From Candidatus Brockarchaeota archaeon (lineage in GTDB: Archaea > Thermoproteota > EX4484-205 > JAAOZO01), in contig JAFNIV010000018.1 of the NCBI GenBank assembly GCA_017601145.1, positions 1 through 33,533 of the forward strand: DNA of 33,533 nucleotides, read 5' to 3'. A program made the translations under genes and the position numbers. Shown here piece after piece: positions 1 through 33,533 of the stretch (positions within the stretch are counted from its first letter, which is position 1; each line of letters opens with the position of its first letter). A model generated the notes under the pieces. The model made no database searches. It was not told where the DNA came from and saw nothing but the letters and a program-made list of their open reading frames with translations.

Positions 1-9
1 CTTTTTTTT

Positions 10-31
10 TTTTTTGAAGAAGGGAAAAGAA
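10..31. repeat. Left terminal inverted repeat (22 bp)
   Basis: Positions 10-31 are identical to the reverse complement of 33512-33533: six T, then a purine stretch beginning GAAGAAGGG. Similarity continues imperfectly inward as an A/G-rich strand. Such ends are typical of linear archaeal virus genomes. The C plus T-run at 1-9 may be the true end or an assembly artefact. Confidence 0.8.
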
Positions 32-72
32 AAGAAAGATAAGAAAAGAAAGGATTATTTAAGAAAGTAAAT

Positions 73-85
73 AAAAACTTATAAG
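73..85 (+). promoter_or_regulatory. BRE/TATA promoter of the left plus-strand genes
   Basis: An A-rich BRE is followed by ACTTATAAG (77-85). The TATA centre lies about 28 bp before the ATG at 109, so the transcript is expected to be leaderless. Confidence 0.6.
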
Positions 86-108
86 CTATAATTTATAAAA
101 GTAAATAA

Positions 109-252
109 ATGAAAAGTGGACTTACAGAAAAGGAATGTATAAGACTTGGAAGAGAATTGAAGAAAGGTAGGTTTAAGAAGCTTAAGAAAATGGGAATGTT
201 TGGAACTATGAAGAGAACTAAAGTAGCTAACTTAAGAGAACATAAAATTTAA
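109..252 (+). CDS. Small basic protein, 47 aa
   Basis: This short open frame starts with ATG at 109 and ends with TAA at 252. The product is strongly basic: Lys and Arg are spread along its length (for example RFKKLKKMGMF), with one Cys near residue 10. There is no transmembrane segment. A good TATA box sits at the leaderless distance upstream, which is the main reason to call it real. The next gene starts 25 bp downstream on the same strand, so the two probably share a transcript. It may bind nucleic acid because of its charge, but no family was recognised. Confidence 0.5.
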   Translation: MKSGLTEKECIRLGRELKKGRFKKLKKMGMFGTMKRTKVANLREHKI

Positions 253-277
253 ATGCAGCAGTGAAGTAATTGTGTAT

Positions 278-601
278 ATGTCAATTGAAACATTTAACAG
301 TAGATTTAGGAAAATTTGTTTACCAGTTTTTGTATTGTTTCCAGTTTTAGATATTGTTACAAGCTATGTTTCGATAAACTATTTAGGATTGTATGAACAG
401 AATCCTTTTGTACGTAGCATGCCCTTTATTCCTTACGTAATTTTATATATATCTATATTTTTAGGATTATATAAACTATCTCAGTTAGATGGTCATGTAG
501 GTGTAATTATGAAAAGTGCATATATTACTCTCTCACTTATATCATTTTTAGTAGTAATGAATAACGTGTTTCAAATCTTGAAGGTAGTAAATGGATTTTA
601 G
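278..601 (+). CDS. DUF5658-like integral membrane protein, 107 aa
   Basis: The protein has about three hydrophobic segments. It shows the arrangement D-x-x-T in the first helix (FPVLDIVTSYVSI), then an E-x-NP-x-x-R motif (LYEQNPFVRSM), then two more helices. This resembles the archaeal and bacterial DUF5658 family of small membrane proteins of unknown function. The ATG at 278 was chosen over the in-frame GTG at 272 because an AGTGAAG ribosome-binding site lies upstream. It follows the 47-aa gene and converges on the regulator gene at 718-1800. A 70-aa membrane protein at 27246-27458 has a similar ELNP motif. It could be a virion or host-membrane protein. Confidence 0.65.
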   Translation: MSIETFNSRFRKICLPVFVLFPVLDIVTSYVSINYLGLYEQNPFVRSMPFIPYVILYISIFLGLYKLSQLDGHVGVIMKSAYITLSLISFLVVMNNVFQILKVVNGF

Positions 602-638
602 GAAAAAGTTTATATTTTGGTAATTCTATGCTTACTAG

Positions 639-717
639 GGGAGAAGTGGCGAGAAAATTTAATTAGAAAATTGTTACTGACGCTCGCTTCATCTTTTCAC
701 CTCCCGTCACTTCTCCC
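639..717. terminator. Long-loop inverted repeat between convergent genes
   Basis: GGGAGAAGTG (639-648) pairs perfectly with CACTTCTCCC (708-717), and the stem extends by about three more pairs including one G-U. The loop is about 50 nt. It fills the gap between the stop codons of the convergent genes ending at 601 and 718. It could act as a bidirectional terminator or as a structured RNA. Confidence 0.35.
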
Positions 718-1800
718 TCATAATGAAGTAGGATTTTGTTGATTATTAGATTCTTTTTCTTTGGAAAACTCATGAGCTTTTTCAAAGTATTCGTCTACTT
801 CTTTTTCAGCTTGTTTGATTTGTTGCTGTTTCTCAAGTTGTTGCTGTTCATCAAGCTCATCTTGTTTTTTAAGATATTCCTCCACATAAGAGTCTATTGG
901 TTCCTTTCTTATTCCTAAGAGCTGTTCTATACGCAGTGGAACTATAGAATATGCTCTTTTCCATACTTCTCTTTTTATGTTATTTTCCCATACATCTTCA
1001 GAATACTCGAAAGGAGTTATTGCACCAAGTTGTTTTAGTATTTTGATTCTTAAAGCTATACTATTTGGATTTGAGTAGCTGTGCATACTTGTGAAATCTT
1101 TTAGGTCTTTTTCGTCTAAAGAAGGGTCAATTTTTGACTTTGCTAACTTGTAGAGTTCTTCAAGTAAGTGAAAGATGTCCTTCTTCAGTTCTTTCGAACC
1201 TTTGAAGGGAAGTATAACAGAAGGTATAACAGTATCGTTATTTTCCGAGTGAGAGAGAGAGAGATGGTTACTATGAGGGTAAGGAGTATTAGGGTCAGAA
1301 ATTTTATTATTATTATTATTAAGATAAGGATTTTCCTCAGTTTTTTGAACTATTTCATTATTTTCTTTTTTATATTTTTCATTTGTATTATTTATCGGTA
1401 TATAATTACTTGAACTATGTATAACATTTTTGTTATTATTATTATTTATATTATTATTTATATTACTATTGTTATCTATACTATCTATACTATTATAGAC
1501 AACAGCACTACGTACATCTACAACATCGTTACTCTCTTGTACGTCGCTCTTCGTACTTTCATGTTCTTCTACGTATCTTTTATATTCTAAGAACTTCTTT
1601 CCCTTTCCAGATATGCTCCAGCTTTTCTTTACGCTTCTATCGTAGTTAACAAGACCTTCTTTCCTTAGTCTTGTAAGGTAAACTATTAAGAGGTTTTTCT
1701 TAACGTTTAGCTTTTCCATTAGTTCCCCAAAACTCATGTTTCCATTTTTTTCTAGCTCTATTAGTATCCTCTCGTTCCAACCAGCTCTCTCTCTCGCCAT
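718..1800 (-). CDS. Winged-helix DNA-binding regulator with Asn-rich linker, 360 aa
   Basis: Residues about 8-70 form a winged helix-turn-helix: helix, recognition region (FGELMEKLNVKKNLLIVYLTRLRKEG), then a wing with basic residues (NYDRSVKKSW). Residues about 95-190 are a low-complexity linker dominated by Asn and Ser with runs of up to five Asn. Residues about 200-300 form a folded helical domain. The C-terminus is a Gln/Glu/Lys-rich coiled coil. The ATG at 1800 sits about 28 bp from a TATA box, so the gene is probably leaderless and transcribed alone. A palindrome at 1855-1868 just upstream of the promoter could be its own operator. It is most likely a transcriptional regulator; its targets are unknown. 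Confidence 0.7.
   Translation of the reverse strand: MARERAGWNERILIELEKNGNMSFGELMEKLNVKKNLLIVYLTRLRKEGLVNYDRSVKKSWSISGKGKKFLEYKRYVEEHESTKSDVQESNDVVDVRSAVVYNSIDSIDNNSNINNNINNNNNKNVIHSSSNYIPINNTNEKYKKENNEIVQKTEENPYLNNNNNKISDPNTPYPHSNHLSLSHSENNDTVIPSVILPFKGSKELKKDIFHLLEELYKLAKSKIDPSLDEKDLKDFTSMHSYSNPNSIALRIKILKQLGAITPFEYSEDVWENNIKREVWKRAYSIVPLRIEQLLGIRKEPIDSYVEEYLKKQDELDEQQQLEKQQQIKQAEKEVDEYFEKAHEFSKEKESNNQQNPTSL
1300..1490. repeat. ATT/AAT trinucleotide microsatellite inside the regulator gene
   Basis: Interrupted ATT runs at about 1303-1321 and 1431-1463 encode the poly-Asn tracts of the winged-helix protein on the minus strand. Such tracts are prone to length change by slippage. Confidence 0.8.
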
Positions 1801-1822
1801 ACGCTATACTAATATAACTACC

Positions 1823-1833
1823 TTTATATATTT
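1823..1833 (-). promoter_or_regulatory. TATA promoter of the winged-helix gene
   Basis: The minus strand reads AAAAATATATAAAGG here, about 28 bp before the ATG at 1800. No GGTGA is present, consistent with a leaderless transcript. An AAAAGC-AG-GCTTTT palindrome (1855-1868) lies upstream of the BRE and could bind a regulator. Confidence 0.55.
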
Positions 1834-1839
1834 TTCTCT

Positions 1840-2036
1840 GCTGAAAACGAAGGAAAAAGCAGGCTTTTCTTGGCATTTTTGGTTACCATTCTAGTAGTAT
1901 AACAAGTTTTTTGTATGTTTGTTTGCTATCTACATTATTTAACTTATAAAACTTTATACTTCTTTCTAAAAAAATACTTAAAATAAAAAATATTTAACTT
2001 TGATGGCGGAGATGAATTGCGATAGCGAGAGGTAGT
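1840..2036. other. Intergenic region with hairpin after the 103-aa gene
   Basis: A GC-richer stretch (about 2001-2040) can fold into a hairpin: GAATTGC pairs with GTAGTTC (about 2014-2038) and overlaps the stop codon of the 103-aa gene. On the minus strand it is followed by a T-rich run, which suits a terminator. At 1950-1990 there is a weak relative of the right-arm promoter module (an actttctaaaa-like and tatttaacttataa-like sequence). No convincing gene was found in this gap. Confidence 0.3.
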
Positions 2037-2348
2037 TCACTGTGCAGATACTAAACGATAGTACCTATTTATTTTTATAAGTTTGCATCTAACTTGTAAG
2101 CCATTCTTTTCCATAACTTGTTTTAGTTCTTCAAGCTGATTGTTCAAAACTTTAGAAGTTGACCTATACCTTTCTCCTTCTGAAGTTACTATGTAGTAAA
2201 TGTCTCCAAACCTTGTTGCATTCTCATACTTCTCAATTCTCTTTATTACGATAACTTTGTTAAGAATCTCATCTAATTTTTTTGATTCTGGAAGACTTCT
2301 TTTCTTCAGTTCAGAAATATCAACAATTTTTTCGCTTTTCTCACTCAT
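2037..2348 (-). CDS. Hypothetical protein, possible OB-like/ssDNA-binding fold, 103 aa
   Basis: After a charged N-terminus (about 1-30) comes a compact region rich in alternating hydrophobic residues. It contains a pattern of strand, GDIYYIVTSEGERYRSTSKVL, a helix (NNQLEELKQVMEK) and a closing strand pair (VRCKLIKINRYYRL). This layout is reminiscent of small OB-like domains in mobile-element ssDNA-binding proteins, but that is only a resemblance. The start overlaps the stop of the preceding gene (2345), and AAGGTGAG precedes the ATG, so it is the last gene of the operon 2900-2037. A hairpin lies at its 3' end. Confidence 0.6.
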   Translation of the reverse strand: MSEKSEKIVDISELKKRSLPESKKLDEILNKVIVIKRIEKYENATRFGDIYYIVTSEGERYRSTSKVLNNQLEELKQVMEKNGLQVRCKLIKINRYYRLVSAQ

Positions 2349-2638
2349 TTCTTCTCACCTTCTTTTTGATACCTTTCTAAGGCTTCTGCGTACATGCGTG
2401 CTTCAGCTTCTACTGAGTAAACTAAGTCTGGAATTTCTCTTCCAAATTCGCTTTTCTTTCTCTCAATTTCTTTCAGTAAATCTTCTAGAACAATTGAAGC
2501 ATTAAGAAAATCTCTTTTAGCAAATTTTTCTTCCATTTCTTTCTTTAGTTTTACAAGTTTGCTCAAGTTCCTTCTTTCTTCTATTTCTCTTTTCTTTTCT
2601 TCTCCAGTTTTAAACTCAATTCTTTTCTGTTCTTCCAT
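2345..2638 (-). CDS. Coiled-coil hypothetical protein, 97 aa
   Basis: The protein is highly charged and helical throughout, with Glu/Lys/Arg heptad-like stretches (EEKKREIEERRNLSKLVKLKKEM) and no transmembrane segment. It lies between the 83-aa and 103-aa genes in one operon: its ATG is 11 bp after the upstream stop, and its stop codon overlaps the next start. The function is unknown. A small oligomeric adaptor or a DNA-associated protein would fit its composition. Confidence 0.6.
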   Translation of the reverse strand: MEEQKRIEFKTGEEKKREIEERRNLSKLVKLKKEMEEKFAKRDFLNASIVLEDLLKEIERKKSEFGREIPDLVYSVEAEARMYAEALERYQKEGEKK

Positions 2639-2648
2639 CTTGCAACAC

Positions 2649-2900
2649 CTAATACTTTATGAAGAAAAGTTCATCATCTATTGCTCCTGAAATTTCTATT
2701 GCACTTACGCTTTCAAGCCACTTTCTTATTTCTTCAGTGTATTCTCCTTCATAACCTAGTCTTCCAGCAATTATCTTAACTTTTTCTTTTTCTGTTCCTT
2801 CAGGAAAAACTTGGAAAAACACGTTAAACCTTGGTAGAAGCGAGGACATATATTCTGCATGTTCTTTTAGTTGTTCAAACTTCGATACTACTAATACCAT
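2649..2900 (-). CDS. Hypothetical protein, 83 aa
   Basis: This short alpha/beta protein starts with a hydrophobic strand (MVLVVSKFEQL) followed by helices and ends with a strand-like FFIKY. A GTG at 2915 would add five residues. The ATG at 2900 was preferred because GAGGTGAG lies about 11 bp before it. It is the first gene of a three-gene unit driven by the promoter at 2931-2957, which overlaps the stop codon of the large stalk protein. No family was recognised. Confidence 0.6.
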   Translation of the reverse strand: MVLVVSKFEQLKEHAEYMSSLLPRFNVFFQVFPEGTEKEKVKIIAGRLGYEGEYTEEIRKWLESVSAIEISGAIDDELFFIKY

Positions 2901-2930
2901 TTCTATCTCTCTCACCTCTACATTATTATT

Positions 2931-2957
2931 AGTATAAGTAAGTATTTAAGTTTTTCT
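2931..2957 (-). promoter_or_regulatory. Promoter of the 2900-2037 operon
   Basis: The minus strand reads AAAAACTTAAATACTTAC followed by TTATAC. This is the same extended motif used throughout the right arm, including the ACTTAC/TTATAC part downstream of the TATA box. It overlaps the TAA of the upstream gene (2946-2948). Confidence 0.65.
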
Positions 2958-5570
2958 CTTCTTTGATAAGTACCATAGGAGCCCTATTCCTGATAGTGCT
3001 AAAGCTCCTATTGCTAATGGAGCTGCTGGAGTTGGTGCAGGAGTTGGAGTTGGAGTAGGACTTGGAGCATATACTGGTATAGGAGCATATGGTGTTGGAG
3101 TAGGAACAGGAATGTACAAATCTAAGGTTTGTGTAATACCTGGAGTGACTGTAATTGAACCACTAGCTTCTTGGTTATTGTAGCTTGCAGTTATGAAGAA
3201 AGTCCTCTCTTCTCCAACGGCAACGTCCAAAGAGTAGGCTCCATTTGAATCAGTTGTTGTTATCCAATATCCGATGTGTTCAGTTCTAGCAATTATTTCT
3301 GCTCCTGATACTGGTGCTCCACCATAGTAAACATGACCAATAATTCGTGCTACATTCGGTGCAGGAGGTGGCGTTGGAGTAGGAGTAGGAGTATATACTG
3401 ATGGTGTAGGAGCATACGGTACAGGCGTAGGTGTTGCTGTGGGTGTTGGCGTTGGTGTAACAGTTGGCATAGGAGTTGGTGTAGGAGCGTAAGGTACAGG
3501 TGTTGGCGTTGGAGTTACTGTTACCGCAGGAGTAGGACTTGGAGTAGGAGTAATTGCCCAAAGTAGCGTTATGTTTCTGTTTGTGAAGTCAAAGTTGAAT
3601 TCTTGATAATACTGATTTGGAGCTAGTCCAGCTTTGTTTACTAATGATTCGTTTACATAAACGTCTAGAACTCCTCTTTGAGCTTTAGTGTATAAAACAA
3701 TGTTTGCATTCCCGTTGCTATCTGTTGTCCACATTGGTGCGCCTACAATTTCTTTTTTCCATGTCATGTAGGACTGAGCTAAAGCAACTGATGGAGGTAG
3801 TGTACCAAAGAAATATTTGTATGCGTCTGTGTAACTAGCGCGGGAAGGAGCAAATACATCACCAACCAAAGGTCTGAAGTAATCTACTACCAGTACTACA
3901 GCTGCCCCTTCAATTGGTTTTCCGGATGCATCTGCAACATGAATAGTAAACTCGTACTTCTTTCCTCCTGATGAATAGAAGTCGTTTATCTGTTTTTGAA
4001 GGTCTGCATACTTTTCATTCTCAAGCTTACTTAAGATGTCTTTTAAGCATTTTTCCAAGAAGTTTTCAGTCTGCACAAACTGTTCAAGGTTTGAACCTTG
4101 GAAAGGAGTTAATGAGCCGTTGCTCTCAAATGCATCTATAACGCCATCAAGGTTTTTTTCATCGTTTGAGAACGGTCTGTCGTAATTTATCATAGTCTTC
4201 AGATATGTTTCCATTCCTATACGTGCGAACTGAAAATAATAGTTGTAAATTATGAAGATGCCAGGATAATCTCCACGTGACCTAATTGCAGCATTAAAGT
4301 CTTTCTCTACTGTAAGATTTAAGATTGTAGACTGTTCATTGCTGTCCAAGTAGTTCCAATACGTTGGTATTGCTTCATCCAAACCTATGTTGTAGAATAA
4401 GTAGTCAATCTTGTTTTTTGTATCTAAGAAAACTTCTCCATCTTTCTTTATCTTCTCAAGCTTTTGAACTAATTCATTGTACTTTGCTTCCATATTTGTA
4501 ACGTAGTCTTCGATAGCCTTCATAGAGTTGATTTTATCTTGGAAGTATTTAACATCAGAATAGGAATAACGGTCATCCCAGTAATCCATTGGCTCAAAGT
4601 CAGTTGGAGAATACTGAGAAGACAAACCTTTTGAGATAAGGAAATTCAGTCTATCTTTGAATTTTCCAGAATTGTAGAAATTTACAGCATCGTTGTAACT
4701 TTTCTTTGCATTAACTAATTCTAAAACTTGGTCTCGACTTATCCTCGTCTTTACTGTAGTGTTGGGGTCTTTGTAGAATTCTGCCTCTCCAGTTTCATAT
4801 ATGAGAACATGGTCTATTTCTTCTGGTTGTCTAATTAGCACTATTTCCCCACTCCGGTAGTACCAGGGTATACTAGGTATCTCAATATAAGGAAGGAATC
4901 CTTCTTTTTCTATTTTTAATGTGTGGGTTGTGTTTTCAATGTTTGCAGCTATTACAGCCCTTCCATTGTTGTCTGAATATGCCACCCATTTGTCGTCTAA
5001 TGTTACTTTGGCTCCTGGTATTGGGTTACCCTGTACATCCTTAATTACTATGTCTACTCCTCCTATAACTTGTGCGGCGAATTCTGTTACTGGAGTCAAA
5101 AGCGTTGGTGCTGTAGGCGTTGGCGTAGGGGTAGGAGTTGGTGTTGGAGTTGGAGTAGGAGTAGGACTTGGTGTAGGAGCATATGGTACAGGCGTAGGTG
5201 CATATACTGATGGAGTTGGTGTAGGTGTAGGAGTAGGACTTGGTGTAGGAGTAGGTGTAGGTTTAGGTGTAGGTGTAGGAGTAGGTGTTGGCGTTGGAGT
5301 AGGAGTAGGAGTAGGAGTAGGAACTATAACCGATATAGTTATCCTCTTTGTTACTATTCCTAAGTCTCCCTCTGCAGCTAGAACGTAGGTTGTTGACTCT
5401 GTTGGCGTAACTTTCATACTTCCTACAGGTTGAACTTGAGTTCCGTTTACTGTTACATAGTATGGATTTCCAGATACAGACCATGACAAAGTTACTGTTT
5501 GTCCCTTGGTTATTGTTGTACTACTCGCCATAAAGTAGTTTATTATTGGATTACTGTAGATGTAGCTCAT
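2946..5570 (-). CDS. Large Thr/Pro-stalked, C-terminally anchored surface protein, 874 aa
   Basis: Probable virion surface spike or adhesin. Domain order: an Ig-like domain (about 1-82, with VTLSWSV and TTYVLAA); a Thr-Pro stalk (about 83-157, mainly TP dipeptides); a carboxypeptidase-regulatory-like/PEGA-like beta domain (about 165-235); a long mostly helical region (about 250-545); a second beta domain (about 550-680); a second TP stalk (about 690-760); a third beta domain (about 765-835) closely like one in the upstream 525-aa protein; and a C-terminal transmembrane helix (about 850-868) followed by SKKRKT. No N-terminal signal peptide is visible. The start overlaps the upstream stop by 4 bp (ATGA). 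The stalks look mucin-like and are likely glycosylated, given the nearby glycosyltransferase. Confidence 0.8.
3360..3560. repeat. Hexanucleotide minisatellite encoding the second Thr-Pro stalk
   Basis: Degenerate GGAGTA/GGTGTA-type six-base units encode Thr-Pro dipeptides on the minus strand, interrupted by VPYAPTP units. A shorter stretch of the same kind lies at about 3020-3110. Confidence 0.8.
5108..5330. repeat. Hexanucleotide minisatellite encoding the first Thr-Pro stalk
   Basis: About 220 bp of degenerate GGWGTW six-base units encode an almost pure Thr-Pro stalk on the minus strand. The DNA repetition makes slippage and stalk-length variation likely. Confidence 0.85.
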
Positions 5571-7144
5571 TTCTTCTCACCCGTTACTACAGTTATCTTA
5601 GTTTCAGGCTTACTTATAATCTTATACCCTACAAACAAAGCTCCTGCTACCCCAATCGCTGCCCAATACTGCCATGGAATTCCAAGGGGTGGGCTTGGCA
5701 GAGAAACTCCAAAGATTATGTCCTTCTTCAGTGTATCACCAGGGTTTAAGCTTATGTCTTCGCTATAAGAGTAGTCTTTGTAAGTTGCTTCTAGCTTAAA
5801 ACCTGTAGGTAATATTCCTGTACTCCATGAAACCTTTATGCTATAGTTTCCATTGCTATCTGTAGTTGCTGAATAGCTTACTATTGGTAAAACCTGATAA
5901 ACTGTAACTTTAACATTAGCTCCTTGAACTGGTGTCTTCGTTATGTCAATTGTTTCAAGTACGCTTGGTAGTTTACTTAAGTAAACAGTTCCATATACTA
6001 CAGCACTATATTCTCCAATTTGTTGTTCTGAAAGCACGAGAAGGATTGTTCCTAGGTCAAAAGTTTGGTTTGCCATAACTTTTGCTAATGCGTTGTAGTC
6101 ATTGTACTTGTCCTTTGATACAACTACAAAGTAGGTTGTTCCAGAGGATGATGCTGGAACTTCAATGTTGAAGCTTCCACTACTATCTGTAGTTGAACTA
6201 ACTGCACTTAAAGATAGTGCTTCTGTTGCAGTTACCTTAGCCCCTTCTACTGGAGCCTTGGAGTAATAATCTAAGACTACACCTTTTATGTAGCCTTTCG
6301 TTGGTATTGGAGGTGGAGTTGGAGAAGGTGTAGGCGTAGGAGCAGCAGGAATGTACAAATCTAGGGTTTTATAAACTCCAGGGGAGAGTATAGCTGAACT
6401 ACTTATTTCTTGGTTGTTATATTTTGCAGTTACGATGAAAATCGTGCCTTCTGTAGCATAAACATCCATAGAGTAGACTCCACTTGAATTAGTTGTTGTT
6501 TTCCAAGTTCCATATCCAGATGAAGCAATTACTTCTGCTCCCTGTACAGGTGTTCCTCCATAGTAAACTGTACCAGAAATTCGTGCATTGAGAGGAGGAG
6601 AAGGGGTAGGTGCAGGAGTAGGCGTAGGTGCAATCGGTGCATATGGAGGAGGAATTGGAGTTGTCGTAGGAGTAAGGTATGCATCAATACGCTGCATTAG
6701 TCCACTGTACACAGTTATGGTATACCTTACACCATTGTAATTTGGTGCACCATAAGTTACGTCGTAAGTTCCAGGGTCCATTTCTATATGGTAATATCCT
6801 TTGCTATCCGTGTAGGCTGTACCCCACCAACCATATGTTATCGTAACGTTGGCTATTGGTGCTCCTGTACTCGCATCAAAAACATAACCTTCAATACCAG
6901 TCGGACCAGAAAGTGATGCTGTTGGTGGTAGGAGCATAGTTATCTTTGTTGGTGCAGTTAAGCTTATAGTTACGCTCTTCGTTGTTGGGCTAGAAAATGT
7001 AACGTTGTAGCTTCCGTCTGGTACGTCAAGGTAAAAATAACCTGTAGTAGAGCTATTTTTTACGCTATACCCATCAGCAGTAATCGTACAGTTTGGAACT
7101 GGTATATTTGAATTTATATAGTATACGTACCCTTCTATTGCCAT
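5567..7144 (-). CDS. Multi-domain beta-sandwich surface protein with C-terminal anchor, 525 aa
   Basis: Five carboxypeptidase-regulatory-like (CarboxypepD_reg/PEGA-type) beta domains can be traced at about 1-75, 83-160, 188-270, 286-370 and 380-480. Typical marks are [19 protein letters not shown] and DLYIP. Pro/Thr-rich linkers separate domains 2-3 and 3-4. A transmembrane helix (about 488-508) precedes a short basic cytoplasmic tail. Domain 3 is paralogous to the third beta domain of the 874-aa protein encoded just downstream, so the two probably arose by duplication and act together on the virion or cell surface. There is no signal peptide and no GGTGA; the transcript probably starts just before the ATG. 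Confidence 0.8.
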
Positions 7145-7172
7145 TTCTTTGTATTTATTTTACTGTTTCTTC

Positions 7173-7196
7173 TATTTAAGTTTAAGTATTTAACCC
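7173..7196 (-). promoter_or_regulatory. Promoter of the two stalk-protein genes
   Basis: Two TATA-like boxes are present on the minus strand: GGTTAAATACTTAAAC (about 7181-7196) and AACTTAAATAG (about 7173-7182). The second lies about 33 bp before the ATG at 7144 and gives a very short leader. Confidence 0.5.
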
Positions 7197-7200
7197 TTAG

Positions 7201-8064
7201 TCAAGGAGGCTCTAAACCAAAAATCTTCCACCACATAGTATCTTTATACTTATATTCTGAAAGATAATACTCTCTCCATTCAAGCCAACTTTTGTCTGCT
7301 AAAACTTCGTCCATAATTTCTTTTGTAACTCCCTTAGACCTTAAAACCCAGTACAACCTCTGAAGGGTGTCATCGTCAAAGTCAAGTAAAGCTCCTATGT
7401 AGTAGTTCATGGCATAGAAGTGCATTGAATAGGAACCATAGGCTGCAACAGACTTAAAGTGATGCCCAACTTTTACTCTAGGCACAACAATGTTCTTGTA
7501 ACCTAACCTAAACATCCTAAGTGCAATTTCTCTATCTTCATACCCCCAATATGGTATATAACCAACTCCAAGTCCTAAGAACTTCTTTTTCTCTATTACA
7601 TGGAAGCATCCTACAGGTGCTTGAACTTCGTAGTATTCTCCTTTTTCAGGTGGTGGAGCACCCCACATGAATTCAAGTTCTTTGTTGCACATTGGAAAGT
7701 ATCCTACCTGTTCTTTATGCTTTACTCCATTTCCATCAACAACATATATTGCAGAGCTTACTATTCCAACATCCTTTTTTAGAGCGTAGTCTGTTACAAC
7801 TTCCCATCCTTCTTCAACCCAAACATGTGCATCCATGAAAACAAGGACTTCTCCAAGTGCATTTCTTGCCCCTATGTTTCTTGCCTCCCCAGCCTCGTAC
7901 TGTTTAGTATAGTAAAGTCTTGCTCCATAGTCTTTTATGTAATCATCTTTAAGAGATGAACTAACAACAATTATCTCATAGTCTCTTTTTGTATTTTCTT
8001 TTATTGACTTAACTGTATCAAGGAGGAATTTTTCTTCAAATGAAGGAATAATTATTGAAATCAT
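7201..8064 (-). CDS. GT2-family glycosyltransferase, polypeptide GalNAc-transferase-like, 287 aa
   Basis: A GT-A fold glycosyltransferase. The N-terminus has the family 2 start (MISIIIPSFEE). The nucleotide-sugar/metal site is D78-A-H80 (FMDAHVWVEEGW), a DxH variant like that of polypeptide GalNAc-transferases rather than the usual DxD. Later come WGYEDRE (173-179), the acceptor/catalytic ED motif, and HH at 201-202 in VGHHFK, also as in that group. No transmembrane segment is seen, so it should act in the cytoplasm. Its start overlaps the stop of the clan CD peptidase gene by 4 bp, and it is encoded next to two Thr/Pro-rich proteins that would be natural O-glycosylation substrates. The sugar and the acceptor are inferred, not shown. 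Confidence 0.85.
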   Translation of the reverse strand: MISIIIPSFEEKFLLDTVKSIKENTKRDYEIIVVSSSLKDDYIKDYGARLYYTKQYEAGEARNIGARNALGEVLVFMDAHVWVEEGWEVVTDYALKKDVGIVSSAIYVVDGNGVKHKEQVGYFPMCNKELEFMWGAPPPEKGEYYEVQAPVGCFHVIEKKKFLGLGVGYIPYWGYEDREIALRMFRLGYKNIVVPRVKVGHHFKSVAAYGSYSMHFYAMNYYIGALLDFDDDTLQRLYWVLRSKGVTKEIMDEVLADKSWLEWREYYLSEYKYKDTMWWKIFGLEPP

Positions 8065-8732
8065 TTTTTTAGTATTCCATAGAGTAGTAAAAGAGCAGGA
8101 GGAATAAAAATAACATAGGGCAAAATTTCTTCTATGCCTATCGTGCTGAGCTTTTGAGTTTCTACCCCACTAACATAAAAAATATTTGCATCGTAAAGTA
8201 ATGCTTCTGAAACTTCTTGGTCTGCATTGCTTGAATTTTTTATAAGTTCTTCTCTTACAACTAAGGCATCAGATATGTTGTTTGTTTCTTTTACTGCATC
8301 TATTCCTTTCATGAAAGGCTCTACAAACAAACTTAAAGTTTTATCTTCTAGTGCGTCCTTGCTTGGGTCATAGAATATGACATAATCTTTTAGAAAACCA
8401 GCCCCCTTTGCCCCTTTCTTCTCAAGGTATGGAATTAGGTCTTTTGCAACTTGACAAGAGAAGAACATAAAGTTTGTTCCTCCTATGTCATACGTAAATC
8501 CATCTTTTTCCATTCCAACCCAAAAAACTGGTTGCTCTTTATACCCTAGATAAACGTCATGGTCTCCATGTCCTACTGCAAAAACATTGTTTACCTTATC
8601 TTTGAACTTCTCCCATACTTTAGTTGTTACTTCTTCTCCTTCTATAAAAATTGAACTTTCTTTTAAACTTTCAAAATACTTTCCTATTCTCCCTATTATG
8701 TCTTCTCCGTCTGGTGATAGTACAATGCTCAA
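8061..8732 (-). CDS. Candidate clan CD (caspase/gingipain-like) cysteine peptidase, membrane-anchored, 223 aa
   Basis: A hydrophobic strand ends in AVGHGDHD (His55 in GHG). Later a second strand ends in FFSCQVAKDL (Cys93), followed by a helix and GAKGAGF. This His-Gly ... Cys order and the helix/GA-x-G tail match the catalytic core of clan CD peptidases (caspases, gingipains, legumain). The protein ends in a transmembrane helix (about 201-221) and KK. It sits between an 89-aa gene and the glycosyltransferase gene, overlapping both by 4 bp, so the three are one operon. It might process virion or host membrane proteins. The family assignment rests on motif reading only. Confidence 0.55.
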   Translation of the reverse strand: MSIVLSPDGEDIIGRIGKYFESLKESSIFIEGEEVTTKVWEKFKDKVNNVFAVGHGDHDVYLGYKEQPVFWVGMEKDGFTYDIGGTNFMFFSCQVAKDLIPYLEKKGAKGAGFLKDYVIFYDPSKDALEDKTLSLFVEPFMKGIDAVKETNNISDALVVREELIKNSSNADQEVSEALLYDANIFYVSGVETQKLSTIGIEEILPYVIFIPPALLLLYGILKK

Positions 8733-8998
8733 GAGTAGCCACCAGCTAAGAAACCCACTACATACGGCATCCTTGGGTCTCCTAGAGCAAGAACTTTAGG
8801 TATGTCTTTTCTGCTTATTTGAATAGCACCATAGCTTGTAACTATTGCAAGAGAAAGGTTTGCTTGGTCTGGGGGAAGTGTTTCTAAGTATCTACTGTAG
8901 AGCTCACTGAGCTTCTTTAGCTCATCTCCAAGCTTAGGATTGTTTGTTACTATAAGCGACTTAACGTAGCTAGCTTGACTCCTAATTTGGCTGAGCAT
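8729..8998 (-). CDS. Hypothetical protein, 89 aa
   Basis: The first half is helical (LSQIRSQASYVKSLIV, then KKLSELYSRYLETL). The second half has hydrophobic strands and ends with a Gly-rich VVGFLAGGYS tail, a kind of ending seen in other small structural proteins here. GGTGAG lies 7 bp upstream of the ATG, and the stop overlaps the next start (8732). It is the first gene of the operon 8998-7201. No family was recognised. Confidence 0.6.
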   Translation of the reverse strand: MLSQIRSQASYVKSLIVTNNPKLGDELKKLSELYSRYLETLPPDQANLSLAIVTSYGAIQISRKDIPKVLALGDPRMPYVVGFLAGGYS

Positions 8999-9022
8999 TT
9001 TTTCTCACCTTTCGTACTCTTA

Positions 9023-9040
9023 GAAAATATTTAAGTTTTT
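9023..9040 (-). promoter_or_regulatory. Promoter of the 8998-7201 operon
   Basis: The minus strand reads AAAAACTTAAATATTTT, a BRE/TATA pair overlapping the stop codon of the upstream gene (9039). The leader carries GGTGAG. Confidence 0.55.
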
Positions 9041-9284
9041 AAAGGTGTTTTGCTATTGCTAAACTAATAACTGCAATAACTATAGGCAAACCTATGTTTT
9101 GTAGCATGAACTTAATCCACGTGTATGCAATCTTATTATTTAAATTATTCATTTCAGATAGTAATGTGTCTAGTTTCTTGTCCATTTCTGTAATGTTCTT
9201 TTCTAAAGTTTCAACTCTACCTTCTAGGTTTTCAACTATTGTTTCTAGTCTAGTAACCCTTTCCTCAACTTTTTTCTCGCTCAT
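9039..9284 (-). CDS. Coiled-coil protein with C-terminal transmembrane helix, 81 aa
   Basis: Residues about 1-48 form a heptad-patterned coiled coil (VEERVTRLETIVENLEGRV, then VETLEKNITEMDKKLDTLL). Residues about 58-78 are a transmembrane helix (IGLPIVIAVISLAIAKHL). The ATG at 9284 directly follows the stop codon of the serine protease gene (9287), and an upstream extension would lie inside that gene, so 9284 is preferred. The layout resembles small phage accessory membrane proteins and trimeric stalk anchors. It may oligomerise at the virion membrane. No enzyme motif is present. Confidence 0.65.
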   Translation of the reverse strand: MSEKKVEERVTRLETIVENLEGRVETLEKNITEMDKKLDTLLSEMNNLNNKIAYTWIKFMLQNIGLPIVIAVISLAIAKHL

Positions 9285-9286
9285 GG

Positions 9287-10888
9287 TCAAGAAATTGCAT
9301 ACAACATATAGAGCACAAAATTCCTTGAGAATACCATCCAATAGTCTGTATTCACTGCTCTAATTGCAATCGTTCCTTCAGTTATTACTTGCTCTCCTAT
9401 TCCAGATAAAAACAGTATTGCCCATCCTGAAGTGTCTGAGTATGAAACCACAATCATAGCTGTATATGAAGTTTCTCCACTCCTTGTCTTTGGAATTCCA
9501 AGCTTGCTTAGGTCTAAACTATAAACGTTTTCTATTTTAAATGCTTTCTTTATCTCTTCTAAGTTGAGCTTTCCAGTTGCAGGTTGTCCAACGTAAGGCA
9601 AAGGAATTGGTCTATTTATTATTTCCCCAACTTTTATTCCAAAAATTCTTATTTCTTTCTTTGTCCATTCTGAAAACTTTGCTGTTATTGGTGGAGGAGC
9701 TTGACCAATTACGTTTATGTTTTGAGATGTACTTGCAGGCTGGTAGTCTGCTGTTCCAGCATATGAAGCTTCTATCTTATGTATTCCAGGAGAACTTATA
9801 GACATACTTGTCCAGTATGCTCCATTGTTGTCTGTTGTTAAACTTACGTACTTATTTCCGTCTAAGTATATGTCTACTGTTGCGCCTACCAATGGATTCC
9901 AGGTTGCATAGAAGTATTCTAGTTTGCCCTGAACGTAGAAACTTTGGTTAGTATTAACTTCAGTAGGTGCATTCATGCTGAGCCTTGTTGGATAAGGCTT
10001 GCTTTCTTCATAAAGCCATACTGAGCTTCCAGAATCTCCGGGCGAAGAAATAGCTTCAGTTAATATTTGGTCAACAAAGGTTGCATCTCCTTGCGAATAA
10101 CCTCCTACTCTAACAACTGCACTTGTATCAAGAACTTTTCCTATAGTATAACCAGAAGTTCTTCCCCACTTCTGTACATAGTCTCCTACATTAACGTCTT
10201 GAACAGTAGCATTTATGGGAGAATAACCTAAGTCAGTTACATAGTGTTCTTTAAAGATTACAGTAACTGTATTGCTTCCAGCAAACAAGTGCCCTACAAT
10301 CTTAGTTGGGGTGTACTGTTGCCATATCTTGTAATCGCAATCTACGTCCATGCTTGCAACTGCAAAGTCTAAGTTGTTCGTCTTTCCGCTTGAAGTAGGA
10401 TAAAGTTGAACGTGGTTTACGTAGCTTCCTATCTTATCGTTTTTAGTTCCTCCATCGTAGCTTCCTGGTTGAACTATGTCTTTTGGAGATACATTGTTTG
10501 GAGGTTGCATGGGGTCTGGAGTAAAGACATGTGCATTTGAACCAAAGTACTTATTTCCATTCTTGTCAACGTAAAACCATCCAAGAGTTCCTGCAGTTAT
10601 GGCAATGTTTCCAACTGAAACTCCTGCAGTAACAGGTCTAACTTTTTGTGTTGGGTCAAAAAAAGCAACAATCTCCCCAACTTCTACAACATCAGTTTTT
10701 ATTCCATCAATCTCTTCTGGAATTATGTCCTCTTCCTTTAGTGCGAGCTTAAGCTCCTTTTTCTTCACGTAAACTCTTATTGCTTTTACCTCAGTTTCTT
10801 TTCCTTTTACAATCTTAGGCTTAAGCTCAGTACTGAAACCTACAACATTCTTCTTTTCAAGTAAGAACATCAACTTTTCTTTTTCCAT
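9287..10888 (-). CDS. Trypsin-like serine protease with prodomain-like N-terminus and Ig-like domain, 533 aa
   Basis: A PA-clan (chymotrypsin-fold) protease with all three catalytic residues visible: His120 in GSNAHVF, Asp174 in NNLDFAVA and Ser286 in SPGDSGSSVW. The N-terminal 75 residues (VVGFSTELK, AIRVYVKKKE, IDGIKTDVVEVG) match the region that precedes the protease domain in prokaryotic Nal1-like proteases. After the protease domain comes an Ig-like repeat (about 305-395: GATVDIYLDG, TTDNNGAYW). The C-terminal domain (about 400-533) is unassigned. ATG 10888 is preceded by GGTGA at 5 bp and beats the GTG at 10897. There is no signal peptide. It could mature virion proteins or cleave the host surface. 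Confidence 0.85.
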   Translation of the reverse strand: MEKEKLMFLLEKKNVVGFSTELKPKIVKGKETEVKAIRVYVKKKELKLALKEEDIIPEEIDGIKTDVVEVGEIVAFFDPTQKVRPVTAGVSVGNIAITAGTLGWFYVDKNGNKYFGSNAHVFTPDPMQPPNNVSPKDIVQPGSYDGGTKNDKIGSYVNHVQLYPTSSGKTNNLDFAVASMDVDCDYKIWQQYTPTKIVGHLFAGSNTVTVIFKEHYVTDLGYSPINATVQDVNVGDYVQKWGRTSGYTIGKVLDTSAVVRVGGYSQGDATFVDQILTEAISSPGDSGSSVWLYEESKPYPTRLSMNAPTEVNTNQSFYVQGKLEYFYATWNPLVGATVDIYLDGNKYVSLTTDNNGAYWTSMSISSPGIHKIEASYAGTADYQPASTSQNINVIGQAPPPITAKFSEWTKKEIRIFGIKVGEIINRPIPLPYVGQPATGKLNLEEIKKAFKIENVYSLDLSKLGIPKTRSGETSYTAMIVVSYSDTSGWAILFLSGIGEQVITEGTIAIRAVNTDYWMVFSRNFVLYMLYAIS

Positions 10889-10893
10889 TTTTA

Positions 10894-11259
10894 TCACCTT
10901 AGTTTGTACTCAAGGTATCCTAAGTTTGCAGCTAGTATAGTAGCAACAAGTGTTAAAACCTTCGTTGCAGTGTCGTAGTCTATTGCATGTACTAAGTAGG
11001 CAAGTCCACAGAGCAAACCAAATCCAAATACTGCAAGTTTTAAAGGATAATCTACTGCAAGAATTCCTTCAAGCTTCTGAATTTTTGAAAGTTCGTAAAT
11101 CTTAGACTGTGATGCATTGAGTGCAATGTAGTTAAATATTGCCATGAATACTACTAGAAAAACGTCTTTTTGTATTACTCCGAAAATGTATGCAAGCAAG
11201 CTTACTGCTAGAAGAAGGTCTGCTATTGCCTTTAGCTCCCACATAGGTCTATTGTTCAT
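10894..11259 (-). CDS. Multi-pass membrane protein, 121 aa
   Basis: Four hydrophobic segments are seen at about 9-28, 30-50, 72-90 and 97-113 (LLLAVSLLAYIFGVI, VFLVVFMAIFNYIAL, LAVFGFGLLCGLAYLV, VLTLVATILAANLGYL). It is the first gene of the unit that continues into the serine protease and the coiled-coil membrane protein; its stop codon is part of the ribosome-binding site of the protease. A holin-like or virion-membrane role is possible but not supported by any motif. Confidence 0.65.
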   Translation of the reverse strand: MNNRPMWELKAIADLLLAVSLLAYIFGVIQKDVFLVVFMAIFNYIALNASQSKIYELSKIQKLEGILAVDYPLKLAVFGFGLLCGLAYLVHAIDYDTATKVLTLVATILAANLGYLEYKLR

Positions 11260-11285
11260 TTTTTCTCGTATTTACTTTACTATTC

Positions 11286-11299
11286 TTGTATTTAAACAT
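11286..11299 (-). promoter_or_regulatory. Promoter of the 11259-9039 operon
   Basis: The minus strand reads ATGTTTAAATACAAG, with the TATA centre about 34 bp before the ATG at 11259, giving a short leader. Confidence 0.5.
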
Positions 11300-11300
11300 T

Positions 11301-11498
11301 TCACAGAATAGTGCTATAGAATTGTCTGTCTAAAACTACTATAGAATATCTTGCTTTTATTTCATAAAACTTTGTATTTTCTTCTATAATTACTGGTAAT
11401 CCAAGCTTACTTAAGTACTCTAGAAGCTTTTCTTCATCTAACTCAAGATAGTATCCTTTTTCTCTTCCGCTACTTATGTAGTATACGAAAACTTTCAT
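11301..11498 (-). CDS. Hypothetical protein, 65 aa
   Basis: A small alpha/beta protein: strand (KVFVYYISS), strand (KGYYLEL), helix (DEEKLLEYLSKLG), then strands to the end. The ATG at 11498 lies just after the upstream stop (11501), with a weak GCTAGGA site, suggesting translational coupling. An upstream in-frame start would lie inside the preceding gene and is less likely. No family was recognised. Confidence 0.5.
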   Translation of the reverse strand: MKVFVYYISSGREKGYYLELDEEKLLEYLSKLGLPVIIEENTKFYEIKARYSIVVLDRQFYSTIL

Positions 11499-11500
11499 TC

Positions 11501-11767
11501 CTAGCTCGTTATTAGATAAACGTTCTGCCCGCTTGTTGGAGTGTAGAACCAAATGTCTACAATTCTCGTGTTTACGAGTTCAACCTGATTTCCAGGGTAC
11601 AATGGAAAATTCTGAGACTGCTCATTTCCTACAAATACTGCTGAAGAATTGTTCTTGTCAGCTAAAATCGTTATTTTTTTCCTCTCCTTTGTTCCCTCAA
11701 ATGGGTTAAAGCTCTCTCCTGCACACTTCTTCCCAACCTTCAGAGTGTATGCTGCGCTTTCTATCAT
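11501..11767 (-). CDS. Small beta-sandwich virion/tail-type protein, 88 aa
   Basis: The sequence follows a pattern common in small phage head-tail or fibre domains: ITILADKNNSSAVFVGN, then a hydrophobic turn with a PGNQVEL motif, then a strand with IWFYTPTSGQNVYLI. It is mostly beta and has one Cys. ATG 11767 was chosen over TTG 11788 because the TATA box (11785-11800) lies about 26 bp upstream of 11767, so the transcript is leaderless, and the TTG would overlap the TATA box. It is transcribed with the 65-aa gene. The structural role is inferred from the fold pattern only. Confidence 0.6.
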   Translation of the reverse strand: MIESAAYTLKVGKKCAGESFNPFEGTKERKKITILADKNNSSAVFVGNEQSQNFPLYPGNQVELVNTRIVDIWFYTPTSGQNVYLITS

Positions 11768-11784
11768 AGGTAAACTATAATTTT

Positions 11785-11800
11785 CCAAATATTTAAGTTT
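11785..11800 (-). promoter_or_regulatory. Promoter of the 88-aa virion-type gene
   Basis: The minus strand reads AAACTTAAATATTTGG, overlapping the 3' end of the radical-SAM gene. Its distance fixes the leaderless start at 11767. Confidence 0.55.
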
Positions 11801-12977
11801 ACTCTTCCCCTATTCTTGAAATTCGTGAACCTAGGTTAAAAGCCCTTTTGAAGGCTTCATTGTTCTCTGAAAGCATCGCATGACCAAGGGGTAAGAAGAC
11901 TTCTGTAACTATCTGTAAGTATCTACATTCTGCTTCTGGCATCACGTTGTAGCTGTTGAACATATCATAGTTTTGTGCTAAGCATCCTCCATTGCAAATA
12001 TTCTTAACTATGCAAGTATCGCACATCTTTATGTTTTCGCTAACTATAGGAGCAAGCTGAAATCTCTTGTATATTCTGTAAACTTTTTCATAGTCTATTC
12101 CATTGAACACATCTCCAATCTTCATCTCTTCACTATTTACTAAACTGTTTGCTGTTCTATGACAAGTTGATATTTCTCCCTTTGGGTTTATACCTATGTC
12201 TGAAATACCAAAACCACATCTATCATACCTACTTCCTGCTCCAATTATGTAAGTTAATCCATCTCTCTCAGGCATTAAGTTTACTGGAATACCCTTTCTA
12301 TACCACGAGAACAAATAGTCTCTAAGTTTTTCCATTTCCTTCCTAAAGTCTTCATAGTCTTTCTCTTTCCATTCAACTTCAAAAACAGCTCCAAGGGCAA
12401 TATTATAAATGTTGTAATCTTCAACATACTTCTTTACTGCATCTGCGAGCCCAACAATTGTACCTGGTGCAAAAGTCCATCTTACCTGAAATTCTTTCCC
12501 AAAAATTTTCTTTGCCTTATTGTAGTTCTCAAAAACTTTGTCCCATGTTCCCCTTCCATCCTTTGTTACCCTAAACTTGTCATGCTGTTCCTTTAGTCCG
12601 TCTATGCTTACTAGAAAGCCAAACCTCTTTTCTGTTCTTTCTGCAAGGTATTTCAGTTTTTCTTCATCAAGCAAATACATGTTTGTTGTCATTCCTAAGT
12701 TAAACTTTAGTTTTTGTCTCCTAACTTCTTCTACAAAAAACTTAATTATATTCCAAGCAACTGAAGGCTCTCCTCCGAAGAACCATATGCTTCCGTCTTC
12801 TCTTACATACTTTTTCGCAAACTCCAACGTTGCTGAAGCAACTTCTTCTGTCATAGTTCCATACTTGTATGAGTAGAACTTTAGGAAACAGTAAGAACAG
12901 TTGAAGTTACAGTCATACGTTGGGAGAACAGTTATTCCAACAAGTTTTCTTTTCTTTATTTCTTCTAAGCTTAACAT
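11799..12977 (-). CDS. Radical SAM/SPASM peptide-modifying enzyme, 392 aa
   Basis: The radical-SAM cluster motif is C23-x3-C27-x2-C30 (CNFNCSYC), followed by GGEP (68-71), which helps bind SAM. The SPASM domain is complete: C254-x17-C272, then C319-x2-C322-x5-C328-x3-C332 and a final C351, seven cysteines able to hold two auxiliary 4Fe-4S clusters. This is the architecture of sulfatase-maturating and peptide-modifying (sactipeptide/ranthipeptide-type) enzymes. ATG 12977 directly follows the TAA of the 86-aa Cys protein (12979). TTG 12986 is the alternative. The three Cys-triplet proteins encoded just upstream are the obvious candidate substrates; that pairing is inference from position. Confidence 0.93.
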   Translation of the reverse strand: MLSLEEIKKRKLVGITVLPTYDCNFNCSYCFLKFYSYKYGTMTEEVASATLEFAKKYVREDGSIWFFGGEPSVAWNIIKFFVEEVRRQKLKFNLGMTTNMYLLDEEKLKYLAERTEKRFGFLVSIDGLKEQHDKFRVTKDGRGTWDKVFENYNKAKKIFGKEFQVRWTFAPGTIVGLADAVKKYVEDYNIYNIALGAVFEVEWKEKDYEDFRKEMEKLRDYLFSWYRKGIPVNLMPERDGLTYIIGAGSRYDRCGFGISDIGINPKGEISTCHRTANSLVNSEEMKIGDVFNGIDYEKVYRIYKRFQLAPIVSENIKMCDTCIVKNICNGGCLAQNYDMFNSYNVMPEAECRYLQIVTEVFLPLGHAMLSENNEAFKRAFNLGSRISRIGEE

Positions 12978-12978
12978 T

Positions 12979-13239
12979 TTACTCAAACTTCTTTTTTTCA
13001 GGTTTCCAGCCTAACTCAACGAGTGCTTCTCTTATTCCTTCTCTCACAGCTTCTCTTATCATTTCCTTAAGTTGCATGTCAGTTATGTCTATGCTTGGTT
13101 GTCTAACTTTAAACACTGGTTTTATTGGGGTTGCGGAAGTTTTTTCTTGTCTCTGGGCTCCGTAGTTTACCTCGCATTCTATGCATATTCCGCACATCTT
13201 TTCGCATTCTACGCATACTTGACATTCTTCACAACTCAT
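12979..13239 (-). CDS. Cys-triplet N-terminus plus helical C-terminus, 86 aa; candidate substrate or carrier
   Basis: Seven cysteines lie at residues 3, 6, 9, 12, 16, 19 and 22: a CxxC ladder with one four-residue slip, the same rhythm as in the next two proteins. Residues about 25-50 are a linker, and residues about 50-75 form an amphipathic helix (MQLKEMIREAVREGIREAL) ending in a charged tail. The gene has its own TATA box about 25 bp upstream (leaderless) and is directly coupled to the radical-SAM gene. It may be a carrier, a recognition partner or a substrate, or it may hold metal. No family was recognised. Confidence 0.8.
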   Translation of the reverse strand: MSCEECQVCVECEKMCGICIECEVNYGAQRQEKTSATPIKPVFKVRQPSIDITDMQLKEMIREAVREGIREALVELGWKPEKKKFE

Positions 13240-13257
13240 GAGTTTTACTTTGTTTTT

Positions 13258-13270
13258 GAATATTTAAACG
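13258..13270 (-). promoter_or_regulatory. Promoter of the 86-aa Cys protein and radical-SAM gene
   Basis: The minus strand reads CGTTTAAATATTC, centred about 25 bp before the ATG at 13239, so this pair is transcribed as a separate leaderless unit just after the stop of the 104-aa Cys protein. Confidence 0.6.
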
Positions 13271-13271
13271 T

Positions 13272-13586
13272 TTATACGTACGCAGCTGCTTGGCATGTAT
13301 TGCAAATTTGACAAGCATCGCAAACCTGACAAGCATTACAAATCTGGCAACTATAGCACGAAGTTACACAAGTATTGCAAGCTTGGCAGCTATTGCATGA
13401 ATAGCATTTTGCATAACACTGTTGGCATGCAAAGCAAACTTGACAACTATAGCACGAAGTTACACAAGTATTGCAAGCTTGGCAGCTATTGCAAACCTGG
13501 CATGTGTTGCAGTTTTGGCAAGTATTGCAACTTTGGCAAGAGTAACATACTTGACAGCTTCTGCATATTCTTATGTTTATGCTCAT
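13272..13586 (-). CDS. Cysteine-ladder protein 1, 104 aa (30 Cys)
   Basis: After MSINIRI the sequence is an unbroken run of Cys-x-x triplets: 30 cysteines, spaced by three residues except at three places (VTS, YAK, VTS) where the spacing is four. The first residue after Cys is mostly Gln, Asn or Tyr; the second is mostly small (Ser, Thr, Ala, Val). The tail is AAAYV. ATG 13586 has an excellent GGAGGTGAG site, so the longer reading from 13640 is not used. The run could form a metal- or disulfide-rich rod, or be cross-linked by the neighbouring radical-SAM enzyme. It is not similar to any family I know. Confidence 0.85.
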   Translation of the reverse strand: MSINIRICRSCQVCYSCQSCNTCQNCNTCQVCNSCQACNTCVTSCYSCQVCFACQQCYAKCYSCNSCQACNTCVTSCYSCQICNACQVCDACQICNTCQAAAYV

Positions 13587-13880
13587 TTTCTCACCTCCTA
13601 TATTGAATAAACATAGTAGCAAATCTGACAAGTATTGCAATTATAGCAAGTATTGCATTTTTGGCAAGCATTGCAAGAATAGCAACTTGCATTACACTGT
13701 TGACAAGTATTGCAAACTTGACAAGTATAACACGAAGCTACACATGTAACGCAATTATAGCAAGTATTGCAAATATAGCAACCTGCGTTACACTGTTGGC
13801 ATGTATTGCAAACTTGACAGCTATTGCATGAATAACAAGTATTGCAACCTTGACAAGAGTAACAAGTATCACAACTCTCA
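13290..13880. repeat. Nine-base tandem repeat tract encoding the Cys ladders
   Basis: On the plus strand, units such as CAAGTATTG, CAAACTTGG and CAACTATAG recur every nine bases across both ladder genes. On the minus strand each unit encodes one Cys-x-x triplet. Longer blocks (for example 13351-13391 and 13451-13491) are almost identical, pointing to internal duplication. Confidence 0.85.
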
Positions 13881-13939
13881 CATTCTACGTCTCTTATGTT
13901 GTTCGTTTTTGTTGCAGATATTCTTATGTTTATACTCAT
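13598..13939 (-). CDS. Cysteine-ladder protein 2, 113 aa (29 Cys)
   Basis: It begins with the same MSINIRI as ladder protein 1, followed by a 12-residue spacer, then 29 cysteines in Cys-x-x triplets with three four-residue slips (NAG, VAS, NAS), and ends in YYVYSI. Between the cysteines are mainly Asn, Gln, Tyr, Ser, Thr and Val. There is no His-rich or acidic cluster typical of a classic metallothionein. The start overlaps the stop of the 70-aa gene by 4 bp (ATGA), so it is translationally coupled to the fibre-protein operon. It is probably a virion or surface component and candidate substrate of the radical-SAM enzyme. Confidence 0.85.
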   Translation of the reverse strand: MSINIRISATKTNNIRDVECESCDTCYSCQGCNTCYSCNSCQVCNTCQQCNAGCYICNTCYNCVTCVASCYTCQVCNTCQQCNASCYSCNACQKCNTCYNCNTCQICYYVYSI

Positions 13940-14148
13940 GTCTCTATGACTTCACCTTTTGTTTCTTCCTTCTTCATCGTTTTTTCAATTTCTTTAAGGA
14001 TTTCTGTAGCTTTCTTTCTTCTTTCTTCTTCTGTCGGGAATTTCTTAAACTCTACTGCAAACCTTATGTTTGTTCCTTCTATTATGTAATGGAATCTGTA
14101 AACCTTCTTTTCTTCGTCGTATTCTTCTAGGAAAAGGAAAGCTCTCAT
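13936..14148 (-). CDS. Hypothetical protein, 70 aa
   Basis: A small protein with an N-terminal beta-rich part (FLFLEEYDEEKKVYRFHYII, then RFAVEF) and a charged C-terminal helix (EERRKKATEILKEIEKTMKK). It lies between the DDHPQYL fibre gene and the ladder genes: its ATG follows the fibre stop by one base, and its stop overlaps the start of ladder protein 2. It could be a chaperone or adaptor for either neighbour. No family was recognised. Confidence 0.6.
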   Translation of the reverse strand: MRAFLFLEEYDEEKKVYRFHYIIEGTNIRFAVEFKKFPTEEERRKKATEILKEIEKTMKKEETKGEVIET

Positions 14149-14149
14149 C

Positions 14150-15418
14150 TTAGCTCACATCCACATAGATTTCTATTGTCCTGTTATAAGTATAGTAGCT
14201 TCCGCTGTTTACTAGTCTTATGCTTACTGTATGAACTGCAGAGGAACTCCAGTTTACTGAAACACTTCCAGTATACAAACTATAAGAAGTTGAAGAAATA
14301 CTCCAAACACTTACAGAACTTGCTCCATCTATACTAACCTTTAAGTTTCCAGTTCCTCCAGTTACGTATGCTTCTCCAACAAAGTATAAGTTCTTTATGT
14401 TGTTGAACCCATAACCTGGTGCATTTATTATTCTAAGAGTCTTTATCTCAGTCTCTGTAGTTCCATACACACTCTTCTCTGTTTCATCTCCAGCATAGAG
14501 AAACCTTAAGTCAGACCAATGATGAGAATCTAACTTGTCTACATCTAATCCTCCTCCACTTCCCCATGGAAGTGCATCTGCTCCTCCAGCTAAGTGTCTA
14601 CTACTATGAGAGTCTACGTTTATAGTTCCAATAGGTACTCTGCTTATGCTTGTTCCATCTGGTGAGAAGCTTAATAATGCAAGGTCTGTTCTTAACCATA
14701 TTCTTCCCTTTACAAGTGAAGTAGGGTCAGAAGTTAAGTTTTCAACAGCTAAGTTTACAAACTGGTATCCGTTTGCGTTGAAGTTCCCACTAAGTGCTCT
14801 TGTTCCATCTGTTCTTAAGTATTGTGGATGGTCGTCTGAAGTTAAGTTACTTAAGTTTGAATGTGAGTCATGAGGTACAACAGTTCCAAGAGTGTGTCTT
14901 GTAGTTGTGTCATGTCTAGTTATGTTTAAGTATTGCGGATGGTCATCTGAAGATAAGTTAAGTAATGCACTATGACTTATAACATTCTGTGCTCTACCCA
15001 TCTCAACCCAAGCTGAACCATTGTCGTAGTAAAGTATGCTCGTATCTGTTGCAAAGTATAGTCTACCTGTACTTCCAGCAGCTGGTTTGCTTGCATCTGT
15101 TCCAGCTTGAACAAGTATAAGCCCTCTATGGTCTGTTGAGCTGTGTCTAGTTGAGTTTAAGTACTGTGGATGGTCATCTGAAGACAAACCGTTTAGGTTT
15201 GCATGGAGAATCTTCTTTCCTGTTCCTCCAGCTGACTGTGGTAAGCCATTGTGGTCATGTCCATAGACGTCGCTTGTGATTGCATCTACTAAGTCATTGT
15301 GGTCTGAAGCTTGTACAATGTCTCCAGGGTTTACGTACCTTAAAGGATAAGAAACATCTTCTGTTTTTGTATTTCCGGCGTACCTTATTTGATTTTTTTC
15401 AGTTCTTTCTCTTTTCAT
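14150..15418 (-). CDS. Tail-fibre-like protein with DDHPQYL repeats, 422 aa
   Basis: Three copies of an L-S/T-S-DDHPQYL motif occur, each spaced by His-containing segments (NSTRHSSTDH, NITRHDTTTRH). This motif is known from tail-fibre and spike proteins of tailed phages, where histidines can hold metal along a trimeric fibre. In between are SGNFNANGYQFVNLA and RLYFATDTSILYYDNGSAW, also typical fibre modules. The C-terminal 110 residues are a beta-rich head (TGGTGNLKVSIDG, YTYNRTIEIYVDVS). ATG 15418 is the leaderless distance (about 28 bp) from the TATA box; ATG 15433 is too close. It is likely a receptor-binding fibre. Confidence 0.8.
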   Translation of the reverse strand: MKRERTEKNQIRYAGNTKTEDVSYPLRYVNPGDIVQASDHNDLVDAITSDVYGHDHNGLPQSAGGTGKKILHANLNGLSSDDHPQYLNSTRHSSTDHRGLILVQAGTDASKPAAGSTGRLYFATDTSILYYDNGSAWVEMGRAQNVISHSALLNLSSDDHPQYLNITRHDTTTRHTLGTVVPHDSHSNLSNLTSDDHPQYLRTDGTRALSGNFNANGYQFVNLAVENLTSDPTSLVKGRIWLRTDLALLSFSPDGTSISRVPIGTINVDSHSSRHLAGGADALPWGSGGGLDVDKLDSHHWSDLRFLYAGDETEKSVYGTTETEIKTLRIINAPGYGFNNIKNLYFVGEAYVTGGTGNLKVSIDGASSVSVWSISSTSYSLYTGSVSVNWSSSAVHTVSIRLVNSGSYYTYNRTIEIYVDVS

Positions 15419-15440
15419 CGTATTTTCATGCATAGAACTA

Positions 15441-15452
15441 AAACTTAAATGT
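15441..15452 (-). promoter_or_regulatory. Promoter of the fibre/Cys-ladder operon
   Basis: The minus strand reads AAACATTTAAGTTT, between the stop of the DUF2341 gene and the fibre gene. Its distance favours a leaderless start at 15418. Confidence 0.5.
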
Positions 15453-15454
15453 TT

Positions 15455-16828
15455 TTACCTTTTGTCCTCGTGTTCCTTTGGAAATCTCTGCTGTCTTCCA
15501 CCTCTGTATGAATACTTATCGTAACCGTAGACTGCACTTCCGTAAGTTGCTCCTGTAATCTTTCCCATTTCTATTGTTCTCTCCCCTCTTGATGTGTACT
15601 TTGATACACCGTAGGTTGCAAGTCCATACCTTGCTGCTCCAATGTTTTTGCTTATTGGGTATACTCTATCTTTTAAACTAATAGTATCCGTAAGTAACTT
15701 TGTAACTGCTTTTTTTACACTATCGCTTAAACTAACAGTATCTGTAAGTATTCTTCCTACTATCTTGCTATCTTTTAGACTAACAGTATCTGAAAGTGTC
15801 TTTCCAGCAAATTTTATCGTGCAATCACAAATTTTTACTGTATCCACAAGTGTAAGTGGTTGAATTTCTGTTGCCCCCCAAGCTCCATGAGTTGGCTCTG
15901 GTTCTACATATTTTCTTATTCTAATAACGTCTTGCCATCCTTGTCCCTTATCAGAATTTCCACAACTGAAGCCTATATATTTTACTTCTGAAATACTAGG
16001 GGAATAAGGTCCATAAGTTCCTTCATCTGTAACGCCATTGTATATCCAATTAAATTTTAACTGTGAAGAGGATAAAACTAAAATACGTAGAAAATGCCAG
16101 TAGTTATAATCATAGTTGTCTATTCCTAAACCTGTTATCAGACTGCCACCAGTTACGTAAAATTCGGGTTTGTATCTGCCTGCATCATCTCTTCTTGTGA
16201 ATAAGTCCATTCCTGTTGAACCATTAGATTGGAAAAATTCATAAAACATGTACCCGTCACTATAAGTTGCATTAGTATTTCTCTCCCAAACTTCAATTGC
16301 GAATGGAGCTGGAATTGCACTAGGTAGTGTTTTTTGAGCTTTTGTATAAGGTAATGAATTAACTCCAAATAGTTTGTGGCTGTAAGTTCCTTGTTTCACA
16401 GTTGTAGTGTCAACAGTATTTGTTCCATATCCTTGTACTACTGTCCAGTCAATTCCACTTTCAAAATCGTCATAATATAGAAATGTGTTTGCGCCGCTGC
16501 TTGCACTAGTTGCATTTGGATTTCCAAAGTACAAATATATTGTTGAGCTTGCAGAACTTAGGTCGTCAGTTATCTTAACCCAGAATGTTGCCACACTTGA
16601 AGCTGTTACACTCTCTGTCCAATAAGGTAGTAAAGTTACTCCATCGCTTGCAGTAAAGCGCACATCAGAAAAATCAGTTTTACATCTTGAGTTTAAGTAC
16701 ACTGTATTATCGCTGTCAGTTCCACTTCCATAGTATGCAATTATCTTAACCTGATAGCCTGTTCCTGCTCCAGGTGCAGAGTTGATGACGTGCGACTTTC
16801 TGTACATCCAGCCTTGAAGCCAACCCAT
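15455..16828 (-). CDS. DUF2341-domain spike protein with DTVSLSD repeats, 457 aa
   Basis: Residues about 1-110 are a DUF2341 domain: WMYRKSHVI, CKTDFSDVRFT, LLPYWTES, FWVKITD and IYLYFGN are all in the expected order. Residues about 115-320 are a lectin/concanavalin-like beta region (FYYDDFESG onward). Residues about 335-395 hold four degenerate repeats of the form LTDTVSLSDSV, one of them with Cys-Asp-Cys. The C-terminus has two YG-x-A-x-YG-x-x-KY repeats. The ATG at 16828 follows the upstream stop (16840) closely. DUF2341 is found in secreted archaeal and viral surface proteins, so this is probably a spike or adhesin. Confidence 0.8.
   Translation of the reverse strand: MGWLQGWMYRKSHVINSAPGAGTGYQVKIIAYYGSGTDSDNTVYLNSRCKTDFSDVRFTASDGVTLLPYWTESVTASSVATFWVKITDDLSSASSTIYLYFGNPNATSASSGANTFLYYDDFESGIDWTVVQGYGTNTVDTTTVKQGTYSHKLFGVNSLPYTKAQKTLPSAIPAPFAIEVWERNTNATYSDGYMFYEFFQSNGSTGMDLFTRRDDAGRYKPEFYVTGGSLITGLGIDNYDYNYWHFLRILVLSSSQLKFNWIYNGVTDEGTYGPYSPSISEVKYIGFSCGNSDKGQGWQDVIRIRKYVEPEPTHGAWGATEIQPLTLVDTVKICDCTIKFAGKTLSDTVSLKDSKIVGRILTDTVSLSDSVKKAVTKLLTDTISLKDRVYPISKNIGAARYGLATYGVSKYTSRGERTIEMGKITGATYGSAVYGYDKYSYRGGRQQRFPKEHEDKR
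15650..15850. repeat. Tandem repeats encoding LTDTVSLSD units
   Basis: Four copies of a roughly 50-60 bp degenerate unit containing AAACTAACAGTATCTG-like sequence lie inside the DUF2341 gene and encode the DTVSLSD repeats. Confidence 0.7.
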
Positions 16829-16839
16829 GGCTCAAACCT

Positions 16840-17316
16840 CTAGCTAAATACTAGTTTTGAAATTATCGTTATTGTGTCTCCAGCAACCACGTTTATTGCT
16901 CCAAAAGTATTTCTTATGAACATAGTTCCTCCTGAAGATGCATTAAATACACCCATCTCAGTTATTGCATAGCTTGCTGTAAAACTAAAGTTTCCTTGAA
17001 GCTGTAGTGTGTCGTTTGTTGTGTTCGTTGTGACTAAAGAGTTTGATGTTTGCACTCTTAAAACCTCGCTTCCTAATGCTGTATCAGAAATTGAAGGTGA
17101 AGTTGTTCCTGTTCCTACAGCCATGTAGCTTGCAGTTCCAGTAGCTAATCCTCCAACTAAACCTGCAATCTGTGCCTTTCCAACTGCTACTACAAGGTCT
17201 TCAACTTTTCTTTCTTCTATTAGCTTTCCATTTCTATAGTGTTTTATTATTGTAATGTCTCTTATACTAACTTTGTCTTCTATTTTTTCCTTTTCCTTTT
17301 CCTTTTTTTTCTCCAT
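16840..17316 (-). CDS. Phage tail-type beta-domain protein, 158 aa
   Basis: A charged Lys/Glu-rich N-terminus (1-18) is followed by a domain with phage-tail features: ASYMAVGTGTTSPSISDTALGSE, then NFSFTASYAITEMGVFNASSGGTMFIRN and a final DTITIISKLVF strand. This AVGTGT ... ITE-x-G-x-FN-x-SGG signature is common in tail-associated virion proteins of phages. The start at 17316 is leaderless from a TATA box at 17335-17346. It is probably cotranscribed with the DUF2341 spike gene, with 11 bp between them. Confidence 0.75.
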   Translation of the reverse strand: MEKKKEKEKEKIEDKVSIRDITIIKHYRNGKLIEERKVEDLVVAVGKAQIAGLVGGLATGTASYMAVGTGTTSPSISDTALGSEVLRVQTSNSLVTTNTTNDTLQLQGNFSFTASYAITEMGVFNASSGGTMFIRNTFGAINVVAGDTITIISKLVFS

Positions 17317-17334
17317 ATGCTATTCTACTCCTCC

Positions 17335-17346
17335 AGCTTTATAAAT
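17335..17346 (-). promoter_or_regulatory. Promoter of the 158-aa/DUF2341 operon
   Basis: The minus strand reads AAATTTATAAAGC, centred about 25 bp before the ATG at 17316, and directly follows the stop codon of the 292-aa gene. Confidence 0.55.
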
Positions 17347-18225
17347 TTAATATCCAGAGGCTATTAAATACAAACCTGCTGCACTTGCTACCGCTCTTAT
17401 CCCATTCATGAAGTAATAAGGCTTTACAACGTTGAAAATTTGTATAGTGTCGTTTGCAGGTATGCTCTTACTGAAGACAAAAGTGTTTGGGGTTGGTGCA
17501 TTGTCTCTTATAGTTATTGTTATTGCACTTGAAGTTGAGTTTGCAACGTGCATTGAATTTATGTAAACACTTCCTGAGTAAACTACACCTTCTGTAGTTG
17601 GTACTGAAGTTGGGGGAAGGAAGAACTCTTCTTGTTCTCTCACCTTTAGAACATCTGCGTCGTAGTCATAACCCCATGGAGAAGCCTCAAATACTAATGC
17701 TAAGTCTCCCCTTCCAAGGAAGTTTGAAATCGTTACTGGAGGAGAGCCTTCAATCATGCTATAAACTTGTAAAGCTCCAGGTTGGTGCTCCACTGTAAAT
17801 GCATCTAAGTAGATTGAGCTTCCAGCAGATGCAGGATTCTTGTTTCCAGTTACAACAACCTTAATGTCGTGTACTCCAATCTTTAAACCAACTGCAGGAA
17901 AAGCATAAACAAAGGAGCCTTGCTGAGTTTCTGTTGTTGGAGCATAAGAGTCTACGTATCCAACACTATTTCCATCGATAAATATCTGCATTATTCCTCC
18001 ATCATAGGAAAGCATGTACCTTACCCATATTCCACTCCCAACAAATTTGTACTCAATGTAGTCTCCTGTATTGTTGCTAACCAAACATGACAAACCTACT
18101 GCTGCATTCCTTGAAATACTCGTCCAACTTCCTACTTTAGTTACGTTTGGGTTTGTGTCTATGTCTACAATTTCAACGTTCTGTGGAGTTACTAAGTCAC
18201 CTGAAGTAAGACCCTTAGAAAGCAT
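17347..18225 (-). CDS. Carbohydrate-binding-like virion protein, 292 aa
   Basis: Residues about 25-150 resemble a carbohydrate-binding-type beta-sandwich: GSWTSISRNAA, then GDYIEYKFVGSGIWVRYMLS, GGIMQIFIDGNSVG, GVHDIKVVVTG and SIYLDAFTV, the strand order of CBM-like domains. Residues about 200-292 form a second beta domain ending in GLYLIASGY, similar to other small virion proteins here. Its start overlaps the stop of the 157-aa gene (TAATG), so the two are coupled. It may bind host surface sugars or decorate the virion. Confidence 0.7.
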   Translation of the reverse strand: MLSKGLTSGDLVTPQNVEIVDIDTNPNVTKVGSWTSISRNAAVGLSCLVSNNTGDYIEYKFVGSGIWVRYMLSYDGGIMQIFIDGNSVGYVDSYAPTTETQQGSFVYAFPAVGLKIGVHDIKVVVTGNKNPASAGSSIYLDAFTVEHQPGALQVYSMIEGSPPVTISNFLGRGDLALVFEASPWGYDYDADVLKVREQEEFFLPPTSVPTTEGVVYSGSVYINSMHVANSTSSAITITIRDNAPTPNTFVFSKSIPANDTIQIFNVVKPYYFMNGIRAVASAAGLYLIASGY

Positions 18226-18698
18226 TACAAACCACCACTTAAAACAACTTTAATGAAGTCTTCTTTATACTTTCTAAGCGCAATGTAACCTTCGTTCAAG
18301 ATTCCATATTCTTTTTCCTCTCCAGAATTGTTTGAAACTTTCCATACTATAGAGTTATCGAACTGAACTAAGACTCTAACTGGTGTGTTTGGATAAACTC
18401 CTATTGCCCTTACTATAGGTGGTTCGTAGAGTGCTCCATCTACATAAAAATAAACTTCATCGTTTAAGTAGTAGGTTGTTGCAATCTTTGTTATTATTCC
18501 ACAGTATCCTTCTGGAGTATAGTATTCGTAGACTGTTTCAGTAGTAAATGGCTCTACAGTTTTTCTTACATCAACTACAGGAATCTTCCTAAATTTCATA
18601 GTTTCAAGAGAAACAAAGCTCTCCTTTTCCCTTGGTACTAGCTTCTTTGCTATTATTCTAGCTTCTTCTTCAGCTAGGAGAAGTTCCTTCCAATCCAT
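18225..18698 (-). CDS. Probable structural protein, 157 aa
   Basis: A charged helical N-terminus (about 1-35) precedes a beta-rich region with a run of short strands (VYEYYTPEGYCGIITKI, then DEVYFYVDGALY and PVRVLVQFDNSIVW). It ends with a basic helix and a short Gly-Gly-Leu tail. It is the first gene of a two-gene unit with the carbohydrate-binding-like protein. Position and beta content suggest a connector or base protein of a surface structure. No family was recognised. Confidence 0.6.
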   Translation of the reverse strand: MDWKELLLAEEEARIIAKKLVPREKESFVSLETMKFRKIPVVDVRKTVEPFTTETVYEYYTPEGYCGIITKIATTYYLNDEVYFYVDGALYEPPIVRAIGVYPNTPVRVLVQFDNSIVWKVSNNSGEEKEYGILNEGYIALRKYKEDFIKVVLSGGL

Positions 18699-18721
18699 GA
18701 ATAATGAATAGTTTGGTCTTC

Positions 18722-18736
18722 CTTAAAAATCTTTAT
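18722..18736 (-). promoter_or_regulatory. Promoter of the 18698-17347 operon
   Basis: The minus strand reads AAAGATTTTTAAGGA, about 30 bp before the ATG. The same 15-base sequence is found in the promoter of the 247-aa gene (25091-25105), so the two units may be co-regulated. Confidence 0.5.
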
Positions 18737-18757
18737 AAAAAAATAAAAAACAAAAAA
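18737..18757 (-). terminator. T-rich terminator
   Basis: Directly after the TAG of the 45-aa gene the minus strand reads TTTTTTGTTTTTTATTTTTTT, the usual archaeal oligo-T termination signal. Confidence 0.55.
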
Positions 18758-18895
18758 CTACCAGGATTCTCTAATTGCTGTAATGTTTCCATTACTGTCT
18801 CTCTCAATTATTACATTCTTTGGCTTGAATGCAAGGAAAGCTATTAACGTTATTCCGAAGAGTGCTAACGCAATCGCAACTATAGTGTCGTCCAT
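18758..18895 (-). CDS. Small single-span membrane protein, 45 aa
   Basis: A short frame with one transmembrane helix near the N-terminus (TIVAIALALFGITLIAFLAF), then a basic KPKNVIIERD tail with Ser-Asn-Gly-Asn and a final ESW. ATG 18895 is preceded by GGTGA at 5 bp, the spacing used for other genes here; ATG 18901 is the alternative and would overlap the upstream stop. It is the last gene of the major structural operon (20283-18758). The size and placement would fit a minor virion membrane protein. Confidence 0.65.
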   Translation of the reverse strand: MDDTIVAIALALFGITLIAFLAFKPKNVIIERDSNGNITAIRESW

Positions 18896-18900
18896 TCTCA

Positions 18901-19446
18901 TCACCTTGTTATTAATGGATAAATTGGTATTTTTGTGCTTACTGGAGGTGCACTAGTCTTCTCCAACTTATACTTTAGTCCAAAGAACTGAAAGCTTGGA
19001 GTTATGCTTGAGCTTGAAGTATTATATATTGTAAAGTATACTGTATTTTGACCATAAACAAAAAACTGAGTTAAGTGAAGACATGGGTCGAAGTCTGTAA
19101 TGTTGAAGGGTATTTGAGTTCCGAGCTTCTTTAAAGCTCCCTTTGGTGAAGTTGAAGGCTGAGCCATACTCAAAGCTACTTGAGTTGAGTAAGGACTAGG
19201 AATAAACCTTGCCTGTAGAAGCTCAAGTTCATCTACGTACAAGCTGTCTATTTCAGTTTGTGAAGAAGTTGAGTTTGCATTTACTGAAGGCAAGCTTATG
19301 TTTGTCATGAACTGTTCTATTTTTCTAACAACAAAGTCAAGCCTTGGAAGTGAAGGCTGGTCTGGTACTAATGTTATGTATTCGTCTATTAGAGCTACTG
19401 GAGAAATTGTTCCAGGTCTAAATATGTTGTGTATGTCGCTATCCAT
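18901..19446 (-). CDS. Probable virion structural protein, 181 aa
   Basis: The N-terminal half contains short helices (FVVRKIEQFMTNI), with a Ser/Asn/Thr-rich spacer (residues about 55-66). The C-terminal half is beta-rich (HLTQFFVYGQNTVYFTIYN, then SFQFFGLKYKLEK) and ends in a Pro-rich tail. It is the third gene of the operon that begins with the probable major capsid protein, with GGTGA 9 bp upstream. No family was recognised. Confidence 0.6.
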   Translation of the reverse strand: MDSDIHNIFRPGTISPVALIDEYITLVPDQPSLPRLDFVVRKIEQFMTNISLPSVNANSTSSQTEIDSLYVDELELLQARFIPSPYSTQVALSMAQPSTSPKGALKKLGTQIPFNITDFDPCLHLTQFFVYGQNTVYFTIYNTSSSSITPSFQFFGLKYKLEKTSAPPVSTKIPIYPLITR

Positions 19447-19469
19447 CTGTCTGTCTCACCTTCTTACTC

Positions 19470-19754
19470 TTAGTATCCGAATGCTATCCAGTTTACTGTT
19501 TTTGCTGCTGTCTCTATTGCGTTTGCTGCGGATTGTAAAGCAACTACAACAACGTTTATTGTTCCTCCGCTTATTGATGTTATTGAAGCAACGTCTGTTG
19601 GAATAGTTGTAGATGCGTTAGCAACACAAACTACAGCATTAAGTATAGTTGAAAGTCCAGTATTTATGCTTCCAGTCCCAGTTATTGTTGCATTTCCTGA
19701 AGCTACCTTGATTTTTCCTAGCTTCCATCTTCTATCTACTCCCCAAAAGCTCAT
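19470..19754 (-). CDS. Small structural protein, 94 aa
   Basis: The protein begins with a Trp/Arg-rich segment (SFWGVDRRWKLGKI), followed by Gly/Ser/Thr/Val-rich sequence with the pattern TGTGSINTGLSTILNAVVCV, seen in small phage and archaeal virus surface proteins, and a final WIAFGY. It is rich in Ala, Val and Thr, with hydrophobic stretches that could be membrane-active or beta. GGTGA lies 6 bp upstream. It is encoded between the probable capsid protein and the 181-aa protein. Confidence 0.6.
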   Translation of the reverse strand: MSFWGVDRRWKLGKIKVASGNATITGTGSINTGLSTILNAVVCVANASTTIPTDVASITSISGGTINVVVVALQSAANAIETAAKTVNWIAFGY

Positions 19755-19764
19755 TTCTTTTCAC

Positions 19765-20283
19765 CTAGCTTATCATTGTTCCTGCAGGTTCAGCAACTCT
19801 TCCTAAGAGTACTAAGGTATCTGAACCAGTTGCCTTTGCATAGAAGTATATGTTAACTACAGTGTCGTAGTCGTAGATTATTGGTGTGTTTGCTAATGCA
19901 AAAGGCTTCTCAAGTGCGCTTACATGTTCTATGTACCAATAGTCTTTTATTACTGTATCTCCTACTCCTTGAGTTAACTTAACTGCAGATACAATTGGGT
20001 TGCTGCTTGGGTAGTAGACTCCAACAAATCCTATAATCTTCTTCTTTGCTAAGTCTAGTTTGCTTACTACTGCATTGTAGGCGTTTGCAGTTGACAAACT
20101 CCAAAGGAATGTCTCGTTTGTTAAGCCAAGGTCTGTCTGTGGGAATATGTTCCTTAGAACTGGTTGCTTGAAACCTCTCTGTTGTGCTAATGAAAGGAGT
20201 TGTGTGTCTAATGCGTCTAGTTTTGCTTTAACTTCCTGGTCTATTGTCGTGAAGTATACTCCACTTTTTATTGCTACACTCAT
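19765..20283 (-). CDS. Candidate major capsid protein, 172 aa
   Basis: The protein has an N-terminal helical part (QEVKAKLDALDTQLLSLAQQ), then a mostly beta C-terminal domain (IIGFVGVYYPSS, VIKDYWYIEHV, VNIYFYAKATGSDTLVLLG). It lacks charge clusters, as expected for an assembling virion protein. The ATG at 20283 has a GGTGA site at the usual distance; the GTG at 20298 would lie on that site. It heads a four-gene operon of small structural proteins. The major capsid identity is an inference from size, gene position and composition, not from a recognised fold. Confidence 0.5.
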   Translation of the reverse strand: MSVAIKSGVYFTTIDQEVKAKLDALDTQLLSLAQQRGFKQPVLRNIFPQTDLGLTNETFLWSLSTANAYNAVVSKLDLAKKKIIGFVGVYYPSSNPIVSAVKLTQGVGDTVIKDYWYIEHVSALEKPFALANTPIIYDYDTVVNIYFYAKATGSDTLVLLGRVAEPAGTMIS

Positions 20284-20320
20284 TTTTTCTTTTTTCACCT
20301 GTTTTCTTCTATATGCTATT

Positions 20321-20337
20321 CTTTAAAAATGTTTCTT
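20321..20337 (-). promoter_or_regulatory. Promoter of the major structural operon
   Basis: The minus strand reads GAAACATTTTTAAAG. It is divergent from the plus-strand promoter at 20351-20365, with only about 14 bp between them, so the two units probably influence each other. Confidence 0.45.
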
Positions 20338-20350
20338 CTCTTTTTTTCAA

Positions 20351-20365
20351 AAAAAGTTTATAAAC
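20351..20365 (+). promoter_or_regulatory. Promoter of the plus-strand 140-aa regulator
   Basis: The sequence AAAAAGTTTATAAAC has its TATA centre about 27 bp before the GTG at 20387, which fixes a leaderless GTG start. Confidence 0.6.
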
Positions 20366-20386
20366 TCACTTTTTCCATTAAAGTAT

Positions 20387-20809
20387 GTGAAATATAGAAT
20401 TCTTTCTCCTTTACCAGTAGGAAAGAACTTGTTTGAAGCTGAAGTAGAAAACGAAAGAGTTCTTCTAAAAGTCTACACGAGGAAGAATAAGGATAGCTTA
20501 ATCGTTGTTCCAAAAGACTACTACAACTCTATCATAAACATGGGAAAAAAGGTTATGTTTCTTGTAGTAACAGGAAACGAAGAAAAGCTCCTAACTCAGG
20601 AAGAATTTGAAAAAGACAAACAAGTTTACATTTATGAGAAAAAAACAAAAAAACAAGAAAAAAAAGATAAAACAAAATTAGTTATAGTCTGCAGCCCTGA
20701 AACGAAGTCTCTGTTTTATATGCTTAAGGCTAAGTATATGTTCAAGACTCATGAAGATGCGTTGCTAAGTCTGCTCGAGTCTTATTCTATTGTTCAGTCC
20801 TATAGGTAG
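20387..20809 (+). CDS. Ribbon-helix-helix-type regulator, 140 aa
   Basis: The N-terminal 85 residues form a beta-rich domain (FEAEVENERVLLKVYT, SLIVVPKDYYNS) followed by a Lys-rich linker (KKTKKQEKKDKTK). Residues about 97-137 fit a ribbon-helix-helix motif: a strand (KLVIVCS), helix A (ETKSLFYMLKAKY) and helix B (THEDALLSLLESY). The start is GTG because the ATG two bases earlier runs directly into TGA. It is divergent from the major structural operon and could control it. Its stop codon abuts the stop of the minus-strand 119-aa gene with no gap. Confidence 0.7.
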   Translation: MKYRILSPLPVGKNLFEAEVENERVLLKVYTRKNKDSLIVVPKDYYNSIINMGKKVMFLVVTGNEEKLLTQEEFEKDKQVYIYEKKTKKQEKKDKTKLVIVCSPETKSLFYMLKAKYMFKTHEDALLSLLESYSIVQSYR

Positions 20810-20815
20810 CTACCT
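20804..20815. other. 12-bp palindrome shared by two convergent stop codons
   Basis: AGGTAGCTACCT is a perfect palindrome containing the TAG of both the plus-strand gene (20807-20809) and the minus-strand gene (20810-20812). The two frames end back to back. Confidence 0.7.
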
Positions 20816-21169
20816 GTAGCTCTCGTAGAGAGGAATAGGAGTTGGTGGAGTGCTAGGTGGGGTGTAAGTTACTGCTGGAGCCCTTAACGTTGTCTTCTGA
20901 AGGTTTAATGCAAGCATCTTTAATTCATACATTAAGAGAGGTATTTCTGCGTTCAGTATACCTCTTCCAAACGTTATTTCTCCTGGTCTTTCTGCAGTTT
21001 CCCATAAACCGTAGACTCCAAGTACCACCCTAGCCGCATCCAATGCTGCTGCCGTTCTACCAGTAAGTACAATGTTGTTTTCTTTCAAGTATGTTAGGAA
21101 ATTGTCTAATAATCCTGCTGCTATAGCTCCCTGAACATCCTTTTGCTTTATTACGTCGCCTAATGCCAT
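20810..21169 (-). CDS. Hypothetical protein, 119 aa
   Basis: The first 90 residues are helical and Ala/Leu-rich (VQGAIAAGLLDNFLTYL, TGRTAAALDAARVVLGVYG, IPLLMYELKMLALNL). The C-terminal 30 residues are Pro/Thr-rich (VTYTPPSTPPTPIP) and disordered. GGGGTGA precedes the ATG. It is cotranscribed with the 126-aa gene. A structural or internal virion role is possible from its position. No family was recognised. Confidence 0.6.
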   Translation of the reverse strand: MALGDVIKQKDVQGAIAAGLLDNFLTYLKENNIVLTGRTAAALDAARVVLGVYGLWETAERPGEITFGRGILNAEIPLLMYELKMLALNLQKTTLRAPAVTYTPPSTPPTPIPLYESYR

Positions 21170-21188
21170 GTATTTTCACCCCTTAAGC

Positions 21189-21569
21189 TTAAGTTGCTGC
21201 TGCGGCTTTTTTCCTTCTTTCTCTTAATTCCTCTAAGTGTTTTAGTCCTTCACTTTCAGTTCTGTATGTTCTTCTTGCTTTTTCGGTTGTCGGTTCTTCC
21301 GTTAACATATCTTTATAGTGCTTTCCTTTGAGAGTCTTCCACCTTCTTCCGGTGGCAGACCTAACGAACTTTGGGAATGCTACATACCTTACTTCAGCTT
21401 GTCTTGGGTGTGGGTTAATTATAGTGTATGGAGTGTTTGACAATGTAATTGGTTTCTTTGCCCATGGAACTGACTTCTTTACGATTACACCGACAGCTCT
21501 ATCAATTCCTGCTTCTCCAACTTCTCCTAGAAGTCCTGCTATTACTGTTGTTGCTCTTAATACGGTCAT
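21189..21569 (-). CDS. Basic virion-associated protein candidate, 126 aa
   Basis: The N-terminus is hydrophobic and Gly-rich (TVIAGLLGEVGEAG). The middle is beta-like (ITLSNTPYTIINPH, EVRYVAFPKFVR). The C-terminal third is highly basic (GRRWKTLKGKHY, LRERRKKAAAAT) and ends in an Ala run. The charge would suit DNA binding inside the virion. GGTGA lies 9 bp upstream; it heads the two-gene unit 21569-20810. Confidence 0.6.
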   Translation of the reverse strand: MTVLRATTVIAGLLGEVGEAGIDRAVGVIVKKSVPWAKKPITLSNTPYTIINPHPRQAEVRYVAFPKFVRSATGRRWKTLKGKHYKDMLTEEPTTEKARRTYRTESEGLKHLEELRERRKKAAAAT

Positions 21570-21603
21570 CTTTTTCTTTTTTCACCGTTTTATGCTCTCT
21601 TCT

Positions 21604-21621
21604 GAGCTTTATAAATTTTGG
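21604..21621 (-). promoter_or_regulatory. Promoter of the 126-aa/119-aa operon
   Basis: The minus strand reads CAAAATTTATAAAGCTC. The TATA centre is about 43 bp before the ATG, leaving a short leader with the GGTGA site. Confidence 0.5.
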
Positions 21622-21631
21622 TTTTTAATTT

Positions 21632-21811
21632 CTAAAATATTGCTAACAACATCGTTACATTATAAACTAAAATACCGTCACGGTACCAATCTGCAATTTT
21701 CCATTTTTCAACTGCAACCTTTGCTTTCTCAAAGTTAGTATACCCTATTGGTTTTCTCCTATTAACAATATAAACTGGGCACTCTCTATAAGCTTGCTCC
21801 GGGACGTACAA
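21632..21811 (-). CDS. Small hypothetical protein, 59 aa
   Basis: It contains CPVYIVNRRKPIGYTNFEKA and a Trp-rich helix (VEKWKIADWYRDG) and ends hydrophobic (LLAIF). TTG 21811 is preferred because a GGTGA lies 5 bp upstream; GTG 21820 is part of that ribosome-binding site. The start lies inside the 3' end of the 118-aa gene in another frame. It ends the long operon that begins at 25069. No family was recognised. Confidence 0.5.
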   Translation of the reverse strand: MYVPEQAYRECPVYIVNRRKPIGYTNFEKAKVAVEKWKIADWYRDGILVYNVTMLLAIF

Positions 21812-22142
21812 CTTCTTCACCCTTCTTTTTTTCCAGTAACTCTTCTAACTTAATCATCCATTTTGGAAGCTTTTTCTCCGTATGCTTGCTTTTCTTTCCT
21901 TTTAGCATAAACTTAACCATTGCAGAATACTTTGTCAATAGTTCTCCGTTGTAATCTAGTAAATTCTTTCCTACAACTTTTGCTCCTATGAGCTCTGCAA
22001 CTTCTTCGTCTGAAAGAACACTAGCTAAAGCAATTGCATTCCTTACTTCTCTCCTTATTTCTTCTTGAGCCTTAGTTGGCTTTCTTTCTTCGTAGTATCT
22101 TATGTAGCTTTTTCCTTTTCTGTTAACTATTTGAACTTTCAT
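21786..22142 (-). CDS. Hypothetical basic protein, 118 aa
   Basis: The protein starts with a strand pair (VQIVNRKGKSYIRYYEE) followed by helices (AQEEIRREVRNAIALASVL, DEEVAELIGAKVVG) and a Lys-rich C-terminal helix (MIKLEELLEKKKGE). The middle segment LSDEEVAELIGAKV looks like a helix-turn-helix, but no wing is clear. It is the fifth gene of the 25069-21632 operon. DNA binding is plausible but unproven. Confidence 0.55.
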   Translation of the reverse strand: MKVQIVNRKGKSYIRYYEERKPTKAQEEIRREVRNAIALASVLSDEEVAELIGAKVVGKNLLDYNGELLTKYSAMVKFMLKGKKSKHTEKKLPKWMIKLEELLEKKKGEEVVRPGASL

Positions 22143-22158
22143 ATTGTGAACCCCCTTT

Positions 22159-22977
22159 TCACGAAGCTATAGAGACTGGAAACTTCTCACCTATTGCACT
22201 GTATTTTAATCTTCTTATTTCTGGAATTATTTTTGTGCATACTGCTTCTGCCCATCCTTTATACTTTGCTGGAATTCTGTTTTCCCTGCTTGCCATGCTG
22301 TATAAAAAATCTAATTCATAGTAGGCGGGCACTTTGTATACATGCCCAAACAGGTAGAAGCCTCCCTTAAAGTAATCCATAGGATAATTAACAAAACTAC
22401 TCATAAGTGTATTTATTGTGTCAATGTCCAGCCATATCACACTAAATTCATAAGTTACTTTTTTGTAAAGTCCGCTTTCCTCAACTATAGTATTCGTTAC
22501 ATTCCACCACCGTGATAAAGCCTCAACAATCCTCTCTATTTTGCTGTAAGCTTCTTCATCAGTTCTTCCACTTGCCGATACATAGTAGGTTCCTTCCTCA
22601 ACCCACACTTCACTTGGTAGTCCTGTTGTAGTTATTCCTCTTAATAGTACCTCAGATGGGGCTGAAATTGCTTCTATCCTTTTTATAGCTTCGTCAATTC
22701 TTGCAAGTAACCTTTCTTCAGCAACTTTCCTTATTTCTTCTTCTCTTATTGCCCTTTTTTCTGTTGTTGCCTTCAAGCTCGCTATACTGTTCAACATTGC
22801 TAATGCTTCGCTAAAACTTAGTTCTCCTTTCTCAAAGTGCTCTACTGTGCTTCTTATTGTTTCCATGAATGCATCGTATTCTTCGTGGGTTATGATTCCT
22901 GCTTCATGGTTTCTCCAAACTACACTCTCTACTGCACGTCTTAGCTTGTCTATTGATTCTTTTTGTACTTTGCTCAT
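22159..22977 (-). CDS. Hypothetical protein, 272 aa
   Basis: The N-terminal 110 residues are helical and charged (IDKLRRAVESVVW, EEEIRKVAEERLLARIDEAI). The C-terminal 160 residues form an alpha/beta domain with many aromatics (WVEEGTYYVSASG, YEFSVIWLDIDTIN, FKGGFYLFGHVYKVP). Its start overlaps the stop of the 141-aa gene (ATGA). No family or catalytic motif was recognised. It may be a structural or assembly factor, given its operon with the coiled-coil protein. Confidence 0.6.
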   Translation of the reverse strand: MSKVQKESIDKLRRAVESVVWRNHEAGIITHEEYDAFMETIRSTVEHFEKGELSFSEALAMLNSIASLKATTEKRAIREEEIRKVAEERLLARIDEAIKRIEAISAPSEVLLRGITTTGLPSEVWVEEGTYYVSASGRTDEEAYSKIERIVEALSRWWNVTNTIVEESGLYKKVTYEFSVIWLDIDTINTLMSSFVNYPMDYFKGGFYLFGHVYKVPAYYELDFLYSMASRENRIPAKYKGWAEAVCTKIIPEIRRLKYSAIGEKFPVSIAS

Positions 22978-23399
22978 TGCTGTACGTACAAAGTTATAGC
23001 TTCATATATTTTCCTTATAATCTCTGGATACTTTAAAACATAAGATGAATAGTTTGTCTTCATGAGTTCTTGTTTAAATTTCTCAAAGGAAGAAAGACTT
23101 TCATCCTTACTCTTAGCAATAAAACCAAGTACAGAAAGACCAACCTTGTAGGGAAATTGAAGCTCTTCTCCGTTTGCTACAACTCTTTTAATAACTTCTT
23201 CAACGTTGACTTCAATCTTCTTTTCTTCAAGAAGTCTCTCAATCGTTTCTAGAATGTCTTCTGGTTCTGGATAAAATTTCTTTTGTTTTGCAAGTTCGTT
23301 TAGGATAATCTCTTTTTCTGGTATATAGTCTAGTATGCTATAGACGTTCTTTATTGAGTACTGAACTATTACATCAAGTAGACTCAACTTGCTGAGCAC
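22974..23399 (-). CDS. Hypothetical helical protein, 141 aa
   Basis: The protein is mostly helical (ILDYIPEKEIILNELAKQ, PEDILETIERLLEEKKIEV, NVEEVIKRVV). Its annotated start, GTG 23399, lies 26 bp inside the end of the 319-aa gene. There is no clean ribosome-binding site, so a slightly later start is possible. The function is unknown. Confidence 0.55.
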   Translation of the reverse strand: MLSKLSLLDVIVQYSIKNVYSILDYIPEKEIILNELAKQKKFYPEPEDILETIERLLEEKKIEVNVEEVIKRVVANGEELQFPYKVGLSVLGFIAKSKDESLSSFEKFKQELMKTNYSSYVLKYPEIIRKIYEAITLYVQQ

Positions 23400-24333
23400 C
23401 AGTCTCTGTTAAATTCTTAAACTTTGCTATTTCCTGTGCAAGCTTTAGCCTTTTCTCTTCAACTGGAGCCTCAGCAAGCTTTAAACCTACAGTGTTGAAG
23501 AAGTTTGTTATAATTTCTGTAATCTTTGCAAGTTTTTCTTTATCGTACTTTTCTCTATACTCCCTTTCAAGTTCTTCTTTCAGCTTCTCTTCCCTCTCCT
23601 TAAGCATCTTCTCAAGTTCTTCTTTGCTTATGCTCAAGGGCTTAACTTCAAAACCTGATTTCTCAAGGTATGCCTTCATCTCTTCTATGCTTGTAGGTGG
23701 AGCTTCACTTGGTGTTACAACCTTTATACCAATTGAAGAAAATGCTTGCTTCATCTCTTCTATCATTTTTGCAATTTCTGTAATCTTGCTTGCTGTATTG
23801 CTTTCTTTTGGTTCTTTTGGTTGTAGGCTTGAAATCTGAGCTTGAAGTTCAGCAAACCTCTGGTCGTATAGTTTTGTTAGTTCATCAACCTTCTGTGCCA
23901 GTGCTGAGCTTATGCTTTCAATCATCCTTTTCTCCCTTTCTTCTTCAAGTCTTTGCTTTAAGGCTTCAATTTCCTTCTTTAGTTCGCTTGTCTCTTCATT
24001 TCCAGAGGAAGATACAGCTCTAATAAGAGCTACTTCTCTTGCAAGCTTTCTTGCAAAGTCGTCTTCTTCATCTGTTGAGCTTCTTAGTGCTCTTAAACTT
24101 TCTAGTTGCATTGCTTGAGCTATAATGTTACTATATGCTTCATTGTTTAGGTTTACTTTTACAGGTTCAACTTCAATTCCAAGAATCTTCTTAACTTTCT
24201 CAAGTGCAGGTTCCTTCTTCTTAGATAAGCTCTTTATAGCTTCTTTTATTGCTTCCTTTGTTTCTTCGTCCTTAGTTGCTTTCTCCGCAATTTTTTCTGC
24301 AACCTTTTCCTCAACTTCATCAGTTTCACTCAT
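23374..24333 (-). CDS. Long coiled-coil protein, scaffold-like, 319 aa
   Basis: The composition is dominated by Glu, Lys, Ala and Leu. Coiled-coil heptads run from about 112-140 (SELKKEIEALKQRLEEEREK), 145-175 and 225-260 (KEELEKMLKEREEKLKEELE). The first 40 residues are also charged and helical. There are no membrane segments, enzymatic motifs or Cys. Such proteins act as scaffolds or tail-length rods in viruses; that is an inference from shape. It overlaps the 247-aa gene by 8 bp and the 141-aa gene by 26 bp, so the operon is tightly packed. Confidence 0.65.
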   Translation of the reverse strand: MSETDEVEEKVAEKIAEKATKDEETKEAIKEAIKSLSKKKEPALEKVKKILGIEVEPVKVNLNNEAYSNIIAQAMQLESLRALRSSTDEEDDFARKLAREVALIRAVSSSGNEETSELKKEIEALKQRLEEEREKRMIESISSALAQKVDELTKLYDQRFAELQAQISSLQPKEPKESNTASKITEIAKMIEEMKQAFSSIGIKVVTPSEAPPTSIEEMKAYLEKSGFEVKPLSISKEELEKMLKEREEKLKEELEREYREKYDKEKLAKITEIITNFFNTVGLKLAEAPVEEKRLKLAQEIAKFKNLTETGAQQVEST

Positions 24334-25069
24334 TTTTCTCAGCCTCCTCGAGCATAGGTATCCTACTTATTAGTTCAGAGTCCATAACTTGCTCAAGTTT
24401 TTTCTTTGGAACAACGACACTAAGCATAGCAATCATCTTCTGCTGCTCAGCAATAAGCTCCCTCTGAGAGCGAATTATCTTCTTTGCATACTCAACTGCA
24501 TCTTTGTAGTCTTCAAGTTCACTTATTATGCTTTCCATCTCAGAAGCTCCAACGCTAAACTTAAGTAAAGCAGTAAAGAATGTCTTAAAGCCTTCTATTA
24601 GCTCATTTGGGTTTTCAAACATAGTTAAGAACTTCTCTGTATCTTCTGGAGAAACGTTTAAGTTCATTAAGTATCCTTCAAAAGCAACTTTTCCTATTCC
24701 CATCATTGCTTCCCCAAACCAACTATAATGCTCAGAAAGTTTTTTAATGTTTTTTGAGTATGCTTCTCCTAAGCTTGCCTCAATTTCCTTTGTTGCTGTT
24801 GGTAGTCTCTTAGTTTCCTTCTCTCCCCTAAGTTCTCTTTTCTTTTCCTCAATGTTCTTTTGTGCAACTTCTTCAGGAAGGAATTTGTTTATTGCTGTTA
24901 ATATTCTAGTTGGCAAAACATTAAGTTCTTGAGAAAGCCTTGCCAAGGAAACTACTTCATTCTTTGAGAGTAACTCTTTTGTTTTGTCTGCAATCTTATT
25001 CAAAAGCTTGTCTCCATAGTCGTAGTCTGGATGTGTAACGACAAACCTCTGAAACTCTATTAGGTTCAT
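24326..25069 (-). CDS. Helical protein with possible N-terminal HTH, 247 aa
   Basis: Residues about 38-62 could form a helix-turn-helix (VVSLARLSQELNVLPTRIL). The rest is helical, with a region of hydrophobic helices (about 115-175) and a coiled coil (about 180-225: SIISELEDYKDAVEYAKKII). It is the first gene of a six-gene operon (25069-21632). The leaderless-type promoter shares its core with that at 18722-18736. It could be a structural or regulatory protein; no family was recognised. Confidence 0.6.
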   Translation of the reverse strand: MNLIEFQRFVVTHPDYDYGDKLLNKIADKTKELLSKNEVVSLARLSQELNVLPTRILTAINKFLPEEVAQKNIEEKKRELRGEKETKRLPTATKEIEASLGEAYSKNIKKLSEHYSWFGEAMMGIGKVAFEGYLMNLNVSPEDTEKFLTMFENPNELIEGFKTFFTALLKFSVGASEMESIISELEDYKDAVEYAKKIIRSQRELIAEQQKMIAMLSVVVPKKKLEQVMDSELISRIPMLEEAEKNE

Positions 25070-25090
25070 TTTGTTTTTTTATACTCATGC

Positions 25091-25105
25091 CTCCTTAAAA
25101 ATCTT
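25091..25105 (-). promoter_or_regulatory. Promoter of the 25069-21632 operon
   Basis: The minus strand reads AAAGATTTTTAAGGA, identical over 15 bases to the promoter at 18722-18736. The TATA centre lies about 28 bp before the ATG at 25069. Confidence 0.55.
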
Positions 25106-25117
25106 TGTTTTTCTTTT

Positions 25118-25138
25118 ACATATGTTGTTAACATACGT
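25118..25138. promoter_or_regulatory. 21-bp palindrome between divergent promoters, operator candidate
   Basis: The arms ACATATGTT (118-126 of 25xxx) and AACATACGT (25130-25138) match in 8 of 9 positions around a 3-bp centre. The site lies midway between the divergent TATA boxes at 25091-25105 and 25150-25161, a typical place for a dimeric regulator such as one of the ribbon-helix-helix proteins here. Confidence 0.45.
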
Positions 25139-25149
25139 GAAAAAGATAT

Positions 25150-25161
25150 GTTTAAAAATAC
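25150..25161 (+). promoter_or_regulatory. Promoter of the plus-strand 147-aa gene
   Basis: The sequence GTTTAAAAATAC is centred about 25 bp before the ATG at 25181, which gives a leaderless transcript. Confidence 0.6.
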
Positions 25162-25180
25162 TCTTGTAATTAGTTAAAGT

Positions 25181-25624
25181 ATGTACCTGCTAATTTACTC
25201 GGTAAAAGGTACAAATAGAAGTGCAACTTATTCTTTTCGTGTTCTTAGAATGTATAAGACTCCAGAAGGAATAGGGGAGCTAAGACCAATCATAAAGGGT
25301 GTCTATGCTGCAGATGACCTAGATACCATAGAGTACTACAGAGCTGTTCTCGTAAACAAGGGAGCAAAAGTTTATGTTTATGAAGCAAAAGAAGTAGACA
25401 TGGAAGAATACTTAAAATCTAAATATTCTCTACCTAAGAATATACCTCAAACTGAAAATGTTTTACTCAATAATACGTCTCAACCTGGAGATGCTATACT
25501 CAATAATACGTCTCAAACTACGAGTGTTTTACCCAGTAAAACGTATCATACTGAAACTCCTTCTTCAGAATCTTCAGAAACCACTCCCCCCTCTGATAAG
25601 CCTGATTCTTATCAGGACTCTTAA
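25181..25624 (+). CDS. Hypothetical protein with Asn/Thr/Ser-rich tail repeats, 147 aa
   Basis: Residues about 1-85 form a small alpha/beta domain (YLLIYSVKGTNRSATYSFRV, then GAKVYVYEAKEVD). The tail (about 88-147) is Ser/Thr/Pro/Asn-rich and contains repeats of the form VLLNNTSQ / AILNNTSQ / VLPSKTYH, encoded by DNA repeats of ACTCAATAATACGTCTC. The last 107 bp overlap the 3' end of the minus-strand primase-like gene, and a hairpin sits there. The tail could be glycosylated or disordered. No family was recognised. Confidence 0.6.
   Translation: MYLLIYSVKGTNRSATYSFRVLRMYKTPEGIGELRPIIKGVYAADDLDTIEYYRAVLVNKGAKVYVYEAKEVDMEEYLKSKYSLPKNIPQTENVLLNNTSQPGDAILNNTSQTTSVLPSKTYHTETPSSESSETTPPSDKPDSYQDS
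25466..25545. repeat. Direct repeats in the 147-aa gene
   Basis: The unit ACTCAATAATACGTCTCAA occurs at about 25466 and 25499, with a degenerate third copy near 25531. Together they encode the NNTSQ-type tail repeats. Confidence 0.75.
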
Positions 25625-26156
25625 TAACTATAACATAATAGTAGTCCTTAAGATAAGACCTGTAGATGCTAGCCTTGAAGCTCTCATCCTTTGCTTCTAT
25701 GTCCTCAATTATCTTCGCAACTTTTTCTCTAAGTTCTTCTCCGTCGAATGGAATAACTGTAATGTAGAATTCTGGCTTAAGCTTATTAACCTCAGAATTC
25801 TCAGCCAACTTAATTACCTCTTCTATTCTTTCTGCTTTTTTGAGTTCTTCTAAGTTTAAAAGCTTTTCTTCAATCTTCTTACTTTTTTTCTTGTTCTTTA
25901 CTGAAAAGCAAATATCAACCTGCCCCCCCATACTATACCTTTTTATGCTATACCTTAGTCTATAAGGGTCGTCGTCAAGAATTGCTCTGTAGATTATGTT
26001 CTCTAGGTCGTCTACTTCATCGCTAAATATAACATGAAATCCGTTTCCAGAAGGACTAATTTCTGCTCTCTCAAACTTTAAACCAAGCTTAAGTCCTTTC
26101 CATATCGTTTTATATAGAGTAAAGACATTGAACTCATCTATGTCAATTGAAATCAT
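25518..26156 (-). CDS. Minimal archaeo-eukaryotic-primase-like (AEP) protein candidate, 212 aa
   Basis: The protein begins with SIDIDE (Asp5 and Asp7, the hDhD metal motif), followed by SPSGNGFHVIF (Ser37, His41; the sxH nucleotide-binding motif), then a basic stretch RAILDDDPYRLRYSIKR, then QVDICF (Asp81, the hD motif). This order and spacing match the catalytic core of AEP-superfamily primases. The rest (about 90-212) is helical then alpha/beta with unknown function. The length is short for a primase and no zinc motif or helicase is present. It is the last gene of the unit starting at 27661, overlapping the PEGA gene by 4 bp. If active, it would be the only replication enzyme seen in the window. 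Confidence 0.5.
   Translation of the reverse strand: MISIDIDEFNVFTLYKTIWKGLKLGLKFERAEISPSGNGFHVIFSDEVDDLENIIYRAILDDDPYRLRYSIKRYSMGGQVDICFSVKNKKKSKKIEEKLLNLEELKKAERIEEVIKLAENSEVNKLKPEFYITVIPFDGEELREKVAKIIEDIEAKDESFKASIYRSYLKDYYYVIVIKSPDKNQAYQRGEWFLKILKKEFQYDTFYWVKHS
25593..25615. terminator. Hairpin at the convergent gene ends
   Basis: CTGATAAG (25593-25600) and CTTATCAG (25608-25615) form an 8-bp perfect stem with a 7-nt loop, next to the stop of the plus-strand gene and inside the minus-strand 3' coding end. It may limit convergent read-through. Confidence 0.45.
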
Positions 26157-27253
26157 CCTTTTCTCTTCCTCCCCCTTCTTCCTACTGGTTTTGTAGTAAA
26201 TCTTCTTATGTTCTCTCTCATGTCATCCATGTTCTCCCTCCAGTCTGCATATTCAGTCTCAAATTTACACCTTGTCCTAATAGTATCGTTGTAATCATAG
26301 TCCATTATTAGAAACTCATAGAACTTAGGTACTTCTTCTTCACTAAATTCTTGTTCTCCAAACTCTTTATCGTTACTCATACCAACAGGTTGTCCACTAA
26401 ATACAGGAATGTTGTAGTCTGAAGCATCCAAGAATTCTTTAATTAAAATTTCTGCATCGTCTTCTGTTTCTTCTTCATCCCAACTACTTAGGAAAGTTGC
26501 CCTAAAGTGTGCTTCTATGTTTCTTTTTCTTGGGTCGTAGCTTGCAAGAACAAAAAGTTTTCTTTTCCATACTTCCTTTACTCTTACAGTTACTGCTGAA
26601 GTTTGTTCAAGTTCATAAACAGACATTGCAGTTAGAGTAAAGGTTGTTGTGTCTTCAATTACAACTTCCTTCTTTCCTACTAGAGGAACAGGCTCTCCAT
26701 CTAAAGCTACAGCAATTGCATTCTTAACGCTCCAGCTTAATGTTGTCTTTTCTCCCCTTGAAACTTCTTCAGGCTCAGCAACAAAGTATTCTATCTCTGG
26801 TTCTCTTGGTATAGGTGTATAAGTTCCTACAACTCTTGTAGTTCCTAAGACTTCAACCTCAACTGGGGTTGGTTCTTTAAAGTTCTCAACGTATCCAAAG
26901 CTTATCCTATGCTTTCCTTCAGGTACAAGCCTTCTTATTGGTGCCCTTCCTTCATACTCTCCATCTATGTAGATGTCTCCTTTTACTGGAGAAGTGTCAA
27001 CTTCTAAGAAGTGTGAAGGTCTCTTAATTTCAACCTCATAAACTTTAACATAACGTGCTGGAATGTATGTTCTTCCTCTAACTTCTACGTATCTTGGGCT
27101 TGGCTCTCTGTAGCCTTTCCTATAACCAAACTCTATCCTATAAGTTCCTTCTTCAACTAACTTCTTTACATGTCCTCTCCCCCAGAATACTCCATTAACG
27201 TAAATATTTCCAACAACTGGATAAGTTCTTATCTCAAGATAATGTTTAGGCAT
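26153..27253 (-). CDS. PEGA and Ig-like domain protein, 366 aa
   Basis: Two PEGA repeats lie at about 3-70 and 78-145, each with a VxGxIYxxGxxxGR core (GNIYVNGVFWGRG, GDIYIDGEYEGRA) and a RISFGY/RIEFGY strand. Residues about 155-230 are an Ig-like domain (KTTLSWSV, TTTFTLTAM) like the N-terminal domain of the 874-aa surface protein. The C-terminal region (about 231-366) is highly acidic and then basic (GRRGRKRKG). No signal peptide or transmembrane helix is seen. It may bind the surface stalk proteins or the virion wall; this is inference. Confidence 0.7.
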   Translation of the reverse strand: MPKHYLEIRTYPVVGNIYVNGVFWGRGHVKKLVEEGTYRIEFGYRKGYREPSPRYVEVRGRTYIPARYVKVYEVEIKRPSHFLEVDTSPVKGDIYIDGEYEGRAPIRRLVPEGKHRISFGYVENFKEPTPVEVEVLGTTRVVGTYTPIPREPEIEYFVAEPEEVSRGEKTTLSWSVKNAIAVALDGEPVPLVGKKEVVIEDTTTFTLTAMSVYELEQTSAVTVRVKEVWKRKLFVLASYDPRKRNIEAHFRATFLSSWDEEETEDDAEILIKEFLDASDYNIPVFSGQPVGMSNDKEFGEQEFSEEEVPKFYEFLIMDYDYNDTIRTRCKFETEYADWRENMDDMRENIRRFTTKPVGRRGRKRKG

Positions 27254-27458
27254 TTCTTTTCATCTCTAGAAGGATAAGAACGATGATAAAAAGGAATGTT
27301 TCTATAGTTGAAAGAAATGCATAAAGAATAACAAAAAATGGAATAATGCACGGGTTAAGTTCCCATGCCTTTCCTATCTCATCAAGAATTATCTTCCCAA
27401 AAAAAACTAAAGAAAGGAAGAATAAAAGAATAGATACAAGAAAAAAAAATTTCTTCAT
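27246..27458 (-). CDS. Two-span membrane protein, 70 aa
   Basis: Two transmembrane helices are clear (about 4-23 and 38-63), with an ELNP motif before the second, recalling the EQNP motif of the DUF5658-like protein at 278-601. The start overlaps the stop of the RHH gene (ATGA) and the end overlaps the PEGA gene. It may be a small relative of that family; the similarity is short. Confidence 0.6.
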   Translation of the reverse strand: MKKFFFLVSILLFFLSLVFFGKIILDEIGKAWELNPCIIPFFVILYAFLSTIETFLFIIVLILLEMKRNA

Positions 27459-27661
27459 TTTTGTATGCCACGTGCTTTTATGGCTTCTTCTTCTTCAACT
27501 TCTTTGTTAAAATGATTCTTTAAGTACTCTATTATCGCTCTCCTTATTATCTCTGTTCGTGGGATACCAGTTTCTCTGCTTACAGAGTTTATGGCATCGT
27601 AAAGTTCTTTTGTTGCAAGTCCAGTCGGTAATCTATACTTGAAAATCTTTTCCTTTGGCAC
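27455..27661 (-). CDS. Ribbon-helix-helix DNA-binding protein, 68 aa
   Basis: The layout is typical: a beta strand (FKYRLPTGL), helix A (TKELYDAINSVSRETG) and helix B starting with the IPRTEIIRRAIIEYLK motif, then an acidic tail. It should dimerise and bind DNA as a transcription regulator. The start is GTG at 27661, preceded by GGTGA about 9 bp upstream; no in-frame ATG exists nearby. It is the first gene of the unit that also encodes the PEGA and primase-like proteins, and may regulate its own promoter. Confidence 0.85.
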   Translation of the reverse strand: MPKEKIFKYRLPTGLATKELYDAINSVSRETGIPRTEIIRRAIIEYLKNHFNKEVEEEEAIKARGIQK

Positions 27662-27698
27662 TTTTCTCCATCACCCCTACCTTATTAAGGTATAAGTA

Positions 27699-27714
27699 AG
27701 TATTTAAACTTTTC
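27699..27714 (-). promoter_or_regulatory. Promoter of the RHH/PEGA/primase operon
   Basis: The minus strand reads AAAAGTTTAAATACTTAC followed by TTATACC. It is a copy of the right-arm promoter module and overlaps the stop codon of the resolvase-like gene (27704). Confidence 0.65.
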
Positions 27715-27985
27715 CCTCTGTAACAACAGTCTTTCTTTTTACTCTTGTAGCATATGCAGGAGTAGCACCAAACTTTCTGCAAAGTTTCAAAAACTCTTCT
27801 ATTTCTTTTCTTGTCTTTCCTTTTGTTGTACAGTTTATGAAGACAACTTTTGGCTCAAGAAACATATTCACTGCAACAAGGTCTACCCCATGAGAACCAG
27901 AGCTTCTAGTAACATAGTATCCTCTTTCTTCATACATTTTCTTGAGCTTTCTTTCAAACCTGTAACCTTTAGCGTAGTTGCTCAT
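27704..27985 (-). CDS. Holliday-junction-resolvase-like protein with altered active site, 93 aa
   Basis: The N-terminus matches archaeal Hjc-type nucleases: KGYRFERKLKKMYEERGYYV with Glu11, then the TRSSGSHGVDLVAV loop with Asp35. In the family the next strand carries E-x-K; here it reads FINCTTKG, with Asn51 and Thr53 in place of Glu and Lys. Thus half of the PD-(D/E)xK site is lost, and cleavage is doubtful unless another residue substitutes. It may bind junction or packaging DNA without cutting. ATG 27985 was preferred over ATG 27994, and it overlaps the preceding gene. Confidence 0.7.
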   Translation of the reverse strand: MSNYAKGYRFERKLKKMYEERGYYVTRSSGSHGVDLVAVNMFLEPKVVFINCTTKGKTRKEIEEFLKLCRKFGATPAYATRVKRKTVVTEGKV

Positions 27986-28250
27986 CTTCTTCAATACCTT
28001 TTAGGAATTCAGCAAAAGCTGCATTAAAACTTTTGTGTAAATGCTCCCATCTAACTTTATCGAATTCATCCTTCGCTGCAAAAATCGTCGTTAGTTTGAC
28101 CCCATCTTTTCTTTCAATAGCGTCGAAAAGTGCTATATGAAGTAAAAGATTTAAAATGTCCTTGTCAGTAAAACAAGGAGCGTAACAGTTTAAGTGTTTG
28201 TTATGAATTTGTTTTACTCTCTCAATAAAATCCTCTATTTCGATTATCAT
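27969..28250 (-). CDS. Paralogous small protein A1 (CFT/AIER family), 93 aa
   Basis: It shares with the 109-aa protein at 31618-31947 the series DFIERVKQIH, PCFTDKDILNLLL and DAIERKDG, and a similar C-terminal helix. ATG 28250 has GGTGA about 8 bp upstream; earlier ATGs at 28265-28268 overlap that site. The gene follows the 103-aa gene in an operon starting at 29215. No known family was recognised; it is part of a gene set that occurs twice in this arm. Confidence 0.65.
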   Translation of the reverse strand: MIIEIEDFIERVKQIHNKHLNCYAPCFTDKDILNLLLHIALFDAIERKDGVKLTTIFAAKDEFDKVRWEHLHKSFNAAFAEFLKGIEEDEQLR

Positions 28251-28264
28251 CTCTCTTTTCACCA

Positions 28265-28576
28265 TCATACAGCTTCGTAAAGGTCAGACCAAAGTTGTTC
28301 TGCATACTTGATTTCATCATCAGAAGGATAATAGTAGTCTATGCTTTCTGTTCTTAGTTTGAAAAATCTTTTTGCTTCTTTTTCTGAAATGATTTCTACT
28401 TTTTCTGAAATAGTTTTTAACTCGCCCTTTTCGTCTTCCGCAGCAGTCCAATGCAACAAGTAAAAAATTTTTTTTCCTTTTTTTGTTTCATGCATGTATA
28501 GGTCGGTTCCTCGTGTGCCGTAAGGAGCTTGATAAATTCGTATGTCTTTTTCTGTATCAAAAACTTTTCTCCCCAT
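28265..28576 (-). CDS. Paralogous small protein B1 (GTDLY/FYLLHW family), 103 aa
   Basis: It is clearly homologous to the 109-aa protein at 29564-29893: both have RGTDLYxHxTKK, a KxFYLLHWT strand, EEA-x-x-FF-x-L and a final YPxDxEIxYAxxLWxDL. It looks like an all-strand core with a C-terminal helix. It is the third gene of the unit starting at 29215. The function is unknown. Confidence 0.65.
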   Translation of the reverse strand: MGRKVFDTEKDIRIYQAPYGTRGTDLYMHETKKGKKIFYLLHWTAAEDEKGELKTISEKVEIISEKEAKRFFKLRTESIDYYYPSDDEIKYAEQLWSDLYEAV

Positions 28577-28591
28577 CTTCTTCTCACCAAG

Positions 28592-28864
28592 TTACCGTAC
28601 GTATAGATAAAATAAATAGCTTACAATGTAAGATAAGTCGTATAATTCCATTATTGCTTCACTCAGTATCCCCATAGCTTCTTCTTTTGTAAGTTGTACC
28701 TCTTCAAGACCTAAACCTCTACCCATCTCAAGAAAGTGTGCTATATCGCCTAGTTTTGCATTCTTTAATTTTTCAGCAAGCTCCAAAGCTTCTTTCTTTC
28801 TTGTTTCGTTTTGTTCTAGTTTAGCTATAGTTTTGGCTTTCCACTTTTCAAATTCTCCTTCCAT
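28592..28864 (-). CDS. Paralogous small protein C1 (EKWKAK family), 90 aa
   Basis: A helical protein starting with MEGEFEKWKAKTIAKLEQNE, similar to the NEWKARAITKLVELSEK start of the protein at 29307-29558. Further similarity lies at GDIAHFL / NLADIFYD. It ends with a hydrophobic, Tyr-rich segment (SYIVSYLFYLYVR). It is the second gene of the operon from 29215. No family was recognised. Confidence 0.6.
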   Translation of the reverse strand: MEGEFEKWKAKTIAKLEQNETRKKEALELAEKLKNAKLGDIAHFLEMGRGLGLEEVQLTKEEAMGILSEAIMELYDLSYIVSYLFYLYVR

Positions 28865-28870
28865 TTCTTC

Positions 28871-29215
28871 TCACCAAAACGTTTTAGTGAGTATGTCTAA
28901 AACTCGAAGTTCATCGATACTAGCTACTAATTGGCTTACTGTAAATTCTTGCGTACTGATGTTATTTCGGTTGCTTATTCTCACCCTTAGAAATGCTACT
29001 ACCTCTGGACTTACTTCGTAATAGTTAAACCAGTGAGTCTTCTTTGGGCTATATGTGGAGTGGACTAAATTAATAAGTTTAGCATCTGTTGCTCTGGCTA
29101 AATCGTATGTTTCGCCGTTTGCCGTAACTACTGCCCAAGTTGTTCTTGCATTTGTGTTTCGAGCTTCGTGAAAGTCAAGTTTCACTATTACCCCTTTTCT
29201 ACTTTCTCCTTCCAT
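28871..29215 (-). CDS. Hypothetical protein, 114 aa
   Basis: A mostly beta protein at the head of a five-gene unit (29215-27704). It contains VIVKLDFHEARNTNARTTW, then TANGETYDLA and a SPEVVAFLRVRIS strand. GGTGA lies 7 bp upstream of the ATG, within the leader. It may be an OB-like nucleic-acid-binding protein, but nothing decisive is seen. Confidence 0.6.
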   Translation of the reverse strand: MEGESRKGVIVKLDFHEARNTNARTTWAVVTANGETYDLARATDAKLINLVHSTYSPKKTHWFNYYEVSPEVVAFLRVRISNRNNISTQEFTVSQLVASIDELRVLDILTKTFW

Positions 29216-29247
29216 CTTCTTTCACCACAATTATTGGTATAAGTGAG

Positions 29248-29262
29248 TATTTAAACTTTTCT
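29248..29262 (-). promoter_or_regulatory. Promoter of the 29215-27704 operon
   Basis: The minus strand reads AAAAGTTTAAATACTCAC followed by TTATACC, another copy of the right-arm module, with a CTAATAG sequence upstream of the BRE. Confidence 0.65.
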
Positions 29263-29267
29263 ATTAG

Positions 29268-29293
29268 AAAAAAACAAACAAAAAAATAAAAAT
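29268..29293 (-). terminator. T-rich terminator of the 29893-29307 unit
   Basis: Below the stop at 29307 the minus strand carries TTTTTATTTTTTTGTTTG and further T-runs, like the other right-arm terminators. Confidence 0.5.
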
Positions 29294-29306
29294 AGGCTTA
29301 TCGTCC

Positions 29307-29558
29307 CTATCTACTAGCTTCTCTTAAAATTTTTACAAGTTCCTCTTCGCTAGGTATTACGTTCATAATTTCCTCAAACTTCTCGCTTTCTGCAATCGTA
29401 TGAACGTCATAAAAAATGTCTGCTAAGTTGTACAATGAAGCGTAATTTATTTTTTTAATGAGGATTGAAATTTCTCTCTTTATTCTTTCGTTGTCTGTTT
29501 TTTCAGAAAGCTCGACAAGTTTCGTAATCGCTCTTGCTTTCCACTCATTCATTCCCAT
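29307..29558 (-). CDS. Paralogous small protein C2, 83 aa
   Basis: Related to the 90-aa protein C1 (shared NEWKARAITKL start and helical make-up). ATG 29558 was chosen because GGTGA lies 5 bp upstream; GTG 29567 is part of that site. It is the second gene after the 109-aa paralog B2. In copy 1 the order of B and C is reversed, so the module was shuffled after duplication. Confidence 0.6.
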   Translation of the reverse strand: MGMNEWKARAITKLVELSEKTDNERIKREISILIKKINYASLYNLADIFYDVHTIAESEKFEEIMNVIPSEEELVKILREASR

Positions 29559-29563
29559 TTCTA

Positions 29564-29893
29564 TCACCCTGTTTCCTCAAAAAGGTCATGCCATAACTCT
29601 TGTGCGTATTGGATTTCTTTGTCTGTTGGATAACCAAAACCGACAATTTGAGTTTTAAGCTCAAAAAACGTTCGAGCTTCTTCTTCTGTAACTATTTCGA
29701 TTCTATCAGGTTCGTGTTCGTTTGTAGTCCAGTGCAAAAGGTAAAAAACCTTATTGTTCTTCTTTGTAATGTGCAGATACAAATCTGTTCCTCTTTCCTT
29801 GAAGGCTCTATCTTCTTCGTATACTGAAATATCTTGGTCTGGGTCAAGAACTATCTTTTTTTGGTCTTCTGTTCTAAAAATGTGTTTTGTCAT
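29564..29893 (-). CDS. Paralogous small protein B2, 109 aa
   Basis: Homologous to the 103-aa protein B1: GTDLYLHITKK, FYLLHWTTNE, EEARTFFELKTQ and ELWHDLFEE align position by position. The first 25 residues differ. GGGGTGA precedes the ATG. It is the first gene of a two-gene unit. The function is unknown. Confidence 0.65.
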   Translation of the reverse strand: MTKHIFRTEDQKKIVLDPDQDISVYEEDRAFKERGTDLYLHITKKNNKVFYLLHWTTNEHEPDRIEIVTEEEARTFFELKTQIVGFGYPTDKEIQYAQELWHDLFEETG

Positions 29894-29928
29894 ACCTTTT
29901 CACCCCACACCATTATACTTAATTATGA

Positions 29929-29943
29929 GTATTTAAACTTTTT
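29929..29943 (-). promoter_or_regulatory. Promoter of the B2/C2 unit
   Basis: The minus strand reads AAAAAGTTTAAATACTCAT, overlapping the stop of the 129-aa gene (29933). It is a copy of the right-arm module without the long upstream element. Confidence 0.6.
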
Positions 29944-30322
29944 CATCTGTTTTTTCACCAAAGTCTTCGAACTCTATTTTTATTCCTTTAATTCTCCTAA
30001 ATCTTTTGAACCTGTAGTATCTTCCGTTTGCTTCAGTCTCTGCTTGTTCTGGAGGAACTTGTTCCATCTCCGCCCATAGAGGCTTTACTCCAAGCTCGCA
30101 GAGTTTAGCTATGACACTTAAAGGAGCAACAACCACAACTTCATCGTACTCTCCTTCCTTCATACTTGCAACTATGTCTTCTGCAGAAAGGTACTGTATA
30201 AGATATTGTGCGTTCGAGCGTTGAAAAAGTATGTCTACGCTCACATCTCCAAAAAGTTCTTTTAGAGCTTTAAGTTGCGAAGCTAGAACAGGATGTCTTG
30301 AAACCCATAATATTCTTTTCAT
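29933..30322 (-). CDS. Rossmann-like hypothetical protein, 129 aa
   Basis: It starts MKRILWVSRHPVLASQLKAL, a strand-loop-helix, followed by a second strand (DVSVDILFQ), a helix and a strand-rich VVVVAPLSV, then a basic tail (RFKRFRRIKG). This suggests a small alpha/beta sandwich. A typical nucleotide-binding glycine loop is not visible. It is the last gene of the unit 31947-29933. Confidence 0.55.
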   Translation of the reverse strand: MKRILWVSRHPVLASQLKALKELFGDVSVDILFQRSNAQYLIQYLSAEDIVASMKEGEYDEVVVVAPLSVIAKLCELGVKPLWAEMEQVPPEQAETEANGRYYRFKRFRRIKGIKIEFEDFGEKTDEKV

Positions 30323-30801
30323 TTTTCACTCACCCCTTTCTGGTAAACATTTTTGTACTCGACTATCTTCCGAGGGTGCCCGAACCTGAGAATTACAGCC
30401 TTATTTGGCTCCTCTGCAACTTTCTCTATTGTTTCAATCGGAGTTACTTTCCACTCTGGAGGGGTACTTGTTTCATACTCGAATAACTCAAAGATGAAAC
30501 CTTTGTCATCAAAAATAATATCGATATAGTTATCCGAAAGAGGGTCAATTTCCATCTCTGGTGCAAACGGCGTCGCTCTCAGAAAACCCGCTCTTGTACC
30601 TTCGTAACTAAAGAAAATAGCGCCTTTATCTTTCCTAACATCCCAGATATTTCCACAACACGTAGTATACGTTAACGAATTCTCGCTTTCTTGTAGAGTC
30701 GCCAAGTCCCAGTTGTCTCTTTCTTTTGCTTTATGAAACGCGTCTCTGAAAAGTTCAAATAATTCGTTTCCGTACTCACTAGCTTTGTACACTACTCTCA
30801 T
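30319..30801 (-). CDS. Hypothetical protein, 160 aa
   Basis: The N-terminus is helical (GNELFELFRDAFHKAKERDNW); the middle is beta-rich with TTCCGNIWDV and a Cys pair; the acidic stretch PEMEIDPLSDNYIDIIFDD is followed by strands. ATG 30801 is preceded by GGTGA at 5 bp and was chosen over ATG 30810. It lies between the zinc-ribbon-like 267-aa protein and the 129-aa protein. No family was recognised. Confidence 0.55.
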   Translation of the reverse strand: MRVVYKASEYGNELFELFRDAFHKAKERDNWDLATLQESENSLTYTTCCGNIWDVRKDKGAIFFSYEGTRAGFLRATPFAPEMEIDPLSDNYIDIIFDDKGFIFELFEYETSTPPEWKVTPIETIEKVAEEPNKAVILRFGHPRKIVEYKNVYQKGVSEK

Positions 30802-30810
30802 TATTATCAC

Positions 30811-31614
30811 CTATCCAACATCGTAACTAATTCCCCATTCCCAGAGGCGGAGCTCAGTTCCACACACATAACACTTGAAATGATACGGAGCAACAAACCT
30901 AACTTCCCCCCTACATAGTTTTTTACTACGAGTCACATGCGGAACTTGAACCCACACGCTAACCGTATCTTTATTACCTCTGTCATCAGGCGCAATATGA
31001 TACTTCTTTATGTATTCTTTTTGTTTGTCTTTAAAGTCATGGTGGCAGAGGTCAATCCAATACCCTTCAGAAAGAGCGTGTACGTAACAAAAGAGCAACG
31101 TTTTCCCAACAAGTTTTTCTGATTCTTCATCAATCTTAACTTTAATTTCTTCTCCGTTTTCAAAGATTGCTTTATCTCTTTCAAGTTTGAAAAACTTATT
31201 GTCGAAAGGCGTAGAATAATAAAAATACTTTGAAACAAAAGTTTCATTCGAGTATGTTGTTACTATTATATTTCCGATTTTTTCTTTTATCTCTTTTTGT
31301 AACTCTTCTTGCTCAAACGTAACTCTGCTCAAGATAGCATCAGCATCAAAATCTACAAACGTACCAGAGTCATAAGAATCCCACAAGCTTGCCAAGAATT
31401 CGGGCATAAAGCTTTTTGCTTCATCTTTGCTAAGTTCAGGAGTTACTAACCCAACTTCTTTGTCATACCGAATTTGTCCTTTCTTTCTTAGTGCTTCTTC
31501 TATTTTCTTTTTTACCTCGTTTGAAGGCGAAAACTCATCTGGGATTGTAGCAGGACCTAAGCTTTCGCTTATTAATTCATCTATCTCTTCATCGTTTTCT
31601 TCCTCATTTTCCAT
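30811..31614 (-). CDS. Hypothetical protein with C-terminal Cys cluster, 267 aa
   Basis: The N-terminus is acidic and disordered (MENEEENDEEIDE). The centre is alpha/beta with aromatic residues. Near the C-terminus CRGEVRF is followed by FKCYVCGTELRLWEW, a possible zinc ribbon with at least three Cys, and an earlier CHHD. GGTGA lies about 6 bp upstream of the ATG. It is the second gene of the unit 31947-29933. No enzyme motif was recognised. Confidence 0.55.
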   Translation of the reverse strand: MENEEENDEEIDELISESLGPATIPDEFSPSNEVKKKIEEALRKKGQIRYDKEVGLVTPELSKDEAKSFMPEFLASLWDSYDSGTFVDFDADAILSRVTFEQEELQKEIKEKIGNIIVTTYSNETFVSKYFYYSTPFDNKFFKLERDKAIFENGEEIKVKIDEESEKLVGKTLLFCYVHALSEGYWIDLCHHDFKDKQKEYIKKYHIAPDDRGNKDTVSVWVQVPHVTRSKKLCRGEVRFVAPYHFKCYVCGTELRLWEWGISYDVG

Positions 31615-31617
31615 TTT

Positions 31618-31947
31618 TCACTCACCTTCAAACTTTTCACGATACTGACGTAGTACGTAATTGAAAGAGTCAATAAAGTGGTCATAGCTCAGATTCCCGA
31701 AAACGGCTCCCCACGTAGTTATAATTGTTGTTCCCTCGTCTCTTTCTATCGCTCCCGCTTCTAGCTCATCAGCTAGAAGCAGATTTATAACATCTTCCGA
31801 TGTGAAGCAAGGGTAGTCGCAATAAGTAGCATGATATTTTCTCATTTTTTCAATAAATTCTTTTATGTCTACTTTTTTGCCTTGTTTGTTTTCTTCTTGG
31901 GTCTTTTCGGGAAGACCCAAGCCAGACCCCTCTTGTGCGCTGTTCAT
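31618..31947 (-). CDS. Paralogous small protein A2, 109 aa
   Basis: Shares VDIKEFIEKMRKYH, YPCFTSEDVINLLL and GAIERDEG with protein A1 at 27969-28250, but has a 25-residue Gln/Lys-rich N-terminal extension. ATG 31947 was chosen because the TATA box is about 27 bp upstream (leaderless); the longer reading runs through the promoter. It heads the unit 31947-29933 and so is separated from the other two paralogs. Confidence 0.6.
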   Translation of the reverse strand: MNSAQEGSGLGLPEKTQEENKQGKKVDIKEFIEKMRKYHATYCDYPCFTSEDVINLLLADELEAGAIERDEGTTIITTWGAVFGNLSYDHFIDSFNYVLRQYREKFEGE

Positions 31948-31968
31948 ACTTATCATTATCATAAGTAA

Positions 31969-31983
31969 GTATTTAAACTTTTC
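31969..31983 (-). promoter_or_regulatory. Promoter of the A2 unit with conserved upstream element
   Basis: The minus strand reads GAAAAGTTTAAATACTTAC. Directly upstream is TTTCGAAAGTTATAG, related to the TTTAGAAAGTAATAG elements at the 32374 and 32765 promoters. Confidence 0.6.
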
Positions 31984-32014
31984 TATAACTTTCGAAAAAT
32001 AGAAAAAATACTTT

Positions 32015-32040
32015 AAAAAATCAAAAAACAAACAAAAAAA
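32015..32040 (-). terminator. T-rich terminator of the 110-aa gene
   Basis: The minus strand carries TTTTTTTGTTTGTTTTTTGA directly after the stop at 32042. Confidence 0.5.
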
Positions 32041-32041
32041 T

Positions 32042-32374
32042 TCATTCTTCTGGATGAATTAAGTTAAAAACTTCTTCTAGAACTCTCCACTCTTCTGAAT
32101 TTTCTTTTATTTCTCTTTTTGCAGAATCGAACCAATCAAGATAATAGTAAGTTATCCCAATAAGTCGTTTTGTATCGGTGTCATATTCAAATTCGACATA
32201 ATCTCCCGGTCCGCCCGTTGATAATTCAAGCGTATAAACTACCTTTTTCGAAAACGCTAAAGATTCCTCGTTTATTCTACTGAGTGGGTCTTCGTCTTTC
32301 AGTATTTCTTTAAAGTTCTCAATTCTATATTTTAGTTCTTTGTCTATACGCTTCTCACAAGTTTCCTTTTCCAT
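32042..32374 (-). CDS. Conserved phage-type hypothetical protein (STGGPGDY/DWFD), 110 aa
   Basis: The motif YTLELSTGGPGDYVEFEYD, then ITYYYLDWFDSAKREI, resembles a small family met in phages and mobile elements, whose function is unknown to me. The N-terminus is a charged helix. GGGGTGA precedes the ATG. It is transcribed alone from the promoter at 32411-32426 and ends in a T-rich terminator. Confidence 0.6.
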   Translation of the reverse strand: MEKETCEKRIDKELKYRIENFKEILKDEDPLSRINEESLAFSKKVVYTLELSTGGPGDYVEFEYDTDTKRLIGITYYYLDWFDSAKREIKENSEEWRVLEEVFNLIHPEE

Positions 32375-32410
32375 CTTCCTTTTTCACCCCGCTACTATTA
32401 TTATTTATGA

Positions 32411-32460
32411 GTATTTATAAGTTTTTCTATTACTTTCTAAAAATCGAAAAAATATTATAA
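32411..32460 (-). promoter_or_regulatory. Promoter of the 110-aa gene with conserved upstream element
   Basis: The core is AAAAACTTATAAATACTCAT (minus strand, about 32408-32427). Upstream, about 30 bp (to 32460) reading TTTTTTCGATTTTTAGAAAG and AATAG are nearly identical to those at the 32765 promoter. Confidence 0.6.
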
Positions 32461-32483
32461 AACGTAAATAAATATATGTTATT

Positions 32484-32519
32484 CAAAAAAAACAAACAAA
32501 AAACAAAAAAATAAAAAAA
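32484..32519 (-). terminator. T-rich terminator of the 78-aa gene
   Basis: The minus strand carries successive T6-T8 runs separated by A or G, beginning about 10 bp after the stop at 32529. Confidence 0.5.
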
Positions 32520-32528
32520 TTAATTGTT

Positions 32529-32765
32529 TTACTTTAATTTTACTAAGTCAAAATAAATAGTAGTAGTTGAGTCTAGAGTAACTTTAAAACTCTGCTCCAC
32601 AACGCAAAGAAAATCAGCGTTTTTGCTTAAGTTTCTTTCGCTAAAAAAATCTAAGAGCTTTTTGTAGAGTTCTTTATCTGCTGTTTGAATCGCTACGTAA
32701 TTGTTTTTGTTGTCTATTATAATTCTTACATCTGCAAAAAAATCTTTCGTAGTTTCTTCTTGCAT
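32529..32765 (-). CDS. Hypothetical protein, 78 aa
   Basis: A small alpha/beta protein: a strand (ADVRIIIDNKNNYVAIQT), a helix (KELYKKLLDFFSER) and C-terminal strands (SFKVTL, TTIYFDLVKL), with one Cys. GCGGTGA precedes the ATG. It forms a single-gene unit with its own promoter and terminator. No family was recognised. Confidence 0.55.
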   Translation of the reverse strand: MQEETTKDFFADVRIIIDNKNNYVAIQTADKELYKKLLDFFSERNLSKNADFLCVVEQSFKVTLDSTTTIYFDLVKLK

Positions 32766-32797
32766 TTTCTCTTTTCACCGCATATTTGTATAAATGA

Positions 32798-32840
32798 GTA
32801 TTTATAAGTTTTTCTATTACTTTCTAAAAGTAGAAAAAAT
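32798..32840 (-). promoter_or_regulatory. Promoter of the 78-aa gene with conserved upstream element
   Basis: The core AAAAACTTATAAATACTCAT is the same as at 32411. The upstream part contains TTTCTACTTTTAGAAAG, an inverted repeat of TTTCTA and TAGAAA. Confidence 0.6.
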
Positions 32841-32844
32841 ACTT

Positions 32845-32890
32845 TAAAAACAAAATCAAAGACAAAAAATAAAAAACAAAATAGAAAAAA
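32845..32890 (-). terminator. T-rich terminator of the 94-aa gene
   Basis: The minus strand is almost pure T with scattered A, G and C between the stop at 32904 and the next promoter. Confidence 0.45.
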
Positions 32891-32903
32891 TAAGTATATA
32901 TAT

Positions 32904-33188
32904 TTAGTAATCGAAATTATAAAGTTTTTGATATTTTTCAAGTTGTTTTATGACATACGCATAAATTTGATTGTTCGTTTTCCATGATACCGCTCCAAGC
33001 AAGTTGAAAAGATTACTTTCTGGATATGGGGATAATGGAGCTAATGTCTTATACTTTCTACCACTTTCGATTATTATTTTTGTGAAAACTTCTTCCGGCA
33101 AAAAGTATGTTTTATTGTCTTCAGTAAAAACTAAAATAAAGTTTGGGTACTTTGGATTAAAACTTTTGCAAGTTTTTATTTCTTTCAT
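32904..33188 (-). CDS. Hypothetical protein, 94 aa
   Basis: The rightmost gene. It has a beta-rich first half (PNFILVFTEDNKTYFLP) and a helical C-terminus (NQIYAYVIKQLEKYQKLY). There is no ribosome-binding site; the TATA box (33208-33223) lies about 26 bp upstream, so it is leaderless. No family was recognised. Confidence 0.55.
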   Translation of the reverse strand: MKEIKTCKSFNPKYPNFILVFTEDNKTYFLPEEVFTKIIIESGRKYKTLAPLSPYPESNLFNLLGAVSWKTNNQIYAYVIKQLEKYQKLYNFDY

Positions 33189-33207
33189 ACTTACTTATGC
33201 TAATAGT

Positions 33208-33223
33208 AAGTATTTAAACTTTT
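33208..33223 (-). promoter_or_regulatory. Promoter of the rightmost gene
   Basis: The minus strand reads GAAAAGTTTAAATACTTAC, another copy of the right-arm module with a shortened upstream element (AATAATTTTTCTAGTTAATAG). Confidence 0.6.
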
Positions 33224-33230
33224 CTATTAA

Positions 33231-33511
33231 CTAGAAAAATTATTTTAAAAACAAAATCAAAAAGTAAGACCATGAAAAATTTAAATTAACTCTCTAAACG
33301 TATATATACTCATATATATTTATTTTTTGTTTTGTTTTGTTCTTTGTTTTTATTTTTTTAAACAAATACTAGCAGTTCTAAAATCTGCTACTTCTACTTT
33401 GTTCTACTATATGCAGTTACTTAGTTATATGTAGTACTCTGTAGCTATATATTGTTTTTTCTTAGCTATTCTTTCTTACATATATATATGTGTTCTACAT
33501 ATGTTTTCTTC
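33231..33511. other. Non-coding right terminal region
   Basis: No gene is seen between the last promoter and the terminal repeat. The region holds a T-rich run (about 33318-33360), an inverted repeat TAGCAG ... CTGCTA (33370-33390) with a 9-nt loop, a TA-rich palindrome ACATATATATATGT (33479-33492 region) and CTACATATGTTTTC near the end. The left end has no counterpart: there only about 108 bp precede the first gene. A replication or packaging site is possible. Confidence 0.5.
33370..33390. repeat. Inverted repeat in the right terminal region
   Basis: TAGCAG (33370-33375) and CTGCTA (33385-33390) are perfect arms around a 9-nt loop, about 140 bp from the right end. Confidence 0.6.
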
Positions 33512-33533
33512 TTCTTTTCCCTTCTTCAAAAAA
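33512..33533. repeat. Right terminal inverted repeat (22 bp)
   Basis: This is the reverse complement of 10-31 with no mismatch, and it ends the window exactly. The partner's extra T-run (1-9) is not present here, so a few terminal bases may be missing on this side. Confidence 0.8.

Follow-up and report, generated by a model that had tools for sequence, protein, structure and literature searches.

Cysteine-ladder proteins and an adjacent radical-SAM/SPASM enzyme: a candidate protein-maturation cassette in viral tail modules

What does a radical-SAM enzyme do beside two proteins in which almost every third residue is a cysteine? This question is raised by a minus-strand operon in a stretch of 33,533 nucleotides (hereafter the window), one contig (C9) from an archaeal bin of 1.62 Mb. 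Open reading frame (ORF) calls place the genes, in transcription order, as a fibre-like gene, a 70-aa gene, ladder 1, ladder 2, the gene for a 7-Cys protein, and the enzyme gene (Table 1). The window also encodes an archaeal Hjc resolvase, a pRN-type regulator, and tail-fibre-type proteins, which together are consistent with an archaeal virus or provirus. The 70-aa protein gave just weak, sub-threshold matches against Pfam. Elsewhere in the window, two large proteins with (PT)n linkers, carboxypeptidase-regulatory-like repeats and a terminal membrane segment (2946-5570 and 5567-7144) are probable adhesins, and a protein with a GHGD...FFSCQ pattern (8061-8732) is reminiscent of caspase-like peptidases and has a weak homologue in a related virus, L407 (E = 8e-5). 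A possible trypsin-like protease with an Ig-like domain (9287-10897, GDSGSSVW) is encoded a few genes downstream of the cassette.

Table 1. Genes of the cassette and its flank in the window.
Product	Coordinates	Strand	Remarks
Radical-SAM/SPASM enzyme, proposed ladder maturase	11799..12986	-	395 aa; 8-base overlap with the end of the 7-Cys gene
7-Cys protein, proposed ladder-enzyme adaptor	12979..13239	-	86 aa; short ladder, linker, amphipathic C-terminal helix
Ladder protein 2	13272..13586	-	104 aa, 30 Cys; orthologue L165:9851-10015 (MSNIRTC...)
Ladder protein 1	13598..13939	-	113 aa, 29 Cys; orthologue L165:10038-10244, N-termini agree
70-aa protein between the fibre gene and ladder 1	13936..14148	-	Overlaps the start of ladder 1
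Fibre-like protein	14150..15433	-	427 aa; C-terminal domain, aa 312-426
DUF2341 protein, probable fibre or adhesin component	15455..16828	-	Pfam PF10102, 73.7 bits
Tail-fibre-type protein	16840..17316	-	phrog_5417, tail fibre families; homologue in L407

The ladder rhythm, the 7-Cys protein, the complete set of SPASM cysteines, and the gene order had all been claimed in the original prediction, and all were confirmed from the ORFs. Cysteines are spaced by exactly three in 25 of the 28 steps of ladder 1 and 26 of the 29 steps of ladder 2, whereas in 20,000 permutations of each protein's residues such spacings averaged about 4 and peaked at 12 and 13. Both ladders consist of a long run of threes, three +1 shifts, and seven threes at the end; in both (window 13272-13939), single +1 register shifts lie exactly 16 residues apart (4,3,3,3,3) and may mark the turn of a fold. 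The repeat units read C-[N/Q/Y]-[T/S/V/A]. Ladder 1 opens with a leader-like N-terminus, MSINIRISATKTNNIRDVEC, followed by C-[NQY]-[TSV] units, and ladder 2 has a short one, MSINIRIC, its ATG start lying behind GGAGGTGA. Since codons for Cys and the repeat units are mixed (TGC/TGT, AAT/AAC, CAA/CAG), the pattern is maintained in the protein and does not reflect a DNA satellite. Neither ladder matched a Pfam, NCBIfam, or PHROG model, which bears out the prediction of a pattern without a described family; at the level of sequence models, at least, the ladders appear to belong to none. A sequence search of solved structures with a ladder and with a ladder-tailed baseplate protein from another virus (L413) gave no match, and the AlphaFold2 prediction for ladder 1 failed (pLDDT 29).

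The enzyme carries the SAM-cluster motif CxxxCxxC (C26/C30/C33) and belongs to the radical-SAM superfamily by its Pfam match (PF04055, 65.7 bits, cut-off 29.5). All seven auxiliary SPASM cysteines are present (C257, C275, C322-x2-C325-x5-C331-x3-C335, C354), and the Pfam SPASM model (PF13186) scored 18.0 bits, below its gathering score of 21.5. The full SPASM set is not universal, since the enzyme of a related virus (L398) is without most of these cysteines, yet the ladders are retained there. Against NCBIfam, the enzyme missed every curated equivalog cut-off: the best curated model was PapB (NF047865, 197.1 bits, cut-off 340), followed by the SCIFF maturase (TIGR03974, 133.7 bits, cut-off 425), QhpD-type (TIGR03906, 117 bits, cut-off 453), CXXX-repeat (TIGR04115, 104.6 bits, cut-off 350), and CefB (NF038107, 91.5 bits, cut-off 600) models. 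The nearest solved structure, and the sole PDB match at threshold, was CteB (5wgg, E = 2e-29).

How far do these known systems resemble the cassette? SCIFF ranthipeptides, matured by CteB, likewise place a Cys-rich target beside a radical-SAM/SPASM thioether former; however, the SCIFF targets are short peptides, containing about six Cys, and CteB has an N-terminal RRE, whereas the window enzyme begins at the radical-SAM domain. A SCIFF-type peptide was sought in the locus and none was found. PapB is a ranthipeptide maturase, but its known target motif, CX3D/E, differs from the ladder motif. QhpD installs its thioether links in a structural protein and not in a peptide, although its substrate and gene context differ from those of the ladder cassette. 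The CXXX-repeat and CefB (Cys at every fifth residue) systems have targets with Cys at fixed spacing; theirs is 4 or 5, that of the ladders 3. Lastly, phrog_1802, a family of radical SAM domain-containing phage proteins, includes a homologue from the tail module of an Achromobacter phage, but the PHROG entry carries neither an annotated function nor a link to Cys ladders.

Next, we investigated whether enzyme and ladders occur together elsewhere, selecting genomes on the enzyme only and never on the ladder. Among 300 genomes of the phylum, the enzyme query gave four matches better than 1e-40 outside the window, each with ladder proteins directly upstream; four weaker matches (~1e-19 to 1e-22) had no ladders beside them. 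A six-enzyme profile, applied to one family and one order, recovered Cys chains of 15-50 adjoining all nine loci above 550 bits, four of which were already in the profile and eight of which belong to a single clade, so that the nine do not count as independent events; ladders were found at none of the 17 loci below 190 bits. On a tree of 63 enzymes, the ladder label changed 9 times compared with about 21 times in shuffles, and 0 of 500 shuffles were as clustered. A phylum-wide search for the ladder pattern was discarded as a source of relatives because its output was mostly repeat noise.

The closest relative, IMGVR_UViG_3300044273_000101 (L165/L231), was located by a CQxC pattern scan for ladders; viral contigs searched with the window enzyme as a single protein yielded nothing. 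This contig encodes a tape-measure protein, and its genes run from a fibre C-terminal domain (40% identical to that of the window over 116 aa) through a 68-aa ladder and a 55-aa ladder to a 410-aa enzyme. By their N-termini, the 68-aa ladder pairs with ladder 1 (MSQNVREYATETPNLKDRVC vs MSINIRISATKTNNIRDVEC) and the 55-aa ladder with ladder 2 (MSNIRTC vs MSINIRIC). The N-terminus of this enzyme is itself a 7-Cys ladder, MSYCEKCYTCQACVSCEKVGCQVCFTCE. One of the four phylum-wide matches better than 1e-40 lies in G210 (L398/L407), where the contig also encodes a long tape-measure-like protein and homologues of the window's fibre and tail proteins; here a fibre domain is followed by two ladders and then by an enzyme to which a Cys segment is fused. 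Thus, the window, L165/L231, and L407 share one gene order (fibre domain, two ladders, Cys segment, enzyme), and by tblastn all three viruses have the fibre C-terminal domain upstream of their ladders. The structural model of this domain is beta-rich (pLDDT 64) and resembles TNF/C1q-like lectin and phage spike folds. Two neighbours of the cassette, the fibre C-terminal domain and the phrog_5417-type protein, are conserved, which together with the L231 tape-measure protein places the cassette in a tail/fibre module; small proteins akin to the phrog_5417-type protein also lie near the enzyme in other ladder phages. The predicted viral context is borne out by these fibre and tail neighbours and by relatives on contigs with tape-measure proteins.

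The 7-Cys protein (Cys spacings 3,3,3,4,3,3) may show how the enzyme meets its proposed substrate. Its ladder part is fused to the N-terminus of the enzyme in L165 and L398, and this fusion, together with the strong co-occurrence described above, upholds the predicted pairing of enzyme and ladders. A second clue comes from eight apparently chromosomal loci of one archaeal family (f5: L404, L405, L406, L426-L430), each with a large Cys protein, a small helix protein or segment, and a radical-SAM enzyme. Their Cys proteins are larger than those of the window (~290-600 aa, 31-63 Cys), and their enzymes form one clade with those of the window and L165 (SH-aLRT 99), all ladder-linked. The f5 relatives appear to sit among chromosomal genes, one locus adjoining what read as PurL/PurQ-like genes; hence the system is not only viral. 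Glycosyltransferase-like genes were seen near the cassettes in L405 and L406. Between the Cys protein and the enzyme, all eight loci encode a short amphipathic helix (consensus ~E-x-R-V-K-E-x-V-x-E-T-L-I-E-L-x-L), which forms a small protein of its own in six loci and ends the Cys protein in the other two. The C-terminal helix of the 7-Cys protein bears a weak likeness to this adaptor helix (rank 8 of 2519 ORFs, E = 6.4; alone, E = 0.0024), a likeness to the cellular adaptors that is only suggestive. The 7-Cys protein may combine, as a chimera, the ladder segment found enzyme-fused in L165 and L398 with the helix of the cellular systems, and as an enzyme-docking adaptor it would hold the enzyme on the ladders.

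Does the pairing extend to more distant viruses? The enzyme profile detected 15 further viral contigs, ten of which have Cys chains of 11-22 at a spacing of 3-4 residues, mostly four (CxxxC). In L413 and L422, the ladder is a C-terminal extension of a Pfam Tail_P2_I baseplate protein, and the ladder proteins of L410, L418, and L419 have N-termini similar to this type. Downstream of the enzyme, several of these viruses encode glycosyltransferases and small tail-type proteins. An independent version of the pairing is found in prophages whose gene content points to Bacillota hosts (L082, L150, L155, L157, L167, L170, L171, L197, L206, L209, L212, L215): CQTCQGCQSCQTC-type ladders lie beside one or two enzymes, inside a tail-fibre module wherever the flank is long enough. 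The ladder pattern, the operon, its conserved gene order, the co-occurrence, and the fusion are thus observed, and a tail-module context recurs in several virus groups. The predicted hot, possibly acidic habitat finds no support, given these prophages and the archaeal host 16S, whose core region and surroundings have a G+C of ~59%, a value that does not point to a hyperthermophile. Enzyme matches from human-gut phages (H1, H3, H5, H7), which resemble SCIFF clusters, were left out. We also noted a CNCDCNC motif and a Hint-like segment in L276:4682-6124 (Achromobacter phage 2-1) and L082:1958-2368 (Bacillota prophages), in or beside phage tail proteins and adjoining a radical-SAM gene; the Pfam Hint_2 match in L082 fell just under the cut-off. 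A 633-aa phage protein with 90 Cys (L158:2616-4517) lies beside a radical-SAM gene and fibre-like proteins.

A ladder of this kind might be a metallothionein- or Fe-S-like scaffold, held by metal or disulfides and otherwise unmodified, with the enzyme acting on another neighbour or on the 7-Cys segment only. CxxC is a metal-binding motif, and many phages carry CxxC ladders without the enzyme: in a set of 50 viral loci whose CxxC ladders vary, no radical-SAM gene was detected for 47 in the fetched stretch, some stretches being short. Period-three Cys alone therefore does not imply the enzyme. Homologous ladders regularly found without the gene had been named in advance as evidence against the prediction; ~47 viral CxxC loci go part of the way towards this, but many are cut short, and they share with the enzyme-linked ladders a CxxC pattern rather than demonstrated homology. 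Moreover, the two sets differ in composition. Enzyme-linked ladders favour Q/N/Y then T/S/V/A/G after each Cys, whereas in enzyme-less ladders the first position favours residues such as S, T, R, and K, and the one preceding the next Cys is preferentially D, N, G, S, or Y. Given this difference, and because the enzyme tracks ladders across viruses and chromosomes, we regard a metal or disulfide scaffold as improbable. The enzyme-less ladders constitute a widespread unnamed phage class, long and often of the form C-x-[DNGS]-C (L036, L061, L070, L085, L107, L152, L188, L190, L315, and others), with the radical-SAM gene undetected in the locus; some members have an N-terminal WVDxxNNxW segment, and four members searched against Pfam matched no model. 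Generic (Cxx)10 pattern searches saturate, dominated by this class and by low-complexity DNA.

If the ladders are substrates, which modification would they receive? CteA is reported to carry a CteB-made link between Cys32 and Thr34, and in quinohemoprotein amine dehydrogenase QhpD joins Cys to Asp/Glu (PMC8326336). The Cys(i)-Thr/Ser(i+2) spacing of the C-N-T and C-Y-S ladder units equals that of Cys32-Thr34. As the nearest models and structure are thioether formers and Thr/Ser stands at i+2 as in CteA, thioether formation, which the original prediction had put forward and which is plausible here, is probably the likeliest chemistry. The ladders do not define the acceptor residue: x1 and x2 vary, and some related ladders have Gly there. 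Other radical chemistry is conceivable, namely epimerisation, for which the reviewed PoyD/EpeE epimerases are a precedent (PMC8326336), conversion of Cys to formylglycine, or C-C cross-links. All of these occur among radical-SAM/SPASM enzymes, NCBIfam sulfatase maturase and cyclophane models also match the enzyme, and the homologue in an Achromobacter phage bears the annotation of an anaerobic sulfatase-maturating enzyme. By contrast, the residue conserved in the ladders is Cys, the top-scoring models describe thioether-forming enzymes, and the ladders lack the CxPxR motif of the sulfatase type; hence we consider non-thioether chemistry unlikely.

The location of the product can be narrowed in a similar manner. 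The original prediction envisaged a rod or coat for the virion; a structural role is kept here, and the likely site becomes a tail, fibre, or baseplate element, as the fibre-domain neighbour and the ladder extensions on baseplate proteins elsewhere would place the ladders in the tail/fibre apparatus. A precursor gene beside a radical-SAM gene is also the typical layout of RiPPs, and the ladder N-termini are leader-like, so the ladders could instead be secreted or cleaved into an antimicrobial or superinfection-exclusion peptide carried by the virus. We think this very doubtful, since neither an exporter nor a leader protease was recognised directly beside the cassette, and the ladders lie in tail modules, in several phages as C-terminal extensions of Tail_P2_I-type baseplate proteins.

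Collectively, we favour, with moderate confidence, a virus-borne protein-maturation cassette. Both ladder proteins would be substrates of the adjacent enzyme, which would form thioether bonds from ladder Cys to carbons of nearby residues, and the product would be a stiff, reduction-resistant segment within the tail/fibre apparatus, the simplest role that we can infer for the ladders. The broader proposition, that archaeal and bacterial viruses use radical-SAM enzymes of their own to cross-link Cys ladders of tail, baseplate, and fibre proteins in a previously undescribed form of covalent virion maturation with a cellular archaeal counterpart, seems to us evenly poised. The full-text literature searched, whose coverage largely excludes subscription papers and preprints, held no description of radical-SAM modification of phage tail Cys ladders. 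If the proposition is true, radical-made thioether cross-links would join isopeptide chain-mail and disulfides as stabilisers of virions, and radical-SAM enzymes would be seen to act on large structural proteins that contain between 20 and more than 100 Cys. It would also explain the phrog_1802 radical-SAM proteins of some phages, and would provide a cassette that recurs and can be tested directly in phages and prophages accessible to the laboratory.
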